From assembly GCA_947460345.1 (NCBI GenBank), contig CANHGM010000001.1:106518-170517 (forward strand): DNA of 64,000 nucleotides. Direction: 5' to 3'. The notes under the pieces were generated by a model, which made no database searches, had not been told where the DNA came from, and worked only from the letters and a program-made list of their open reading frames with translations. A program made the translations under genes and the position numbers. Source of the stretch: Bacteroidota bacterium. Its GTDB lineage: Bacteria > Bacteroidota > Bacteroidia > UKL13-3. Positions 1 to 64,000 of the stretch are shown here, in pieces (the first letter of the stretch is position 1; each line of letters begins with the position of its first letter).

Positions 1-1
1 C

Positions 2-751
2 AGCAGTGAACCTAATTGTAAGTTTGATTGGGATTTTGGTGACCCTGAAAGCGGTACCTTAAACAATGCAACAGGCGATACTACATCTCATATATTTGTA
101 AACAATACACCTGATACTAGAAGATATGATATTAAGTTAAAAGTAACTACTGAGTTCTTATGTGATTCAGAAATTGTTAAACCACAATATGTAGCAAGTT
201 ATGCTATCCCACATGCTGACTTTGAACCGAAACCAACTAAAGCTACAGTAGCTTTACCAAGAGTAAGGTTTACTAACTTAACTACTTTTGTAACTGACTC
301 AGCCTTGTATTACTGGAAATTTGGAGATCCTGAATTTGGAACTTCAACAGAGAAAAATCCTACCTATTGGTATAGCAACACTGATACTGGAACATATATA
401 GTATGGCTAAAAGTAGTAAGTGAAAACAATTGTGTAGATTCTATATCTAAGAAAGTTCAAATAGGCCCTGAGATGACTGTATTTATTCCAAATGCGTTTT
501 CTCCTGATAATGCTGGACCTAAGAAAAACAATTTCTTCTGGGTTGAGGCAGACAACTATAAAGGATTTGAATTTAGCATCTTTAACCGTTGGGGTGAAGA
601 GGTATTCTTCTCTAAAGAAAGATTACCAGGTTGGAATGGTTGGTTTAAAGGTAAGCCTGCACAAGAAGATGTATATGTTTATCAATTAAACATTCAAAAC
701 TTAGAAGGCAAATGGTTCCACTATAATGGAACAGTAACTTTGCTCAGATAA
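2..751 (+). CDS. PKD-repeat surface protein with gliding-motility C-terminal domain (5' truncated)
   Basis: The reading frame is open from the window edge to a TAA at 749-751, so only the last 249 codons are seen and the start lies outside. Two PKD-like modules are visible, each with a W-[DK]-F-G-D-P-E motif (near window codons 10 and 103). They are followed by the family end module that begins VFIPNAFSPD and continues through IFNRWGEEVF and GWNGWFKG to a terminal TVTLLR. This last part is the CHU_C / gliding-motility-associated C-terminal domain, known as a T9SS type B sorting signal, so the protein is inferred to be exported through the T9SS to the cell surface. PKD modules usually act as spacers or adhesion units. 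Substrate or partner cannot be told. A strong terminator follows directly. Confidence 0.85.
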   Translation, partial: SSEPNCKFDWDFGDPESGTLNNATGDTTSHIFVNNTPDTRRYDIKLKVTTEFLCDSEIVKPQYVASYAIPHADFEPKPTKATVALPRVRFTNLTTFVTDSALYYWKFGDPEFGTSTEKNPTYWYSNTDTGTYIVWLKVVSENNCVDSISKKVQIGPEMTVFIPNAFSPDNAGPKKNNFFWVEADNYKGFEFSIFNRWGEEVFFSKERLPGWNGWFKGKPAQEDVYVYQLNIQNLEGKWFHYNGTVTLLR

Positions 752-771
752 TAAAAATATAACTCATTAAA

Positions 772-804
772 AAAGAGGTGCATATATTCTATGCATCTCT
801 TTTT
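772..804 (+). terminator. Rho-independent terminator after the CHU_C gene
   Basis: A 13-bp stem (772-784 with 790-802, one G-U pair) encloses a 5-base loop and runs into a T tract. It sits 20 bases after the stop codon of the upstream gene. Confidence 0.85.
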
Positions 805-1084
805 GTTTATGTGTAGTTTAATTGAGATACAGTTTTACAGCTTATTCAATCATTAAGTATAATATATACATTTAATAATATTAATTTTTTTAATCAATAA
901 CCTTTTAAATATAAGACCCTTTTTTAGGTTTTAGGCCTTACTCATATTAGGTTAAAAATTACTAAAGGAATACTAACTTAAAGAATCTTTTATAATAATA
1001 AATAAGATTCTGAAACAAGTTCAGAATGACGGTACATATAAAAGCTTTAATACAGATTAAGAAATAAAAAAGCAATAATAATAT
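805..1084. other. Non-coding spacer between convergent genes
   Basis: I see no supportable gene here. The stretch is AT-rich and holds only a single copy of a dispersed palindromic element (1004-1034, listed separately). Confidence 0.5.
1004..1034. repeat. Solo REP-like palindrome
   Basis: The core ATTCTGAA-acaag-TTCAGAAT followed by GACGG matches the half-element seen at 9820-9914, 12706-12787 and in the array at 29221-29750. It is an imperfect palindrome ending in a conserved TGAC. It is intergenic, as are all other copies in this window. Confidence 0.65.
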
Positions 1085-1127
1085 CAAAAAAATTACCCGC
1101 TACAACATTAAAGAAGTAGCGGGTAAT
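1085..1127 (-). terminator. Terminator of the Omp28-like gene
   Basis: A perfect 12-bp GC-containing stem (1092-1103 with 1116-1127) is followed on the minus strand by a run of T (plus-strand A run at about 1085-1091). It lies 54 bases beyond the stop codon of the minus-strand gene at 1181-2362. Confidence 0.85.
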
Positions 1128-1180
1128 AAATATATGTAGCTCAGAAACTTTAATAATAAAGAATCATATATATATAATGA

Positions 1181-2362
1181 TTAATGAACTAAGAATTTGT
1201 CAGTGTGTTTGCCATTAGGTGTGTTAAGGGTAACTATATATAAACCTTTTGCAAAATTTGATACATCAACTACCATTTGTTTGTTGCCTGGTTGCTTGTC
1301 ATTGCTACTATATGTAGCTATAGTTTCGCCAAGAATATTGGTAATGGTTATAATTGAAGAACCATAAGCAGTTTGGTTATATATAATATTAGTTAGGTCA
1401 GAAGAAGGAACTGGAAAGATGCTTAACATTTTGTTAGAAACAGCAAAGTCTTCAGAAGATATACCAGAAACAAAGCTAGGCGTAACCTCAACTTCTTCGG
1501 CATTTAAAATATACTTTTGGCTTTTGCTGCTTCCATAAGAAGACACAAACGCAACTAGTTTTAGGTTATTTAATTTATAAGCTGTATCAATGCTCCACAC
1601 TATTGATTTTTGATATTCAACACCAACAACGGGCGTAGCTGGAATGAACCCTTTCACACCCCAATCGCCAAGCATGGCATCACGCATCACATGTCTATGA
1701 GGGAAACCAATAATAGAAGTTCCGTCGTATTTACCAGGATAATTTGCATTAGCCCAATTTGCATCATAGCAATGTTGGTCCCAACCTTTAAAAGGGCCTA
1801 AACCGGGATAACCGATTACACTGTCTTCAATTAAAAACAAGTTCAAACGCCAATCGCCACTGCCTACGTCTTCAACAAAAGTAGCACTCACATTAGCCGT
1901 AATTGTTCTTTTGGCAGCATCAAAAGTGCCTGCTATTTTCACACCTACTTTAGCAGGTTCGTTTATGAGGCGGGTTGCAATAGAATCTATACCTTTATTG
2001 TTGTTGTCTTCGAAAGATTTATATACTGAAAGATACGGCACTGAATCTATCCATGGATATAGCCCACGGTTGATGGTGATAGCTGGAGCAAACCAACCTT
2101 TAGAAGAGTGCATGGCATTAAATATATTATTGGTGGTAGCATTACTCATGGCATCAACACCAGAACCTTGGTGAACTGTGACTAAAATGGTATTAGCAGC
2201 GTGGTCTAAGTGCCATTGGTTGACGATGGCAGATTTAGGCGGGCAATTGCCACAAGAAGCAGTGGTATATTCTTCGAGAAGAACTTTTTTGATAGGAGCT
2301 TGAGCGAGCAAAGTTGATGCAAGTGCAGAACTTAGTAGTAAAGAAAGTAAACTTTTTTTCAT
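1181..2362 (-). CDS. Omp28-like secreted protein with T9SS type A tail
   Basis: 393 residues. A signal peptide (MKKSLLSLLLSSALASTLLA, cleavage before QAP) is followed by LLEEYTTASCGNCPPK, a thioredoxin-like CxxC motif (C-G-N-C, about residues 37-40) typical of the Omp28 family of Bacteroidota outer-membrane-associated proteins. The last 75 residues form a Por_Secre_tail-type T9SS sorting domain (IFPVPSSDLTNI ... GLYIVTLNTPNGKH ... KFLVH). The CxxC suggests a redox or disulfide role outside the cytoplasm, but this is inference; the family function is not well defined. It stands alone, convergent with the CHU_C gene and divergent from the recombinase gene, with its own terminator. Confidence 0.8.
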   Translation of the reverse strand: MKKSLLSLLLSSALASTLLAQAPIKKVLLEEYTTASCGNCPPKSAIVNQWHLDHAANTILVTVHQGSGVDAMSNATTNNIFNAMHSSKGWFAPAITINRGLYPWIDSVPYLSVYKSFEDNNNKGIDSIATRLINEPAKVGVKIAGTFDAAKRTITANVSATFVEDVGSGDWRLNLFLIEDSVIGYPGLGPFKGWDQHCYDANWANANYPGKYDGTSIIGFPHRHVMRDAMLGDWGVKGFIPATPVVGVEYQKSIVWSIDTAYKLNNLKLVAFVSSYGSSKSQKYILNAEEVEVTPSFVSGISSEDFAVSNKMLSIFPVPSSDLTNIIYNQTAYGSSIITITNILGETIATYSSNDKQPGNKQMVVDVSNFAKGLYIVTLNTPNGKHTDKFLVH

Positions 2363-2515
2363 ATGGGTTTGATAATAATATGCGACGCAAGATAAAAAAA
2401 ATAGTAGATATTAAAGTAGCTATTAAAAATAATCTACTATATACTACATAGCCTGTGTATACGTTAATAAAATAGATGGTTGCGAAGAAAATAAATGTTG
2501 CTTATTTGTGTAGAG

Positions 2516-3415
2516 ATGGAATATAAAAAAGCGGTAGCTGAGTTTACAAATTTTATTCAATATGAAAAGAGATTTTCTTTGCATACTGTTGTGGCCTATT
2601 GCAATGACTTAGAACAGTTTGGAACTTATATATATGATGTGGCAGCCATAGAACAAATAGAAGCCATAAACCATCAAGTAATTAGAGGTTGGCTAGCAAG
2701 TATGATGGAGTTAGGAACCTCTGCTGTGAGTATCAATAGAAAGATAAGTACCCTCAAATCATTCTTTAAATTTTTACAAAAAAAGAATATAGTAGCCGGA
2801 AATATTATGGGCAAAATACAAAGCCCTAAAAAACCTAAAAAATTACCTGCTTATGTAGAAGAAAAGCCTATGCAACAAATATTAGATAGTGATGAGCTGT
2901 TTGCTGATGACTTTAACGGACAAAGAGATCTTTTGATGTTGATGTTGCTTTACTATTGCGGGTTACGTAGGGCTGAACTGATGGCTATAGAGGAAAAAGA
3001 CATTGACCTATTTCAACAACAAATAAAAGTACATGGCAAGAGAAACAAAGAAAGAATCATTCCGATGCTGCCTGAACTGACAGAACAAATAAATATTTAC
3101 TTGAAACATAAACAATTGAATAATTTTGACCATAAAATGTTGCTTGTAACTAACCAAGGTGAAAAACTTTATGCTACATTTGTTTACAGAAAGATAACAG
3201 GCATACTCGGATTGATAACAACGATGAGTAAAAGAAGTCCACATGTGCTTAGACATACTTTCGCCACACATTTACTAAACCATGGTGCAGAACTTAATGC
3301 CATTAAAGAACTATTGGGACATGCCGGACTTGCAGCCACCCAAGTATATACTCACAACTCGCCTGAGCGGTTAAAACAAGTATATAAACAAGCCCATCCT
3401 CGCTCAGGAAATTAA
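2516..3415 (+). CDS. Tyrosine recombinase XerC/XerD-type
   Basis: 299 residues from the chosen ATG at 2516; an in-frame ATG 21 bases upstream would add MLLICVE, which does not belong to the family. The N-terminal SAM-like core-binding domain (KRFSLHTVVAYCNDLEQF) precedes the catalytic domain. The active-site set is present: Arg in YYCGLRRAEL, Lys in VHGKRNKERIIP, H-x-x-R in PHVLRHTFATH, His in LLGHAGLAATQ and the nucleophile Tyr in QVYTH. Length and motifs match chromosomal Xer recombinases that resolve chromosome dimers at dif during division. It is followed 29 bases later by a hibernation-factor gene, an order seen in many Bacteroidota, which supports a housekeeping Xer role over a mobile-element integrase. 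Whether it is XerC or XerD cannot be settled from one copy. Confidence 0.88.
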   Translation: MEYKKAVAEFTNFIQYEKRFSLHTVVAYCNDLEQFGTYIYDVAAIEQIEAINHQVIRGWLASMMELGTSAVSINRKISTLKSFFKFLQKKNIVAGNIMGKIQSPKKPKKLPAYVEEKPMQQILDSDELFADDFNGQRDLLMLMLLYYCGLRRAELMAIEEKDIDLFQQQIKVHGKRNKERIIPMLPELTEQINIYLKHKQLNNFDHKMLLVTNQGEKLYATFVYRKITGILGLITTMSKRSPHVLRHTFATHLLNHGAELNAIKELLGHAGLAATQVYTHNSPERLKQVYKQAHPRSGN

Positions 3416-3444
3416 ATATTATAAACCCATAAATACAATTTATT

Positions 3445-3744
3445 ATGAAAATCGACATTCAATCTATCCACTTTGACGCAGACCAAAAATTGATCGAATT
3501 TATTAAAGCTAAGTCAGAGAAATTAAAACATTTTTATCATGGTCATTTAGACTTAATGGTATTTTTAAGATTAGAGAAATCAAAAGAACATGAGAACAAG
3601 TTAATAGAAATGAAACTAATGGTAAACGGACAAGTATTATTTGTAGAACACCAAAGTAAAACATTTGAGTCAGCCCTTGATATGGCAATTGATTCTTTGG
3701 TTTCACAACTGAAAAAATTCAAAGAAAAATTGCAACAATCATAA
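3445..3744 (+). CDS. hpf: Ribosome hibernation-promoting factor (HPF/RaiA family, short form)
   Basis: 99 residues, matching the short S30AE/HPF fold: an N-terminal strand (MKIDIQSIHFDADQKL), helix (FIKAKSEKLKHFY), central strands with KLMVNGQVLFVEHQSKTF and a C-terminal helix (ALDMAIDSLVSQLKKFKEKL). Such proteins bind the 30S decoding region in stationary phase and inactivate or dimerise ribosomes. There is no long-form C-terminal dimerisation domain. It is probably co-transcribed with the recombinase gene 29 bases upstream and ends at a clear terminator. Confidence 0.88.
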   Translation: MKIDIQSIHFDADQKLIEFIKAKSEKLKHFYHGHLDLMVFLRLEKSKEHENKLIEMKLMVNGQVLFVEHQSKTFESALDMAIDSLVSQLKKFKEKLQQS

Positions 3745-3762
3745 ATCATAAAAATCTACTTT

Positions 3763-3803
3763 AAAAAATCCGTAATCTCTTAAAGAGGTTGCGGATTTTT
3801 TTT
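3763..3803 (+). terminator. Terminator after hpf
   Basis: A stem formed by AATCCGTAATCTCT and AGAGGTTGCGGATT (two G-U pairs) flanked by A and T runs; it ends in eight T. It closes the xer-hpf unit. Confidence 0.85.
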
Positions 3804-3871
3804 AATAGTTTAGTTCTGAATCAATTGAAATTTAAAAAGTGTTTTAATTTAAAAAATGCACTCACAATAGA

Positions 3872-3879
3872 TACTTTTG
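3872..3879 (+). promoter_or_regulatory. Candidate -7 box of the B12 operon
   Basis: TACTTTTG matches the Bacteroidota -7 consensus TAnnTTTG and lies about 45 bases before the conserved riboswitch core, a plausible distance for the start of the leader RNA. No convincing -33 TTG is seen. Confidence 0.45.
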
Positions 3880-3922
3880 TGGTGCATTAAGGTTTAAGTA
3901 TAACACTCAAATTTATACTTAA

Positions 3923-4075
3923 TTAAAAGGGAATCATGTGAGAATCATGAACACTACCCGGTGCTGTAAGTCTCGAAAGAAGATTAATATTTTGGCCACT
4001 TTTCTGAAAAGATTGGGAAGGCGTTAATCGGAGACAAGTCAGAAGACCTGCCCTACTGCAACACACATGAAAGCT
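3923..4075 (+). promoter_or_regulatory. Cobalamin riboswitch
   Basis: The conserved core of the cobalamin riboswitch family is legible: AAAAGGGAATCATGTGAGAA, then ACTACCCGGTGCTGTAAGTC, then a variable arm, then the B12 box AGTCAGAAGACCTGCC at 4037-4052. The order and spacing match the class. A short hairpin (AGCTTT/AAAGCT, about 4072-4092) follows and no T tract is evident, so control is more probably at translation than by termination, although 80 bases separate it from the btuB start. Family knowledge says adenosyl- or other cobalamins bind and reduce expression of the downstream uptake genes. Confidence 0.93.
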
Positions 4076-4154
4076 TTCGGGAAAAAAAGCTAAAATGCAA
4101 TTTAACAGTTTTCTGTATTTGCTTTTATTACCCTTTTGCTATATATGTACCTAA

Positions 4155-6029
4155 ATGAAATATATATATATCATACTCATCCAACTGCTGCCAGTTTATA
4201 TTTGGAGTCAAACAGATACTACTCACAGTTCTGAGTTGGAAGAGTTTATATTGAAAAGTGGGCATAACAAAAACTATAACGAAGGTAAAAATTCAATCAA
4301 AATTGATAAAAACTATAGAGAAGTTTATCAAACACAAAATACTTCAGAGCAACTTTCATTACTACTACCTATATATATAAAAAACTATGGAAATAATATG
4401 TCGGCTGGCATATCTATGAGAGGAACAGGAAGTGAACATACAGCGGTGAACTGGAATGGCATAAACATAAACAACCCCATGTTGGGAGTGGCTTCATTTT
4501 CATCGCTCTTTTTAAACTTATCAGATCAATTATATATACAACCAGGAGGTAATAGTGCAACGGGCGGTTCGGGAGCTATAGGAGGAAGTATAAATTTAGA
4601 TGATGAAATTTATTTAACCAACACAAAAATTTTACAACATAAAACTGCACTAGCCGGCGGTAGTTTTAACAATCAATATATACAATCGCAATTAAGAATT
4701 TTGACGCACAAGTTTTCAAATGATTTTAAAATATTATACAACTCTACCACTAATAATTTTGACTATATAGACCCTCAAACTTCTACAGAAACGAGGAAGA
4801 TAAATGAAAACAGTGGGTATAAAAGTTTAAATTTAAAATGGAATTGTGCAGTTAAAATAACGAAAAAAATCACATTCAAATCATATCATTGGCTAGAGCT
4901 TTCACAAAGACATTTACAACAAGGAATTGGCACTATTTATAGTAATCAATTACAAGAAGATAAAAACTATAAAGGAATAGCACAATTAGATTATAAGTAT
5001 TCAAAGAAAAGTTTGTTAACGATTAAAACTGCCTACATCATTGACCATATGAACTATAGTTCGTTTTATCTTAGCAGCAACAACTATATAAATAGATGGA
5101 TTATAGACCTAACGCATATATATAATTTTTCGGATAGATTGAGTATAAAATCAGGAGTAATTAATCAATATTATATATTACCCAACAAACATTTTCAAGA
5201 AAACAGAGTAGATGCTTATGTATATACAAAATATATGATAAGAAAATATTTTACAGTAAATGCTAATGTGAGACAACCAATGGTAGACCAAGATATAAAG
5301 CCAACTTGTTTTGATTTAGGATATAAAAAAGTTTTTAATATTAACTCAAAAAACGCCTTAGCACTTTCGCAAGCATATAATAGAAACTATAGATTGCCAA
5401 CACTAAACGAACGTTTTTGGGTACCGGGTGGAAAAGTATCATTATTACCTGAGTTAAGCAACGGAATAGAAAGCACTTTAAAACACACGTATAATACAAC
5501 AAAAAGTAGCCAAATGTTATCAGCTACCGTATATACCAACAAAGTGAATAATTGGATTCAATGGGTGCCAACCAATACAGGTTTTTGGGAAGCTAGTAAT
5601 GCCATGCAAGTTGTAACTAATGGTATAGAAGTGTTTGAAGAAATATATACTAAATACAAAAACGTAGAATACGGTTTTAAAGTAAACTATATATACAACT
5701 ACTCGACCAACAAAGTAATAAAGAAACAATTGATATATACCCCATACAATATTTTTAATATAACTGCAACTATAAAATACCAGCAATGGTATGCTATATT
5801 TAACTATCACTACACTGGATTTAGATATACAAGTACTGACAATAGCTTTTGGCTGCCGTCATATACGCTTATAAATGCATCTATACAGAAGTCATTTTTG
5901 TATAGAAATCATATATATACCACATCAATAGTATGTAACAATATATTAAACAGTCAATATCAAACTATTGAAAACTTTGCTATGCCAGGAAGGTCATTAC
6001 TCATTAAAATTCAATTTTCAAACAAATAA
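4155..6029 (+). CDS. btuB: TonB-dependent vitamin B12 receptor BtuB
   Basis: 624 residues, close to the size of known BtuB proteins. A signal peptide (cleaved near IWSQT) is followed by a plug domain with LSLLLPIYIKNYGNNM, MRGTGSEHTAVNWNGININN and a glycine-rich GGNSATGGSGAIGGSI segment, then a beta-barrel with alternating aromatic strands ending in LLIKIQFSNK. The typical TBDR last aromatic residue is near the end. Substrate assignment rests on the riboswitch directly upstream and the BtuG-like and DUF4465 partners downstream. It would move cobalamin across the outer membrane using TonB-ExbBD energy; those components and the BtuCDF transporter are not in the window. First gene of a tight four-gene unit (4-base gap to the next). 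Confidence 0.9.
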   Translation: MKYIYIILIQLLPVYIWSQTDTTHSSELEEFILKSGHNKNYNEGKNSIKIDKNYREVYQTQNTSEQLSLLLPIYIKNYGNNMSAGISMRGTGSEHTAVNWNGININNPMLGVASFSSLFLNLSDQLYIQPGGNSATGGSGAIGGSINLDDEIYLTNTKILQHKTALAGGSFNNQYIQSQLRILTHKFSNDFKILYNSTTNNFDYIDPQTSTETRKINENSGYKSLNLKWNCAVKITKKITFKSYHWLELSQRHLQQGIGTIYSNQLQEDKNYKGIAQLDYKYSKKSLLTIKTAYIIDHMNYSSFYLSSNNYINRWIIDLTHIYNFSDRLSIKSGVINQYYILPNKHFQENRVDAYVYTKYMIRKYFTVNANVRQPMVDQDIKPTCFDLGYKKVFNINSKNALALSQAYNRNYRLPTLNERFWVPGGKVSLLPELSNGIESTLKHTYNTTKSSQMLSATVYTNKVNNWIQWVPTNTGFWEASNAMQVVTNGIEVFEEIYTKYKNVEYGFKVNYIYNYSTNKVIKKQLIYTPYNIFNITATIKYQQWYAIFNYHYTGFRYTSTDNSFWLPSYTLINASIQKSFLYRNHIYTTSIVCNNILNSQYQTIENFAMPGRSLLIKIQFSNK

Positions 6030-6033
6030 TCAT

Positions 6034-7017
6034 ATGAAAAAAATCAATACACTTTTAATAATAGCCCTAGGGTTATTTTTGACAAACACCACTAAAGCAC
6101 AAACTACAAGTGACTTTGAAAACATTACTTTAAAAACTAATAGCTATTGGAATGGAAGTGATTATAGCAAAGGATTTACCTCAGGAAATGCAAAGTTTAA
6201 TAATATATATGATTCAGCTTTTGGAGGCAGCTGGGGAAGCTGGTCAGTTAGCAATATGAAAGACTCAGTAACAGCTGGGTATATGAATCAATACAGTGTA
6301 TGCAATGGCATGGGCTATAATTCATCAAACTACGCAGTTGCATACTACAGCAATTATACGCCAAACCCCACCATAGTGTTAACAGGAGCTGCATCAGGAA
6401 AAACAGTGGCTGGATGTTGGATTAACAATTCTACCTATGCTTATATGGATATGAAAAATGGAACACCTAGTGTTTCAAAAAAGTTTGGAGGTGTAAACGG
6501 AACCGATGCTGACTATTTTAAACTAAGAGCTATAGGATATTTAGGAGGAAAAGAGATTTTGAAAAAAGTAGATTTGATGTTAGCTGATTTCACTTCATCA
6601 GACAGTACAAAAGATTATATACTTAAAAACTGGACATGGTTAGATTTATCGGTATTAGGAAATATTGACAGTGTACAATTTACTATGGAATCTACTGACA
6701 CTGGCTCGTTTGGTATCAATACACCTACTTATTTCTGTATGGACAATTTTACAACCAATAATACTGCATTATCAATATCAGAAAATAGCATCCACGCTTT
6801 ATATATGTATCCAAATCCAGCATCAAATGTACTATCTGTGAGTGAATATGGAGAAAAAGCAACAATATCTATACTTGATATGACAGGAAAATATATCATT
6901 GCTAACAACATTATGCTTTCAAACAGCATTGATATTTCAGCAATGAATAGTGGAGTATATATCATTCAAATTTCTAAAAACGATATAGTATATACTGCTA
7001 AATTTGTGAAGGAATAA
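6034..7017 (+). CDS. DUF4465 surface protein with T9SS tail, B12 locus
   Basis: 327 residues from ATG 6034; the longer frame begins inside btuB and lacks a signal peptide at its start. The N-terminus MKKINTLLIIALGLF...KAQ is a signal peptide. The body has the DUF4465 pattern: SDFENITL, then GGSWGSWSVSNMKDS, MNQYSVCNGMGYNSSNYAVA, and YFKLRAIGYLGGKE. The last 75 residues are a T9SS type A tail (YMYPNPASNVLSVSEYG ... GVYIIQISKNDIVYTAKFVK). DUF4465 proteins recurrently sit beside BtuB in Bacteroidota and at least some B12-binding surface proteins (BtuH type) are, as I recall, structurally related, so a cobalamin-binding role is likely but inferred. Co-transcribed and riboswitch-controlled. Confidence 0.82.
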   Translation: MKKINTLLIIALGLFLTNTTKAQTTSDFENITLKTNSYWNGSDYSKGFTSGNAKFNNIYDSAFGGSWGSWSVSNMKDSVTAGYMNQYSVCNGMGYNSSNYAVAYYSNYTPNPTIVLTGAASGKTVAGCWINNSTYAYMDMKNGTPSVSKKFGGVNGTDADYFKLRAIGYLGGKEILKKVDLMLADFTSSDSTKDYILKNWTWLDLSVLGNIDSVQFTMESTDTGSFGINTPTYFCMDNFTTNNTALSISENSIHALYMYPNPASNVLSVSEYGEKATISILDMTGKYIIANNIMLSNSIDISAMNSGVYIIQISKNDIVYTAKFVKE

Positions 7018-7023
7018 ATAGGT

Positions 7024-7974
7024 ATGGTTTATAGATTAATCTTTGTTTTTATATGTATGCAACTTGTAGTCAAAGCACAATTTGCTCCAGCAGCAGGTAT
7101 TGTTGGTACAACTGCTATTGCAGCAGACAGCAGTATTGTTAAGTATTGGGCAAGCAGTTGTATAATAAAACGAGGTTGGCAAGATATATCAGATACTTTA
7201 TTGGGTTTAACAAGTGCAGGAGATGATAGTTTTGCACTAGGAAAAGCAATGTATAACCCAACTGTTTCGCTTGGCGATGGTGGATATGCCATAGTACAGT
7301 TTCCATATATGATTACAAATAATAACGGTTACGACTTTGTTGTTTTTGAAAATGCATTTATTGATTCATTTTTAGAATTAGCATTTGTTGAAGTAAGTTC
7401 TGATGGTATAAATTTTTTTAGATTTAACAGCATTTGCAACACAGACACATTGATTCAATTAAGCAATGCAGGATTGACAGATGCTACTAAGCTAAACAAC
7501 CTTGCAGGCAAATACAAGGTTGGATTTGGAGTTCCATTTGATTTAGAAGAATTGAAAGGGCAGCCAGGTTTGGATATTGAAAGAATAACACATGTAAAAA
7601 TAATTGATGTGATTGGATCCATCGACCCCCAATATGGCACAAGAGATAGTAGAGGGCATACCATAAATGACCCTTGGCCTACACCTTTTGCATCAGGTGG
7701 ATTTGATTTAGATGCAGTTGGGGTAATTCATGGATATATAAATACAGGATTAAGTCATACCTCATCTAATACTTTGAGTATATTTCCTAATCCTGCACAA
7801 TCATATATATATATTGAACATTCAAATCATTTAAACCAAGTAGCTATAAGTAACATGTTAGGTGAGTCATGGATTAAAAATATAGACCATGGAACTGTAT
7901 CAATTGAAGATTTGAGAGAAGGTATATATATAATATCTGTGGCTAATCAAAATTTCAAGCTAATAAAGAACTGA
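7024..7974 (+). CDS. Surface protein of B12 loci with T9SS tail
   Basis: 316 residues with signal peptide (LIFVFICMQLVVKAQ). The mature part starts FAPAAGIVGTTAIAADSS and contains SLGDGGYAIVQFPYMI, YDFVVFENAF and LELAFVEVSSDGINFFRF, a pattern I recognise in uncharacterised cell-surface proteins encoded with BtuB in Bacteroidota; late residues GGFDLDAVGVIHGY close the domain. The final 75 residues (LSIFPNPAQSYIYIEHS ... EGIYIISVANQNFKLIKN) form a T9SS sorting tail. It begins 6 bases after the previous gene and its stop overlaps the next start as ATGA, so translation is probably coupled. Function is unproven; by context it helps bind or hand over corrinoids at the surface. Confidence 0.78.
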   Translation: MVYRLIFVFICMQLVVKAQFAPAAGIVGTTAIAADSSIVKYWASSCIIKRGWQDISDTLLGLTSAGDDSFALGKAMYNPTVSLGDGGYAIVQFPYMITNNNGYDFVVFENAFIDSFLELAFVEVSSDGINFFRFNSICNTDTLIQLSNAGLTDATKLNNLAGKYKVGFGVPFDLEELKGQPGLDIERITHVKIIDVIGSIDPQYGTRDSRGHTINDPWPTPFASGGFDLDAVGVIHGYINTGLSHTSSNTLSIFPNPAQSYIYIEHSNHLNQVAISNMLGESWIKNIDHGTVSIEDLREGIYIISVANQNFKLIKN

Positions 7975-8993
7975 TGAGATATTGGGCGATTATTTTCTTT
8001 TTTATAATGGGTTGCAAAAAACCTCCTGAAAAGGTTGTAGAGCCAGATCTGTTAAAAAAGAAAGGCAATGTTTTGATACTAAATGAAGGCTTGTTTCAAT
8101 GGGGTCAATCCGAATTATCAATATATAATAAATACACTAAAGAAACAGCAAATAATTTATACAAACTATATAATAATGCTAAGCTAGGTGATGTGCTTCA
8201 AAGTGTGACAGAATGGAATAACAGATTGTATTTAGTCATCAACAATTCAGGTAAGATAGTAGTTGTAGACAAACAGAATCTAACATACATAAACACCATA
8301 GATGGTTTGAAAAGTCCTAGAAAAATTGCTATATATCAAAACCAAAAAGCATTTATTACTGACTTGTATTCGAATGGAGTATCGGTATATGACTTATTAA
8401 CACAAAAAATTACCAATAAAATTGCAATCAATAGTTGGACAGAAGATTTAATGATACTTAACAATCAAATTTATATAACAGCACCCAAAAGTAAATATGT
8501 ATATATAATAGATGGATCAAAAGAAAAGGTGATAGATAGTATTGAAACATTATATGGAGGACAATCTTTTCAGATAGACAAAAATGGGTATATATGGGAA
8601 GCATGTATGGGCGATAGTACTTTAGGATTTGCAGCAGGATTGGTTAAAATAAATGCAAGCAACCATACTGTAGAACAAAGAATTGAATTCAAAAACAAGA
8701 ATGAATCTGCCTCTAGGTTATGTGTAAATAAAGACCGTTCAAAGTTGTTTTATATAAACAAACATATATACTCTATAGATCCGCAAACATTTGAAATTAA
8801 ATTAGAGTTCAATGGAAACAACAAACAACTGTATGGTTTAAATTGTGATAGTGAAACAGACGAACTTTATATAGCTGATGCAGTTGATTATTTGAGTTCA
8901 GGCACCATATACAGAATGCAGCCAAATCTATCGCAAGTTAGTGATACTTTTAAAGTTGGAATAATCCCCAATGGGTTTTATTTTTTTAAGTAG
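7974..8993 (+). CDS. BtuG-like beta-propeller lipoprotein
   Basis: 339 residues. The N-terminus MRYWAIIFFFIMGCKK has a lipobox with Cys14, so it is a lipoprotein, unlike the two T9SS proteins before it. The rest is a YncE/DUF5074-type propeller: NVLILNEGLF, LYLVINNSGKIVVVDKQNL, KIAIYQNQKAFITDLYSNGV, QIYITAPKSKYVYIID and ELYIADAVDYLSSGTIYRM are successive blades. BtuG of Bacteroides is a seven-bladed surface propeller that binds cobalamin very tightly and caps BtuB; position and fold make this a likely counterpart. Start ATG 7974 overlaps the preceding TGA. Cofactor-contact residues cannot be checked by eye. Confidence 0.82.
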   Translation: MRYWAIIFFFIMGCKKPPEKVVEPDLLKKKGNVLILNEGLFQWGQSELSIYNKYTKETANNLYKLYNNAKLGDVLQSVTEWNNRLYLVINNSGKIVVVDKQNLTYINTIDGLKSPRKIAIYQNQKAFITDLYSNGVSVYDLLTQKITNKIAINSWTEDLMILNNQIYITAPKSKYVYIIDGSKEKVIDSIETLYGGQSFQIDKNGYIWEACMGDSTLGFAAGLVKINASNHTVEQRIEFKNKNESASRLCVNKDRSKLFYINKHIYSIDPQTFEIKLEFNGNNKQLYGLNCDSETDELYIADAVDYLSSGTIYRMQPNLSQVSDTFKVGIIPNGFYFFK

Positions 8994-9000
8994 TTTTATA

Positions 9001-9008
9001 TATTTTTG
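9001..9008 (+). promoter_or_regulatory. Candidate -7 box before the AlkD-like gene
   Basis: TATTTTTG fits TAnnTTTG and ends three bases before the ATG at 9012, so a transcript from it would be leaderless or nearly so. The gene could equally be read from the B12 operon. Confidence 0.4.
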
Positions 9009-9011
9009 CTG

Positions 9012-9767
9012 ATGATGACAGATAGAGATTTTTTAGAGACATGCCACATAGAAGTTGAAAGCTTGTTTTCAAAATATCCAGAATATATAGCATTAGATTC
9101 ATTCAACCTAAAATCATATATAGGAACACAGCTTCATTTAAAAGGTTTAAAAATACCAGATGCACGAAAGATATTTGCTGATGGATTCAGCTTTTCAACC
9201 CTACAATTAAACAAACAAATTTATATATGGGATTATATTTGGCATCAAACAGATGTGTTTGAAATAAAGTCTTTAGCTTTGTTTTTTTTGGATAAAAACT
9301 ATTCAAAAGTTGATGCCCTATTATTATGGGATACTATTAAGCAATGGACTTCAAGTATAGACAATTGGGCACATAGCGATGGACTTTCAAAAATATATAG
9401 TCATATGCTTGAGCTAATAGGCAAGAACGTATATACTCAACTTGAAAAATGGAATACCTCTTCAAACCCATGGGAGAGAAGGCAATCTATAGTATCATTG
9501 TTATATTATAGAAGAAACAGAAAAGTATTTTTAGCATTTGAAGAATATATCATTTTGATTGACGCATTGCTAACAGACAAAGACTACTATGTTCAAAAAG
9601 GAATTGGGTGGACACTTAGAGAACTTCTTCAACAATATGAATCTGAAACTTTTGAATATATAATGGCACATGCACATTTGATTACATCAACTGCATACTA
9701 TGCTACTGCAGAGAAAATGACTAACACGCAAAAAGAACAATTTAAATTGTTAAGAAAGAAAAATTAA
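9012..9767 (+). CDS. AlkD-like DNA alkylation repair protein
   Basis: 251 residues, all helical in character (HEAT-like repeats), the size of the AlkD glycosylase family. Family signatures read here are DNWAHSDGLSKIY, NPWERRQSIVSLLYY and DKDYYVQKGIGWTLREL; the conserved Trp and Asp residues used by AlkD to embrace alkylated DNA appear to be kept. The role would be excision of bulky or cationic N3/N7-alkylpurines in the cytoplasm. Start chosen at the first ATG (9012); a second ATG follows directly. It lies 18 bases after the BtuG-like gene but has no functional link to B12 that I can name. Confidence 0.82.
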   Translation: MMTDRDFLETCHIEVESLFSKYPEYIALDSFNLKSYIGTQLHLKGLKIPDARKIFADGFSFSTLQLNKQIYIWDYIWHQTDVFEIKSLALFFLDKNYSKVDALLLWDTIKQWTSSIDNWAHSDGLSKIYSHMLELIGKNVYTQLEKWNTSSNPWERRQSIVSLLYYRRNRKVFLAFEEYIILIDALLTDKDYYVQKGIGWTLRELLQQYESETFEYIMAHAHLITSTAYYATAEKMTNTQKEQFKLLRKKN

Positions 9768-9819
9768 ATAATAAAAGAATCGCTTTCTACATTTTTTTGA
9801 GGTATTTAAATTCTAATAT

Positions 9820-9914
9820 GTCATCCTGAACTTGTTTTCAAGATCTGTTTTGAAACTACATTCAATATTAGTCAAATGTATTTTATATAGATGCTGAAAT
9901 AAACTCAACATGAC
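9820..9914. repeat. Paired REP-like element
   Basis: A left arm GTCATCCTGAACTTGTTTTC (9820 on) and an inverted right arm ATGCTGAAATAAACTCAACA plus TGAC (to 9914) enclose about 40 bases. The two halves are the same palindrome family as at 12706-12787 and 29221-29750, in head-to-head orientation. It fills the space between convergent alkD-like and carA genes, where such mosaic elements are common. Confidence 0.75.
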
Positions 9915-9968
9915 GACTAACAGAGAAGATAATATAAATTTAAATAAAAGAATGCTTTCTATTGAAAA

Positions 9969-11072
9969 TTAAATAGCAAACGAATTAACAAAATTATCAA
10001 ACAGATATCTACTATCATGTGGGCCTGGGTTGGCTTCAGGGTGATATTGAACTGAGAATACTGGTTTATCTTTTATTCTGATTCCTTCTATGGTATTATC
10101 GTTAAGATTTATATGGGTAATGGCTATATCGCTATTTTTAGTAACATCTTCTGCTATTACAGAGAAGCCATGGTTTTGAGAAGTAATTTCACATAAACCA
10201 GTTTCTAAATTTTTAACCGGGTGGTTACAGCCTCTGTGACCATTAAACATTTTATAAGTACCAATACCACAAGCTTGAGCCAATACTTGATGACCTAAGC
10301 AAATTCCAAACACAGGTTTGTTTTCTTGTAAAATACCTTTAACTGTTTCAACCACACTTGGCATAGCTGCTGGGTCGCCTGGGCCGTTAGATAATTGATA
10401 GCCTGATGGATTCCATGCTTTCATCTCACTAAGTGGTGTATGCATTGGGAAAACACCTACATAACATCCACGACTGACTAGTGATTGAATGATATTTTTC
10501 TTCACCCCTAAATCTAATAAAGCAATTCTGATAGGAGCAGATTCATTTCCAACAAAATATGGTTTAGTAGTTGACACTTTACTTGAAAGCTCTAACCCAG
10601 CCATAGAAGGCACTGTGGCTAATTGTTGTTTTAATGCATTAATATCAAGTTCATCGCTGCTGATGATACCATTCATAGCACCTTTGCTTCTCACATGACC
10701 CACGAGTGCACGGGTATCAATATTGCTAATACCCACCAAACCAAATTCAGTAAAATACTCTTGAATAGATTGGGTAGCTTGTTTTCTAGCAAAAGGCACA
10801 TTAAAATTACGACAAACCAAGCCTGCTATTTTGATGCTTTCACTTTCTATTTCAATTTCGTTGATACCATAATTACCTATATGGGTATGGGTGGCAACTA
10901 ATAACTGACCAAAATAACTGGGATCGGTAAAAATTTCTTGATAACCTGTCATACCGGTATTAAAACAAATTTCGCCGGTGGTTTTACCTATTTTTCCAAT
11001 GGATATACCTGTAAAAAAGGTTCCGTCTTCTAGTAACAATACCGCTTGACGACGTTCTAAGTGCTTGCTCAT
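9969..11072 (-). CDS. carA: Carbamoyl-phosphate synthase small subunit
   Basis: 367 residues, the usual CarA length. The N-terminal domain has DGTFFTGISIGKIGKTTGEI and FNTGMTGYQEIFTDPSY; the class I glutamine amidotransferase domain has the nucleophile Cys in FGICLGHQVLAQACG and the His-Glu pair in VQYHPEANPGPHDS. It hydrolyses glutamine and channels ammonia to CarB to make carbamoyl phosphate for pyrimidines and arginine. carB is not adjacent (none in the window), which is common in this phylum. It follows a small lipoprotein gene by 69 bases but has its own -7 box directly before the ATG. Confidence 0.97.
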   Translation of the reverse strand: MSKHLERRQAVLLLEDGTFFTGISIGKIGKTTGEICFNTGMTGYQEIFTDPSYFGQLLVATHTHIGNYGINEIEIESESIKIAGLVCRNFNVPFARKQATQSIQEYFTEFGLVGISNIDTRALVGHVRSKGAMNGIISSDELDINALKQQLATVPSMAGLELSSKVSTTKPYFVGNESAPIRIALLDLGVKKNIIQSLVSRGCYVGVFPMHTPLSEMKAWNPSGYQLSNGPGDPAAMPSVVETVKGILQENKPVFGICLGHQVLAQACGIGTYKMFNGHRGCNHPVKNLETGLCEITSQNHGFSVIAEDVTKNSDIAITHINLNDNTIEGIRIKDKPVFSVQYHPEANPGPHDSRYLFDNFVNSFAI

Positions 11073-11079
11073 TGGGCTA

Positions 11080-11087
11080 CAAAATTA
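11080..11087 (-). promoter_or_regulatory. -7 box of carA
   Basis: On the minus strand TAATTTTG (TAnnTTTG) ends seven bases before the carA ATG at 11072. This predicts a 5' leader of only a few bases. Confidence 0.5.
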
Positions 11088-11141
11088 AGCTATTTAGCTT
11101 AATGTTATTTGGCAAATTAAAACTTTTTAAAAGCTTTAATT

Positions 11142-11258
11142 TTACATATTACCCATAGGTACTTTTATTTTTTTGTGGCCGTCACATTTTCTGTTGCCAC
11201 AACTTTGTATTGAAGCACAAATAATAACTGTCAACATTAATAATATAATTTTTTTCAT
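11142..11258 (-). CDS. Tiny lipoprotein, 38 residues
   Basis: An ATG at 11258 opens a 38-codon frame with a full lipoprotein signal: MKKIILLMLTVIICASIQSC with the lipobox S-I-Q-S-C and lipidated Cys20. The mature part has only about 19 residues, GNRKCDGHKKIKVPMGNM after the Cys, rich in Lys with one further Cys. It begins 4 bases after the methyltransferase stop and so is probably the second gene of that transcript. I do not recognise a function. Good signal-peptide grammar and the tight spacing argue that it is real although short. Confidence 0.7.
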   Translation of the reverse strand: MKKIILLMLTVIICASIQSCGNRKCDGHKKIKVPMGNM

Positions 11259-11262
11259 CGGG

Positions 11263-12048
11263 TTATTTTTTTGTGGCTACAACAAATATGTCCCAACATT
11301 GGTCAAGATTATCTTTTTGAAGAGCAAAATCGGCAGTAGTTATTTTTAACGTATCAGCATTTTGATCTTTCAAATCTTTACGCATCAAAGAAGTGAAGTA
11401 GTTATATGGACCAATAAGCCATGAAGCAGGAACCAATTTGTGAATACCTAACGGATCTAGTCTTAAAATTCTTTTAGCCCATTTAGAATTATCAGCATAG
11501 TATTTATTTACCTTGGCATTACCGTTTAAGCCCATCAGTTCAAAATTTTCGAATACTGAACCCATTTCAGTTTTCATTTCATCAAAAGTGTATTCAAACA
11601 CATGGAATGGATTTCTGGCAATACTCATTTTGATATTTGGTGTTGAACATATAAAAACACCCCCTGGTTTCAATACTCTTTTTACATCTTGTATAAAAGC
11701 TTTACGCTCATGTATATGTTCTATAAATTGAAAAGCTGTCACTACATCTACACTTTCGGCTTCTAATGCCAAAGGGGGCACTTTACAACTTTTGAAATGC
11801 AGGTTTTGCACGTTCTCATGTCTTTTATTATTTTCAGCAACCGTGGCTTCGCTATAATCTAACCCTATAACAGATTGAGCAAACTCACTCATATACACTG
11901 AGCCATAACCATTGCCGCAACCAACGTCAGCAATTACTTTACCTTTGATGTGAGGCACTGCAAACTCATATGCAAAAAAACATCTTTTAATGGTTACATT
12001 ATTACTCTCTTCAAAGGTGGGCCTTTCGCGGTCATATACTTCACTCAT
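11263..12048 (-). CDS. Class I SAM-dependent methyltransferase
   Basis: 261 residues. Motif I is DVGCGNGYGSVYM (about residues 40-52), motif II VIGLDYSEATV, motif III SVDVVTAFQFIEHIHER and post-motif KRVLKPGGVFICSTPN: the Methyltransf_11/25 Rossmann fold. The C-terminal part (YYFTSLMRKDL region and DNLDQCWDIFVVATK) resembles methyltransferases acting on lipids, quinones or sugars, but the substrate cannot be assigned. It is followed at 4 bases by a tiny lipoprotein gene. Confidence 0.85.
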   Translation of the reverse strand: MSEVYDRERPTFEESNNVTIKRCFFAYEFAVPHIKGKVIADVGCGNGYGSVYMSEFAQSVIGLDYSEATVAENNKRHENVQNLHFKSCKVPPLALEAESVDVVTAFQFIEHIHERKAFIQDVKRVLKPGGVFICSTPNIKMSIARNPFHVFEYTFDEMKTEMGSVFENFELMGLNGNAKVNKYYADNSKWAKRILRLDPLGIHKLVPASWLIGPYNYFTSLMRKDLKDQNADTLKITTADFALQKDNLDQCWDIFVVATKK

Positions 12049-12091
12049 ATCTATATATAATTTGGGTTAATAAATTTTGTGTTAATGGCTA

Positions 12092-12099
12092 CAAAGATA
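12092..12099 (-). promoter_or_regulatory. Candidate -7 box of the methyltransferase gene
   Basis: Minus-strand TATCTTTG fits TAnnTTTG and lies 43 bases upstream of the start at 12048. Confidence 0.4.
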
Positions 12100-12179
12100 A
12101 TACATATTTTGCAGGCTACAAGATTTGCATGTGTGAGGATGATTTATACAAAATAGGCTGTAGTTGTAATTTTTTAATA

Positions 12180-12635
12180 TTAACTTGAAGCTAAGTTCAA
12201 TTCGTCAACCACCCTTTTATCAATTGGGAAAGTTAACATATGGGGTTGAAGCAAATTGAGCGGTACCCAAAAAAACAGTATCGTGTGGTTTGCATGTTTG
12301 CTGTCTGCTAACAAATGCGATTCAAGTAAAATCTTATTAGACTCGTTGCTCGATACTTGATAGTAAATAGAAATTAACTGGTCTTGAGCGTTAAATGCTG
12401 ATACTTGATAAAAATCTGTGGTGTATATATGTTTTTTTATTTCTACCTCAATATCACACTCCTCTTTAAACTCTCTGATAAGACAGTCTTTGGTTCCTTC
12501 TCCAAACTCTAAGCCACCGCCTGGGAACTTTGTAAATTCATACCCATTAATATTTTCAGTACTTAAAAGCACTTCTTTTTTATCGTTTATAAGTAACCCA
12601 TATACCCTAATATTAAATCTGTTTTTAATTTCCAT
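12180..12635 (-). CDS. Nudix hydrolase
   Basis: 151 residues with a complete Nudix box: GGGLEFGEGTKDCLIREFKE followed by ECDIEV (Gx5Ex7REUxEExGU with one substitution of the last Gly by Asp). The metal-binding Glu residues are kept. Such enzymes cleave nucleoside diphosphates linked to another group; the substrate is not predictable. Single gene, start ATG 12635 with a -7 box 13 bases upstream. Confidence 0.88.
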   Translation of the reverse strand: MEIKNRFNIRVYGLLINDKKEVLLSTENINGYEFTKFPGGGLEFGEGTKDCLIREFKEECDIEVEIKKHIYTTDFYQVSAFNAQDQLISIYYQVSSNESNKILLESHLLADSKHANHTILFFWVPLNLLQPHMLTFPIDKRVVDELNLASS

Positions 12636-12648
12636 TTGTAGTTGATTG

Positions 12649-12656
12649 CAAAAGTA
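12649..12656 (-). promoter_or_regulatory. Candidate -7 box of the Nudix gene
   Basis: Minus-strand TACTTTTG (TAnnTTTG) 13 bases before the start at 12635. Confidence 0.45.
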
Positions 12657-12705
12657 TATACTAGACTACTTTAAACTTTCTAAAATGAAATTTATTTTTG
12701 GGTTG

Positions 12706-12787
12706 GTCATCTTGAACTTGTTATAAGATCAATACTTAAATTATATATATATATTCATTAAAGATGCTGAAATAAATTCAGCATGAC
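12706..12787. repeat. Paired REP-like element
   Basis: Left arm GTCATCTTGAACTTGTTATA, then an AT-rich spacer with a run of alternating TA, then the inverted right arm ATGCTGAAATAAATTCAGCA plus TGAC ending at 12787. Same family and head-to-head layout as 9820-9914. Confidence 0.72.
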
Positions 12788-12963
12788 ATAATTCCAAGTT
12801 GCAATAAATACTTTGAATAAACAATTAGTACACTAAATGATATGAAGTTTTAATAGTTACTTCTTTATTTTAAAAAAAAATACTTCCATATGCAACCATA
12901 TCAAAAATAGATTCGTTGATGGGTATATAACAAGCAATTTATAAGTTTCAGTTGAAATAAAAC

Positions 12964-13124
12964 ATTTAACAAAAACAGAGGTGACAGAACATCCAACTAT
13001 TTGTTAAATAGCTATTACACCAAATGCTTTAATTGTTTGACAGGTTAGTATACAGGGCCCTATATACTAACCGCTTCTGGATCGAATATATATCAATATG
13101 TTCTTAAAATTTATTGATATATAT
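12964..13124 (+). promoter_or_regulatory. Leader with three consecutive dyads before a TonB receptor
   Basis: Three inverted repeats stand in a row ahead of the gene at 13163. Dyad A: ATTTAACAAA (12964-12973) with TTTGTTAAAT (13000-13009). Dyad B: GGTTAGTATA (13043-13052) with TATACTAACC (13063-13072), whose centre AGGGCCCT (13054-13061) is itself palindromic. Dyad C: ATATATATCAATA (13086-13098) with its perfect complement at 13112-13124. Arms are perfect over 10, 10 and 13 bp. No T tract follows. They may be operators or a structured RNA; I know no named element that matches. The rest of the 527-base gap holds only the repeat at 12706-12787. Confidence 0.55.
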
Positions 13125-13162
13125 ATTACTAAAATTTCATTTTCTCTAACCCAATTACAATC

Positions 13163-16100
13163 ATGAAAAAATTAATCTTTTTTGTGCTACTTTGCTATAT
13201 TTCTATGGATATATATGCCCAAAACACCCGTCAAGGTGAGATCAATGGATATATAACCCATGAAAATGGCACTATTATGAAACGTGTATTGCTTCATCTC
13301 GAAAAAGAAGGAAGTATTATAGCTAGAACCAATACTGATACTACTGGTTACTATTCATTTACTTTTCTCTCTCCGGGCGAATATTTTATCATTATAAAAC
13401 CATTAAACACTAAATCTTTTAAATCTAAATCAATAAGGTTGTTATCAGAAGAGCCTTCTAAGTTTGATATTATATATAGTGCTGAAGGGAATAGTGTTTT
13501 AGACACCCATGTGGTTAAAAGAAATAGAAGAACTAAAGGACCAAGAGGAGGAGGAGATATATGTATAGTAGTTGATTTAAACAACACACATGTAGGGCCG
13601 CTTGTAAGCAGTTATATAAACTTGGCTGGAGGATTTAACAGTACACCACAAGGGGTATCTGTTGGCGGGCAAAGACCTAATGGAAACCTTGGTCAGTTAA
13701 ATGGTAGGCGTTTTAATCAAGATGGTGTTATCTCTTCTACTTTAGACCAAATAGAATTAAGTACCGGTGGTATATCGGTGAGATATGGAGATTTTACAGG
13801 CGGACTCACCTCCATGATTACACAATCAGCCAGTGCGTTTCACAAAGGTTCCTTACAATATCTTACTTCTACTGGGTTAGACGGTAGAAACTACAACCAT
13901 ATCGAAGGAGCTTTTAGAGGACCACTAATTAAAAAGAAAGAGAGCATAATATTGGGTTATAATATAGCTGCAAATTATATATATAACAAAGACCCTAACC
14001 CATCAAGTATTGGCTATGCAAGGCTAAAATCAGATGTAGCAAATCAAATTCAACAACATCCATATATTGTAACCAAAAATGGATTAGAAAATGCTACAAA
14101 CAATATAACCAGCAATGATTGGGAAAGAACCAAATGGAACTTAGGAGATGGAAAAACCATTGCTAATCTTTTCTCAGCTTTAGAATGGAACCCTACTAAA
14201 AAAATAATGTTGAATGGTGAGTTTACTTATATGAATACTCAAAGCAGACAAGTATCATTATATAACTCAATGTTTAACAATGCAAATCAAGCTTTAGTAA
14301 ACAACAATCAATTAACTGCAACATTCAGGTTTAATCATATATTGGTGTTGGGAGATACTTCTAATAAAAGTAGGTTTAAAAATGCTTGGTATAATTTTAG
14401 GATAGATTACAACAGTCAATGGAGCGAAACTATGGACGAAACACATGGACGAAACTTTTTTGACTATGGCTATTTAGGTAAATATGAATCGAAAAGAAAC
14501 AACCAATATATACTTAGGAATTTAAGTACCCCTAAAGAATTTAAAACTAAAACTCCTGATGGCAAGAGAGATACTACCATATATATGAGCGTTTATTTTG
14601 AGCAAATAGATGATTCTATTTCAAGCTTTAATTTTATTGCTTCAGACAAAAATAAAACCAGGTCAAATTACACTACCGATGTGTTAAACTTTTATGGCAA
14701 TGATATCAGAAATTCTACCCAACTTACTTCTAAAGGTGGGCTGCTAAATGGTGACAACCCCGTATCCGTTAATTCATTGTTTGCTGCATCTGGTAGCATT
14801 GTTTCTGGATATGCCAAAAGCAATGTAGACTTGTTAAATATTGGAACAGAAGCTGGCGTAAAAATCATGGGAAAAGGAAATAGTTTTCATGACATTATTT
14901 TCGGGATGCAATATGAGCAAAGAACTTATAGGTCATATAATCTGAACGCGACAAACCTATGGACATTGATGCGAAACTTATCACACCAAGCAGACCCAGT
15001 TTTAGATCAAAACAAGCCCATAGTGATATATGACGAAAATGGAAATTTATTAGACACTATTAAATACCAAACTACTATAGAACCATTATCACGTAACCAC
15101 TTCACTGAATCATTAAGAAATAGGTTAATAGCTAATGGCATTAAAGATGAAAATGGGAATATATATCAAAACAATTCAAGAATAGAACCAGACAGGTTAG
15201 ACCCTAGTATGTTCAGACTCGAAGATTTTTCTGCAGATGAACTGCTAAATGGGGGCAAATCATCATTGGTAAATTATTACGGTTACGATTATTTAGGCAA
15301 CAAACTTAGAAAAAAAACTTCTATGAATGATTTTTTGAATAATGATAAAAGAAATGTTGGAGCGTTCAGACCTATATATACATCATTCTATATTCAAGAT
15401 AGATTTAATCTACGCGATTTTAGTCTACAGGCCGGTGTTAGAGTTGAAAACTATGATGCAAACCAATCGGTATTAAAAGATCCATATTCCCTTTACCCTA
15501 CCAAAACTGTAAGAGATGTAAAAGCAGAGAACGCTGCCTTGAGTCAACAAATTAACCCAAATATAAGTGACGATGCCGTTGTATATGTAAATGATATAAA
15601 CAGCCCAACATCTATCACAGGTTACAGAGTGAATAAAAGTAATAACCAAGCACAATGGTTTGATAAAAACGGAGGAAATATAAGCAACCCAGATTTGCTT
15701 GCACATGAAACTTCAAATGGAAGAATTGCACCTTATTTAGTGAATCCTAACAAACAAGTATTAACTGTTGATGCTTTCAAAGATTATAAAGCACAGTGGA
15801 ATATATTACCTAGAGTTTGGTTCAAATTTCCGATTACTTCTGAGGCTATTATATTTGCTCATTATGATGTATATGCCCAACGTCCGCCTGAAGGAGTAAT
15901 TGCTACTATAGACGACTATTATTTTTTACCACAAAGAAGCAATGAAATAATAAACAACCCTGCATTAAAGCCTTTAAAAAGAACTGACTATGAATTGGGT
16001 TTAAGACATAAAATAGGAAAAAATTCATTGCTTAGTTTTATCACCAGTTATAGTGAAGTAAGAAACTTAATTCAAGTGACAAGGTTCAATCAAGCCTATC

Positions 16101-16867
16101 CGGTTTCATATACCACATTCGGAAATTTAGATTTTTCTACTGTAAAATCTTTAAGAGTGGAATACAATTCAACAGGCGAACATCTAGGCATTATTAGTAG
16201 CTATACCATGCAGTTTGCTGATGGAACAGGTTCTAACGCTATGTCATCATCATCGTTGGTAAACAGTGGTCAACCCAATTTAAGAAATATATACCCACTA
16301 GACTATGATTTGAGACATGTAATTAAAGCAAATATAGAATGGCATTTTAATAGTGGCGAGGGTTTGGTTGGCAAAAAACCCATATTTGAAAACTCAGGTA
16401 TAAATATAAGTTTACAAGCCAGAAGTGGATTGCCATATACTCGTATTTCATTCCCTGTTAACACTGTACAAGAAGGAATTGCGAACAGGACAATGATGGC
16501 TGGAAGTATTAATGGCTCTCGTATGCCATGGAATCTTAATGCTGATATATACCTCTTTAAAAACATCAAACTTAAGACAATAAAAGACAGCTTAAACCCT
16601 GTACATGAAATGAGAATTAATGGCCGCAGATTGAATGTATTCTTATGGGTTCAAAATGTATTAAATATAAAAAACACACAACAAGTTTATCAATATACAG
16701 GTTCAGCTACTGATGATGGTTATATCAATAGTGAATGGGGAAAACAAACTTTAAAAAACGAGCAAAATGCGAAATCTTTCAGTGATTTATACAATGCAAA
16801 ATTATTAAATCCTGGCAATTTCGGAATTCCTCGTTTGTTTCAAATTGGTATAAAATATACCTATTAA
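13163..16867 (+). CDS. Very large TonB-dependent receptor with carboxypeptidase-like domain
   Basis: 1234 residues. A signal peptide (cleaved near IYAQN) is followed by a carboxypeptidase-regulatory-like beta-sandwich (GEINGYITHENGTIMKRVLL ... TNTDTTGYYSFTFLSPGEYFI, about residues 27-90), a plug with GGFNSTPQGVSVGGQRPNGN and IELSTGGISVRYGDFTGGLT, and a long barrel ending GIPRLFQIGIKYTY, with a terminal aromatic residue. There is no SusD partner gene next to it, so it is not a typical glycan-utilisation SusC. The substrate is unknown. It is a single gene behind a dyad-rich leader and meets a convergent gene only 2 bases after its stop. Confidence 0.85.
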   Translation: MKKLIFFVLLCYISMDIYAQNTRQGEINGYITHENGTIMKRVLLHLEKEGSIIARTNTDTTGYYSFTFLSPGEYFIIIKPLNTKSFKSKSIRLLSEEPSKFDIIYSAEGNSVLDTHVVKRNRRTKGPRGGGDICIVVDLNNTHVGPLVSSYINLAGGFNSTPQGVSVGGQRPNGNLGQLNGRRFNQDGVISSTLDQIELSTGGISVRYGDFTGGLTSMITQSASAFHKGSLQYLTSTGLDGRNYNHIEGAFRGPLIKKKESIILGYNIAANYIYNKDPNPSSIGYARLKSDVANQIQQHPYIVTKNGLENATNNITSNDWERTKWNLGDGKTIANLFSALEWNPTKKIMLNGEFTYMNTQSRQVSLYNSMFNNANQALVNNNQLTATFRFNHILVLGDTSNKSRFKNAWYNFRIDYNSQWSETMDETHGRNFFDYGYLGKYESKRNNQYILRNLSTPKEFKTKTPDGKRDTTIYMSVYFEQIDDSISSFNFIASDKNKTRSNYTTDVLNFYGNDIRNSTQLTSKGGLLNGDNPVSVNSLFAASGSIVSGYAKSNVDLLNIGTEAGVKIMGKGNSFHDIIFGMQYEQRTYRSYNLNATNLWTLMRNLSHQADPVLDQNKPIVIYDENGNLLDTIKYQTTIEPLSRNHFTESLRNRLIANGIKDENGNIYQNNSRIEPDRLDPSMFRLEDFSADELLNGGKSSLVNYYGYDYLGNKLRKKTSMNDFLNNDKRNVGAFRPIYTSFYIQDRFNLRDFSLQAGVRVENYDANQSVLKDPYSLYPTKTVRDVKAENAALSQQINPNISDDAVVYVNDINSPTSITGYRVNKSNNQAQWFDKNGGNISNPDLLAHETSNGRIAPYLVNPNKQVLTVDAFKDYKAQWNILPRVWFKFPITSEAIIFAHYDVYAQRPPEGVIATIDDYYFLPQRSNEIINNPALKPLKRTDYELGLRHKIGKNSLLSFITSYSEVRNLIQVTRFNQAYPVSYTTFGNLDFSTVKSLRVEYNSTGEHLGIISSYTMQFADGTGSNAMSSSSLVNSGQPNLRNIYPLDYDLRHVIKANIEWHFNSGEGLVGKKPIFENSGINISLQARSGLPYTRISFPVNTVQEGIANRTMMAGSINGSRMPWNLNADIYLFKNIKLKTIKDSLNPVHEMRINGRRLNVFLWVQNVLNIKNTQQVYQYTGSATDDGYINSEWGKQTLKNEQNAKSFSDLYNAKLLNPGNFGIPRLFQIGIKYTY

Positions 16868-16869
16868 AT

Positions 16870-18024
16870 TTAATAAAAGTTATAAGTATAAACCATCTCA
16901 GTATTGAAATTTTCTAAATAGTTAGAATATATTTTTTTCAATGGTTTACCTAAGTTATCAAAAGTATATAATGAACCTTCGTGCGTTCTTAAACTGCCTT
17001 TTTTACTATACTTCCAACTTTGATGAGATAATAAAATATTATTTTTATACTTGTATTCATCAATAAAATGAAGTTTGCCTGAATTTTCATAGTATCTTAA
17101 ATAAGAATAAACCAATGTATCGCCTTTATATTTAACCACCCCTTCGTTATACTTCTTACCTGTTTTTTGTTTAACAGTAATATGATTAATCAATGCACCA
17201 TTTTTGTCTGTTACTTTCTCATGCTTATATACGGTACCTAAAGCAGCAGTGTATGTAATATAAGTGTGTATATTGCCTTCATTATCAACGGAAGTAGATT
17301 TACAGAAATTGACCGTATCAACTTTTTTGTCTTTGTTCAAATAAGATTCACCACAGTCCATATATACCCAGCTGTGTTTTAGTTTACCTTTATTGTTATA
17401 TAATTTTTTAGAGCTCAAGTTATTATTTGCATAGTACTCATATTGTGTGGTTGAATATAGTTTTAGTTTTCTACCATTAAACTTTTCGGTTTTATATACA
17501 AGATGTTTAGAATTGGTATAATTCAAGGTTTTTTCATAGGTTCTCAGGTGATTATTTTTAAATATTTGTTGTCGAACACTGTCAGATAATTTTTTAGCAT
17601 GTGATATATATTCAACTTTACCATTGCTTAATCTATATGAAGTCCATTCTTGTTTGCTTGTATCGTCGTTGAAATTTAGAATATACATAGAACTGTAGCC
17701 TTTTCTAGATTGATTAAAATAATCGTAATCAGTATGGTTAAATATATTTCTACCATTTTTATCATATTTAAATTCAGCGGTACGGGTATATTTCCATTTA
17801 TTATTCACTTCAACTATATTCATGCTTTTGATATGTTGTGCTATAGCCAGACTATCATTCACATAAAAATTTTCAGCTACATATTTTTGAAATAGAATAT
17901 TTTTATCTTGGTTTATATTATTTTCTAAAAAAACTTCACTGTAGTCTTCAAACTTTGTTTGGGCTTGAAGCAATTGGTAACATGTTAGAAATACCAGTAT
18001 CAAATAAATTTTGGGGTTTTTCAT
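16870..18024 (-). CDS. Secreted protein of repeated beta-strand modules, unknown function
   Basis: 384 residues from the ATG at 18024, chosen because MKNPKIYLILVFLTCYQLLQ is a signal peptide; a longer frame to 18081 adds 19 charged residues with no role. The mature protein is Tyr, Lys and Asn rich with recurring strand-turn units such as EFKYDKNGRNIFNHTDYDY, YEYYANNNLSSKKLYNNKGK and YRYYENS-type segments that recall YD/MORN-like repeats. No catalytic motif is visible. No tail for T9SS is seen at the C-terminus (ends MVYTYNFY). Likely periplasmic or surface exposed; I do not recognise a named family. Confidence 0.6.
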   Translation of the reverse strand: MKNPKIYLILVFLTCYQLLQAQTKFEDYSEVFLENNINQDKNILFQKYVAENFYVNDSLAIAQHIKSMNIVEVNNKWKYTRTAEFKYDKNGRNIFNHTDYDYFNQSRKGYSSMYILNFNDDTSKQEWTSYRLSNGKVEYISHAKKLSDSVRQQIFKNNHLRTYEKTLNYTNSKHLVYKTEKFNGRKLKLYSTTQYEYYANNNLSSKKLYNNKGKLKHSWVYMDCGESYLNKDKKVDTVNFCKSTSVDNEGNIHTYITYTAALGTVYKHEKVTDKNGALINHITVKQKTGKKYNEGVVKYKGDTLVYSYLRYYENSGKLHFIDEYKYKNNILLSHQSWKYSKKGSLRTHEGSLYTFDNLGKPLKKIYSNYLENFNTEMVYTYNFY

Positions 18025-18141
18025 CTTAGTTTGCTTTTGTTCTCTATACCTATTTCTAAACAAATTTATTGTATTTGGCAAATGTTTTTGTAATAATCAA
18101 GAAATTTAAAGTTTTAGCTTCAACTTTGCAGCTTTGAAATA

Positions 18142-19353
18142 ATGAATAAACTTAAAATTATAAACGACCCAGTATATGGATTGGTTGAAATTCCATTTGA
18201 GATTATTTTCGACTTAATAGAACATCCATGCTTTCAAAGATTACGACGTATCAGTCAGCTTGGACTTACAGGATTGGTCTATCCTGGTGCATTGCACACC
18301 AGGTTTCATCATGCTATAGGAGCTATGCATTTAATGCAACGTGCTATTGCCACTTTAAAAAGCAAAGGTGTAACAATAAGTGACGCAGAGCACGAAGCGG
18401 TTTCTATAGCTATACTTCTTCACGATATCGGACATGGCCCATATAGTCATGCTTTAGAAAATTCAATTATAGCAGTTCATCATGAAGAGTTATCTGTGGC
18501 TTTAATGCAAAAATTGAATCTAGAATTTGAAGGTAAACTAAGTTTAGCCATCGATATTTTTCAGAATATATATCATCGTAAGTTTTTTCATCAGCTTATT
18601 TCTGGCCAAATAGACATGGACAGACTAGACTATTTGCGTAGAGATAGTTTTTATACAGGTGTGAGTGAAGGCACAGTAGGCATTGACCGAATTATACAGA
18701 TGTTACATGTAAAAAACGATGAACTTGTGGTGGAAGAAAAAGGCATATATAGTATAGAAAAGTTTATACTCGCTCGTCGACTCATGTATTGGCAAGTATA
18801 TTTTCACAAAACAGTGATAGCAGCTGAGAGTTTGTTGATTAATATATTGAAAAGAGCTAAGTATTTGGCCTCAACGGGTAAAGAGTTGTTCGCGACTTCT
18901 ACTATGCATTATTTTTTATATAACCATATAGACAAAAACATGATGGCTAATCATGCTGAAGTACTTGATAAATTTAGTGTGCTAGATGATTTTGATTTGA
19001 TGGCCAGTATAAAAGAATGGTTGTATACCGATGACCAAGTGTTGGCTATGCTTTGCCAAAATTTAGCGTCAAGAAAATTGCCAAAAGTAATTTTACAAAC
19101 CCAACCATTCGAAACTGAAATTGTAAAAAACAAAACGAAAGAATGGTGTAACAAAACCAATTTACAAGAAGCAGATGCAGCTTATTTTATATATACAGAT
19201 AAGGTAAGTATCAATTCATATAGTTTAGAGGATGAGATTAGTATTTTATTAAAAAATGGCCAAACCCTCCCCTTCTCTGAAGCTGCTTTAGCCTATGGTT
19301 TCCATACCATGCCACATCCTGTTATAAAAAATTATATATGTTTTAGTGAATGA
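18142..19353 (+). CDS. HD-domain phosphohydrolase (dGTPase/SAMHD1-like)
   Basis: 403 residues. The metal site of the HD superfamily is complete: LHTRFHHAIGAMH (first His), AILLHDIGHGPYSHALE (HD pair) and SGQIDMDRLDYLRRDSFYTG (final Asp region). N-terminal DPVYGLVEIP and RLRRISQLGLTGLVYPGA are conserved in this SAMHD1-related group. The activity is expected to be nucleotide triphosphohydrolysis, which is inferred. Ends 6 bases from a convergent helicase gene. Confidence 0.87.
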   Translation: MNKLKIINDPVYGLVEIPFEIIFDLIEHPCFQRLRRISQLGLTGLVYPGALHTRFHHAIGAMHLMQRAIATLKSKGVTISDAEHEAVSIAILLHDIGHGPYSHALENSIIAVHHEELSVALMQKLNLEFEGKLSLAIDIFQNIYHRKFFHQLISGQIDMDRLDYLRRDSFYTGVSEGTVGIDRIIQMLHVKNDELVVEEKGIYSIEKFILARRLMYWQVYFHKTVIAAESLLINILKRAKYLASTGKELFATSTMHYFLYNHIDKNMMANHAEVLDKFSVLDDFDLMASIKEWLYTDDQVLAMLCQNLASRKLPKVILQTQPFETEIVKNKTKEWCNKTNLQEADAAYFIYTDKVSINSYSLEDEISILLKNGQTLPFSEAALAYGFHTMPHPVIKNYICFSE

Positions 19354-19359
19354 TACTAA

Positions 19360-21849
19360 CTAAACTTTACTCTTTATAAACTCCATATAACTTTTATACA
19401 TTTTAAGTTCGCTGTAGCTTATATCTTCCTCAGATTTTTCTTTAAGCTCTTTTAATGAAGCATCATTTTCATTTTCTATAGTTTGAGCTATAAGTTGCAG
19501 TCTTTCTTTGGTGATAAAATCGCTCACCGGCAACAACCCTAAGCTCACATAATGAGCCAAATGTCCTTCTATAGTTGATGGTACCAAACCTCTTGTTTTA
19601 GCCACTGCTTCAACTGATTTTTTTTCTTTATACAACTCAAAACTGATGTTCTTGGTGTCTTCTTTTATTACTTTAGGTTTGCTAGATTTGGTAGTTTTAG
19701 TCGAATTTGTTAGAATATCCGTCTCAGTTATTTGGTTGGTAATACAGTAGCTGAGTACTGAGTTCAAAATTTGTATTCCCAACCTACTGATTATGAAATT
19801 GCCAACCCCTTTAATCTTAGATAAACTTTCAGTTTTGGTTGGCAATGCATTGGCAATATCTATCATGGTTTTAAGTTGCATCACTCTGAATATATCCATG
19901 TTTAACTCAGCAGCGAGTTCGTTTCTAAGTATAACAAGTTCTTTATATAATTCAGAATGGTTTACCTCTTTAGGAATATGAATACCTGATGTGTCTTTTT
20001 TGGTGGCAGCTTCAGCGTCTATAGAAACATTTGCTTTTGCTTGTATTATTTCAATAGGATTGAATTTAACTTTACATACTTGAAAACTTTTCTCTTTTTC
20101 AATTAAGTTATATAACAGTTGACTTTGTGCTTTTTTAAATGACTTTTGTAGCAACTTATTATCAGTAGCTATTATAAAATCTTTAGAAAGTACTTCAATA
20201 ATATTTTTAATTTTCTCAATAAAATATATAGATGCTTTAGTCATTCTTTCTTGCAGCAATTCATTATCCTCAGGCAGTTGGTTATTCACCAAAAAAGTTT
20301 CAAGTTGTATATTAAATTTATCAAGTACTGCAAATATTTCTGTGTCTAATATTCTCTTTAACTGATTAAAAGTAGCTATCAGTGAGGACTGAATTGGCGG
20401 AGAATTTTCGTATATAAATCTTCCAAAATAATCAATATTGTTTTTTAATTTTTTACCATCAAATAGCTCTTTAATGATATCTCTTTGAAAATCTATTTTT
20501 GATTGGTAGAGTAATTCTTCTGTTAAATTTTGATGAGAAATATCTTTATTAAAATTGCTAACATTTATATCATCTTTAATGCTGTCGTATCCAATTTTGC
20601 TTATCAGTACTATACCATCTAAACTTTTGCATCTACTGAGTGCCACATATACTTGTCCGCTACTAAAAGAGGATTCAGCATCTATAATTACTTTATCAAA
20701 AGTGAGACCTTGACTTTTATGAATAGTAATGGCCCAAGCAAGTTTTAATGGGTATTGTAAAAAAGAGCCAATGATAGATTCGTTTAGATTTTTAGATTCA
20801 GCATCAAGGGTGTATTTTATATTTTCCCATACTTCTTTTTCTACTTTTATACGTTCATATTCATCCGTTTTTACATATATATCAGTCCCATCAATTTCAG
20901 TGATAGTACCAATTTTTCCATTATAGAATAACTTATGTGCTGATATATCATTTTTGATAAACATGACTTGAGCACCAACTTTTAATTCTAATTCATGCTC
21001 AGTTGGATATATATATTCAGGAAAATCACCTTCTATAATTGCTTTAAAAAAGCTAGATTTAATAGGCAAAGAATCTAATTTATTTTGATTGATTCTTTTA
21101 GCTGATGCGTTGTGAGTGGTAAGAGTTATATATCCTTTGTGAGCATTCATATCAAAACCAGGTATATACCTAGAGTGCAGTAATTGAATGGCTTCTCTAT
21201 CTAAATTATTGTTTCTAACTTTGTTCAGCAGCTCAACAAATATTTGGTCTGATTGCCTATATATATGTTTTAATTCAATGGTAATGGGGAACTCCTTTTG
21301 CAATGCTAAACTACTAAAAAAATAAGCACTTTTATAATAAGGCTTGAGCATATTCCACTCATCGTCTTTAGCTACTGGCGACAGTTGGTGTATATCACCT
21401 ATTAAAAGCAATTGTATTCCTCCAAAAGGTTTCCATTTATCTCTAAACATTCTACAAACAGAGTCAATAGCATCAAGCACATCACAACGCACCATGCTTA
21501 TTTCATCAATCACTAATAAGTCAATACTTTTAATTAAACTTATTTTATCTCTGCTATACTTTCTGATTTCTACTACCGAGGTCGTTGAACCTGAATATTC
21601 TGCAGGTATATATGGCGAAAAAGGAAGTTGAAAAAGAGAATGAATAGTAACACCACCAGCATTGATAGCTGCCACACCTGTAGGTGCTACAACTGCCATT
21701 CGCTTTGGCGATACTTGTTTTAATTTTTTAAGAAATGTAGTCTTGCCCGTACCCGCTTTACCAGTTAAAAAAACCGATTTGTTGGTGTTCATGATATAAT
21801 CAAAGGCCAATATAAGTTCTTTGTTTTCTACAGCTTCATCCACTTGCAT
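19360..21849 (-). CDS. PIF1-like helicase with HRDC and C-terminal HTH domains
   Basis: 829 residues. Residues about 1-430 form a superfamily 1B helicase: Walker A FLTGKAGTGKTTFLKKL, Walker B SIDLLVIDEISMVRC, then LLIGDIHQLSPV, and the late motif AWAITIHKSQGLTFDKVIID with GQVYVALSRCKSLDGI. A variable Lys-rich middle leads to an HRDC domain (LYKELVILRNELAAELN ... LSKIKGVGNFIISRLG, about 650-720) and an HTH_40 domain (KKSVEAVAKTRGLVPSTIEG, about 750-810). The combination joins PIF1 motor with RecQ-type accessory modules and is widespread in Bacteroidota; it probably unwinds structured DNA during replication or repair. Single gene with a -7 box 23 bases upstream. Confidence 0.9.
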   Translation of the reverse strand: MQVDEAVENKELILAFDYIMNTNKSVFLTGKAGTGKTTFLKKLKQVSPKRMAVVAPTGVAAINAGGVTIHSLFQLPFSPYIPAEYSGSTTSVVEIRKYSRDKISLIKSIDLLVIDEISMVRCDVLDAIDSVCRMFRDKWKPFGGIQLLLIGDIHQLSPVAKDDEWNMLKPYYKSAYFFSSLALQKEFPITIELKHIYRQSDQIFVELLNKVRNNNLDREAIQLLHSRYIPGFDMNAHKGYITLTTHNASAKRINQNKLDSLPIKSSFFKAIIEGDFPEYIYPTEHELELKVGAQVMFIKNDISAHKLFYNGKIGTITEIDGTDIYVKTDEYERIKVEKEVWENIKYTLDAESKNLNESIIGSFLQYPLKLAWAITIHKSQGLTFDKVIIDAESSFSSGQVYVALSRCKSLDGIVLISKIGYDSIKDDINVSNFNKDISHQNLTEELLYQSKIDFQRDIIKELFDGKKLKNNIDYFGRFIYENSPPIQSSLIATFNQLKRILDTEIFAVLDKFNIQLETFLVNNQLPEDNELLQERMTKASIYFIEKIKNIIEVLSKDFIIATDNKLLQKSFKKAQSQLLYNLIEKEKSFQVCKVKFNPIEIIQAKANVSIDAEAATKKDTSGIHIPKEVNHSELYKELVILRNELAAELNMDIFRVMQLKTMIDIANALPTKTESLSKIKGVGNFIISRLGIQILNSVLSYCITNQITETDILTNSTKTTKSSKPKVIKEDTKNISFELYKEKKSVEAVAKTRGLVPSTIEGHLAHYVSLGLLPVSDFITKERLQLIAQTIENENDASLKELKEKSEEDISYSELKMYKSYMEFIKSKV

Positions 21850-21872
21850 ATTAAGTATTTAAAATAACCGAA

Positions 21873-21880
21873 CAAATCTA
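21873..21880 (-). promoter_or_regulatory. Candidate -7 box of the helicase gene
   Basis: Minus-strand TAGATTTG (TAnnTTTG) 23 bases before the start at 21849. Confidence 0.4.
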
Positions 21881-22108
21881 TTGAGAATATTTGGTATAGG
21901 CCTACACTTATTTCTTCACATTTTTCTGTTTAAATATATCTAGTAACTTTACCTTAAAAATGTTATTAAGATAAAAATTTTATATATGCAAGCATTTGGT
22001 AAATATATATTAAAATCTTTCAAGCTTTATTATTTAAAGAATAATAATAAAATCAATCTGTACAACTGTCGCCTATTATTGATGCTAAATAATATAAACC
22101 TAACATAT

Positions 22109-25100
22109 ATGAGAACTTATCTTTTTTTACTGCTTTTATATACTTTAAACACTAATGCTTCAACTCCAGTTGTAAAAGCTGTCCCAGCCAATAGAATAAC
22201 CTATAGTGGTGCTAACCTTAACTGCTTAGTAAACCCCAACAACGACAGCACCACAATAAGTTTTGAGTACGGACTCACCACTTCTTATGGTTCTACTGCA
22301 AGTGTATCTGGCACTTCTACTGGCAGCACCACCCTGTTTAAAAAAGTTGCCATTACTGGCCTTACCCCAGGAAAAACATACCATTACAGAGCCAAAGCAG
22401 TAAACAGCAGCGCTACCACTTATGGTAGCGACAGGGTTTTTGCAGCAGGGAGCGGTTTCGCTAAAACTTGCGGCTATTTGCATACACTCACTGTTGGGGA
22501 TGACGGAATTGTGAATGCTTTTGGAAGGAATACTGTTGGCCAATTAGGCGATAGTACCACCACAGCTAGAAGAACTCCAGTAAAAGTATTTAAAGGTGCT
22601 TACAGCGGCACAACTTATCTGGGTGATAATGCAAACAATCCCATCATTTCAGTTGCGGCAGGGACTGATTTCAGCATGGCCCTGGCAGCCGATGGGTCAG
22701 TGTATACATTTGGATTTAATTATTATGGACAATTGGGCGATAATACCTCTGCTAACAGCAGAGGCACTCCAATTCAAGTATTAAAAGGAGCCTATAGTGG
22801 CACTACCTATCTGGGAGATAATGCAAACAATCCCATCATTTCAGTTGCGGCAGGGGATCAGCACAGCATGGCCCTGGCAGCCGATGGGTCAGTGTATACA
22901 TTTGGATATAATTATTATGGGGAATTGGGCGATAACACCACTACAGATAGAAAAACACCAGTAAAAGTATTAAAAGGTGCTTATAGTGGCACTACCTATC
23001 TGGGCGATAATACCAATAATCCAATTATCTCAGTTGTTTCAGGAGGCGCCAGCAGCATAGCGCTTGCTGCCGATGGTTCAGTGTATACATTTGGATATAA
23101 TTATTATGGGCAATTGGGCGATAACACCACTACAGATAGAAAAACACCAGTAAAAGTATTAAAAGGTGCTTATAGTGGCACTACCTATCTGGGTGATAAT
23201 GCCAACAATCCCATCATTTTAGTTACGGCACATTACCACAGCATGGCCCTGGCAGCCGATGGGACATTGTATGCTTTTGGAATTAATGATTATGGGCAAT
23301 TGGGAGATAGTACCACTACAGATAGAAAAACACCAGTAAAAGTATTAAAAGGTGCTTATAGTGGCACTGCCTATCTGGGCGATAATACCAATAATCCCAT
23401 CATTTCAGTTGCGGTAGGGTTTCGTCACAGCATGGCCGTGGCAGCCGATGGTTCGGTGTATGCATTTGCGGGGAATGCTTTTGGCCAATTGGGCGATAGC
23501 ACCAAAACAAATAGAACAACTCCAGTAAAAGTATTAAAAGGAGCCTATAGCGGCACTACCTATCTGGGCGACAATGCTAACAATCCTATTATTTCAGTTG
23601 TGGCGGGGTTTACTTACAGCATGGCCCTGGCAGCCGATGGGTCAGTGCATGCTTTTGGAGATAATGGTAATGGCCAATTGGGCGATAGTACTACTACAAC
23701 CAGAACAACTCCAGTGAAAGTATTGGGAGTTGGAGGTTCTGGGGTTTTGGATTTGATAGGTGGATGTACGGCTCCTTCATCACCGACTAATACAACAAGC
23801 AATGCAAATAAAAGTATATGTGCCGGTAGTTCAACTTCTCTCACAGCAAGTGGAACAGGAACTTTAGGTTGGTATAGCGCGACAACAGGTGGTATATATT
23901 TAGGTGGAGGAACTACCTATAATACTTCTGTATTAACAGCCGATACAAATTTCTATGTCCAAGATAGTACATGTGCGGCAAGCACTAGAACTCAAGTTCA
24001 TATTACTTTGAATGCGAGACCATCGGCAACAGTTGGTTCAAACAATAGTATATGTGCGGGTGGTTCTATACAAATCGGTGCATCAGCTGTGAGTGGCAAT
24101 ACCTATAATTGGACATCAAATCCAAGTGGATATAATTCAACAAGTGCAAATCCAACAGTAAGTCCGAGTGCAACTACAAAGTATTATTTAACTGAAACGA
24201 TTACCGCATCGGGTTGTAGCAAAACAGATTCAGTGACGATAACAGTGAATCCAAAACCATCGGCAACAGTTGGTTCAAACAATAGTATATGTGCGGGTGG
24301 TTCTATACAAATCGGTGCATCATCAGTGAGTGGCAATACCTATAGTTGGACATCAAATCCAAGTGGTTATAGTTCAGCATCAGCCAATCCAAGTGTAAGC
24401 CCAACCACAACCACTAAATACTACTTAACTGAAACAGTAACCGCCTCAGGATGTAGCAAAACAGACTCAGTGGTGATAACTGTTAACCAATCGGCAAGTA
24501 TAGGAACAGCTAGCTCAAGTAGCAATAATGTATGTATAGGTAATTCGGTTAATTTATCACTCACAAGCTATACAGGCACTTTGCAATGGCAAGCCAATAC
24601 AGGCAGTGGATGGAACAATATAGGTGCGGCCAATGCCAATCCACTTAACAACCAAACTGTGAATGTATATACACAATATAGAGCCTATATAACAGCTACA
24701 TGTGGGGTAGATAGTTCAAATGTAGTGTCAGTTACTACAAGCACTTGCGGTACCTCTGTATTAACTAACACTTGGTCTAATCCCAATACTTGGGGCGGAT
24801 TAACCCCTTCGGGCAGTACTAATGTATTTGTAAATACTAACGTAACTGTCAATACCACCAAAGCTACTTGTAATAATTTAACCATCAACCCTAACGATAC
24901 TTTGTTTATCACCACCGGAAATATACTCACCATCAATGGCAAGTTTGTAATCAAAGGAGCATTAGTGATGACCGGCGGAACTATTATATTAAACAGTTGT
25001 GACACCATACCAGCCGCTAAATATTGGCAACTCAGACTCATGGCCAATTGCGATTATATACTTGGAGGGAATGTATATTGTAACCATAATTTCTTGATGC

Positions 25101-26635
25101 CAAATGCAGGCACCTCACTCAAAATGAATGGCTATAACTTACAAGTAGCAGCCGATGTAACCCATAATGGAACCATGAGTGGACAAGGTAGATTTATAGT
25201 GAATAGACCGATTAATTGTGCCAGTACTTTAACAGGAAATGGAACCTATGGTCATGTAGAATTGAATAATGTTGGAGGTCTCAGACAAATGGGCAACAAC
25301 ACTATTACCGATAGTTTAATATTAACCAACGGAACATGGGTAATATATACAGGTGCTGCTCTTACGGTGGGCAATACCGCTACCAATCGTGGTCATATCA
25401 TCACCACCAATGGAAATATCATTGGAGGCAATAGCTCAAGCACCTCATCGCTCAATATATACGGCAACGCATCTGCACCATTAATCACTAATTTTAAATT
25501 TTCTACCAATGGAAGTTTAACTATAGACAGACCTCAAGGCGTAAAACTAGGAGCTAACTTACAAGTTGGAAATACTACTACACTAAGCAAAGGCGTATTA
25601 GACATGAATGGCTATAATGCCCAAATAGGAAGTACTAGCTCAGCATTAGGTGTTGCCACTTCTGTTCTAGGAAGCATAAAAAACACAGCCAATATAGGTA
25701 CACTCATATTTAACGGCAATACCTCTGCAACTCAAACCAATGGCTTAATCTTAGACACTATATATAATCTAACTTTAAATAAAGCCAATGGATTAAAACT
25801 AAATAATAGTTTTGTGGCTAACGGATTGGTAATGTTGCAAAAAGGAGATATTGATCTAAATGGAAAATACATGATTTTGGGTTCTACTGCTAGCCTTTCT
25901 GAAACAGCCGGACAAACAGTAAAAGGTGACTCAGGATATATAGCTACTAGCAGAATATATAATGCAGCTTTAAGTAATAATAATATAGCTGGAATGGGAT
26001 TGAAGCTATCTACCAATGCAGCACCGGGGCTTACTTACCTAGTTAGAGGGCATCAATCATTTGCAAGTATAAGTGGTAGCAGCATCAAACGTGGGTATGC
26101 AGTAAATGTGAGTAATAATGTAACTGCTACTGCTTTTGAATTTAACTACGACTCAACCGAACTGGCTGGAGCAGATAGAAGCAAACTTAGGTTAAACCAA
26201 TCAACCACTTCAGGGGCTAGTTGGAATAGCATCTCAGGTTGCACACCAACTACCGCCAATAGTGGAACGGGAAGCATCAAAAAGAATGGAATTGCATTAA
26301 CAGGAACTATATGGTTCACTGCTTCTGACTCTATCAATACCCCATTATCTCCTGTATATATTGTAGAAGAAAACCAAAATATATATCCACTGAATATGGA
26401 GGTATATCCAAATCCATTTACCAGTGATTTTAATATAGATATAACTACTGACAAAGGTATATATACCATTCAACTCATCGACATTAATGGAAGAGCCGTG
26501 GCTACCCAAACTATCACAACTACAGCGGGTAACACCAGACTAAACATCCCAACTGAAACATTAGCTAAAGGTATATATATGCTAAGCATCACTTCTGACA
26601 AAGAAACCAAAACGGTGAGGGTGGTGAAGCAATAA
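22109..26635 (+). CDS. Giant secreted RCC1-propeller / Ig-like protein with T9SS tail
   Basis: 1508 residues from ATG 22109, where the signal peptide MRTYLFLLLLYTLNTNA begins; upstream in-frame codons encode no export signal. Order: a fibronectin-like module (TPVVKAVPANRITYSGANLN, GLTPGKTYHYRAKAVN); seven RCC1 blades (each with MALAADGSVYTFG-like and GQLGDNTTTDRKTPVKV segments), which would close one seven-bladed propeller; two near-identical Ig-like modules of about 80 residues (ICAGGSIQIGAS, YYLTETxTASGCSKTDSV); an Ig-like SNNVCIGNSVNLSL module; a long beta-rich region with Asn/Thr strands resembling parallel beta-helix (LTINPNDTLFITTGN ILTINGK); and a T9SS type A tail (VYPNPFTSDFNIDITTDKG ... 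TLAKGIYMLSITSDKE). Probably a surface adhesin or extracellular binding protein; ligand unknown. Confidence 0.82.
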   Translation: MRTYLFLLLLYTLNTNASTPVVKAVPANRITYSGANLNCLVNPNNDSTTISFEYGLTTSYGSTASVSGTSTGSTTLFKKVAITGLTPGKTYHYRAKAVNSSATTYGSDRVFAAGSGFAKTCGYLHTLTVGDDGIVNAFGRNTVGQLGDSTTTARRTPVKVFKGAYSGTTYLGDNANNPIISVAAGTDFSMALAADGSVYTFGFNYYGQLGDNTSANSRGTPIQVLKGAYSGTTYLGDNANNPIISVAAGDQHSMALAADGSVYTFGYNYYGELGDNTTTDRKTPVKVLKGAYSGTTYLGDNTNNPIISVVSGGASSIALAADGSVYTFGYNYYGQLGDNTTTDRKTPVKVLKGAYSGTTYLGDNANNPIILVTAHYHSMALAADGTLYAFGINDYGQLGDSTTTDRKTPVKVLKGAYSGTAYLGDNTNNPIISVAVGFRHSMAVAADGSVYAFAGNAFGQLGDSTKTNRTTPVKVLKGAYSGTTYLGDNANNPIISVVAGFTYSMALAADGSVHAFGDNGNGQLGDSTTTTRTTPVKVLGVGGSGVLDLIGGCTAPSSPTNTTSNANKSICAGSSTSLTASGTGTLGWYSATTGGIYLGGGTTYNTSVLTADTNFYVQDSTCAASTRTQVHITLNARPSATVGSNNSICAGGSIQIGASAVSGNTYNWTSNPSGYNSTSANPTVSPSATTKYYLTETITASGCSKTDSVTITVNPKPSATVGSNNSICAGGSIQIGASSVSGNTYSWTSNPSGYSSASANPSVSPTTTTKYYLTETVTASGCSKTDSVVITVNQSASIGTASSSSNNVCIGNSVNLSLTSYTGTLQWQANTGSGWNNIGAANANPLNNQTVNVYTQYRAYITATCGVDSSNVVSVTTSTCGTSVLTNTWSNPNTWGGLTPSGSTNVFVNTNVTVNTTKATCNNLTINPNDTLFITTGNILTINGKFVIKGALVMTGGTIILNSCDTIPAAKYWQLRLMANCDYILGGNVYCNHNFLMPNAGTSLKMNGYNLQVAADVTHNGTMSGQGRFIVNRPINCASTLTGNGTYGHVELNNVGGLRQMGNNTITDSLILTNGTWVIYTGAALTVGNTATNRGHIITTNGNIIGGNSSSTSSLNIYGNASAPLITNFKFSTNGSLTIDRPQGVKLGANLQVGNTTTLSKGVLDMNGYNAQIGSTSSALGVATSVLGSIKNTANIGTLIFNGNTSATQTNGLILDTIYNLTLNKANGLKLNNSFVANGLVMLQKGDIDLNGKYMILGSTASLSETAGQTVKGDSGYIATSRIYNAALSNNNIAGMGLKLSTNAAPGLTYLVRGHQSFASISGSSIKRGYAVNVSNNVTATAFEFNYDSTELAGADRSKLRLNQSTTSGASWNSISGCTPTTANSGTGSIKKNGIALTGTIWFTASDSINTPLSPVYIVEENQNIYPLNMEVYPNPFTSDFNIDITTDKGIYTIQLIDINGRAVATQTITTTAGNTRLNIPTETLAKGIYMLSITSDKETKTVRVVKQ
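22594..23730 (+). repeat. Near-identical RCC1 DNA repeats
   Basis: Within the gene, about 190-base units recur six times; each carries a copy of the segment encoding KGAYSGTTYLGDN followed by NNPII. Copies differ at few positions and share long identical runs, for example TATAGTGGCACTACCTATCT at several sites. This is more similar than fold conservation requires and points to recent duplication or gene conversion. Confidence 0.75.
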
Positions 26636-26654
26636 ATTAATCTTATTTTTAATT

Positions 26655-26685
26655 AAAAAAGGCTGCCTATAGGGTGGCCTTTTTT
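26655..26685. terminator. Bidirectional terminator
   Basis: AAAAAAGGCTGCC pairs with GGTGGCCTTTTTT (two G-U pairs) with a short loop. It lies between the convergent RCC1 protein gene and the ars cluster and can serve both strands. Confidence 0.85.
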
Positions 26686-26695
26686 ATTATAGTTA

Positions 26696-27307
26696 TTACA
26701 ATACTTTAGAAAATATATACAAACATTCTAAAGCAATTTGGTTGCTGCGTTCAGTATATTTTTCATCTTGTAACACAGTATTATCATATGCTTTGGGGTC
26801 GTTATAGGTTACACCAATACGCAAATCGCAACCAGTAATTAACGGACAATTTTGTTCGGCATCAGAGCAAGTCATCACAGCAGCAAAATGTTTTTTAGGA
26901 CTTGAAGCATCATCATATGTTTTTGAGAAACAAGTAATATATATTTCTTGGTCTATGTATACATGATATATAGGATTGCTGCTTTCTGTTGTTTGCTTTA
27001 TGATAAAACCTGCACCCTTTAAAGCATTGATTGCATTGGCATTTAATCTTGTAGCTTCAGTGCCGCCTGAGAATGTATATATATTGGGTATTTGATAATA
27101 GCTTGCAGCCACTGCAGCCCAAACTTGCCCTAGATGGCTTCTTCTAGAGTTATGAGTGCAAATAAAATTCAGATTTACTTGGTTGTTATTGGCTAAACTG
27201 TATTGTATATATTCTGATACTTTCTCTAATATTTCCTTTCTATACTTAGGAATCTCATTAAAGTTTTTGGCCAATACTTCACATCTGTTTTTAAGTTCAA
27301 TAAACAT
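26696..27307 (-). CDS. Low-molecular-weight phosphatase / arsenate reductase-like protein
   Basis: 203 residues. The CX5R phosphatase loop is CTHNSRRS (about residue 50), followed by HLGQVWAAVAASYY and TFSGGTEATRLN. The later segment CFSKTYDDASSPKKHF and TCSDAEQNCPLITG has extra cysteines placed as in thioredoxin-coupled arsenate reductases. Last gene of a unit with ArsR and DUF6428, so arsenate reduction to arsenite is the likely role; protein tyrosine phosphatase activity is the alternative. A run of alternating AT lies just before the start (about 27312-27326). Confidence 0.78.
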   Translation of the reverse strand: MFIELKNRCEVLAKNFNEIPKYRKEILEKVSEYIQYSLANNNQVNLNFICTHNSRRSHLGQVWAAVAASYYQIPNIYTFSGGTEATRLNANAINALKGAGFIIKQTTESSNPIYHVYIDQEIYITCFSKTYDDASSPKKHFAAVMTCSDAEQNCPLITGCDLRIGVTYNDPKAYDNTVLQDEKYTERSNQIALECLYIFSKVL

Positions 27308-27328
27308 TGTATTTATATATATATATTA

Positions 27329-27802
27329 TTAACAACAACCACCGCCTGGCGTACAGCAACTATCATTTTTTACGGTAAGGTCTACTAGGTTTAATTTCAA
27401 TTTCTCCTTAGGTATTCCACAGCTGTCGCTAGCAAGGCAATTCGTGTGTTTAGACTCTAACAAAAAATCTGTTCCATTATAACCTAAACTATATTTCCCA
27501 ATGGTATCAGCTTGGTATTCTACTTCAATTTCTAAATTCTCCATACCCCATAGTTTCTCAGATAATTCTATTATACCTAAAAGCTTTTGAGGCTTAAGTC
27601 TGTGATCAAAATCGTTTGCTTCCCAAAGTTGAAAATTCGCAACTTTTTCGTCTCTCACTGTTCCGCCACAATCTATAAAGTGTTTTGAAATAACGCCTAC
27701 TTCTGTTACATGAAAATGTTCTGGAACTTTTGTGCCATTGGGTAAAACAAAGTTTACTTGGTCAGTAGTTTTTAATGTAGATTTTAATTCTTCAAGTTTC
27801 AT
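27329..27802 (-). CDS. DUF6428 protein with Cys-rich tail
   Basis: 157 residues. The body (MKLEELKSTLKTTDQVNFVL, VPEHFHVTEVGVISKHFIDC, NFQLWEANDFDHRLKPQKL) fits DUF6428, a family found in arsenic loci of Bacteroidota. The end carries paired cysteines: DSCCTPGGGCC, plus CLASDSC upstream. A thiolate cluster of this kind could bind arsenite or another soft metal; that is inference. Middle gene of arsR-DUF6428-phosphatase, spaced 21 bases on both sides. Confidence 0.78.
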   Translation of the reverse strand: MKLEELKSTLKTTDQVNFVLPNGTKVPEHFHVTEVGVISKHFIDCGGTVRDEKVANFQLWEANDFDHRLKPQKLLGIIELSEKLWGMENLEIEVEYQADTIGKYSLGYNGTDFLLESKHTNCLASDSCGIPKEKLKLNLVDLTVKNDSCCTPGGGCC

Positions 27803-27823
27803 TTTTTTAATTATTAGAGGGTT

Positions 27824-28156
27824 TTAACAGCAATTATTCTTACCATTTTTAACATGTTTAGAGATATTATCAAAATATTGTCGTAAGGTATCAAATGCTT
27901 CATGATTGATACAATAACATATAGCATTGCCTTCTATATTGCCTTTAATCAATCCAGCATTTTTAAGCTCTTTTAGATGTTGAGACACTGTTGGTTGTGC
28001 CAAAGGCAACTCGTTGACAATGTCTCCACAGATACAAGTATTTACGGATAAAAGATAGTCTATTATAGCAATTCTAGCCGGATGCCCAAGAGCTTTCGCT
28101 ATGATGGCCAATTCATTTTGTTCTTCAGTAAAGTGTTCAGTTTTTGTAGCTCCCAT
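27824..28156 (-). CDS. arsR: ArsR-family metalloregulator
   Basis: 110 residues with a winged helix: [14 protein letters not shown], then [20 protein letters not shown] and [20 protein letters not shown]. The C-I-C pair at the start of the recognition region is the metalloid site of ArsR types, and the protein ends KNNCC, giving extra thiols. It would repress its own transcript until arsenite or antimonite binds. First gene of the cluster. Confidence 0.88.
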
Positions 28157-28223
28157 AAATAATATTTATATATTGCAATATTACGATATATAGAATTACA
28201 AAACAAAATATTTTTGAAAATTT

Positions 28224-28724
28224 TTACTTGCGTTTGGCGTAAACTATTTCGTTTTGAAACGCTCCATTTTTATATATAGTCTGTTCAAACCTTCCTTCTA
28301 ATAAAAATCCTGCCTTTTCTAACACCCGCTGCGAGGCTTTATTGCTTTCAAACGTTCGAGCAAACACCCTAGTAATATCGTAAGTATTAAAAGCAAAATC
28401 TGTTGCGTTAAGTATTGCTTGAGATATAATTCCGTTGCCCCAATATTCCTCTGCTAACCAATATCCAATTTCAGCGTTTTTTCTAAATATATCTGCTTGT
28501 AGATGAATACCAATCCCTCCTATGGCTTCTCCGTTTACTTCAATGGCAAATATATGTATAGGTGTGTCTTTGTTTGCAAAAACTATGAATGCCATACCAG
28601 TTTCTATAGTATATGGATGGGTAAATCCATCAGTCATATATTGAGCAATGTGGGGGTTGTTGGCATATTTTACCAAACTATCTATATCATCCAATCTCCA
28701 GGGTCTAAGTGCAAAATCTATCAT
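28224..28724 (-). CDS. GNAT N-acetyltransferase (RimJ/RimL-like)
   Basis: 166 residues. DFALRPWRLDDIDSLVKYAN at the start, then GEAIGGIGIHLQ, AEIGYWLAEEYWGNGIISQA (acetyl-CoA loop) and ASQRVLEKAGFLLEGRFEQT are Acetyltransf_3 hallmarks. Members acetylate ribosomal protein N-termini or small molecules; substrate unknown. Its start overlaps the region just after the preceding SRPBCC gene (2 bases apart), so both are one transcript. Confidence 0.87.
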   Translation of the reverse strand: MIDFALRPWRLDDIDSLVKYANNPHIAQYMTDGFTHPYTIETGMAFIVFANKDTPIHIFAIEVNGEAIGGIGIHLQADIFRKNAEIGYWLAEEYWGNGIISQAILNATDFAFNTYDITRVFARTFESNKASQRVLEKAGFLLEGRFEQTIYKNGAFQNEIVYAKRK

Positions 28725-28726
28725 AA

Positions 28727-29128
28727 TTAGTTATTCTTTATATATGATTTGATGGCTTCCCAATAAAATTCTTTCCAGCCACTTTTAAGTGAATCAACTT
28801 TATGCTCAGGAATATCTGTTTGGGTAAATACAAGTTTGATTTTGTCCCCAACTGGTTCAAATTTAAAAGTACAAATACTGTAATGTTCATCAGGCCAACC
28901 ATCTTCAGCAAAATGCCATGCTTGGACTATTTTACTACCAGGAATTAACTCTATATTATATCCATGACAATATCCACCAAACACGCTAAACTCACCTTTA
29001 ATTTTTGTGCTTAGTTTGGCTACATCACCAGTAAATGCAGCATGTTTATTAGAATCCATTAATAAATTATATATATCAATTGGGCTGGCATTGAAAGTTA
29101 CTGTTTGCTTAATATTTTTTGTTTTCAT
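28727..29128 (-). CDS. SRPBCC (AHSA1-like) domain protein
   Basis: 133 residues of START/AHSA1 type: QTVTFNASPIDIYNLLMDSN, AAFTGDVAKLS, GYNIELIPGSKIVQAWHFAE and SLKSGWKEFYWEAIKSYI. Such domains bind hydrophobic ligands or co-chaperone clients. Probably co-transcribed with the GNAT gene. Function not predictable. Confidence 0.85.
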   Translation of the reverse strand: MKTKNIKQTVTFNASPIDIYNLLMDSNKHAAFTGDVAKLSTKIKGEFSVFGGYCHGYNIELIPGSKIVQAWHFAEDGWPDEHYSICTFKFEPVGDKIKLVFTQTDIPEHKVDSLKSGWKEFYWEAIKSYIKNN

Positions 29129-29143
29129 ATTTTAATATTTATA

Positions 29144-29151
29144 CAAAAATA
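29144..29151 (-). promoter_or_regulatory. Candidate -7 box of the SRPBCC-GNAT unit
   Basis: Minus-strand TATTTTTG (TAnnTTTG) 15 bases before the start at 29128. Confidence 0.45.
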
Positions 29152-29220
29152 TATTAATATGCATTTAAATTAAAATGAAGCAGTCAAAAATGAAATGACC
29201 CTTAAATAAGTTAAGGGAGA

Positions 29221-29750
29221 CGAATTATCGGTACAAATAAACTCCCGCCAATACGTCCTGCTGAACTTGTTTCAACATCTCTGTTTATTTCAATTTCTTT
29301 AGAACATTAATAGAGACCCTGAAATAAATTCAGGGTGACGGCATCAGTTAAAGGTGTCGAACTATCGGAACATATACATTTCCTCTATCGCGTCTTGCTG
29401 AACTTGTTTCAGCATCTCTGTTTATTTCAATTTCTTTAGAACATTAATAGAGACCCTGAAATAAATTCAGGGTGACGGCATCAGTTAAAGGTGTCGAACT
29501 ATCGGAACATATACACACCTTACAATGCGTCTTGCTGAACTTGTTTCAACATCTCTGTTTATTTCAATTTCTTTAGAACATTAATAGAGACCCTGAAATA
29601 AATTCAGGGTGACGGCATCAGTTAAAGGTGTCGAACTATCGGTACAAATAAACTCCCGCCAATACGTCCTGCTGAACTTGTTTCAACATCTCTGTTTATT
29701 TCAATTTCTTTAGAACATTAATAGAGACCCTGAAATAAATTCAGGGTGAC
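29221..29750. repeat. Four-copy 137-bp tandem array of REP-like pairs
   Basis: Units begin at CGAA(T/C)TATCGG at 29221, 29358, 29495 and 29632, an exact 137-base period. Each unit has a variable stretch of about 25 bases, a left palindrome GCTGAACTTGTTTCAACATC, a constant linker CTGTTTATTTCAATTTCTTT, and an inverted right palindrome CCTGAAATAAATTCAGGGTG. Units 1 and 4 share the same variable stretch; units 2 and 3 differ from each other only over about 13 bases. The same half-elements occur singly or paired at 1004, 9820 and 12706. No gene lies in the array. Confidence 0.9.
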
Positions 29751-29786
29751 ATCATCGGTTCATAGTGACATGGTGTATATAAAAGC

Positions 29787-29824
29787 AAAAAAAACCTCTT
29801 AACTTTCGTTAAGAGGTTTTTTTA
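29787..29824. terminator. Terminator of the beta-helix protein gene
   Basis: CCTCTTAAC and GTTAAGAGG form a perfect stem with a TTTC loop, with A run on the left and T run on the right. It lies 28 bases past the minus-strand stop at 29852. Confidence 0.88.
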
Positions 29825-29851
29825 ATTAATATGAAATAAACTAACCTTAGT

Positions 29852-31480
29852 TTAGTTATGTGATACTATAAGTGGTAAGTTCTTTTGAGAATCGTTAGTA
29901 TTTATTTGTAAAAAATAATGCCCTGAGCTTAAGTTTTGAGTATTAATTTCTAATTGATTTAAACCAGCATTTAATAATTTATTAGCTACTACTGCAACTA
30001 CTTGTCCTTGAATATTTAAAATATTGATAGTTGTAACTGAAGCTTTAGCAAGCTCTATGTTTAATGTAACTTGGTCGTTAGCTGGAACAGGGAAAGCATT
30101 CATTTCAATTGCATTTTCAACAACTGATGAAGTTCCTAAATTAAATTGTCCACCTAATCTAGTATTCATAAAACTGTAACCTGATAAAGCTGGTGAACCT
30201 GTTTTAGGTAAAAAGTTAGGAGCAGTGTAATTAAACGGATCAACTAAATTCACATCAGCTGAATTAGTTAAATTTCTGTTGCTTCTTTTAGCATCATTAA
30301 ACCATGCTTTCACATCAAATGTAGCATCAGCATTAAAAGTACTTACTGTATCTGCATATTTAGAAATTCCAGCTATAATGTTGTTTTCAAATTGGAAATC
30401 ATTATTTTTTAAGTTAGCTAAAACTTTAGCACCATCAACTAACAAACCAACTGGAAAACCAGTAATGATAGAGTTATATATAGAAACTCTTGTGTTTCTG
30501 CGGATATGAGCACCACGTTTATATAAAGTATTGATAGAATTGGTAGCATCTACTTTAGGGCCAATCACTGTCATGTTACAAAATAAAGCTGAAGAGAAAG
30601 GACTATTATCAGAACCTGTTCCATCATTATCACTTTCAAAAGCATTAGAACCTGATTGGTCAGCTACAGCTGAATCTCTTAAAGATACTCCAAATTGTAC
30701 ATTACCTGAGAAACCAAAATCTGTATCAAAATCATCATCCCAACCTTTAAAAGCTATTAACCATTTTGCATTTGCAGCACCACCAAACCACTCATAACTA
30801 TCATCTCCACTATAACTCACTTGTATATGTTCTAAAGTTGTTCCGCTACCTACAGCACCTAAAGTTAAACCATTGATTTCGCTATTAGGCATAAAAGCTA
30901 TACCAGGGAATTCTATTCTTACAAACTTTAATGAACCTGAATTGTCAGCATTATCAGTTCCGCCATATTGACCATCACCATTAGCATTGTCAACACCACC
31001 TTCAACTGCAGCAGTTCCAGCAGTAGGATTAATTTTACCTTTACCTAAAACCACTAAACCACCCCAATCACCATAGTTACGGCTACCAGTATCTTGGTTA
31101 GAAGTGAAAACAATAGGAGAAGCAGAAGTACCTTCAGCCATTATTTTAGAACCTCTAGTAATTATCAAAGTTCCTTTAGTAGACTTATCACCACGAATTA
31201 CAGTTCCTGCTTCAATAGTAAGAGTAGCACCATTTTTAACATATACAAATCCTGTCAATAAATATACTTTATCTTTTGTCCAAGTTGTGTTACTTGTAAT
31301 ATCTCCAGAAACATTGGTGGTGGTTGCTCCATATGCAGTATTTTTTGGAGTCCAATTTGCCCAACCTGAAGTCCAGTCAGTAGTTCCAAATGCTCCAACA
31401 TAGTTGGTAGGCGTAAAAAACGATTGAGCTTTTAAACCTAAAGAGGCTAAAATAGCTAATAATGTAATTGCTTTTTTCAT
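29852..31480 (-). CDS. Secreted beta-helix protein with T9SS tail
   Basis: 542 residues with signal peptide (MKKAITLLAILASLGLKAQS). The body reads as right-handed beta-helix rungs: VYVKNGATLTIEAGTVIRGD, GTLIITRGSKIMAEGTSASP and IVFTSNQD, then a Gly/Asp-rich section (GDDSYEWFGGAANAKWLIAF, GWDDDFDTDFGFSGN) that may bind calcium. The C-terminal 75 residues are a T9SS type A tail (MNAFPVPANDQVTLNIELA ... SSGHYFLQINTNDSQ). It is divergent from a TonB receptor; this pairing recurs in Bacteroidota, and homologues are often called lipoprotein or wrongly transporter. Likely a surface partner of that receptor; the ligand is unknown. Confidence 0.75.
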   Translation of the reverse strand: MKKAITLLAILASLGLKAQSFFTPTNYVGAFGTTDWTSGWANWTPKNTAYGATTTNVSGDITSNTTWTKDKVYLLTGFVYVKNGATLTIEAGTVIRGDKSTKGTLIITRGSKIMAEGTSASPIVFTSNQDTGSRNYGDWGGLVVLGKGKINPTAGTAAVEGGVDNANGDGQYGGTDNADNSGSLKFVRIEFPGIAFMPNSEINGLTLGAVGSGTTLEHIQVSYSGDDSYEWFGGAANAKWLIAFKGWDDDFDTDFGFSGNVQFGVSLRDSAVADQSGSNAFESDNDGTGSDNSPFSSALFCNMTVIGPKVDATNSINTLYKRGAHIRRNTRVSIYNSIITGFPVGLLVDGAKVLANLKNNDFQFENNIIAGISKYADTVSTFNADATFDVKAWFNDAKRSNRNLTNSADVNLVDPFNYTAPNFLPKTGSPALSGYSFMNTRLGGQFNLGTSSVVENAIEMNAFPVPANDQVTLNIELAKASVTTINILNIQGQVVAVVANKLLNAGLNQLEINTQNLSSGHYFLQINTNDSQKNLPLIVSHN

Positions 31481-31663
31481 GTGTTAATTAATTATAATTT
31501 TAATGAGGCAAAATTCAAAAGCTGTTGTTGCGGTATAGTTATGCTCAAGTTAAATATATGTTAAGGTATTAAATTCATATCCATTTGATTTACAAGCGTA
31601 TTTACATTAAGTTAACACTCGAATAACAATCGCATAATAGTAAGAATACCTTGAGGTAATATT

Positions 31664-31671
31664 TAATTTTG
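31664..31671 (+). promoter_or_regulatory. Candidate -7 box of the TonB receptor gene
   Basis: TAATTTTG (TAnnTTTG) 24 bases before the ATG at 31696. The 215-base divergent gap has no gene. Confidence 0.4.
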
Positions 31672-31695
31672 AATTTTGCATATAAATAAATACAG

Positions 31696-34563
31696 ATGAA
31701 AAAAGCTAGTTTACTCTTATTATTAAATGTATCATTATTTTTTGCTGCACAAGCTCAAAAAGAAATAGACAGTCCAATTGCTGAAATTGGAAATATTAAA
31801 AAATCTAATACGAATGTAAAATCTAATACAGGAATTGTTTTTGGTAAAGTTGTGGATGAAAAAACAGGAGAATTATTATCAGGTATAGCAGTATATATTG
31901 ATGGCATGAGTGTAGTTCATAACACTGACGGATCAGGAAAATTTAACATCAATCTAAAACCTGGTGTTTATACTTTAATTTTTAAAAACGCTGCCTATGT
32001 TACTAAAGAAGAAAAAAATATAGAAGTAAAAATAGGTGACGAATTAAATGTAAATATAGTTTTAGAACCTGCAAGTGTAGAATTAACTGGTGCAGTAGTT
32101 AAAGGTAAAGGCAAAAAAGAAACCATGGGTGCTTTGCTTATTCAACAAAAAAATGCCCAAGCAGTAAGTGATGGCGTATCTATTGAAACCATAAGAAAAA
32201 CACCAGACAGAAATACAGCTGATGTAATGAAAAGAGTGAGTGGTACGAGTATCCAAGACGGTAAGTTTGCTATTATAAGAGGATTGAATGATAGATATAA
32301 TGCTGCATATATAAATGGCTCTCCATTGCCTAGTACTGAGGCTGATAAAAAAGCATTTTCATTTGATATGATTCCTTCCATAATGGTTGATAATATTACC
32401 ATATCTAAAACAGCTACGCCTGACAAAACTGGTGAGTTTGCAGGTGGAATTATAGAAATAACTACACGAGATATTCCTGAAAAAAGATTTTTTCAAGTAC
32501 AGTATGGAAGCAATTACCACAGTGTAAGTACCTTCAAAAATTATCAAACATATAAAGGAAGTAGTACTGATTGGCTTGGATATGACAATGGTACCAGACA
32601 ATTGCCTAGTTCTTTCGCTTCGTCTGCTGATTATACCAAAGCAAATATTGCTACACAAATAGAGCAAAGCAAGTCATTAAACAATGATTGGGCTATTCAA
32701 CAAAAAAAATCATTTGCACCTGGCAACACTTTTTCATTGGTAGGAGGTTTGCCTTATAAAATAGGCAAAAAAGAGGCAGGTGTTTTTATTGGTATCACTT
32801 ATAGCAATCAAAATAGATTTGTTAAAGCTGAAAGAAACGATTTTGACCAGCAAGGCAATGTTTTTAGTTATATAGATTCTGGCTATAAATCAAACGTATT
32901 AGGTGGGATTATTTTTAATAACAGTATCAAGATTGCTCAAGGGCATAAAATTAGTTTCAAAAACTCTTTAAACATCAATAGCGAAAATCAAATGGTGGTA
33001 AGACAAGGAACAGATTTCGCTTCAGGTAATTATATAAAATCTTATGCCTATATATTTAACCAAAATTTGTTAACCTCAAGTCAATTAACTGGTGACCATT
33101 TATTTCAAACGCAAAAAATCAAAATCAATTGGAATATAGGATATAGTTATATAAACCGTCAAATCCCTGATTACAGAAGAGTGCGTTATACCATGCCAAC
33201 TCCTGAAAACCAAGACCCTGACAACCCTCAAGATTACTGGCAAGCAGTTGTATCGCCTAGTGCTTCACCTAATGATGGTGGCCGTTTCTATTCAAAATTA
33301 AAAGAACACGTGTGGAGCGGGAGTGTAAATTTTACAAAAACCGTGAGAGTAAAATCTTCTAAAATTGATCTTAAATCAGGCTTGGCTTTAATAGACAGAA
33401 GTAGAGATTTTAGTGCTAGAGTATTGGGATATATCACCAACCCACAATTTAATTACAATATCGCCAAACAAGATGTTCAAGATATTTTCTCAGAAGCTAA
33501 CATGAATATTAAAGGGTTCAGGTTATCAGAAAGCACTAACCCTAGCGACCAATACACAGCTAGTAGTAGATTGTTTGCCGCATATGCCATGGCCGATCAA
33601 AGAGTAACAGAAAAGCTACGTTTGATTTATGGTGTGCGTTACGAATATTTTCATCAAATGCTTCAATCTAGAGATTATACAAACAAACCTATAGAAATTG
33701 ATACTAAAAAACCAGATTGGTTGCCAAGCATCAACCTTTCATATGCTTTAAATAAAAAATCTAACTTAAGAATGGCGGCTTCTCAAACTGTATCGAGACC
33801 AGAGTTTAGAGAACTTGCTCCATTTGGATTCTTTGACTTCAATCAGTTTGTATCAATGCAAGGCAATAGCAAATTACAAAGAAGCTTAATCAGAAATTAT
33901 GACCTCAGATATGAAACATACCCGGGTGATGGTGAAGTTTTTTCAGTAAGTACCTTTTACAAGCAATTTATAAACCCAATTGAAATAGTTCTTGACCCAG
34001 CCATTGGCGGAGGAACCAGAAGCATGACTTATCAAAATATAGACAAGGCACAAGCTTATGGGTTAGAATTAGAATTCAGAAAACGTTTACCAGCATTGTC
34101 TTTTGCAAGATTCACTAAATATATAACTTTCAGCACCAATGCTTCATATATAGTAAGTAAAGTAGATGTATCAAACTTAACCGCTTCTGGCAGAAAATTC
34201 AGACCATTACAAGGACAATCTCCATATATTGTTAACGGAACTTTAAGTTTCCAAAACAAGGGGTGGAGTATCAATGCAGCATACAATGTAGTAGGCCCTA
34301 GAATATCTAACGTAGGAACTGCAAACTATTTAGAATATTACGAAAAGCCACGTCACATCATCGATTTACAAATTAGCAAATCATTTAAGAAAGATAAAAT
34401 TGATATCAAACTAAACGTAGCTGATTTGCTCGCTCAAAACTTAGTCTATTACCAACCAATATCTGTTCCTACTGGCGAAACTATTAATATTAAAAACACC
34501 CGCCCCATGAACACTATATATAATGGAAGAAGTGTTACATTGAGTTTAAGCTGGAAATTATAG
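31696..34563 (+). CDS. TonB-dependent receptor with carboxypeptidase-like domain
   Basis: 955 residues. Signal peptide ends near FAAQAQ. A carboxypeptidase-regulatory-like domain (GIVFGKVVDEKTGELLSGIA ... GKFNINLKPGVYTLIFKNA, about residues 48-110) precedes a plug with TADVMKRVSGTSIQDGKFAI, IRGLNDRYNAAYINGSPLPS and ATPDKTGEFAGGIIEITTRD, then a barrel ending SVTLSLSWKL. There is no SusD neighbour. Its divergent secreted beta-helix neighbour suggests a two-part uptake system, with substrate unknown. Confidence 0.87.
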   Translation: MKKASLLLLLNVSLFFAAQAQKEIDSPIAEIGNIKKSNTNVKSNTGIVFGKVVDEKTGELLSGIAVYIDGMSVVHNTDGSGKFNINLKPGVYTLIFKNAAYVTKEEKNIEVKIGDELNVNIVLEPASVELTGAVVKGKGKKETMGALLIQQKNAQAVSDGVSIETIRKTPDRNTADVMKRVSGTSIQDGKFAIIRGLNDRYNAAYINGSPLPSTEADKKAFSFDMIPSIMVDNITISKTATPDKTGEFAGGIIEITTRDIPEKRFFQVQYGSNYHSVSTFKNYQTYKGSSTDWLGYDNGTRQLPSSFASSADYTKANIATQIEQSKSLNNDWAIQQKKSFAPGNTFSLVGGLPYKIGKKEAGVFIGITYSNQNRFVKAERNDFDQQGNVFSYIDSGYKSNVLGGIIFNNSIKIAQGHKISFKNSLNINSENQMVVRQGTDFASGNYIKSYAYIFNQNLLTSSQLTGDHLFQTQKIKINWNIGYSYINRQIPDYRRVRYTMPTPENQDPDNPQDYWQAVVSPSASPNDGGRFYSKLKEHVWSGSVNFTKTVRVKSSKIDLKSGLALIDRSRDFSARVLGYITNPQFNYNIAKQDVQDIFSEANMNIKGFRLSESTNPSDQYTASSRLFAAYAMADQRVTEKLRLIYGVRYEYFHQMLQSRDYTNKPIEIDTKKPDWLPSINLSYALNKKSNLRMAASQTVSRPEFRELAPFGFFDFNQFVSMQGNSKLQRSLIRNYDLRYETYPGDGEVFSVSTFYKQFINPIEIVLDPAIGGGTRSMTYQNIDKAQAYGLELEFRKRLPALSFARFTKYITFSTNASYIVSKVDVSNLTASGRKFRPLQGQSPYIVNGTLSFQNKGWSINAAYNVVGPRISNVGTANYLEYYEKPRHIIDLQISKSFKKDKIDIKLNVADLLAQNLVYYQPISVPTGETINIKNTRPMNTIYNGRSVTLSLSWKL

Positions 34564-34620
34564 TATAACATATATTGTACTTTCTATAATAATTTTGTTG
34601 ATGTAAAATTATATGCTCAT

Positions 34621-34642
34621 TTTTGTATAAACTTATACAAAA
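34621..34642 (+). promoter_or_regulatory. Hairpin abutting the start codon of the DUF4919 gene
   Basis: TTTTGTATA (34621-34629) and TATACAAAA (34634-34642) are perfect complements with a 4-base loop, and end one base before the ATG at 34644. It could be a dyad operator or a structure affecting initiation. Confidence 0.4.
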
Positions 34643-34643
34643 A

Positions 34644-35351
34644 ATGAAGAAAATAATATCGGCAATAATATTTACTTTTTCTACTTACATTTCTGTAGGT
34701 CAAAGAATTGTAAATGTAGATTTTGATGCTATAAAAAAAGAAACTAAAGATTCAAATTCAGTTTATTTCTATCCTACATTATTAGAAAGGTTAAGCAAGA
34801 ACGATTCAAATTTAGATATCAATGCATACTACTATATATATTATGGAAGCACATTCACTCAAAACTACAACCCATATAGCACCAGCAACTTAGAAGATTC
34901 TTTTTTGACTATATATAACAAAGGTGAATATAGAAACGCCATACCTATTGGCCTTAAAGTTTTAGAAGAAAACCCCATCAATTTAAAAATAACATTTAAA
35001 GTAATGGTTTGCTATCATGCACTAGATATACTAGACTCTTCACATACATATGCCAGAAAATATTATTCATTTCTCGATGTGATATATAAAAGTGGAGATG
35101 GCAAAAGTAGCGAATCAGCTTATGTAGTTATTGAAGTAGACGACGAGTACCAAGTGCTTGCAGATTTTGGTTTAGAAAGTACAGGCCAAGCTTTGTTATT
35201 TGACAATACTTATGGCCCAACAGACCTATTAAACTTATCTACCCAAAAGAAAAAAAAGAAAAAGGATGACAACAATTTAAAGAAATTATACTTTAATGTG
35301 AGTAAGCCTTTTGAAAATTTAAGTAAAGAGTTTAAAAAGAATAATAAGTAA
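34644..35351 (+). CDS. DUF4919 secreted protein
   Basis: 235 residues from ATG 34644 (signal peptide MKKIISAIIFTFSTYISVG; a longer frame adds 7 residues). Family signatures: VNVDFDAIKKETKD, YFYPTLLERLSKNDSNLDIN and AYYYIYYGSTFTQNYNPYS, followed by helical parts resembling tetratricopeptide-like repeats (GEYRNAIPIGLKVLEENPIN). The end is Lys-rich, with a run of six Lys coded by a long A tract near 35249-35266, a place prone to slippage or sequencing error. Function unknown. Confidence 0.75.
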   Translation: MKKIISAIIFTFSTYISVGQRIVNVDFDAIKKETKDSNSVYFYPTLLERLSKNDSNLDINAYYYIYYGSTFTQNYNPYSTSNLEDSFLTIYNKGEYRNAIPIGLKVLEENPINLKITFKVMVCYHALDILDSSHTYARKYYSFLDVIYKSGDGKSSESAYVVIEVDDEYQVLADFGLESTGQALLFDNTYGPTDLLNLSTQKKKKKKDDNNLKKLYFNVSKPFENLSKEFKKNNK

Positions 35352-35362
35352 TATATAAGGCT

Positions 35363-35401
35363 ATATACTCAATTCGAAATTATTGGGCGTATATTTTTTT
35401 T
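35363..35401 (+). terminator. Weak terminator after DUF4919 gene
   Basis: ATATAC (35363-35368) pairs with GTATAT (35389-35394), with an inner CAAT/ATTG pair, followed by a T tract. The stem is interrupted and AT-rich. Confidence 0.45.
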
Positions 35402-35449
35402 AACTTAAGCCACTTTTGAAACCATCCTTTATTTCTGATAATAGTTTAT

Positions 35450-35457
35450 TACTTTTG
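35450..35457 (+). promoter_or_regulatory. -7 box of the biotin carrier gene
   Basis: TACTTTTG (TAnnTTTG) ends four bases before the ATG at 35462, predicting an mRNA with almost no leader. Confidence 0.5.
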
Positions 35458-35461
35458 CAAC

Positions 35462-35956
35462 ATGTATAAGGTAGAAATAGCAGACAAGTCTTTTGAGGTT
35501 GAAAACAAAGATAATAATATATATATTGACAATAAATTGGTTTCAGCTGATACGCTTAAAGTTTCAGAAAGCAAGTTACATTTGATGGTGAACAATAAGC
35601 CCATCATGACTGAGCTAATAAGCATTGACAAAGAAAACAAAGTGGTGACTTTAATGGTAAACAACCAAAAAGTAGACGTAAAAATTAAAGACACTTTTGA
35701 CTTACTGCTTCACGATTTGGGCTTAGATAGCCTTGCTGCCAAAAAAGCATCTGATGTGAAAGCACCTATGCCTGGTTTGGTTTTAAAGGTATTGGTAACA
35801 GAAGGACAAGAAGTAAAAAAAGGCGAAAATCTATTAGTACTTGAAGCGATGAAAATGGAAAACATGCTCAAGTCAAGCGAAGATATTACCATCAAAAAAG
35901 TGTTGGTTAATGCCGGTGATAAAGTAGAAAAAAACCAAGTTTTAATTCAATTATAG
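35462..35956 (+). CDS. Biotin carboxyl carrier-like protein
   Basis: 164 residues. The C-terminal 75 form a biotinyl domain (KAPMPGLVLKVLVTEGQEVK, KGENLLVLEAMKMENMLKSS, VNAGDKVEKNQVLIQL) with the biotinylated Lys in A-M-K-M. The N-terminal 90 residues are a small beta-rich extension as in the carrier subunit of propionyl- or other acyl-CoA carboxylases. Its carboxylase partners (biotin carboxylase, carboxyltransferase) are not next to it. Directly followed (0 bases) by a small secreted-protein gene. Confidence 0.87.
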   Translation: MYKVEIADKSFEVENKDNNIYIDNKLVSADTLKVSESKLHLMVNNKPIMTELISIDKENKVVTLMVNNQKVDVKIKDTFDLLLHDLGLDSLAAKKASDVKAPMPGLVLKVLVTEGQEVKKGENLLVLEAMKMENMLKSSEDITIKKVLVNAGDKVEKNQVLIQL

Positions 35957-36271
35957 ATGCGATGGCTTCTTGCTTTTTTTGTTTTAAGTAGTACATATAT
36001 ATCAGGCCAAGTAATTCCTGATTCGACAAAAAATGGCCAAGTTAAATGGCAGTATTTTAGACCTGAATGCAAACTGCATGAGAAAGGTATATTTGTAGAT
36101 GGCAAAAGGCATGGAACATGGCAATATAAAGACACTACTGGCTCTATTGTATTGAGAGAGAAATATATAAATGGTAAATATATATGGTCTGTATATTATA
36201 ATAGCGGAAAAATTATAGAAACTAGAAACAACAAAGGAAAAATCATCAAACGCTCAGCTTGTGGATGCTAG
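35957..36271 (+). CDS. Small secreted MORN-like protein
   Basis: 104 residues with signal peptide (MRWLLAFFVLSSTYISG). Contains KGIFVDGKRHGTWQYKDTTG and LREKYINGKYIWSVYYNSGK, two MORN/YwqK-like strand pairs, and ends SACGC. ATG directly follows the stop of the biotin carrier gene, so it is translated from the same transcript. Its stop codon overlaps that of the convergent gene: the four bases CTAG at 36268-36271 serve as stop on both strands. Confidence 0.7.
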   Translation: MRWLLAFFVLSSTYISGQVIPDSTKNGQVKWQYFRPECKLHEKGIFVDGKRHGTWQYKDTTGSIVLREKYINGKYIWSVYYNSGKIIETRNNKGKIIKRSACGC

Positions 36272-36618
36272 GCTATTATCTCTTTCTTTATTTTTAATGG
36301 TAATGAATTTAATATTAGTACGTAGGAATGGTCAACTTGTTCAAGTATAAATTTATCAGTCAACACGCCGTTCATTTTTAACGTATTCCAATGCTTCTTA
36401 TTCATATGATAACCAGGTATCACATCTGTATATAGTTCTCTAAGTTCAATTGCTTTCTCAGGGTCACATTTCACATTCACGTCGCTAAAATTCTCTATAC
36501 CTGTTAGTAAAAATATCTTCCCAGCTAATTTAAAAACTAAAGTTTCACTATCAAAAGGAAACTCTTCTGATACAGCTTTTTTATTTAAGCAATAATCTCT
36601 TAGCTTTTCTATATCCAT
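36268..36618 (-). CDS. MmcQ/YjbR family protein
   Basis: 116 residues. MDIEKLRDYCLNKKAVSEEF, FDSETLVFKLAGKIFLLTG, VNVKCDPEKAIELRE and PGYHMNKKHWNTLKMNG are the hallmark of the MmcQ/YjbR fold, a CyaY-like single-stranded DNA-binding family of unclear role. The gene begins 14 bases after metF on the same strand and is probably its second cistron. Confidence 0.9.
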   Translation of the reverse strand: MDIEKLRDYCLNKKAVSEEFPFDSETLVFKLAGKIFLLTGIENFSDVNVKCDPEKAIELRELYTDVIPGYHMNKKHWNTLKMNGVLTDKFILEQVDHSYVLILNSLPLKIKKEIIA

Positions 36619-36632
36619 CTAACATATATATA

Positions 36633-37589
36633 TTAAAAAACGTCACTCGCAATTCTTCTGGTAGCTTCTGAAAGTCCCATGGTATAATAATGCAATACTG
36701 GAACTCCGGCTGCTTTTAGTTCTTTAGACTGCATAATTGTCCATTCAATACCTGCATCTTTCACAGCTTGGTCAGTTGTTGCTTTATTTATAGAATTCAC
36801 CAAATCTTGAGGAATTTCAGTATAGAATATTTGTGGTAAAATTTCTAATTGTTTTTTATTAGTGATAGGTTTTAAACCAGGAATAATCGGGACGTTAATT
36901 CCTATTTCTCTGCATTTTTTTACAAAGTCAAAATATTTTTGATTGTTAAAAAACATTTGTGTAACTATATATTCTGCACCTGCATCTACTTTACGTTTCA
37001 AAAAATTTAGGTCGCTGGCATCACTTACTGCCTCAAAATGTTTTTCAGGATAACCAGCAACTCCTGTACAAAAACTTGTTGGGAAAGGATTGGTAAGTTC
37101 AAGATCTAAATACACTCCATTATTCATATTAGTAATTTGTTGAACCAACTCTAAAGCATTGTGATTGCCATCAGGCTCAGGTTGAAAGGTAGTTTCAGTT
37201 TTTAAGCTATCACCTCTTAAAGCTAATATATTATCAATGCCTAAAAAGTGGAGGTCTATAAGTGCATTTTCAGTTTCTTCTTTTCCAAATCCACCACATA
37301 TTATATGAGGCACTGCTTCCACCTTATACTTGTTCATAATGGCAGCACATATAGCCACAGTCCCTGGTCGTTTTTTGGTTGAAATTTTTTCTGAAGTGCC
37401 ATCGTTTCTTCTTCTAATCACATACTCTTCTCTATGGTATGTAACGTCTACAAAAGCAGGTTTAAACTCCATTAATGGGTCTATCCCATTAAATATGGAA
37501 TGTATACTTTTCCCTTTCAAGGGTGGTAATATCTCTATAGAAAACAATGTTTTACCTTGAGAATTTTTTATATATTCAGTAATTTTCAT
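36633..37589 (-). CDS. metF: Methylenetetrahydrofolate reductase
   Basis: 318 residues from MKITEYI at 37589; the longer frame from 37610 begins inside the -7 box and is rejected. FSIEILPPLKGKSIHSIFNG, AFVDVTYHRE, AVPHIICGGFGKEETE, NILALRGDSLK, YIVTQMFFNNQKYFDFVKKC and IPGLKPITNKKQ match the FAD-dependent MTHFR TIM barrel. It reduces 5,10-methylene-THF to 5-methyl-THF for methionine synthesis. The methionine synthase that uses its product is commonly B12 dependent, a possible metabolic link to the B12 locus, but the two loci are 28 kb apart. Confidence 0.96.
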   Translation of the reverse strand: MKITEYIKNSQGKTLFSIEILPPLKGKSIHSIFNGIDPLMEFKPAFVDVTYHREEYVIRRRNDGTSEKISTKKRPGTVAICAAIMNKYKVEAVPHIICGGFGKEETENALIDLHFLGIDNILALRGDSLKTETTFQPEPDGNHNALELVQQITNMNNGVYLDLELTNPFPTSFCTGVAGYPEKHFEAVSDASDLNFLKRKVDAGAEYIVTQMFFNNQKYFDFVKKCREIGINVPIIPGLKPITNKKQLEILPQIFYTEIPQDLVNSINKATTDQAVKDAGIEWTIMQSKELKAAGVPVLHYYTMGLSEATRRIASDVF

Positions 37590-37607
37590 ATAACAACTAA
37601 TTGGCTG

Positions 37608-37615
37608 CAAAAATA
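37608..37615 (-). promoter_or_regulatory. -7 box of metF
   Basis: Minus-strand TATTTTTG (TAnnTTTG) 18 bases before the chosen start at 37589. Confidence 0.45.
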
Positions 37616-37782
37616 GATATTAATGCTAGAATTAACATTAGTATACATAAACTAATATGAATTTGACATTCAATCTGTTTCAAAAATAAAATTAGTTTAA
37701 ATTTTTAAGTTTGAAATTATTTATAAACTTCTCATATCATATATCTGTTTTAGATTCGTTAATATTGCAAATTCATTAACCT

Positions 37783-39162
37783 ATGAAATATTTTTTAATC
37801 ATACTTTTAATTTGGGTTTTCTCTCAAACTCTTTGTGCTCAAAACACACAAGAGATTACACCTAAATTTGAAAGAAGAATTTTTGACGACCCTAAAAAAA
37901 ATGGTTCGTTGTTAGAAGGATTATTTAAGACCATCGAAACCAAAAGAGTATTTCCACAGAAGCAAAAAAATGTTGTTGTATTAGAAAATGGATATGCCCA
38001 ATCTAAATTAAAAAACGGTGGCGATTGGATACGTATGAGACAAGCCTGGCAATCTGTGCAAATTGATATTGTTTACACCAAATATCCTAAAGATAAAGAA
38101 TTTTGGTTAACTGATTATCACGAACTTTTAGTGAAACGTTTAGCAGAATTGTTCAAGCTAGACTCAACGCTTAATGACAACAAAATAAAATGGAACTTGG
38201 TATTGCAAACCGAATGCGAAACACAAGACGAAGCAAAGACTATGTTTCATGGTATGATTATAAAATACGAAAAAAGAAAACTAAACATACCAGTGAAACC
38301 AGATGTGCAAATGACCCCAATAGAAAAAGTAGAAAGATATCTAGTTGAAGTTGGTGGCATTCAAGACTCTATTGTTTACAAAGCATTTGAAGACCATAAG
38401 TCGTGGAAGAATGCTTTGGTAGTTATGGACATGACAGGAAGTATGTATCAGTATGCTCCACAAGCAGTTTTGTGGCATTTGAAAAACATGGAAAAAAGCG
38501 GAATCAAGTTTTTTTGTTATTTTAATGATGGTGATAGAAAACCTGAAATTGAGAAAAAAATTGGCGAAACTGGTGGTATATATTTTCAAGAAGCCAACAA
38601 ACCTGATAAGTTGGTGCCTTTATTTTACAGAGTGATGAAAAGTGGTTATGGTGGCGAAACTCTTGACGAAAACGATATAGAATCCATTGTCAAAGCTGAA
38701 GAACACTTTGAAGGAAAGTTTGAAACCTTAATACTTGTTGCCGACAATACCAATATCAGAGACAAAGAATTGATTAGCAAAATTAAACATCCTGTTAAAG
38801 TAGTTTTGGTTGGCTGTGAATGGGGCATCAATGTAGAATATATAAATCTTGCTTATAAAACAGGAGGTTCGTTACATACCATAGAAGACGATGTGTTAGA
38901 TATACCAGCCCATACTATTAATGGGATTTTGGCTATAGGTAGTAACAAATATAAGTTTAACAGAAAAACCGAATTATATGAATGCTATGATGAAGATTAT
39001 TGCAACTATCAATTTAGTCAAGAGCAAGATGCAGAAGAGAAAAACTTAAGTTCTCTTAAAAGATCGCCTGTAGGAAAGAAAATGTTTAAAGGTGTAAAAG
39101 GTCAAAAACTTCCTAATAAAAAGAAGAAAAAGAAAGGGTTCTTTGGAAGAATATTCGGGTAG
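37783..39162 (+). CDS. Secreted von Willebrand A-like protein
   Basis: 459 residues with signal peptide (MKYFLIILLIWVFSQTLCAQ). From about residue 208 a Rossmann-like domain starts KNALVVMDMTGSMYQYAPQA, with a D-x-T-G-S variant of the MIDAS motif, then KFFCYFNDGDRKPEIEKKIG, SGYGGETLDEND (third-loop Thr/Glu region) and LILVADNTNIRDKELISKIK. The N-terminal 200 residues have no recognised domain. The C-terminus is basic (KKKKKKGFFGRIFG). I read it as a metal-dependent adhesion or scaffold protein; partner unknown. Convergent with a DUF1573 gene 3 bases on. Confidence 0.68.
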   Translation: MKYFLIILLIWVFSQTLCAQNTQEITPKFERRIFDDPKKNGSLLEGLFKTIETKRVFPQKQKNVVVLENGYAQSKLKNGGDWIRMRQAWQSVQIDIVYTKYPKDKEFWLTDYHELLVKRLAELFKLDSTLNDNKIKWNLVLQTECETQDEAKTMFHGMIIKYEKRKLNIPVKPDVQMTPIEKVERYLVEVGGIQDSIVYKAFEDHKSWKNALVVMDMTGSMYQYAPQAVLWHLKNMEKSGIKFFCYFNDGDRKPEIEKKIGETGGIYFQEANKPDKLVPLFYRVMKSGYGGETLDENDIESIVKAEEHFEGKFETLILVADNTNIRDKELISKIKHPVKVVLVGCEWGINVEYINLAYKTGGSLHTIEDDVLDIPAHTINGILAIGSNKYKFNRKTELYECYDEDYCNYQFSQEQDAEEKNLSSLKRSPVGKKMFKGVKGQKLPNKKKKKKGFFGRIFG

Positions 39163-39165
39163 TTT

Positions 39166-39594
39166 TTATTCTTTATTTTTCAACTCTTCGGGCATAGGTG
39201 CTGGGGATACAGTACCTACAATTTCAATATCTATATATTCTTCTACCCCGTTACACGATACCGTCATATCTTTATCAAACTGTCCGGCTTCGGCAGCGTT
39301 AAATGTAATGGTAACTGAGCCGCTATCACCTGGGTTTATCATACCGCTTGTCCACCTTGGAGTAGTACAACCACATTTTCTATTTACATTGTATATATAT
39401 AAGGGTTTGGTTCCAGTATTTTTAAATTTAAAAGTGTGTGAAACCGGTTGCCACTGAGGTATATTTCCAAAATCAAAGATTGTTTTTTCAAAGGTAAGCT
39501 GAGCTTTAATAGGTGGGGTTGGGGCTTTACTTTTTTGAGCAAAAGTTTGAAAACTAAATAAAATCATCACCCATATATATATATATATTCTCAT
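39166..39594 (-). CDS. DUF1573 protein
   Basis: 142 residues from the ATG at 39594 (one 15 bases earlier, at 39609, is possible). Signal peptide MRIYIYIWVMILFSFQTFAQ, then one Ig-like DUF1573 domain: AQLTFEKTIFDFGNIPQWQP, TFKFKNTGTKPLYIYNVNRK, CGCTTPRWTSGMINPGDSGS and VTITFNAAEAGQFDKDMTVS. Function of the family is unknown; it is abundant in Bacteroidota. The signal peptide is partly coded by eight AT dinucleotides (39573-39588). Confidence 0.88.
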   Translation of the reverse strand: MRIYIYIWVMILFSFQTFAQKSKAPTPPIKAQLTFEKTIFDFGNIPQWQPVSHTFKFKNTGTKPLYIYNVNRKCGCTTPRWTSGMINPGDSGSVTITFNAAEAGQFDKDMTVSCNGVEEYIDIEIVGTVSPAPMPEELKNKE

Positions 39595-39634
39595 TGATAG
39601 TATAGACATCTGTTTAATAATTTAAGTTACTACT

Positions 39635-40354
39635 TTAATCGTATGATTCAAATTTAATTTCTGCTTTGCCATAGCCCATAAGTTTTAAGTTTTCTCTAGC
39701 CTCTCTTACCATGTTTTTCCAACCACATATATAAAACAATGCCTGCCTTTTATTTTCGAACAGCTGCTGATATACCTGGTGAACATATCCTTGTCTACCT
39801 TCCCATGTTGTTTCATTTTCTCTTGACAAAACTGGAATAAACTTAAATGATGGGAATTGATTTTGAATATCAAGCATTTCATTATAGTAAACTACATCCT
39901 TTAAATATCTGTTTCCAAAAATCATATATATGCTTTGATGAGGCAATTGGTTGCTTAAGATATGAAACAACATACTTCTAAGTGGTGCAATGCCTGTACC
40001 AGTAGCTATAAAACAAATGTCAACATCTATAGTTTCAGGTAAAACAAATTTACCATAAGGCCCTGCTGTTTTAACAACTGAGCCCACATGCACATGCTCC
40101 CACAAATGTGGTGTTCCTGCCCCATCGGGCTTAAGTACTATGCACAATTCAAAAATATTATCTGAAGTGGGAGCTGAAGCAATAGAATAACTTCTGTTAG
40201 TAAACTTAGCTTCAATAGGCAAATCGAGCATTACAAATTGCCCGGCTTTAAACTCAAATGTAATTTCATCAGGCATTTTTATAAAATACCGCTTAACATC
40301 AGCCGTTTCATCCTTGATATCAACAACTACGGCATCATAATATTGAACATGCAT
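39635..40354 (-). CDS. Ferredoxin-NADP reductase-like flavoprotein
   Basis: 239 residues. FAD domain with FEFKAGQFVMLDLP and the FAD motif RSYSIAS; GPYGKFVLP; then an NAD(P) domain with FIATGTGIAPLRSMLFHIL, YMIFGNRYLKDVVYYNEML and LFYICGWKNMVREARENL. No [2Fe-2S] domain follows, so it is an FNR-type oxidoreductase rather than a full reductase with its own cluster. The electron partner is not identifiable here. Confidence 0.9.
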   Translation of the reverse strand: MHVQYYDAVVVDIKDETADVKRYFIKMPDEITFEFKAGQFVMLDLPIEAKFTNRSYSIASAPTSDNIFELCIVLKPDGAGTPHLWEHVHVGSVVKTAGPYGKFVLPETIDVDICFIATGTGIAPLRSMLFHILSNQLPHQSIYMIFGNRYLKDVVYYNEMLDIQNQFPSFKFIPVLSRENETTWEGRQGYVHQVYQQLFENKRQALFYICGWKNMVREARENLKLMGYGKAEIKFESYD

Positions 40355-40358
40355 GCTT

Positions 40359-40366
40359 CAAAGATA
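40359..40366 (-). promoter_or_regulatory. -7 box of the FNR-like gene
   Basis: Minus-strand TATCTTTG (TAnnTTTG) ends four bases before the ATG at 40354. Confidence 0.5.
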
Positions 40367-40402
40367 CCAAAAATTCAACAATATCAATAGCTTTGTTTTT
40401 AT

Positions 40403-40410
40403 TACCTTTG
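40403..40410 (+). promoter_or_regulatory. Candidate -7 box of the wzz-like gene
   Basis: TACCTTTG (TAnnTTTG) 20 bases before the ATG at 40431, and only 36 bases from the divergent box at 40359-40366. Confidence 0.45.
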
Positions 40411-40430
40411 CCCATTAATTTTTTTACTGA

Positions 40431-41456
40431 ATGCAAGACAACAAATATGAATTTTCATTTAATTTCCTAGAATTGATAGAGCTGCTATGGCTTTGGCGTA
40501 AAAAGCTAATCATGGTTTCATTGATAGCTGCAGTAGTTTCGGCTGTTGTATCTTTTATGGTTACAGAAAAATTTGAATCAAACATGGTTTTTTATCCTAC
40601 GGTGGGCAATTCATTTTCATCATCATATCTAAAAGAATCTTCAGGTTCTAAAGGCGACCCTTTAGAATTTGGCTCTGAAACTGAAGTAGAAGAAATGCTT
40701 CAAATTTTAAACTCAGATTTAATGAAAGGCGAAATCATTAAGCGTTTTGATTTAATGAAATATTACAAACTTGATGAAAATGATTTTCAACGTTACAAAA
40801 AATTAGATTTATTACTTAAAAAGAATATTAGTTTTAAACGTACTGATTACACATCAATTGAAGTAAAGGTATTAGATGAAAGCCCTGAAATGGCCTCTAA
40901 AATTGTGGACGGAGTTTCAGAATTAATAGACTCCATCAAAACATCTATACAAAGACAAGTAGCTATGCAAGCATTAGCTGTAGTGGAACGCTCATACTTA
41001 GAGAAAAGCATGGAAATTAAAACCATAGATGATTCATTAGATGTATTAGGAAAACTTGGTATATATAACTCATCTGAGCAAGCCAAAGCATTAACAGATT
41101 TATTAGCTAAAGGCGGAGGAAACACTTCAGCCATTTTAAAACAACAAGAACTTTTAGCAAGATACGGAAACAGTTTCGAAACACTTTCAAGAAGAAAATT
41201 TTTAGAACAAGAAAAAGAAACCAACTTAAGAGAGAAATATATGCAAGCTAAAGTAGATGCTGAAGCTTCTATTACTCATAAATTTGTGGTAAGTAAGTCA
41301 GGTGTTTCTTTATATAAAGCATACCCTGTTCGTTGGTTATTGGTGGTTATTGGTACTTTTTCAGCCTTAGCTGCAGCCATTCTGTTTATGATTATTTTCG
41401 AGAAAATATACAAACCTATAAAGCTGAAAAATGCTGAGAACCAAGCTTCCGCCTGA
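40431..41456 (+). CDS. Wzz-like chain-length determinant
   Basis: 341 residues with the typical Wzz layout: a first membrane segment at about 22-44 (KLIMVSLIAAVVSAVVSFMV), a long periplasmic coiled-coil portion, and a second membrane segment (RWLLVVIGTFSALAAAILFM) near residue 305. SFKRTDYTSIEVKVLDESPE and VSKSGVSLYKAYPVRWLL are family-like; no kinase domain follows. It probably sets the length of a surface polysaccharide made with the polymerase or ligase gene that overlaps it by 26 bases. Confidence 0.87.
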   Translation: MQDNKYEFSFNFLELIELLWLWRKKLIMVSLIAAVVSAVVSFMVTEKFESNMVFYPTVGNSFSSSYLKESSGSKGDPLEFGSETEVEEMLQILNSDLMKGEIIKRFDLMKYYKLDENDFQRYKKLDLLLKKNISFKRTDYTSIEVKVLDESPEMASKIVDGVSELIDSIKTSIQRQVAMQALAVVERSYLEKSMEIKTIDDSLDVLGKLGIYNSSEQAKALTDLLAKGGGNTSAILKQQELLARYGNSFETLSRRKFLEQEKETNLREKYMQAKVDAEASITHKFVVSKSGVSLYKAYPVRWLLVVIGTFSALAAAILFMIIFEKIYKPIKLKNAENQASA

Positions 41457-42882
41457 TTCTGTATTTAAAACTAAAATCTGGTTTTGGACTTCTATTGCAT
41501 TTTTTGTAATAGTTAATGCTATTTTTTTATACAACCAATTCTATATAGGTTTACTTTTACCTATATTGCTTATGGGTGTATTTATTGGTATATTTTCATT
41601 TGATAAACTTATATTTTTAACCATTCTCTTTACCCCTTTTTCAGTTAGATATGAAGATGTAATTGGTGGAATTGGACTAGATATTCCCACCGACCCATTA
41701 TTGATGATTTTAAGTACAGCTATCATATATAAGCTTTTTAGTGAAAAAATGTATGACGTTAAAGTACTTAAGCATCCAATAACTATAGCATTATTCATCA
41801 ATTTGGGTTGGATTTTTTTTACATCATTCACTAGTAGTTTGCCTTTAGTGTCGTTTAAGTATTTTGTTTCTAGAAGTTTTTTTATCATCCTTTTTTACTT
41901 TGTCATGATTCAGGTGTTTAAGAACAAAGACAAAATAAAAACTTATATGTGGTTATATATTGTGCCATTAATGTTGGTGATTATATATGCATTTATTAAC
42001 CATTACGATTACAATTTTGACCAAAGAGCTTCATATGGTATTGCTCAACCTTTCTATGTAAATCATGGTATATATGCAGCTGCTATTGCTATGTTTATGC
42101 CCTTTCTTTGGTTTGTAATGATACGTCCAAGAATTTTTAACTACAACATATTTCAACAAGTCGTCATCACCATAGTCTTTACTATATTTTTAGCAGGCTT
42201 GGTCTATTCATTTACAAGGGCTGCATGGATTAGTGTTGTTGCAGCAATTGCCGTTGGCAGTGCTTTGGCTTTTAGGTTTAAATTTTCAACCTATATGTTT
42301 GGAGCTATTTTATTAATAATTGCCTCTTTTGGGATTCAAGATTCTATAGAAAAAGCACTCAGAAAAAACAAACAAGCATCAAGTGATAATTTTGAACAGC
42401 ATGTTAAATCTATCTATAATGTAAAAAACGATGATTCAAACCTTGAACGTATAAACAGGTGGATGTGTGCCATGCGAATGTTTGCCGACCATCCAATAGT
42501 TGGTTTTGGACCCGGTACATATATGTTTGAATATGCTCCTTATCAAAAAGCAAGTGAAATGACTAAAATTAGTACCAATATGTCTACTTTAGGCAACTGT
42601 CATAGTGAGTATTTACAACCTCTAGCTGAAATTGGCCTTATTGGTTTTTTAACATGGATAGGATTAATTGTAATAGTGATATTTTCTGCTATAAAAATAT
42701 ATTATTATGATGGCGATGAGCAAAATCGACTGTTAGCTTTATCAGCCATGTTGGGTTTAGTTACCTATTTTGTGCATGGGTTCCTTAACAATTATATAGA
42801 GATAGACAAAGCTGCAGTGTTGGTTTGGGGCTTTATGGGAGTGATCACAGCAGTTGATGTGTATCATAAAAAAACAACTTAA
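41431..42882 (+). CDS. O-antigen ligase/polymerase-type membrane protein
   Basis: 483 residues with about 10-12 hydrophobic segments. The Wzy_C signature is in the large loop: FADHPIVGFGPGTYMFEYAP and NCHSEYLQPLAEIGLIGFLT, plus RAAWISVVAAIAVG earlier. Start ATG lies inside the last codons of the wzz-like gene, so translation is coupled. It would polymerise or ligate O-antigen-like polysaccharide at the inner membrane. Which of the two cannot be told from motifs. It ends exactly at the border of a convergent gene (no gap). Confidence 0.86.
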   Translation: MLRTKLPPDSVFKTKIWFWTSIAFFVIVNAIFLYNQFYIGLLLPILLMGVFIGIFSFDKLIFLTILFTPFSVRYEDVIGGIGLDIPTDPLLMILSTAIIYKLFSEKMYDVKVLKHPITIALFINLGWIFFTSFTSSLPLVSFKYFVSRSFFIILFYFVMIQVFKNKDKIKTYMWLYIVPLMLVIIYAFINHYDYNFDQRASYGIAQPFYVNHGIYAAAIAMFMPFLWFVMIRPRIFNYNIFQQVVITIVFTIFLAGLVYSFTRAAWISVVAAIAVGSALAFRFKFSTYMFGAILLIIASFGIQDSIEKALRKNKQASSDNFEQHVKSIYNVKNDDSNLERINRWMCAMRMFADHPIVGFGPGTYMFEYAPYQKASEMTKISTNMSTLGNCHSEYLQPLAEIGLIGFLTWIGLIVIVIFSAIKIYYYDGDEQNRLLALSAMLGLVTYFVHGFLNNYIEIDKAAVLVWGFMGVITAVDVYHKKTT

Positions 42883-44160
42883 TTATTCTATTTTATATAA
42901 CCCCCATTTTGTTTTCTTAGTCTTAGTCAGAAGTAACGAATATTCAGTAAATTCAAGTGGTTTTAGTATTTCTGTAATTGTATATTCACTTTGGTTTATA
43001 TTTTCTACCTGCGCGGTGTATACCATTTCATTGGTCTCTTTTTTTCTTACAGTTCTCTTTAAATTGTTTGGATCAAAAACTTTAAATTGACTTTTTTCAA
43101 CTAAAAATGGAATAGCTATATCTAAAGGTAACAAAGCGTTTTTAACTATTTTGGCTTGACCTTGTAAGATATCATTTCTGCGCTTAATAAATGCCCCATA
43201 ATTTGGGTTTAATACCACATGATTTATCCAAGGAAAAAGCACAGTTATATATACATTCAATAAGAAAACAATTGCCGTTATATACTGACCTATCCTAGAA
43301 AAATGGATGCTATGAGTATATAAAAACAACAATGAAAACAGATTGATATATGCAAAATAATATGGTTTTCCTAGCATCAGCATCGCTATAAAAACAGGAA
43401 TTATTTGTGTAATATATTTTTTGAAATTCTTAGAAGAATATATAACTACACAAACGGTAAGCTGAAATAACAACAGGTATTTAGCATCATTAATTTGTTG
43501 AAATAAATGCTCTGCTTGTATTCTGATATACAAGGTTTGAAGCCATAAGGAAGTTGATTCAGCATTAAAAACGAACAACACTAAAAAAACCAAACCCCCT
43601 AGTAAATATTGTTTTACACTTACTTTTTCATTCATCAATATATATAAACCATAAAAAACACAAGTAACCGGATGTAACAAAAAAGAAATTAGTAAACCAA
43701 TACTATGTTTATAGTTAAAATCTTTTACCATCAATATCCAAACAAATAAAAACAGCATGCAGAACAATTCAGGCCTTTCATTTGAAACAAGTATATCATT
43801 TGAAAATGCCAATGAAATCAATAAGTTCGTAAGTGTATTGTTTTGAAACTTTTTATTAAACAAATAATAAATACTAATACCAAAACATATAGGTAAGAGT
43901 ATATACCAAATATGTAACGAGTAATTTGTATTGCCAGTAATTAACAACACAAACGATACAAAATATGAATACAAATTGGGGAATCTAAACCCAGCAACAC
44001 TATCTGTCCAGAACTCCCCTCTTAAATTAGCATATGCCCCAGTGGCCGTCCACACAGCGTCTATCGAATATTCAGGTACATATATAAAATAAACTATTTT
44101 TAAAATACCAATAAATAAGTATAAAAATAAAACGCTATATATATTGATATATTTACTCAC
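42883..44160 (-). CDS. Polytopic membrane protein, glycosyltransferase-like
   Basis: 425 residues with about nine to ten hydrophobic stretches. The first periplasmic loop has YVPEYSIDAVWTATGAYANL and SVAGFRFPNLYSYFVS, with acidic and aromatic residues resembling the GT-C (ArnT/PMT-like) glycosyltransferase layout, but no firm motif. A soluble tail of about 90 residues follows the last segment. Co-transcribed behind the ctp protease gene (4-base gap). Role unknown; a lipid-linked sugar transferase is one possibility. Confidence 0.6.
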   Translation of the reverse strand: MSKYINIYSVLFLYLFIGILKIVYFIYVPEYSIDAVWTATGAYANLRGEFWTDSVAGFRFPNLYSYFVSFVLLITGNTNYSLHIWYILLPICFGISIYYLFNKKFQNNTLTNLLISLAFSNDILVSNERPELFCMLFLFVWILMVKDFNYKHSIGLLISFLLHPVTCVFYGLYILMNEKVSVKQYLLGGLVFLVLFVFNAESTSLWLQTLYIRIQAEHLFQQINDAKYLLLFQLTVCVVIYSSKNFKKYITQIIPVFIAMLMLGKPYYFAYINLFSLLFLYTHSIHFSRIGQYITAIVFLLNVYITVLFPWINHVVLNPNYGAFIKRRNDILQGQAKIVKNALLPLDIAIPFLVEKSQFKVFDPNNLKRTVRKKETNEMVYTAQVENINQSEYTITEILKPLEFTEYSLLLTKTKKTKWGLYKIE

Positions 44161-44164
44161 AGTA

Positions 44165-45754
44165 CTATTCTATAAATTTCCATTCTTTTTTAGACTTGAA
44201 TACTGATAAAGCTTGAATAATATTTTTGTCTTTTTGGTTGTATATATAATAAAATCCTTCTTCGCTAAAATGTAATCTGGCAATCACACTTTCTACATAT
44301 AGCAATACTTGTTTAACAGCAGGAGGCGATGCTTTATGAGTAAAACCCAATCTTTTAATTTCTATATTCACTAGAACTTCAGCCTCTTTTTCTATCTTTT
44401 TCCAAGCAGCATCTATATCATTCACTTGCTTTAACGAATTGAACTCGCTTTTATATTTTTCATTTAAATCAATGGCTATATTCCTTAATACATTCTCTTG
44501 CAACATTGCGTTTATCAAACTATAATGCCCGCCCGTGTCAGCAGGTACAAATATATCTGGCGAAATACCACCACCATCGTAAACCGTTCTGCCAGCAAGT
44601 GTTTTAAAGGCTTTATGTTTGGTAATTTTTGCACTGTCAAGCTTGGCTAGCTCTCCATTTTTATATCTGTCATATACTTCACTTTCATACCCCTCAATAT
44701 CGTGGTCATATGCTTTTTGAATACACCTGCCTGATGGTGTATAATACCTTGCTACTGTTAATCTCAACCCTGATCCGTCAGATAATTGCATTTGTTCTTG
44801 CACCAAACCTTTACCAAAAGAGCGTCTGCCTAAAATCAAGCCTCTATCGCTATCTTGTATACTGCCACTCACTATTTCGCTAGCTGATGCAGAGCCTTCA
44901 TCAATAATTATGATAAGTTTTCCGGTTTCAAAAAGTCCTTCTTTTTCGCAAAAATACTCAGATTTTTTTTGGTGAAGTCCTTCGGTATATACAATTAGTT
45001 TTTTATCAGACAATAACTCATCTGTAATTTTAGTGGCGGCTGTAAGATACCCACCTGGATTGCCCCTCAAATCTAAAATTAAATTTTTGAGACCTTTTTC
45101 TTTCAATTTTTTTAGCCTAGCTAAAAACTCATCGTAAGTTGTTTCGGCAAACCTACTTATTTTGATATAGCCATTCTCGGCATCTATCATATATCCTGCA
45201 TCAACACTATATATAGGGATTTTATCTCTAATAATTTCAAAAGAAAGCAACCGTGCTTTATTTCTTCTTTGTATACCCAGCGACACTTTGGTGCCTTTAG
45301 GCCCCTTAAGCAACTTCATCACCTGTTCGTTGGTGATTTTGATACCAGCTACAATTTTATTGTTCACTTTTACAATCTTATCGCCACTGATAATCCCCGC
45401 TGATTGAGACGGGCCGCCATTAATAGATGAGACAACTAAAATAGTATCTTTATATATATTAAATTCTACACCGATTCCATCAAATCCACCTTCTAAGGGC
45501 TCATTCGATTCAGCTAAATCTTTAGCTGGTATATACACCGAATGGGGGTCTAAATTAGCTAACATAGATTCTATAGCGGTTTGCTTCAACTGCTGCTCAT
45601 TTATAGTATCAACATATGCTGCTTTAGCAAGTGAAATGGCTTCATCAATAGGTGATGAATTATTGAATACTCCTGAAGAAGGTTTTAACCAAATTCCTAA
45701 GAACAATCCAAATGCTACTAAACTAAAATAAATAAATGGTTTGATTGCCGACAT
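44165..45754 (-). CDS. C-terminal processing peptidase (S41)
   Basis: 529 residues. An N-terminal membrane anchor (IKPFIYFSLVAFGLFLGIWL), a PDZ domain (DGIGVEFNIYKDTILVVSSI, SAGIISGDKIVKVNN) and an S41 catalytic core: LKNLILDLRGNPGGYLTAAT, IIIDEGSASASEIVSGSIQD (nucleophile Ser) and GRRSFGKGLVQEQMQLSDGS (general base Lys). It cleaves C-termini of envelope proteins in the periplasm. A run of alternating AT sits immediately upstream of its ATG. Confidence 0.93.
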   Translation of the reverse strand: MSAIKPFIYFSLVAFGLFLGIWLKPSSGVFNNSSPIDEAISLAKAAYVDTINEQQLKQTAIESMLANLDPHSVYIPAKDLAESNEPLEGGFDGIGVEFNIYKDTILVVSSINGGPSQSAGIISGDKIVKVNNKIVAGIKITNEQVMKLLKGPKGTKVSLGIQRRNKARLLSFEIIRDKIPIYSVDAGYMIDAENGYIKISRFAETTYDEFLARLKKLKEKGLKNLILDLRGNPGGYLTAATKITDELLSDKKLIVYTEGLHQKKSEYFCEKEGLFETGKLIIIIDEGSASASEIVSGSIQDSDRGLILGRRSFGKGLVQEQMQLSDGSGLRLTVARYYTPSGRCIQKAYDHDIEGYESEVYDRYKNGELAKLDSAKITKHKAFKTLAGRTVYDGGGISPDIFVPADTGGHYSLINAMLQENVLRNIAIDLNEKYKSEFNSLKQVNDIDAAWKKIEKEAEVLVNIEIKRLGFTHKASPPAVKQVLLYVESVIARLHFSEEGFYYIYNQKDKNIIQALSVFKSKKEWKFIE

Positions 45755-45774
45755 ATATATATATTAAAATTAAT

Positions 45775-45782
45775 CAAAATTA
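45775..45782 (-). promoter_or_regulatory. Candidate -7 box of the ctp unit
   Basis: Minus-strand TAATTTTG (TAnnTTTG) 20 bases before the start at 45754. Confidence 0.42.
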
Positions 45783-46066
45783 TGAATAGCAAATGTAAGT
45801 ATGAATAGCATAATAAAAAGTGAGGTAATGGTCTTCAATCATGCATTTATGTACTATTTACTAAACAGTGTAAGAACCTGAAAAAACAGAAATTTATATG
45901 TAACTTTACTTTTCTATTGTTATATATTTTAAACATACAGCATGGTTAAAAGGTTTTACTGTTTGGTACATGGTGGCTATCATTTTCGTTTATTTGAGAT
46001 TTTGCATTGTTTGTCTTCATTGTGGAAACGTGGACAATTAGTATAGGCTTAAAACAATAATGAGAG
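45783..46066. other. Divergent promoter region without genes
   Basis: The 337-base gap between the ctp protease and the DUF4292 gene holds candidate -7 boxes at both ends but no frame, RNA or repeat I can support. Confidence 0.4.
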
Positions 46067-46074
46067 TATTTTTG
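46067..46074 (+). promoter_or_regulatory. Candidate -7 box of the DUF4292 unit
   Basis: TATTTTTG (TAnnTTTG) 17 bases before the ATG at 46092. Confidence 0.45.
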
Positions 46075-46091
46075 CGTTCTTAAATATCTCA

Positions 46092-46898
46092 ATGAAACTA
46101 AAATATCATCATTTATTAATTGTTTCTTTATTTGTTATTATTTCGACAATAGTTGCTTGTAAAAGCAAAAAAAATATTGCCAAAAATAATGAAGTTAAAA
46201 AAGACTCAGTAAAAGCTGAGACTAAACCTAATAATATAAAACCCGCTAAAGTATTAAGTTTTACTGTAAACAATTGGAGCACCTTTTCTTCTAAAATAAA
46301 TATCGAATACGAAAGTGAAGCCCATTCTCTTCCTATCAATTCTTTTAGTGGGCAGATTAGAATGTCTAAAGATAATTATATATGGATGACTATTCAAGTT
46401 CCTATTTTAGGAGAAGCTGTCAGGGCTCTTATCACCAAAGATTCAGTTAAAGTTTTAGATAGATATAACAAAAGATATTTGCTGACTAATTTTTCCTATT
46501 TACAAAAATTTAGCTCTGTACCTTTGAGTTTAGACAAACTACAAGATGCTTTAATTGGCAACCCTACTTTTAAACTTAAAGATGCCACTATTGATACTTC
46601 AGACAATATGATGATGGCTATTTTTCAAGATGCAAAAGTTAAAAACACCATCTTTGCTTTGTTTAATAATTTGCGAGTTAAAAAGAATATATATATTGAC
46701 AAAATTCAAAATGTAGATATTACGGCTATATATCCTGAATTTGAAGAAATAGAAGGCCAACAAATTCCTAAAAAAATCAATTTAAGTACTACCAAACCTG
46801 ACAAGTCGACCATTGACCTTGAATATAACGGAACCCAATTAAACAAACCAATAACTGCTGAGTTTAACATCCCAGCTAGTTATAAAAAAATGCAATAA
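46092..46898 (+). CDS. DUF4292 lipoprotein
   Basis: 268 residues. Lipobox at I-V-A-C (Cys23), then KSKKNIAKNNEVKKDSVKAE linker and a LolA/LolB-like beta-sheet: YESEAHSLPINSFSGQIRMS, YIWMTIQVPILGEAVRALIT, VKVLDRYNKRYLL. DUF4292 proteins usually precede an M23/EnvC-like gene in Bacteroidota, as here (9-base gap), implying a shared envelope function. The fold suggests handling of a lipidic ligand, as an inference. Confidence 0.88.
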   Translation: MKLKYHHLLIVSLFVIISTIVACKSKKNIAKNNEVKKDSVKAETKPNNIKPAKVLSFTVNNWSTFSSKINIEYESEAHSLPINSFSGQIRMSKDNYIWMTIQVPILGEAVRALITKDSVKVLDRYNKRYLLTNFSYLQKFSSVPLSLDKLQDALIGNPTFKLKDATIDTSDNMMMAIFQDAKVKNTIFALFNNLRVKKNIYIDKIQNVDITAIYPEFEEIEGQQIPKKINLSTTKPDKSTIDLEYNGTQLNKPITAEFNIPASYKKMQ

Positions 46899-46907
46899 AA
46901 TAAGATT

Positions 46908-48215
46908 GTGGTGTTAAACATAATACATACTAAAAAAGTTGTCTATACCATATTATATATATGCTGTATGGTTATGTTTACTGTTGATGTAAACGCTCAA
47001 AACAACAAACCAAACAAAGACGAGCTTCAAAAAAAAATACAACAAAAGCACAAAGAAATAGAGCTTACGCAAACTTTTATAAAAGAGAATAAGACTAAAC
47101 AAAAAACTACTATTACGCTTTTACAAACCATCAATAGTCAGATTAATATCAGAGAAAATATTATTGATAAAACCAATAGACAAGTAGGTGTTTTAGAAAA
47201 TGAAATTGATACTTTAAATGCTACTATTATTCAATTAGAAAAGGATGAATTAAGATTAAAAGGCGAGTATGCTAAAATGATTCAAGAGGCATATAAAAAC
47301 AGAAACCAATACCAAAAATTAAGTTTTGTGCTCTCTTCAAAATCTTTTAACCAAGCTCTTAAACGCTCAAGATATATTAAATTGTTAAGCGAAAACAGAG
47401 CTAAACAGTTAAAACTTTTAAAGCTTAAACAAGAAGAATTAGCAATTGCCAAAAACAAATTACTTGGAATTAAAACCAATAAGGAAGAACTTATAATTGA
47501 TAAGGAACTAGAGAAAAAAGAATTGGTGGTTGATAAAAAAGAACAAGCCATTATTTTTAACCAACTTAAGAGTAAAGAAAAAGAACTGACTCATACTTTA
47601 AAATTGCAAAAAGAAGCAGCTAGAAAACTAAATGCTGAAATTGCTAAAATCATTGCACGAGAAATTGAAGAAGAAAGAAAAAGACGTGAAGAAGAAAGAA
47701 AGCGTGAACTGGCTGCAAACAAAGACAAAGAAAATACTTCAACCTCAACTACCAAAACCGAAAAGAAAGAGCTAACAAAAACGGCCGAATATGACCAACT
47801 CACCTCTGATTTTTCAGGTAACAAAAACAGACTCCCTTGGCCTGTGGAGAAAGGTTTTATCATTGGCACCTTTGGCACACATCCACACCCTACTTTAAAA
47901 AATATTCAAGTAGAAAACAACGGAATTGATATAAGCACCCAACCAGGTAGTAAAATTAGGGCTTCATTTAAAGGTCAAGTTAAAGCAGTATTCTCGGTTC
48001 CGGGTATGCAAAAATGTGTGATGATAAACCACGGTGATTATTATACTGTGTATTGCCATTTAGCTGATGTATATGTTAAAACGGGTGACCATGTTACCAC
48101 CAAACAAGTTATTGGCAGTGTATATACTGACACTGAAGAAGAAAGAACCATTGTGCATTTTGAGGTTTGGAAAAACACTGTAAAACTTAACCCATCAGAC
48201 TGGCTAGCCGACTAA
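46908..48215 (+). CDS. EnvC-like murein hydrolase activator (LytM/M23 domain)
   Basis: 435 residues from a GTG start (no suitable ATG keeps the signal peptide KKVVYTILYICCMVMFTVDV). A long coiled coil rich in Lys/Glu/Gln (about residues 30-280) leads to a LytM domain (WPVEKGFIIGTFGTHPHPTL to NPSDWL). The first metal-ligand His of M23 enzymes, in the H-x-G-I-D motif, is replaced: here the sequence is E-N-N-G-I-D-I. YCHLADV and VHFEVW keep the other two sites. This fits non-catalytic EnvC-type activators of cell-wall amidases rather than an active endopeptidase. Confidence 0.85.
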   Translation: MVLNIIHTKKVVYTILYICCMVMFTVDVNAQNNKPNKDELQKKIQQKHKEIELTQTFIKENKTKQKTTITLLQTINSQINIRENIIDKTNRQVGVLENEIDTLNATIIQLEKDELRLKGEYAKMIQEAYKNRNQYQKLSFVLSSKSFNQALKRSRYIKLLSENRAKQLKLLKLKQEELAIAKNKLLGIKTNKEELIIDKELEKKELVVDKKEQAIIFNQLKSKEKELTHTLKLQKEAARKLNAEIAKIIAREIEEERKRREEERKRELAANKDKENTSTSTTKTEKKELTKTAEYDQLTSDFSGNKNRLPWPVEKGFIIGTFGTHPHPTLKNIQVENNGIDISTQPGSKIRASFKGQVKAVFSVPGMQKCVMINHGDYYTVYCHLADVYVKTGDHVTTKQVIGSVYTDTEEERTIVHFEVWKNTVKLNPSDWLAD

Positions 48216-48248
48216 TTATTTTTTAATTATTTACTTTAAAAAGTATAT

Positions 48249-48929
48249 ATGTTTAAAGATTTTTTTAATTTACTTTTTCCAATTACTTGTTCTCATTGCG
48301 GACAGAATCTGGCTTCAAACGAAGATATTATATGTGCTTATTGTTTGTTTCAACTTCCACAAACTCAATATTGGTTAGAAGCTGAAAACAAAGTGGCTAA
48401 AAAACTATGGGGAAGAGTGAGAGTAGAGCACTGTTCGTCTTTTTTACATTTTATCAAAGATGGGATGGTTCAACATTTATTACACCAACTGAAGTATAAA
48501 AATGGAAAAGAAATTGGGCAAAAATTAGGGAAGATATATGCAACAGAACTTAAAAAAGTAGATGCTTTAAAAAGCATAGATTATATAGTTCCTGTTCCAT
48601 TGTTTAAAGGCAAAGAAAAAAAGAGAGGATATAACCAAAGCCAAATGATTGCTGAAGGAATAAGTGATGTATTGCTGAAACCAGTTGATAATTCTCATTT
48701 AATTAAAAAGCAACAAACCAGTTCTCAAACAAACCTTAACAGATGGAACCGTTGGCAAAACCAACAAGAAAAATTTGAAATAAATGACTCTGACTTTTTT
48801 CAAAACAAACATATATTGATAGTTGATGATGTAATCACCACAGGAGCTACTATAGAATCATGTATTTCTTTATTAAACCAAATTCCTAATTGTACCGTTA
48901 GTGCAGTGTTTATTGCCTCAGCTTTATAA
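48249..48929 (+). CDS. ComF family phosphoribosyltransferase-like protein
   Basis: 226 residues. N-terminal zinc-binding cysteines (CSHCG ... CAYC, about 13-32), then VQHLLHQLKYKNGKEIGQKL, VPVPLFKGKEKKRGYNQSQM and the PRPP-binding ILIVDDVITTGATIESC loop. ComF proteins are linked to DNA uptake and to DNA metabolism, and are widespread in non-competent species. Placed 33 bases after the EnvC-like gene. Confidence 0.9.
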   Translation: MFKDFFNLLFPITCSHCGQNLASNEDIICAYCLFQLPQTQYWLEAENKVAKKLWGRVRVEHCSSFLHFIKDGMVQHLLHQLKYKNGKEIGQKLGKIYATELKKVDALKSIDYIVPVPLFKGKEKKRGYNQSQMIAEGISDVLLKPVDNSHLIKKQQTSSQTNLNRWNRWQNQQEKFEINDSDFFQNKHILIVDDVITTGATIESCISLLNQIPNCTVSAVFIASAL

Positions 48930-49013
48930 ACTTTAGTATGCAATCTAAAATCTATTTAAACCTTCTCTAACATTTAACATCTTTAAACTAATATTGTATC
49001 TTAAATTTAAAAT

Positions 49014-51596
49014 ATGAATTATAAATATATACTTTTCCTTGTTTTAACTGTCTCATTTAAATTGAATGCTCAACCTGGTGGCCCCAGGAATGGAGGCCCT
49101 CAAAACAGGTCGATGCTTACCGGTAGAATGTATGGTAAAGTGGTAGACGACAAAACAGGAAAAGGTATTGAAGATGCTTCAGTGCAGTTTTGGCAAGAAA
49201 AATTTGATTCTGTTTCAAAACAAAATAAACTTAAACTCTTAGGTGGACAATTGACAGAAGGCAATGGCGATTTTAGTGTAGAAGGACTACCATTGATGGG
49301 ACCCATTAAATTAAAAGTGACAGCACTAGGCTTTATCACAACAGAGAAAACAATATCTTTTGACATCACTCCCGGCAAAGCCAAAGACATGATGAGCCTC
49401 TCTGATAAAGACATTGGCAATATAAAAATAACTGCAAATGTCAAAGAACTAGAAGGTGTAATAGTAAAAGCAGATGAGCCAACTGTAAAAATGACTATTG
49501 ATAAGAAAGTGTACAACGTAGATAAAAACTTAACAGCTGCCGGTGGAAACGCCCAAGATGCGATGAAGAATATTCCTGCTGTAAATGTTGATATAGATGG
49601 AAATGTAACCATGAGAAATGCAGCTCCTACCATTTTTGTTGATGGCAGACCCACTACACTTACCCTTGACCAAATACCAGCAGACAATATTCAAAGCATT
49701 GAGGTTATCACCAACCCCTCTGTTAAATACGATGCTTCTGGTGGAATGGCTGGAATTATCAATATTGTGTTAAAGAAAAACAAACGCATGGGCTATAATG
49801 GAAGTGTGAGAGCAGGTATTGATAAAAGAGGAAAAATAAATGCTGGGTTGGACTTAAACATCAGAGAAAAAAAATTGAACTTCTTTGTTGGAAGCAGTGT
49901 GAACCAAAGAAAATCTATAGCTGAAGGTTGGAGCAACAGAGATAATTATTTTGCTTTTGACACCACCAATACCTACCAAAAAACATATAGCGAACAAAAC
50001 AATTTGATGTATACCAATAGGTTTGGGTTTGACTACTTTATTGACAATAGAAATACCATAACGCTTAGTACCAATTATACCGTTGGAAATCATAAACCAA
50101 CCGATAACTTAGATATTCAATATAGAAATTTCCCTTCATTAAGTGTAAACTCTTTATCAGAAAGAAATACCAACTCGTTTAGAAATTTCAGAAACTGGGG
50201 AAATGCCTTATTGTATAAACATTTATTCCCTAAAACTGGCAAAGAACTTACGGCTGATATCAACTATAACGCTATTAAAGCAGTGGGTGGTGCTGACGCT
50301 ATTACCCATTACACAGATGGCTTTGGCAACCCTTATAGAAGCGATTCAAAACAAAGACAAGACTACAATGGGGGTTCGTCTTTTTTTACTGCTCAAGTAG
50401 ACTTTACCAATCCTTTAAACGACTATTCAAAAATTGATATCGGGGTACGGTCAGCATACCGAATTTTTATTAGCAACAACAGCAACTCTCTGTATGATGC
50501 TCAGAATTTAGACAAAGTACTGGTTAGCCAGAAAAACGACTATGAATATACCGACCTTGTAAATGCTGCCTATGTAAACTACTCTCGACAAAAGAAAAAG
50601 TGGGGAATACAAACCGGACTTAGAGTTGAAAGCAGCTTTTACAAAGGAACCTTAAAAGATACTGTAGACAAAAACTTTGTTATTCAATACCCAATCAGTC
50701 TATTCCCAAGTTTTGCAGCTTCTTATAAAATCAAAGAGAATAATGATATCAATATCAATTTGAACAGAAGAATAAACAGACCGGGTTTCTTTCAGTTAAT
50801 GCCTTATATAGATTTTTCTGATTCACTTAACTTATCTCGTGGTAACCCTAACTTAAGACCTGAGTTTACTTACGCTTCAGAAATTTCATATTTGTATTCA
50901 TATAAAAACAACCAGTCTTTTATGGCCAATATATATGCAAAAATGTCGACTGGGCTTATCACCAGGTATATACTAAGCGAGTATAACGACTTGCTGAAAA
51001 AAGACATTATTGTGAGTAGTTATGAAAACGCCCTATCAAGCTCAGCATACGGCATTGAATTGGTTTCAAAAAACACCTACAAAAAATGGTTTGATGTGAC
51101 TTCAAACTTTAATATATATCAATCGCAAATAAACACGGCTACCTTAACCAACAAACAGCTTTCTTGGTTTTCGAGGGTGAATGCTAATTTTAAGATTTTG
51201 AAAACATGGAGCCTTCAAGTTTCAGGGGAGTATTTCTCTAAGATGGCCTTTCAACAAGGAGGCGGCGGTGGTGGTGGCATGATGGGTGGTGGCATGGGTG
51301 GTACTCAAAACACTGCTCAAGGTTATACCATGCCTAACTACAGTGTAGATGCTGCTATTAAGAAAGAGTTTTTAAAATCTAAAATGCTCTCTGTGACTTT
51401 AAACTTCATGGATATATTTCATACCAAACGTATGTACTCTGTTTCTAGTTCAGGATATTTTGCTTTAGAAAGTTTTAGACAAAGAGATTGGCAATTTTTC
51501 AGACTGAATATAAGCTATCGTTTTGGTAAGTTTGATGCCTCTTTGTTTAAACGCAAAAACAACAAGAGTAGTGGTGATGGCGAAGGAATGATGTAG
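49014..51596 (+). CDS. Outer-membrane beta-barrel TonB receptor-like protein
   Basis: 860 residues. Signal peptide (ends near LNAQPG), carboxypeptidase-like domain (MYGKVVDDKTGKGIEDASVQ ... NGDFSVEGLPLMG), a plug (GGNAQDAMKNIPAVNVDIDG, FVDGRPTTLTLDQIPADNIQ, YDASGGMAGIINIVLKKNKR) and an outer-membrane protein barrel of the OMP_b-brl_3 kind. Near residues 745-765 is a Gly/Met-rich loop with GGGGGGGMMGGGMGG. The C-terminus continues beyond the barrel with a basic tail. Substrate unknown. Its stop is 5 bases from the convergent nadC. Confidence 0.85.
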   Translation: MNYKYILFLVLTVSFKLNAQPGGPRNGGPQNRSMLTGRMYGKVVDDKTGKGIEDASVQFWQEKFDSVSKQNKLKLLGGQLTEGNGDFSVEGLPLMGPIKLKVTALGFITTEKTISFDITPGKAKDMMSLSDKDIGNIKITANVKELEGVIVKADEPTVKMTIDKKVYNVDKNLTAAGGNAQDAMKNIPAVNVDIDGNVTMRNAAPTIFVDGRPTTLTLDQIPADNIQSIEVITNPSVKYDASGGMAGIINIVLKKNKRMGYNGSVRAGIDKRGKINAGLDLNIREKKLNFFVGSSVNQRKSIAEGWSNRDNYFAFDTTNTYQKTYSEQNNLMYTNRFGFDYFIDNRNTITLSTNYTVGNHKPTDNLDIQYRNFPSLSVNSLSERNTNSFRNFRNWGNALLYKHLFPKTGKELTADINYNAIKAVGGADAITHYTDGFGNPYRSDSKQRQDYNGGSSFFTAQVDFTNPLNDYSKIDIGVRSAYRIFISNNSNSLYDAQNLDKVLVSQKNDYEYTDLVNAAYVNYSRQKKKWGIQTGLRVESSFYKGTLKDTVDKNFVIQYPISLFPSFAASYKIKENNDININLNRRINRPGFFQLMPYIDFSDSLNLSRGNPNLRPEFTYASEISYLYSYKNNQSFMANIYAKMSTGLITRYILSEYNDLLKKDIIVSSYENALSSSAYGIELVSKNTYKKWFDVTSNFNIYQSQINTATLTNKQLSWFSRVNANFKILKTWSLQVSGEYFSKMAFQQGGGGGGGMMGGGMGGTQNTAQGYTMPNYSVDAAIKKEFLKSKMLSVTLNFMDIFHTKRMYSVSSSGYFALESFRQRDWQFFRLNISYRFGKFDASLFKRKNNKSSGDGEGMM

Positions 51597-51601
51597 TTGA
51601 C

Positions 51602-52468
51602 CTACAACACTATTTTCAAGCTTAAATCTAGTGCTTTAACTGAGTGCGTAATGGCACCTACTGAAATATAATCAACGCCAGTCTCAGCGTAGGTTCTTAT
51701 CGTATCTTCTGTAATACCACCTGAAGCTTCTGTTTCATATTTACCATCTATAAGCATAACAGCCTCTTTCATGAGGGTTGGCGAAAAATTATCAAGCATA
51801 ATCCTATCTATACCACCTATAGCAAGCACTTGTTTCACTTCATCTATATTTCTTGTCTCCACTTCAATCTTCAGGTTCTCTTTATGTTGACTTTTCTTGT
51901 ATGCATTAGCCCTTGTAATGGCCTGCTCTATTCCTCCTGAAGCATCCACATGATTATCTTTTATCATCATCATATCATATAAACCAATACGATGGTTTAC
52001 GCCTCCTCCCATAGTCACTGCCCACTTTTCTAATAACCGCATACCCGGTGTGGTTTTACGAGTGTCTAAAAGTTTGGCATGGGTACCTTCAATAAGTTTT
52101 ACTAGTTTGTTTGTGGCTGTAGCAATGCCGCTTAATCTTTGCATGCAATTAAGCACCAACCGCTCGGCAAGTAATAAAGATTGGGCAGGTCCTTCGGCAT
52201 ATAACACGATATCGCCTTTGTTTATATTGCTGCCATCTTTCATCAGAATTTGGTATCCAATTTTTTCATCTACCATGTTAAAGATAAGCTGAGCTAAGGC
52301 AACACCGGCTATGATGCCATCATCTTTCACCAATAATTTAGCCTTGGCTATATGGCTGGCTGGTATGGTGGCTAAGGAGGTATGGTCGCCATCTCCTCTA
52401 TCTTCGTCTATGGCTTGTTGTATAAATCTTTTAATCTCGGGTAGTTCAAAAATATGCTGCTCATTCAT
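51602..52468 (-). CDS. nadC: Quinolinate phosphoribosyltransferase
   Basis: 288 residues from MNEQHIFELPE at 52468, chosen over a longer frame (to 52516) that starts with a His-rich non-family segment and runs across the -7 box. Signatures: EDRGDGDHTSL, ERLVLNCMQRLSGIAT, LLDTRKTTPGMRLLEKWAVT, GGGVNHRIGLYDMMMIKDNH, VETRNIDEVKQVL, DRIMLDNFSPTLMKEAV and ASGGITEDTIRTYAETGVD. It makes nicotinate mononucleotide from quinolinate and PRPP in NAD synthesis. Confidence 0.96.
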   Translation of the reverse strand: MNEQHIFELPEIKRFIQQAIDEDRGDGDHTSLATIPASHIAKAKLLVKDDGIIAGVALAQLIFNMVDEKIGYQILMKDGSNINKGDIVLYAEGPAQSLLLAERLVLNCMQRLSGIATATNKLVKLIEGTHAKLLDTRKTTPGMRLLEKWAVTMGGGVNHRIGLYDMMMIKDNHVDASGGIEQAITRANAYKKSQHKENLKIEVETRNIDEVKQVLAIGGIDRIMLDNFSPTLMKEAVMLIDGKYETEASGGITEDTIRTYAETGVDYISVGAITHSVKALDLSLKIVL

Positions 52469-52473
52469 CGTTT

Positions 52474-52481
52474 CAAAAGTA
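52474..52481 (-). promoter_or_regulatory. -7 box of nadC
   Basis: Minus-strand TACTTTTG (TAnnTTTG) ends five bases before the chosen ATG at 52468. Confidence 0.5.
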
Positions 52482-52512
52482 AACAAAAAGTGCATGTGGT
52501 GATGCGAAATTG

Positions 52513-52554
52513 ACAAAAAAAACTCTACACAACTAAATGTATAGAGTTTTTTTA
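52513..52554 (-). terminator. Terminator of the DUF4783 gene
   Basis: AAAAAAACTCTA pairs with TAGAGTTTTTTT, with a mismatched inner pair and 8-base loop; it lies 18 bases past the stop at 52572 and upstream of the nadC -7 box. Confidence 0.8.
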
Positions 52555-52571
52555 ATCAACTATTGTTTCTG

Positions 52572-52955
52572 TTATTGTTTGTCGAATCTGAGTTCGTATA
52601 TAATATTTCCTTTAACCAATATATATACTTTGTATCTGCCCGTATTTGTTTCTAGAGTACCATTTGCAAATTTACTATTGCCTGAAGTGCCTTTATGGTC
52701 AATGGTAAAACTTGATAGGATGTTTTTTGAGAAAAAATCTTTAAGTATCATTTCAGCTTGCGATTTGCTATAGGCATCATCATTATTAGGCAATCCTAAT
52801 TCAATGGTAGTGTTAAAACTTGAAGATAAAGCTGATACATTTGACGTTTTAATATTTTTAGCAAAAGTATCAAACACATCTGTTTGAGCTGAAGTGGTCG
52901 ATATTAAAATCAACAACATACTTACAGACATCAAAATCATTTTTATTTTTTTCAT
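52572..52955 (-). CDS. DUF4783 secreted protein
   Basis: 127 residues from MKKIKMI at 52955 (signal peptide MSVSMLLILISTTSAQ). DVFDTFAKNIKTSNVSALSS, FNTTIELGLPNNDDAYSKSQ and AEMILKDFFSKN fit DUF4783, an NTF2-like family that in Bacteroidota often stands beside nadC, as here. Function unknown. Confidence 0.85.
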   Translation of the reverse strand: MKKIKMILMSVSMLLILISTTSAQTDVFDTFAKNIKTSNVSALSSSFNTTIELGLPNNDDAYSKSQAEMILKDFFSKNILSSFTIDHKGTSGNSKFANGTLETNTGRYKVYILVKGNIIYELRFDKQ

Positions 52956-53070
52956 TGTACGCAGGTGTTCGCTAAAATTATGCCAAAGCACTGATTCTGT
53001 TTTTCAATCGAATAATCAAATAAAATATCTGATATCATTATTCTATAACAAATACTATCTCAAACCAAAG

Positions 53071-53078
53071 TATTTTTG
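53071..53078 (+). promoter_or_regulatory. -7 box of gpmI
   Basis: TATTTTTG (TAnnTTTG) eight bases before the ATG at 53087. Confidence 0.48.
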
Positions 53079-53086
53079 CAAGTGAA

Positions 53087-54601
53087 ATGAATAGAAAAGT
53101 TTTATTACTCATATTAGACGGTTGGGGCAAAGGCAAAGACTACAAAGGCAATGCTGTAACCAATGCTGCTAAACATTTTGTTGAATCGTTAAACCAACAT
53201 TGGCCTCATGCCATGCTTCAAACATCAGGCGAGGCTGTGGGCTTACCTGAGGGGCAAATGGGCAATAGTGAAGTGGGACACTTAAACATTGGTGCAGGCC
53301 GTGTGGTTTACCAACAACTGGTGCTGATAAACAAAGCTTTTGCTGATGGCAGTATCAACCAAAACAAAACACTGATTCAAGCATTTGAGTATGCAAAAAA
53401 AGAAAACAAAAGCGTGCACTTTATTGGACTTGTGAGCAACGGAGGTGTGCATTCACATATCAATCATTTAAAAGGGCTTTGCACTACGGCCAATAATTTT
53501 GGTCTTGTAAAAGTATATATACACGGGTTTTTAGATGGAAGAGATACCGACCCTAAATCAGGATTGGGTTTTATACACGATCTACAATCTCATATAACAG
53601 GCACATGTGTTAAGATAGCTTCGCTTATAGGTAGGTATTATGCCATGGACAGAGACAAACGTTGGGAAAGAATAAAACTGGCTTACGATGCCATGGTGAT
53701 GGGCATAGGCACACATACCACCCAAGTTGAAGAGGCTATACATAACTCGTATGCCGAAGGTGTTACCGATGAGTTTGTAAAACCTATAGTGGTGACAGAA
53801 GGTGATACACCTGTTGCTGTGATTGAAGAAGGTGATGTGGTGATTAATTTTAATTTTAGAACCGATAGAGGTAGAGAAATTTCAGAGGTGCTTACCCAAA
53901 AAGATTTTCATGAGCAAAACATGCATAAGTTAGACGTGAAGTATATCACCATGACTACTTATGACGAAACCTACTTAAATGTTGATACACTATTTGCCAA
54001 CGACGACTTAGCGATGACCCTGGGTGAGGTATTAGAAAAACATGGTAAAACACAAGCCCGTATTGCCGAAACTGAAAAATACCCGCATGTGACCTTCTTT
54101 TTTAGCGGAGGTAGAGAAACCGAGTTTAACAACGAAAGCAGGTATTTATGCCCATCGCCTAAAGTAGCCACCTACGATTTGCAACCTGAAATGAGTGCTG
54201 AGGAAGTGAAAAAAGCTACCATTAAAGCCATGGTCGAAGATAACAAAGATTTTATTGTTACCAATTTTGCTAACCCTGATATGGTTGGTCATACAGGTGT
54301 GTTGCCTGCAGTAATCACAGCTATTAACACAGTTGATAATTGTGTAAAAGAACTTGTGGATGTTGCTCAACAAAACGGCTATACTTTATTGATAACCGCT
54401 GACCATGGCAATGCCGAATATATGATAAATGACGATGGCACACCCAACACCGCCCATACTACTAACGATGTTCCGCTTAGGCTCATAGACCCTGAGATTA
54501 AATCGTTGCACCATGGCAAACTGGCCGACCTCGCTCCTACCATTTTAGCTTTGCTTCAAGTGCCACAACCACCTGAAATGACCGGTGTAAGTCTAATTTA
54601 A
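53087..54601 (+). CDS. gpmI: 2,3-bisphosphoglycerate-independent phosphoglycerate mutase
   Basis: 504 residues, standard length. LLILDGWGKGKDYKGNAVTN (metal Asp), GLPEGQMGNSEVGHLNIGAG (nucleophile Ser), HIHGFLDGRDTDPKSG-type region, NFRTDRGREISEVL, FANPDMVGHTGVLPAVITAI and LITADHGNAEYMINDDG provide both Mn sites. Glycolysis and gluconeogenesis. lpxB follows 12 bases later and is probably co-transcribed. Confidence 0.97.
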   Translation: MNRKVLLLILDGWGKGKDYKGNAVTNAAKHFVESLNQHWPHAMLQTSGEAVGLPEGQMGNSEVGHLNIGAGRVVYQQLVLINKAFADGSINQNKTLIQAFEYAKKENKSVHFIGLVSNGGVHSHINHLKGLCTTANNFGLVKVYIHGFLDGRDTDPKSGLGFIHDLQSHITGTCVKIASLIGRYYAMDRDKRWERIKLAYDAMVMGIGTHTTQVEEAIHNSYAEGVTDEFVKPIVVTEGDTPVAVIEEGDVVINFNFRTDRGREISEVLTQKDFHEQNMHKLDVKYITMTTYDETYLNVDTLFANDDLAMTLGEVLEKHGKTQARIAETEKYPHVTFFFSGGRETEFNNESRYLCPSPKVATYDLQPEMSAEEVKKATIKAMVEDNKDFIVTNFANPDMVGHTGVLPAVITAINTVDNCVKELVDVAQQNGYTLLITADHGNAEYMINDDGTPNTAHTTNDVPLRLIDPEIKSLHHGKLADLAPTILALLQVPQPPEMTGVSLI

Positions 54602-54613
54602 CCTAACCAACTA

Positions 54614-55720
54614 TTGAAATATTATCTCATAGCAGGTGAAGCTTCTGGCGATTTGCATGGTGCTAACCTTATCAAAGAGCTAAAACTACTTGATGCTGAT
54701 ATAGACATTAGGTGTTGGGGTGGCGATTTGATGCAAGAGCAAGGAGCTACCTTAGTTAAACACTACAAAGAATTGGCTTTTATGGGTTTTAAAGAAGTGG
54801 TGGCCAATATTAACACCATATTTAAAAACATTGCTTTTTGCAAAGAAGATATAGCAGCCTATAAACCAGATGTGGTGGTGTTTATTGACTATCCGGGGTT
54901 TAATCTCAGAATAGCCGAATATGTGCACCAAATAGGTATTAAAACTGTTTACTATATATCGCCACAAGTGTGGGCTTGGAAAGAAAACAGGGTGAAGAAG
55001 ATCAAACAATGCATAGACCTCATGATATGCATACTACCATTTGAAAAAGATTTCTATAAAAAATGGAATTATGACGCCGCTTATGTGGGTCATCCGTTGC
55101 TCGATGCCATTCAGAACATTGATACCGATATACATTTTAGAGCCAAACACCATATCGACAGCAAGCCCATAATAGCGTTGTTGCCCGGAAGCAGAAAACA
55201 AGAAATAGCCAAGATGCTACCTTTGATGTTAGAGCTTAGTAAAAAACACCAAGAGTATAATTTTGTGGTGGCTGCTGCCCCAGGTCAAACATTGGCTTTT
55301 TACCAAACATATATACAAGCCTATCAAAACTGTTTTATCGTAAAAGACCAAACATATACCTTGCTGAAAGAGTCTTACGCGGCGTTGGTCACCTCAGGAA
55401 CTGCTACCCTAGAAACCGCTTTATTTAATGTGCCGCAAGTGGTCTGTTATAAAGGGAGTACTATCAGTTATCAAATAGGGAAAAGATTGGTGAAAATTAA
55501 ATATATATCACTAGTCAATTTAATATTAGACAAACCTGCGGTGGTAGAACTGATACAAGGAGATTTTAATATGCAGAAACTCGATCAAGAGTTTACCCAA
55601 ATAACTACGGGGGCTAAGCGAAGTCATATACTTCATGACTATATTCAGTTGAAAGATATTTTAGGAAACTCAGGTGCTTCGGCTAAAGCGGCGGGGATTA
55701 TATATAAACAACTGGTATAA
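54614..55720 (+). CDS. lpxB: Lipid-A-disaccharide synthase
   Basis: 368 residues. YLIAGEASGDLHGANLIKEL, GFKEVVANINTIF, DVVVFIDYPGFNLRIAEYVH, YYISPQVWAWKENRVKKIKQ, YVGHPLLDAI and IALLPGSRKQEIAKMLPLML are family hallmarks. It joins UDP-diacylglucosamine and lipid X in lipid A synthesis at the inner membrane. The start appears to be TTG at 54614, since no ATG or GTG stands before the conserved N-terminus in frame after the gpmI stop. Confidence 0.95.
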   Translation: MKYYLIAGEASGDLHGANLIKELKLLDADIDIRCWGGDLMQEQGATLVKHYKELAFMGFKEVVANINTIFKNIAFCKEDIAAYKPDVVVFIDYPGFNLRIAEYVHQIGIKTVYYISPQVWAWKENRVKKIKQCIDLMICILPFEKDFYKKWNYDAAYVGHPLLDAIQNIDTDIHFRAKHHIDSKPIIALLPGSRKQEIAKMLPLMLELSKKHQEYNFVVAAAPGQTLAFYQTYIQAYQNCFIVKDQTYTLLKESYAALVTSGTATLETALFNVPQVVCYKGSTISYQIGKRLVKIKYISLVNLILDKPAVVELIQGDFNMQKLDQEFTQITTGAKRSHILHDYIQLKDILGNSGASAKAAGIIYKQLV

Positions 55721-55729
55721 GACTTTTAT

Positions 55730-55855
55730 TTACTCCGCCTTTACAAACTTTATAGTTTGTATATTTTTTTCATCATCAAAAATATTCAATATACAATTAC
55801 CGTTTGTCAATATAGATACATCAATCAAATGGTTTGGTATATGTGGAAAAAACAT
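55730..55855 (-). pseudogene. Orphan T9SS-tail remnant
   Basis: The minus strand can encode 41 residues starting MFFPHIPNHLIDVSILTNGN, with LNIFDDEKNIQTIKFVKAE at the end. This resembles the Por_Secre_tail sorting domain (FPNP ... I-L-N-I-F-D ... I-K-F-V-K) seen in five genes of this window, but with PNP degraded to P-H-I-P-N. A stop lies six codons upstream, so no protein body is attached. Probably the decayed end of a lost surface-protein gene; chance similarity remains possible. Confidence 0.4.
55742..55770 (+). terminator. Terminator after lpxB
   Basis: TACAAACT (55742-55749) and AGTTTGTA (55754-55761) form an 8-bp stem with a 4-base loop followed by a T tract, 21 bases after the lpxB stop. 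Confidence 0.8.
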
Positions 55856-55950
55856 TGTCCTTGTATGCTATAAGTGTTATATTAGTACGAAAATTGAAAA
55901 CCAAAATATAATTCCTTAGAAATATTACTATTGAATATAGTTTGATTATA

Positions 55951-56226
55951 TTATTTGTTTGTTTCAAAGAAACAAACATTCTGAATCAATTCTTTTTTTA
56001 AACCATATCGGTATTCCATACTGAAAAACTCACGGACATATCTTTTTATTGAGTATTGGAGGTGTTTTTTAAGTTCGGTGAGGGTAAAATTCGTTTCAGA
56101 ACTATTCTGTTGAATTACGACATAATACAATCTATTTTGTAGTAGTTTCTTCACATCTTCAATCATTCGTTTCTGATGAGGTTTTAATGGATATTGTTTC
56201 AATACATAATCTATAATTTTTATCAA
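55951..56226 (-). CDS. Hypothetical 91-residue protein of the tiny-gene island
   Basis: MIKIIDYVLKQYPLKPHQKR start, then KKLLQNRLYYVVIQQNSSET and LKKHLQYSIKRYVREFFSME. Helical, basic and without signal peptide or known motif. Last of four small minus-strand frames; a 109-base gap with an inverted repeat (ACCAAAG/CTTTGGT, about 56238-56257) separates it from the previous one. Function unknown. Confidence 0.5.
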   Translation of the reverse strand: MIKIIDYVLKQYPLKPHQKRMIEDVKKLLQNRLYYVVIQQNSSETNFTLTELKKHLQYSIKRYVREFFSMEYRYGLKKELIQNVCFFETNK

Positions 56227-56335
56227 TAAACAATCAAACCAAAGGTAAATCTTTGGTCTGATTATTTGTTGTTGGGTCTTTTTACAGAAGACAAGAACTG
56301 AAAACCCGTAATGGTTTTGACTTTCCCAATGACCG

Positions 56336-56488
56336 TTATTTTTTCAATCTTTCTAATTTAACCTTATACTCATCAATTCCAATTTTCAATCTCAATACTT
56401 CTTTCTTTTTAGGGTCTTTCTCTTCTTGTAATTTTATTCTATTTTTCGTTATTCTATCCTCAATTTGTCTAATCTTTTCAAAATTCAT
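56336..56488 (-). CDS. Hypothetical 50-residue coiled-coil protein
   Basis: An ATG at 56488 opens 50 codons: MNFEKIRQIEDRITKNRIKL at the start and LKIGIDEYKVKLERLKK at the end. The heptad-like spacing of Ile/Leu and the high Lys/Glu content suggest one helix or coiled coil. It starts 10 bases after the preceding frame and fits the operon-like chain. No homology recognised. Confidence 0.5.
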   Translation of the reverse strand: MNFEKIRQIEDRITKNRIKLQEEKDPKKKEVLRLKIGIDEYKVKLERLKK

Positions 56489-56498
56489 TTCATAAAAA

Positions 56499-56717
56499 TT
56501 ATATTTTATCTAATCTCTCAATTAGTGTCTCTTCCATCAACTGGAAGAGTATTTCCTTTTTGTAGAGGTGTTGGTTTTTGTAAATAACATAGTCATTATT
56601 TGAAACTCGTTTTATATCTCTTTTGAGTTTTGACCTATGGGTTTTTACAATAGACTGAATGGTGTTGAAGTCATATAAACCATCACTTCCGTTTATTCTG
56701 TATTCTACTATTTTCAT
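56499..56717 (-). CDS. Hypothetical 72-residue protein
   Basis: MKIVEYRINGSDGLYDFNTI, then KTHRSKLKRDIKRVSNNDYV and IYKNQHLYKKEILFQLMEET. Basic, alpha-beta mixed; the middle could be a small nucleic-acid-binding unit but no defined motif is present. Overlaps the end of the upstream frame by 35 bases, typical of phage or mobile-element genes. Confidence 0.52.
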   Translation of the reverse strand: MKIVEYRINGSDGLYDFNTIQSIVKTHRSKLKRDIKRVSNNDYVIYKNQHLYKKEILFQLMEETLIERLDKI

Positions 56718-56979
56718 ATAGTTTTTTTATTTTTTTATACTCATTGATGAGGTCATCAATTTTGTCTTCCTCATTCTCTTCAATGGGTTCTTCTGATGTT
56801 TGGTCTTCCTCATCTTGAATATTTTTTTTGAGTTTTCTTAATCTGTTTTCATCAAACTCAAAATCATCTTCTGTTTGTGGTTCAACCTCATCTTGGGTTT
56901 CATCTTCAATTTTTGGATTAGGATATTTCTCTAAAATGAATTTGATAAAATCGGTCTGAATGTGTTTTCCTTTTCTCAT
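56683..56979 (-). CDS. Hypothetical 98-residue acidic protein
   Basis: MRKGKHIQTDFIKFILEKYP at the start, then a very acidic middle (EDETQDEVEPQTEDDFEFDE and DQTSEEPIEENEEDKIDD) and a Lys-rich end (YKKIKKLYENSRIQNKRK). First gene of the island chain, with a dyad 22 bases upstream. Acidic, low-complexity proteins of this size occur in phages as scaffolds or DNA mimics, but this is only a suggestion. Confidence 0.52.
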   Translation of the reverse strand: MRKGKHIQTDFIKFILEKYPNPKIEDETQDEVEPQTEDDFEFDENRLRKLKKNIQDEEDQTSEEPIEENEEDKIDDLINEYKKIKKLYENSRIQNKRK

Positions 56980-57001
56980 AAGAGTTGTAATTATTTTTTA
57001 G

Positions 57002-57017
57002 TCCAACCTTGGTTGGA
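57002..57017. promoter_or_regulatory. Dyad upstream of the tiny-gene island
   Basis: TCCAACC-TT-GGTTGGA is a perfect 7-bp inverted repeat with 2-base centre, 22 bases before the first island gene. Flanking AAGAG and CTCTT extend the symmetry loosely. Looks like an operator. Confidence 0.45.
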
Positions 57018-57126
57018 TTACTCTTATATGTATTGAGATAGAAAAGTTGAGTTTGAGAAGAAAGGATTTTTTATAGAAAAAGGAAACGATAAAATGTTAC
57101 ACACATTTGTTTTACACTATAAAATC

Positions 57127-57175
57127 AAAAAAAGAGTATAAAATATTGATTGTCAATATATTTATACTCTTTTTT
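57127..57175. terminator. Long hairpin terminator between tRNA-Ala and island
   Basis: A 22-bp near-perfect stem with arms AAAAAAGAGTATAAAATATT-GA and its complement, 3-base loop, A and T runs at the ends. It follows tRNA-Ala on the minus strand by 14 bases and can act in both directions. Confidence 0.82.
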
Positions 57176-57189
57176 GGGTTGGTAAATTG

Positions 57190-57263
57190 TGGAGAATATC
57201 GGAGTCGAACCGATGACCTCTTGCATGCCATGCAAGCACTCTAGCCAGCTGAGCTAATCCCCC
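57190..57263 (-). tRNA. tRNA-Ala (GGC)
   Basis: 74 bases on the minus strand. Acceptor GGGGGAT/ATTCTCC with two G-U pairs, D arm GCTC...GAGT, anticodon stem CTTGC/GCAAG with loop ATGGCAT giving anticodon GGC, and T arm ATCGG-TTCGACT-CCGAT. CCA is not encoded. No second copy of its 3' end is seen in the adjoining island. Confidence 0.96.
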
Positions 57264-57363
57264 TTGATGCTACAAATTTATGTGTTTTAGTGTATACCTA
57301 ATAATATTTCTGCTTTTTGTAGCTATAGCAATTTAAATACATGAACCATTGTAAAGCCCACAA

Positions 57364-57398
57364 CAAAAAAGCCACTACACTGGTAATGGCTTTTTTAG
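57364..57398 (-). terminator. Terminator of recA
   Basis: AAAAAAGCCACTAC with GTAATGGCTTTTTT, one mismatch, short loop; 21 bases beyond the recA stop on the minus strand. Confidence 0.82.
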
Positions 57399-57418
57399 AT
57401 TTTTATAACTCAATATAC

Positions 57419-58447
57419 TTATGCATCTACCTCTACTTTTACCTTTACGCCGCCTGAGAATGCCTTCTCTTTTATTTTCATTTCTATTTCTTCGGCAAGT
57501 TCGGGGTTGTCTTCTAACATCTTCTTCACTGAATCTCTGCCTTGCCCAATTTTTGTGTCGTTATAGCTAAACCATGAACCACTTTTTTTGATGATTTCAT
57601 AATCTACACCTAAGTCTACTATTTCGCCATTTTTAGAGATACCCTCGCCATACATAATATCAAACTCTACTACTCTGAATGGAGGTGCTACTTTGTTTTT
57701 GGCAATTTTAACCTTAGTTCTATTTCCTACTATTTCAGTTCCGTCTTTTATTTGTCCAATTCTTCTGATGTCTAACCTTACTGAAGCATAAAACTTTAAA
57801 GCATTACCACCCGTAGTGGTTTCAGGGCTGCCAAACATTACTCCAATTTTTTCTCTCAATTGGTTGATGAATATACAACAACAGTTGGTTTTGTTGATGG
57901 TACCTGTTAGTTTTCTAAGAGCTTGGCTCATCAAACGGGCTTGTAACCCCATTTTGCTGTCGCCCATTTCTCCTTCAATCTCGGCACGAGGAACCAATGC
58001 CGCTACAGAGTCGATCACGATGATATCTATAGCTCCTGATCTGATTAAGTTATCTGCTATTTCTAAGGCTTGCTCTCCGTCGTCAGGTTGTGAGATGAGT
58101 AAGTTAGCAGTGTCTATGCCTAAACGCTCAGCATAAGCTTTGTCGAAAGCATGCTCTGCGTCTATAAATGCTGCCATACCGCCTTGTTTTTGAGCTTCGG
58201 CAATGGCGTGCATAGACAATGTTGTTTTTCCTGAAGACTCAGGACCATATATTTCTATTACTCTACCTTTGGGCAAACCACCAATGCCTAATGCTATATC
58301 TAAGCCTAATGAACCCGTAGGCAATGCTTCTACATTCTCTACTTTGTCATCGCTTAGTTTCATGATAATGCCTTTGCCAAACTGCTTTTCAAGCCTCTCT
58401 AATGTTGCTTGTAAAGATTTACTTTTTTCGTTATCTGCTGATGCCAT
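57419..58447 (-). CDS. recA: Recombinase RecA
   Basis: 342 residues. [31 protein letters not shown], the Walker [60 protein letters not shown] and [20 protein letters not shown] are diagnostic. Mediates strand exchange, recombinational repair and the SOS response. Single gene; no LexA-type box of known sequence was recognised upstream. Confidence 0.98.
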
Positions 58448-58594
58448 ATCGTTTTTTAAATTACTTAGTTTTACGTTTGAATTTGAGCCTACAAAAAACC
58501 ACTATAATATTCAGCTTATATTAACCAACTTTACACAAAATAAAGTGGATAAACCCTGAAAGTTATAATTTATAATTAGAAAAATGAAGACTAA

Positions 58595-59245
58595 CTACCT
58601 CAAATCTAGTACTTCAACCCCAGGATACTGCTTTTTGGTAAAGGTAAAGAAATTGTCTTTGATTTTGATGTGGCCTTGGAACTTGTTTATTTCATAGGTA
58701 TATATATTTCCATTCTTGTCAAAAATTTTAGACCTCACAATCTGACTCAATGATTTATCGATATATAGTTTCAATTTAAAATAGCTTTTCTTCTTATCTG
58801 TGGGTGTTAATTCTACTAATTGTATAATCTTACCCTTTTCTGTTTTTTCTTCAATAAACTGACTTAAAAAACCCTTCTCATATACCATGAATAACTTAGA
58901 AGGATTGATCTCTGCTGAGTTGGGGTCATAATCGCTAATCTGCACTTCGTTATTGTCTTTGTTATAGTTCCACAAAGTTTTGTTGTCGCATATAATGGTA
59001 AGAGGGCCCATTTCTAATTTGTATTTGCCTTGCTTTACATAGAGCAATCCTTTTTTGTTTATGTTCAGCTTGTCTTTTTTGTTCTCTAATACATATACAA
59101 AATCTGCTTTATAACTCTTAAAAGACTTGTATTTGGTAGCTATGGTTTTTAAAATTTGTTCGGCTTTTTTGTCTTGAGCATGTGCCATGTTCAAACTGAA
59201 AGCTAAGAAACAAATAATAATTAAATATTTAGAGTATAATTTCAT
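58595..59245 (-). CDS. LolA-like outer-membrane lipoprotein carrier
   Basis: 216 residues from MKLYSKY at 59245 (signal peptide YLIIICFLAFSLNMAHA); a further ATG at 59257 is inside the -7 box. AEQILKTIATKYKSFKSYKA, KKGLLYVKQGKYKLEMGPLT, TLWNYNKDNNEVQISDYDPN and YFKLKLYIDKSLSQIVRSKI fit the LolA fold. It would carry lipoproteins or related lipids across the periplasm. Confidence 0.86.
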   Translation of the reverse strand: MKLYSKYLIIICFLAFSLNMAHAQDKKAEQILKTIATKYKSFKSYKADFVYVLENKKDKLNINKKGLLYVKQGKYKLEMGPLTIICDNKTLWNYNKDNNEVQISDYDPNSAEINPSKLFMVYEKGFLSQFIEEKTEKGKIIQLVELTPTDKKKSYFKLKLYIDKSLSQIVRSKIFDKNGNIYTYEINKFQGHIKIKDNFFTFTKKQYPGVEVLDLR

Positions 59246-59254
59246 GGTATGGTA

Positions 59255-59262
59255 CAAAATTA
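59255..59262 (-). promoter_or_regulatory. -7 box of the LolA-like gene
   Basis: Minus-strand TAATTTTG (TAnnTTTG) nine bases before the chosen start at 59245. Confidence 0.48.
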
Positions 59263-59302
59263 AGTACTTTTAAAGTAAGTTATATGTTAAAAAATCAAAG
59301 GC

Positions 59303-59339
59303 AAAAAAAAGCCCGCAATGACTATTTGCGGGCTTTTTT
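59303..59339. terminator. Terminator of the succinate dehydrogenase operon
   Basis: GCCCGCAA and TTGCGGGC form a perfect GC-rich stem extended by A/T runs (14 bp in all) with a 7-base loop, 14 bases past the sdhB stop. Confidence 0.92.
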
Positions 59340-59352
59340 GTATTCATATATT

Positions 59353-60099
59353 CTAGTCTTCTAACAATGAGGTAGAAAGATATTCTCTATTCATTCTTGC
59401 AATGTTAGTGATGGAAATCTCTTTAGGACATTCAGCACTACAAGCACCTGTGTTGGTACAAGCACCAAATCCTTCTTCATCCATCTGAGCAACCATTTTC
59501 TGAACCCTTATTTTACGTTCTATTTGACCTTGAGGTAATAAAGCATATTGAGATACTTTAGCTCCTACAAATAACATAGCCGAAGCGTTTTTACAAGCAG
59601 CCACGCAAGCACCACATCCAATACAAGAAGCAGCATCCATTGCTAAATCTGCCTTTTCTTTCTCAACTGGCAAGTTATTGGCATCCTGCACTTGTCCTGT
59701 ATTTACTGACACAAAACCACCAACAGCTTGAATCCTGTCAAACGCAGTTCTGTCTACTATTAAGTCTTTTAATACTGGGAATGCTTTAGCTCTAAATGGC
59801 TCTACATGTATAGTTTCGCCATCAGTAAAGTTTCTCATCATCAATTGGCAAGTGGTAGTACCTTTTAATGGGCCATGAGCTCTACCATTAATATACATAC
59901 TACACATTCCGCATATACCTTCTCTACAATCGTGGTCAAATGCAACCGGTGCTTCGCCTTTTCTAATGATATCTTCGTTCAACACATCTATCATTTCTAA
60001 GAAAGACATATCAGGATTGACATTGTCTATTTTATAATCAACCATTTTACCAGGCGTATTCGTATTTGGTTGACGCCATACTTTTAAATTAAATTTCAT
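59353..60099 (-). CDS. sdhB: Succinate dehydrogenase/fumarate reductase iron-sulfur subunit
   Basis: 248 residues. [2Fe-2S] ligands in [20 protein letters not shown] and TTTCQ; [4Fe-4S]/[3Fe-4S] ligands in [15 protein letters not shown] and [15 protein letters not shown]. Passes electrons from SdhA to the cytochrome b subunit. Third gene of sdhC-sdhA-sdhB; 13-base gap after sdhA. Confidence 0.96.
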
Positions 60100-60112
60100 T
60101 GTATTATATATT

Positions 60113-62029
60113 TTATTTATAACTACGAACTTGTAATTTTATGTTTTCAAATTTCAAATCTTCTCTGTGCATTACTGGATCAGTGTTTTCACCTTTGTGC
60201 TCCCATGCTGCTACATATGAGAATAAGTCATCGTTTCTTTTGGCTTCTCCTGCATCTTGATACTCTGTTCTGAAGTGTCCACCGCATGACTCATTTCTGT
60301 TAAGAGCGTCCACTATCATCAACTCTCCTAGTTCTAAGAAGTCTGCAACTCTCATGGCTTTTTCTAAGTCAGGGTTTAACTCGTCATTTTTACCGGTTAC
60401 TTTTACATCTTTCCAAAACTCTGCTCTAAGCTCTTGAACCATCACTCTTGCTTTGGTTAAACCTTCTGCAGTTCTTGCCATTCCGCAATAGTCCCACATA
60501 ATTTTACCTAATTTTTTATGGAAATCATCAACTGTTTGGTTACCATTGATAGACAATAATTTCTCTATTCTCTCTTTGGCTCTATTGGCAGCAGCTTCAA
60601 ACTCAGGATGGTCAGTATCTATAGCTTTGGTGAATATTTCATCAGCCAAGTAATTTCCAATAGTATATGGTAGTACGAAATATCCATCAGCCAATCCTTG
60701 CATCAATGCTGAGGCACCAAGACGGTTGGCACCATGATCACTAAAATTACACTCACCAGCAGCATATAAACCTGGTACAGTGGTCATCAGGTTGTAATCA
60801 ACCCAAAGTCCGCCCATGGTATAATGCACCGCTGGGTATATACGCATAGGAACTTCGTATGGATTCTCACCGGTGATGTGGTGATACATATCAAACAGAT
60901 TACCATATCTAGCTTCTACCACTGATTTGCCAAGTCTTCTAATCGAATCAGCAAAATCTAAGTATACAGCTAGTCCCGATTCTCCAACACCTCTACCATC
61001 GTCACAAGCTTCTTTTGCGGCACGACTAGCTATGTCTCTAGGTGCCAAGTTTCCAAATGATGGATACTTACGCTCTAAGTAATAATCTCTATCGTCTTCA
61101 GCAATATCTTGTGGACGTTTTTTGCAATCTTCTTGCTTTTTAGGAACCCAAACTCGTCCATCATTTCTCAATGATTCTGACATCAACGTTAATTTTGATT
61201 GATAATCTCCACTCACAGGAATACAAGTTGGGTGGATTTGAGTATAACAAGGGTTGCCGAAAAATGCACCAGATTTATGGGCTTTCCAAGCAGCTGTTAC
61301 ATTACAACCCATGGCATTGGTTGATAAGAAAAACACATTACCGTATCCGCCGGTTGCTAATACAACAGCGTGACCAAAGTGTTTTTCTAATTCACCGGTA
61401 ACCATGTTTCTGGCAATAATACCTCTGGCTTTTCCGTCTATTTTAACCACTTCAACCATTTCATGTCTTCCGAATTGTTCTATATTTCCCAATCCTACCT
61501 GACGCATCATAGCTGAGTATGCACCTAATAATAATTGTTGCCCAGTTTGTCCTCTCGCATAAAAAGTACGACTTACTTGTGCACCGCCAAACGAACGGTT
61601 ATCTAATAAACCTCCATAATCTCTAGCAAAAGGCACCCCTTGAGCTACACACTGGTCTATAATGCTTGCACTTACTTCAGCAAGTCTGTATACATTGGCT
61701 TCACGTGCTCTAAAGTCACCGCCTTTTATAGTATCATAAAACAAACGGTATACTGAGTCGCCATCATTTTTATAATTTTTGGCAGCGTTAATACCCCCTT
61801 GAGCAGCAATACTATGAGCTCTTCTTGCACTGTCTTGGTAACAAAATGTTTTTACTTTATATCCCAATTCTGCTAAAGATGCAGCTGCTGCACCACCTGC
61901 TAACCCTGTTCCAACTACTATTACTTCTAATTTACGTTTGTTTGCAGGATTTACTAATTTAACTTTAGATTTATATGTTTCCCATTTCTTTTCTAATGGG
62001 CCTTCTGGAATTTTTGAATCAAGTATCAT
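60113..62029 (-). CDS. sdhA: Succinate dehydrogenase/fumarate reductase flavoprotein subunit
   Basis: 638 residues. FAD-binding [20 protein letters not shown], covalent FAD His in [20 protein letters not shown] (R-R-A-H-S), substrate-site [25 protein letters not shown] and end loop [20 protein letters not shown]. Long N-terminal lead typical of the B-type (cytochrome b558) enzymes of Bacteroidota. Oxidises succinate at the inner face of the membrane or works as fumarate reductase; the direction is not evident from sequence. Confidence 0.97.
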
Positions 62030-62087
62030 GTTATATATTGATTTAGATTGAATGATAAATTTTATAAAACGCTATTAAAAAAATCCT

Positions 62088-62891
62088 TTATTTTAAAAAG
62101 AAGTACAAAGGCATAGCAGCAAAACCAGCGGTGATGGCTATAGAGAAAAACCAACCTATGGTTTTAATAACGGGCACATACTTTCGATGGTTTACGCCCA
62201 AACTTTGCCAAGCACTTTGAAAACCGTGTAATAAGTGGAAAGCCAAAGCTATCATGGCAATTAAATAAAGTATCACTATTGCAGGTTCTTTAAATTCTTC
62301 AGCTACTTCAGCATACAAATCTTTATATATTACTTGTTTGTATTCAGAAATTTTAGGGTCGTAAGCTCCACCTGATGCAGCCATTTTCTTTTTAATTTCT
62401 TCGACATATGATTGCCATAAGGTATCTGTCATGGTTTTGTGTTCTCCATCTTGCACAAACTCAACATATTTTGCTTTTGGCATTTCTCCATTGTGATATT
62501 CCCACCAAAAATCTTTCATATGGAAAACTAAAAACACCAAGATAATGGTTCCCAAAATACCCATATTTCTGCTGCTCCAAGCACTGTTTTTGTCAGGACT
62601 GTTTTTTACATAGCCTTGAGGGCGTGCTTTTTTATTATATATTGTTAAAAGCAACGATTGTATAATATGTATAATAAAAGTTGCATATAATAGATAAGAA
62701 ACTGTTTTGATTAAAGGGTTGTGTGTCATAAACACAGAATACATATTAAACGAAAACCCACCATCATCTTTAAAAAGTTGAAAATTCCCTGAAACGTGAA
62801 CTACAAGGAACAAACAAAGGAATAAACCTGTAAGTGCCATGACTAATTTACGGCCTAATGTTGACGTAAATGCTTTTGTAAACCAATTCAT
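62088..62891 (-). CDS. sdhC: Succinate dehydrogenase cytochrome b558 subunit
   Basis: 267 residues with five hydrophobic segments (LVMALTGLFLCLFLVVHVSG, LLYATFIIHIIQSLLLTIYN, IILVFLVFHMKDFWWEYHN, IALAFHLLHGFQSAWQSLG, IGWFFSIAITAGFAAMPLYF). His residues in VHVSGN, IIHII, VFHMKD and LLHGFQSAWQ are the likely di-heme ligands. A loop of about 80 residues between segments 3 and 4 (WEYHNGEMPKAKYVEFVQDG onward) is long for the family. First gene of the operon. Confidence 0.94.
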   Translation of the reverse strand: MNWFTKAFTSTLGRKLVMALTGLFLCLFLVVHVSGNFQLFKDDGGFSFNMYSVFMTHNPLIKTVSYLLYATFIIHIIQSLLLTIYNKKARPQGYVKNSPDKNSAWSSRNMGILGTIILVFLVFHMKDFWWEYHNGEMPKAKYVEFVQDGEHKTMTDTLWQSYVEEIKKKMAASGGAYDPKISEYKQVIYKDLYAEVAEEFKEPAIVILYLIAMIALAFHLLHGFQSAWQSLGVNHRKYVPVIKTIGWFFSIAITAGFAAMPLYFFLK

Positions 62892-63078
62892 TAATGTATA
62901 TAATTTTTGTTAATTATTGTTCTGCGAAACTACAATTCAAACAAGCGAGAGACAAATGTGGTTTTAAAATATTATTTGTTTAGAATGATTTTAAACAAGT
63001 ACCTATTTTAGGTATATATCTATCTGAAATTAAAGAAATATCAAATAAAAAGCAATAATTTTATATTCAATATTTTTA

Positions 63079-64000
63079 CTATTGTCTTCTTAAGATATTC
63101 ACTTCTTGCTCACTCAACAATCGCCACTGTCCTCTTTTCAAGCTTGTTTTGGTCAAGCCTGCAAAATAAGTTCTATCCAATTTGTCTACTTTATAACCCA
63201 ATGATTCGAACATGCGATGCACGATTCTGTTTCTACCACTATGTATTTCGACAAACAAGGTTTTTTTGTCGTCAGTGCTTTTAAACTCTAAAGCATCAGC
63301 ATGAATAGGTCCATCTTCTAATTCAACACCTTCTAATAATTTTTGTTTGTCAGCAAGTTTAAAGTTTTGGTCCAATTGAGCAATATATACTTTTTTGATA
63401 CCAAATTTTGGATGCGTAAGTTTGTTAGATAAATCACCATCATTGGTTAAAAGCAACACACCCGTAGTGTTTCTATCGAGCCTACCTACCGGAAAAATTC
63501 TTTCTTTAGTAGCATCTTTCACCAGTTCCATGATGGTATTTCTACCTTCAGGATCGTCAGTGGTGGTGATTACATTCTTAGGTTTATTAATGAGCACATA
63601 AACTTTCTTTTCTACCTTAACTCTAGCATCGCCATAACTAATCTCATCTTTTTGAGGGTTTACTTTAGTTCCTAATTCAGTAATTATTTTGCCATTTACT
63701 TTTACAAGACCGGCTGTAATCATCACATCAGCTTCTCTTCTTGAGGCAATACCTGCATTAGATAAAAACCTATTAAGCCTGATACTCACATCAACATTAT
63801 CTGGATAGAAATCGCTTTCATCACCAGCACTTTTTCGTGATTTTAGTTTTATTGGCTCTTCTTTTAAGATTATGCGTTTGCCTTTAGGGACCCAATCTTT
63901 AGATTTGCTATCACTTTCGTTTCTTTTAGTATAAGAGCGTTTTTCGTATCCACCTCTGTCAGGTTTTGAAAAACTTCTACGCTCAGTTGAGCCTCCTCTG
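63079..64000 (-). CDS. rluB: Pseudouridine synthase RluB/RsuA type (5' end beyond window)
   Basis: The frame stays open to the window edge: upstream of the GTG at 63789 it reads RGGSTERRSFSKPDRGGYEK, KRSYTKRNESDSKSKDWVPK and DESDFYPDNVD with no stop, so the gene is longer than 236 residues and truncated here. The Arg/Ser/Gly/Lys-rich N-terminal extension is common in Bacteroidota homologues. It is followed by an S4 RNA-binding domain (IRLNRFLSNAGIASRREADV) and the synthase core with catalytic Asp in GRLDRNTTGVLLLTNDG, plus GRNRIVHRMFESLGYKV. Modifies 23S rRNA (RluB) or 16S (RsuA) uridine; RluB is more probable in this phylum. Confidence 0.92.
   Translation of the reverse strand, partial: RGGSTERRSFSKPDRGGYEKRSYTKRNESDSKSKDWVPKGKRIILKEEPIKLKSRKSAGDESDFYPDNVDVSIRLNRFLSNAGIASRREADVMITAGLVKVNGKIITELGTKVNPQKDEISYGDARVKVEKKVYVLINKPKNVITTTDDPEGRNTIMELVKDATKERIFPVGRLDRNTTGVLLLTNDGDLSNKLTHPKFGIKKVYIAQLDQNFKLADKQKLLEGVELEDGPIHADALEFKSTDDKKTLFVEIHSGRNRIVHRMFESLGYKVDKLDRTYFAGLTKTSLKRGQWRLLSEQEVNILRRQ

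Follow-up and report, generated by a model that had tools for sequence, protein, structure and literature searches.

How does a bacterium that exports proteins by type IX secretion (T9SS) organize the capture of corrinoids at its surface, and what is the unnamed protein encoded in the middle of its B12 locus? The question is raised by an operon in a stretch of 64,000 nucleotides from a Bacteroidota bacterium (GenBank contig CANHGM010000001.1), here called the window; all coordinates are counted from its first nucleotide. An initial annotation, made from the sequence alone, had read the operon as a B12 unit with three helper proteins. What is new is the second of these helpers, here called P3: judged from its sequence, it is a widespread, unnamed, T9SS-tailed and riboswitch-linked remote relative of BtuH, while the part concerning DUF4465 has been published.

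A likely corrinoid uptake operon

The operon opens with a cobalamin riboswitch aptamer (RF00174; 3873..4069, + strand; cmscan 96.2 bits, E 9.9e-23, gathering score 31.5), the only RF00174 copy found in the 3.0-Mb genome. Behind it lie four genes on the same strand, encoding BtuB (4155..6029), a DUF4465 helper (6034..7017), P3 (7024..7974) and a BtuG-like protein (7974..8993), spaced by a 4-nt gap, a 6-nt gap and a 1-nt overlap; a riboswitch heading a four-gene B12 unit, as originally proposed, is thus confirmed. The first gene encodes a TonB-dependent corrinoid transporter of the BtuB type: the TonB plug is matched (Plug, PF07715, 6.4e-9), and its closest PDB relatives are Bacteroides BtuB proteins (8p97_A, 9.3e-31). 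The last encodes a beta-propeller (DUF5074, PF16819, 3.5e-20) with BtuG as its best PDB match (8p97_B, 5e-36 over residues 11-336). Its N terminus, MRYWAIIFFFIMGC, contains a lipobox (IMGC, Cys at 8013-8015), while the DUF4465 protein and P3 have ordinary signal peptides without one; as the sole lipobox bearer among the three helpers, the propeller alone is predicted to be lipid-anchored, in keeping with the initial annotation. The lipobox Cys is followed by KKPPEKVVEPD; the acidic run after the Cys, present in the BtuH lipoproteins of relatives, is absent.

From these sequence features, the locus is likely to serve corrinoid uptake across the outer membrane, as an operon of the Bacteroidota BtuBG type under the control of a cobalamin riboswitch; its overall plan is ordinary. 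The layout, T9SS-tailed helpers included, is not peculiar to the source lineage, and the module recurs across Bacteroidota. About 20 nt downstream of btuG, on the same strand, lies a DNA alkylation repair (AlkD-like) gene (9006-9767), which is probably a chance neighbor and possibly co-transcribed with btuG.

The source genome encodes a B12-dependent methionine synthase and B12 domains of the methylmalonyl-CoA mutase type, and a search of the same genome for CobS found none; B12-dependent enzymes without CobS fit a corrinoid consumer. A FecCD (BtuC-type) permease, present in 13 of 14 control genomes, was not found in the source genome either. A DUF6580 protein is encoded there in a single copy (L230, C3:119343-119855). 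In relatives, this membrane protein is found beside P3 or between btuB and the DUF4465 gene (L069, L085, L086, L165, L174), once directly behind a cobalamin riboswitch. By this placement, and with no FecCD/BtuC permease found in the source genome, DUF6580 may be the inner-membrane corrinoid importer, and we treat it as a candidate only.

The DUF4465 helper

The first helper (6034..7017, + strand) carries a Sec signal peptide and a DUF4465 domain (PF14717, 7e-49; 167 bits against a cut-off of 25), and its PDB matches are D5EK51 (9hmu, 1e-20) and BtuJ1 (9fct, 2.4e-20), making it a BtuJ-type protein. Its residues 258-327 (6805..7014, + strand) form a T9SS type A sorting tail (TIGR04183, 52.5 bits, cut-off 23). 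We take the entry IPR026444 to be the T9SS tail. Juodeikis et al. (2025) recorded IPR026444 in 229 and IPR013424 in 88 of 824 DUF4465 members, terming them C-terminal extracellular targeting motifs (PMC12751083), and Clarke et al. (2026) described B12 binding by eight divergent members, one of them a Fluviicola taffensis protein (PMC13398666). With the tail counts and the B12 binding of the family both in print (PMC12751083, PMC13398666), the idea of a T9SS tail on a DUF4465 protein is not new. The window protein shares its domain with the published DUF4465 (IPR027828) proteins that bear C-terminal sorting domains, shows no essential difference from them and is one further member (PMC12751083, PMC13398666).

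The binding study names tyrosines of the DE helix and the HI loop (PMC13398666). Both are retained in the window protein, as Y135 in the DE helix and as Y233 within the HI-loop motif NTPTYF. Of the 34 DUF4465 proteins collected around P3, 19 carry Phe at the HI-loop position and 14 carry Tyr; across the whole family, Tyr accounts for 97% (PMC13398666). By analogy with the family, we infer that the window DUF4465 protein binds corrinoids.

Sorting tails and anchors

The second helper, P3, also ends in a T9SS type A sorting tail (residues 253-316; 7780..7971, + strand; TIGR04183, 31.9 bits, cut-off 23), and the initial claim that two of the three helpers are tailed therefore holds. But how much meaning should be attached to these tails? 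The source genome encodes the T9SS machinery, with SprA at 2452 bits and a PorU-type sortase at 1215 bits, and about 140 type A tails in its 3.0 Mb. T9SS export is thus a general route in this bacterium, and finding a pair of tailed proteins within a single operon is no surprise in itself. What is more informative is how the anchor is conserved within each family: the TIGR04183 tail is found in 67/67 tested P3 proteins and 31/34 sampled DUF4465 proteins, while a strict lipobox, by our own pattern, is present in 33/42 BtuG proteins and most of the remaining nine have a near-lipobox. The type of anchor therefore follows the protein family.

Species of one genus add another side to this picture. 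In genus g6, three genomes (G021, G154, G174) encode a T9SS-tailed P3 beside btuB and a lipobox-bearing btuG (L087, L084, L083), and four others (G206, G245, G379, G387) a lipobox-bearing BtuH (L222, L223, L218, L224). Since P3 and BtuH alternate within this genus, either anchor is used by related binding domains in close relatives, and the sequences suggest that the type of anchor is exchangeable between such domains. The tails could accordingly be read as a habit of a lineage that routes most of its non-lipoprotein surface proteins via T9SS, devoid of functional meaning. We regard this reading as evenly poised: the roughly 140 tails and the use of either tailed P3 or lipoprotein BtuH within one genus speak for it, but a mere habit sits poorly with an anchor that tracks the protein family, tailed in P3 and DUF4465 and lipobox-bearing in BtuG. 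The earlier proposal of a different surface-attachment route in this lineage thus stands only in part. The tails are real and the machinery is present, but the route is not specific to the lineage, given the published DUF4465 tails (PMC12751083) and the alternation of P3 and BtuH. From their sequences, surface display would be expected for both the window DUF4465 protein and P3.

P3 as a distant BtuH relative

What, then, is P3? The protein (7024..7974, + strand) starts with a Sec signal peptide and has no family name: a Pfam scan gave its C-terminal tail as the sole match, and phmmer against the PDB matched the T9SS tail and no other part of the protein. Because a full-length search across the phylum was swamped by T9SS tails, later P3 searches used the tail-less domain. 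A profile of this domain (A1) matched one PDB sequence, BtuG1 (8blw_B), inside the H-domain at residues 431-497 (E 8e-6); this H-domain is homologous to BtuH2 (PMC10404256). Over 395 Bacteroidota genomes, the weak tier of the A1 search comprised 13 matches, BtuH-like or OmpA-fused. Ten of the 13 are BtuH domains, eight in separate lipobox-bearing proteins and two fused to BtuG, and a cobalamin riboswitch lies near 8/10 of these BtuH proteins. In a profile-profile comparison, hhalign aligned P3 with the BtuH set at a probability of 95.5% and an E-value of 1.5e-8, over only 58 columns. The initial annotation had called P3 a B12-locus surface protein and left its identity aside; the link to B12 loci stands, and the identity can now be narrowed to a remote BtuH relative by the profile match (8e-6) and hhalign (95.5%). 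At three loci (L225, L227, L228), a P3-like domain is fused to an OmpA-type C-terminal domain, and B12 genes were not detected nearby.

The AlphaFold model of the globular domain (7078..7743, + strand) is confident (pLDDT 93.6, pTM 0.92) and predicts a galactose-binding-like fold. A comparison of P3 with BtuG and BtuH folds, as suggested at the outset, has 8blw_B (BtuG1/BtuH) as the best Foldseek match (probability 1.00, E 2.6e-3), but at a TM-score of only 0.49 and with weak E-values throughout. Against BtuH2 itself (7biz) the TM-score is 0.40-0.42, and CBM32 domains score nearby. Two B12-contact residues of BtuH2, Asn399 and Phe401, align to the GNAF/ENAF motif of P3 as N92 and F94, which are kept in 67/67 and 66/67 P3 proteins, respectively. 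A possible counterpart of BtuH2 Gln333 is Q in 35/67 P3 proteins and Ile in the window protein, and the remaining contacts, including Tyr510, Trp511 and His476, have no alignable counterpart. With one segment aligning and a TM-score <0.5, we rejected P3 as a plain BtuH orthologue. By sequence and model it is instead a distant BtuH relative and, in function, a putative member of that family.

A second family also came into view: NCBIfam NF033170 (LIC_13355 family lipoprotein, Leptospira) matches 36/36 tested P3 domains, the best at 1.7e-13, and the window P3 (7081-7737) reaches 20.6 bits where the cut-off is 120. LIC_13355 has been described only as a binder of laminin and plasminogen, with B12 unmentioned (PMC11891782).

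Genomic contexts of P3

P3 homologues are present in 56 of the 64 genomes of the source order. At 48/80 named genome loci btuB is found in the P3 neighborhood, at 13 of the 80 the gene order of the window recurs exactly, and at three loci (L128, L135, L169) DUF4465 and P3 are fused. The 32 P3 loci without btuB-type neighbors provide an independent view. Scanning 23 of these 32 for cobalamin riboswitches (277 kb) revealed one on the same strand directly upstream of the stand-alone P3 gene in 13/23; with the one per 3.0 Mb of the source genome as background, chance alone would give about 0.1 in 277 kb. At L069 P3 adjoins the CobT and CobS genes, and at L085 the order is riboswitch, DUF6580 gene, P3. 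These independent contexts, read from sequence, link P3 to corrinoids more firmly than the single operon does. Two loci (L062, L064) share one series of small lipoprotein and cytochrome-c-like genes behind the riboswitch-led stand-alone P3, with a PSCyt1 match in L062.

Does P3 itself bind corrinoids? It could instead be a partner of another kind: it might dock DUF4465 close to BtuBG, have a vesicle-related role like the one reported for BtuL, or bind glycans at the surface, its fold being CBM32-like. CBM32-like folds match nearly as well as the BtuH domain, which allows for another ligand; Foldseek finds discoidin domains too, and the BtuH alignment is restricted to one segment. There is also a precedent in B. 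theta, where BtuL and BtuK2 showed no B12 binding; BtuL, a B12-locus lipoprotein, was reported as a non-binder (PMC12751083). However, riboswitch-led stand-alone P3 genes without btuB neighbors fit self-sufficient corrinoid handling, the weak tier of profile matches is mostly BtuH, and N92 and F94 match BtuH2 Asn399 and Phe401. We therefore consider a P3 that does not bind corrinoids rather unlikely. With moderate confidence, we favor P3 as the founder of an unnamed, phylum-wide family of T9SS-exported corrinoid binders distantly related to BtuH, which would work with DUF4465, at times fused to it, and alone under a riboswitch of their own. Such proteins would constitute a parallel set of non-lipoprotein binders in T9SS-bearing Bacteroidota. 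In the literature searched, we found no report combining BtuH with type IX secretion.

A model of uptake and its place among known systems

We propose the following model. When corrinoids are scarce, the riboswitch would permit expression of the operon. The BtuJ-type jellyroll DUF4465 protein and P3 would cross the outer membrane via T9SS, after which the PorU sortase would anchor them or they would be released. Both would catch corrinoid and hand it to the BtuG lid, from which it would be loaded into BtuB and imported by the action of TonB. In this scheme, the T9SS tail would stand in for the lipid anchor of BtuJ and BtuH in gut Bacteroides, while BtuG, which docks on BtuB, would remain lipid-anchored. 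As an account of the whole, from riboswitch, BtuB and BtuG lid to the two T9SS-tailed helpers, we hold this model with considerable, if not full, confidence.

If correct, the model extends the picture of lipoprotein-assisted B12 capture in gut Bacteroides to environmental, T9SS-bearing Bacteroidota, and it makes the P3 family a widespread and directly testable candidate corrinoid binder. Leptospira LIC_13355, so far studied for host binding, gains a possible nutrient-related relative: its family is matched by P3 domains, but the window P3 stays well under the cut-off, and the known role of LIC_13355 is the binding of host molecules (PMC11891782). With the BtuH domain, as in BtuH2 (7biz) and the BtuG1 H-domain (8blw), P3 shares the B12-locus context, the [G/E]NAF motif and the predicted galactose-binding-like fold, but it is shorter and carries a T9SS tail. 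Finally, compared with the B12 loci of Bacteroides thetaiotaomicron (PMC10404256, PMC8941943, PMC12751083), the window has in common the cobalamin riboswitch, BtuB, the BtuG lid, a DUF4465/BtuJ protein and a BtuH-related protein. In contrast to that organism, where BtuJ and BtuH are lipoproteins, the counterparts in the window are T9SS-tailed, and P3 is only remotely related to BtuH.
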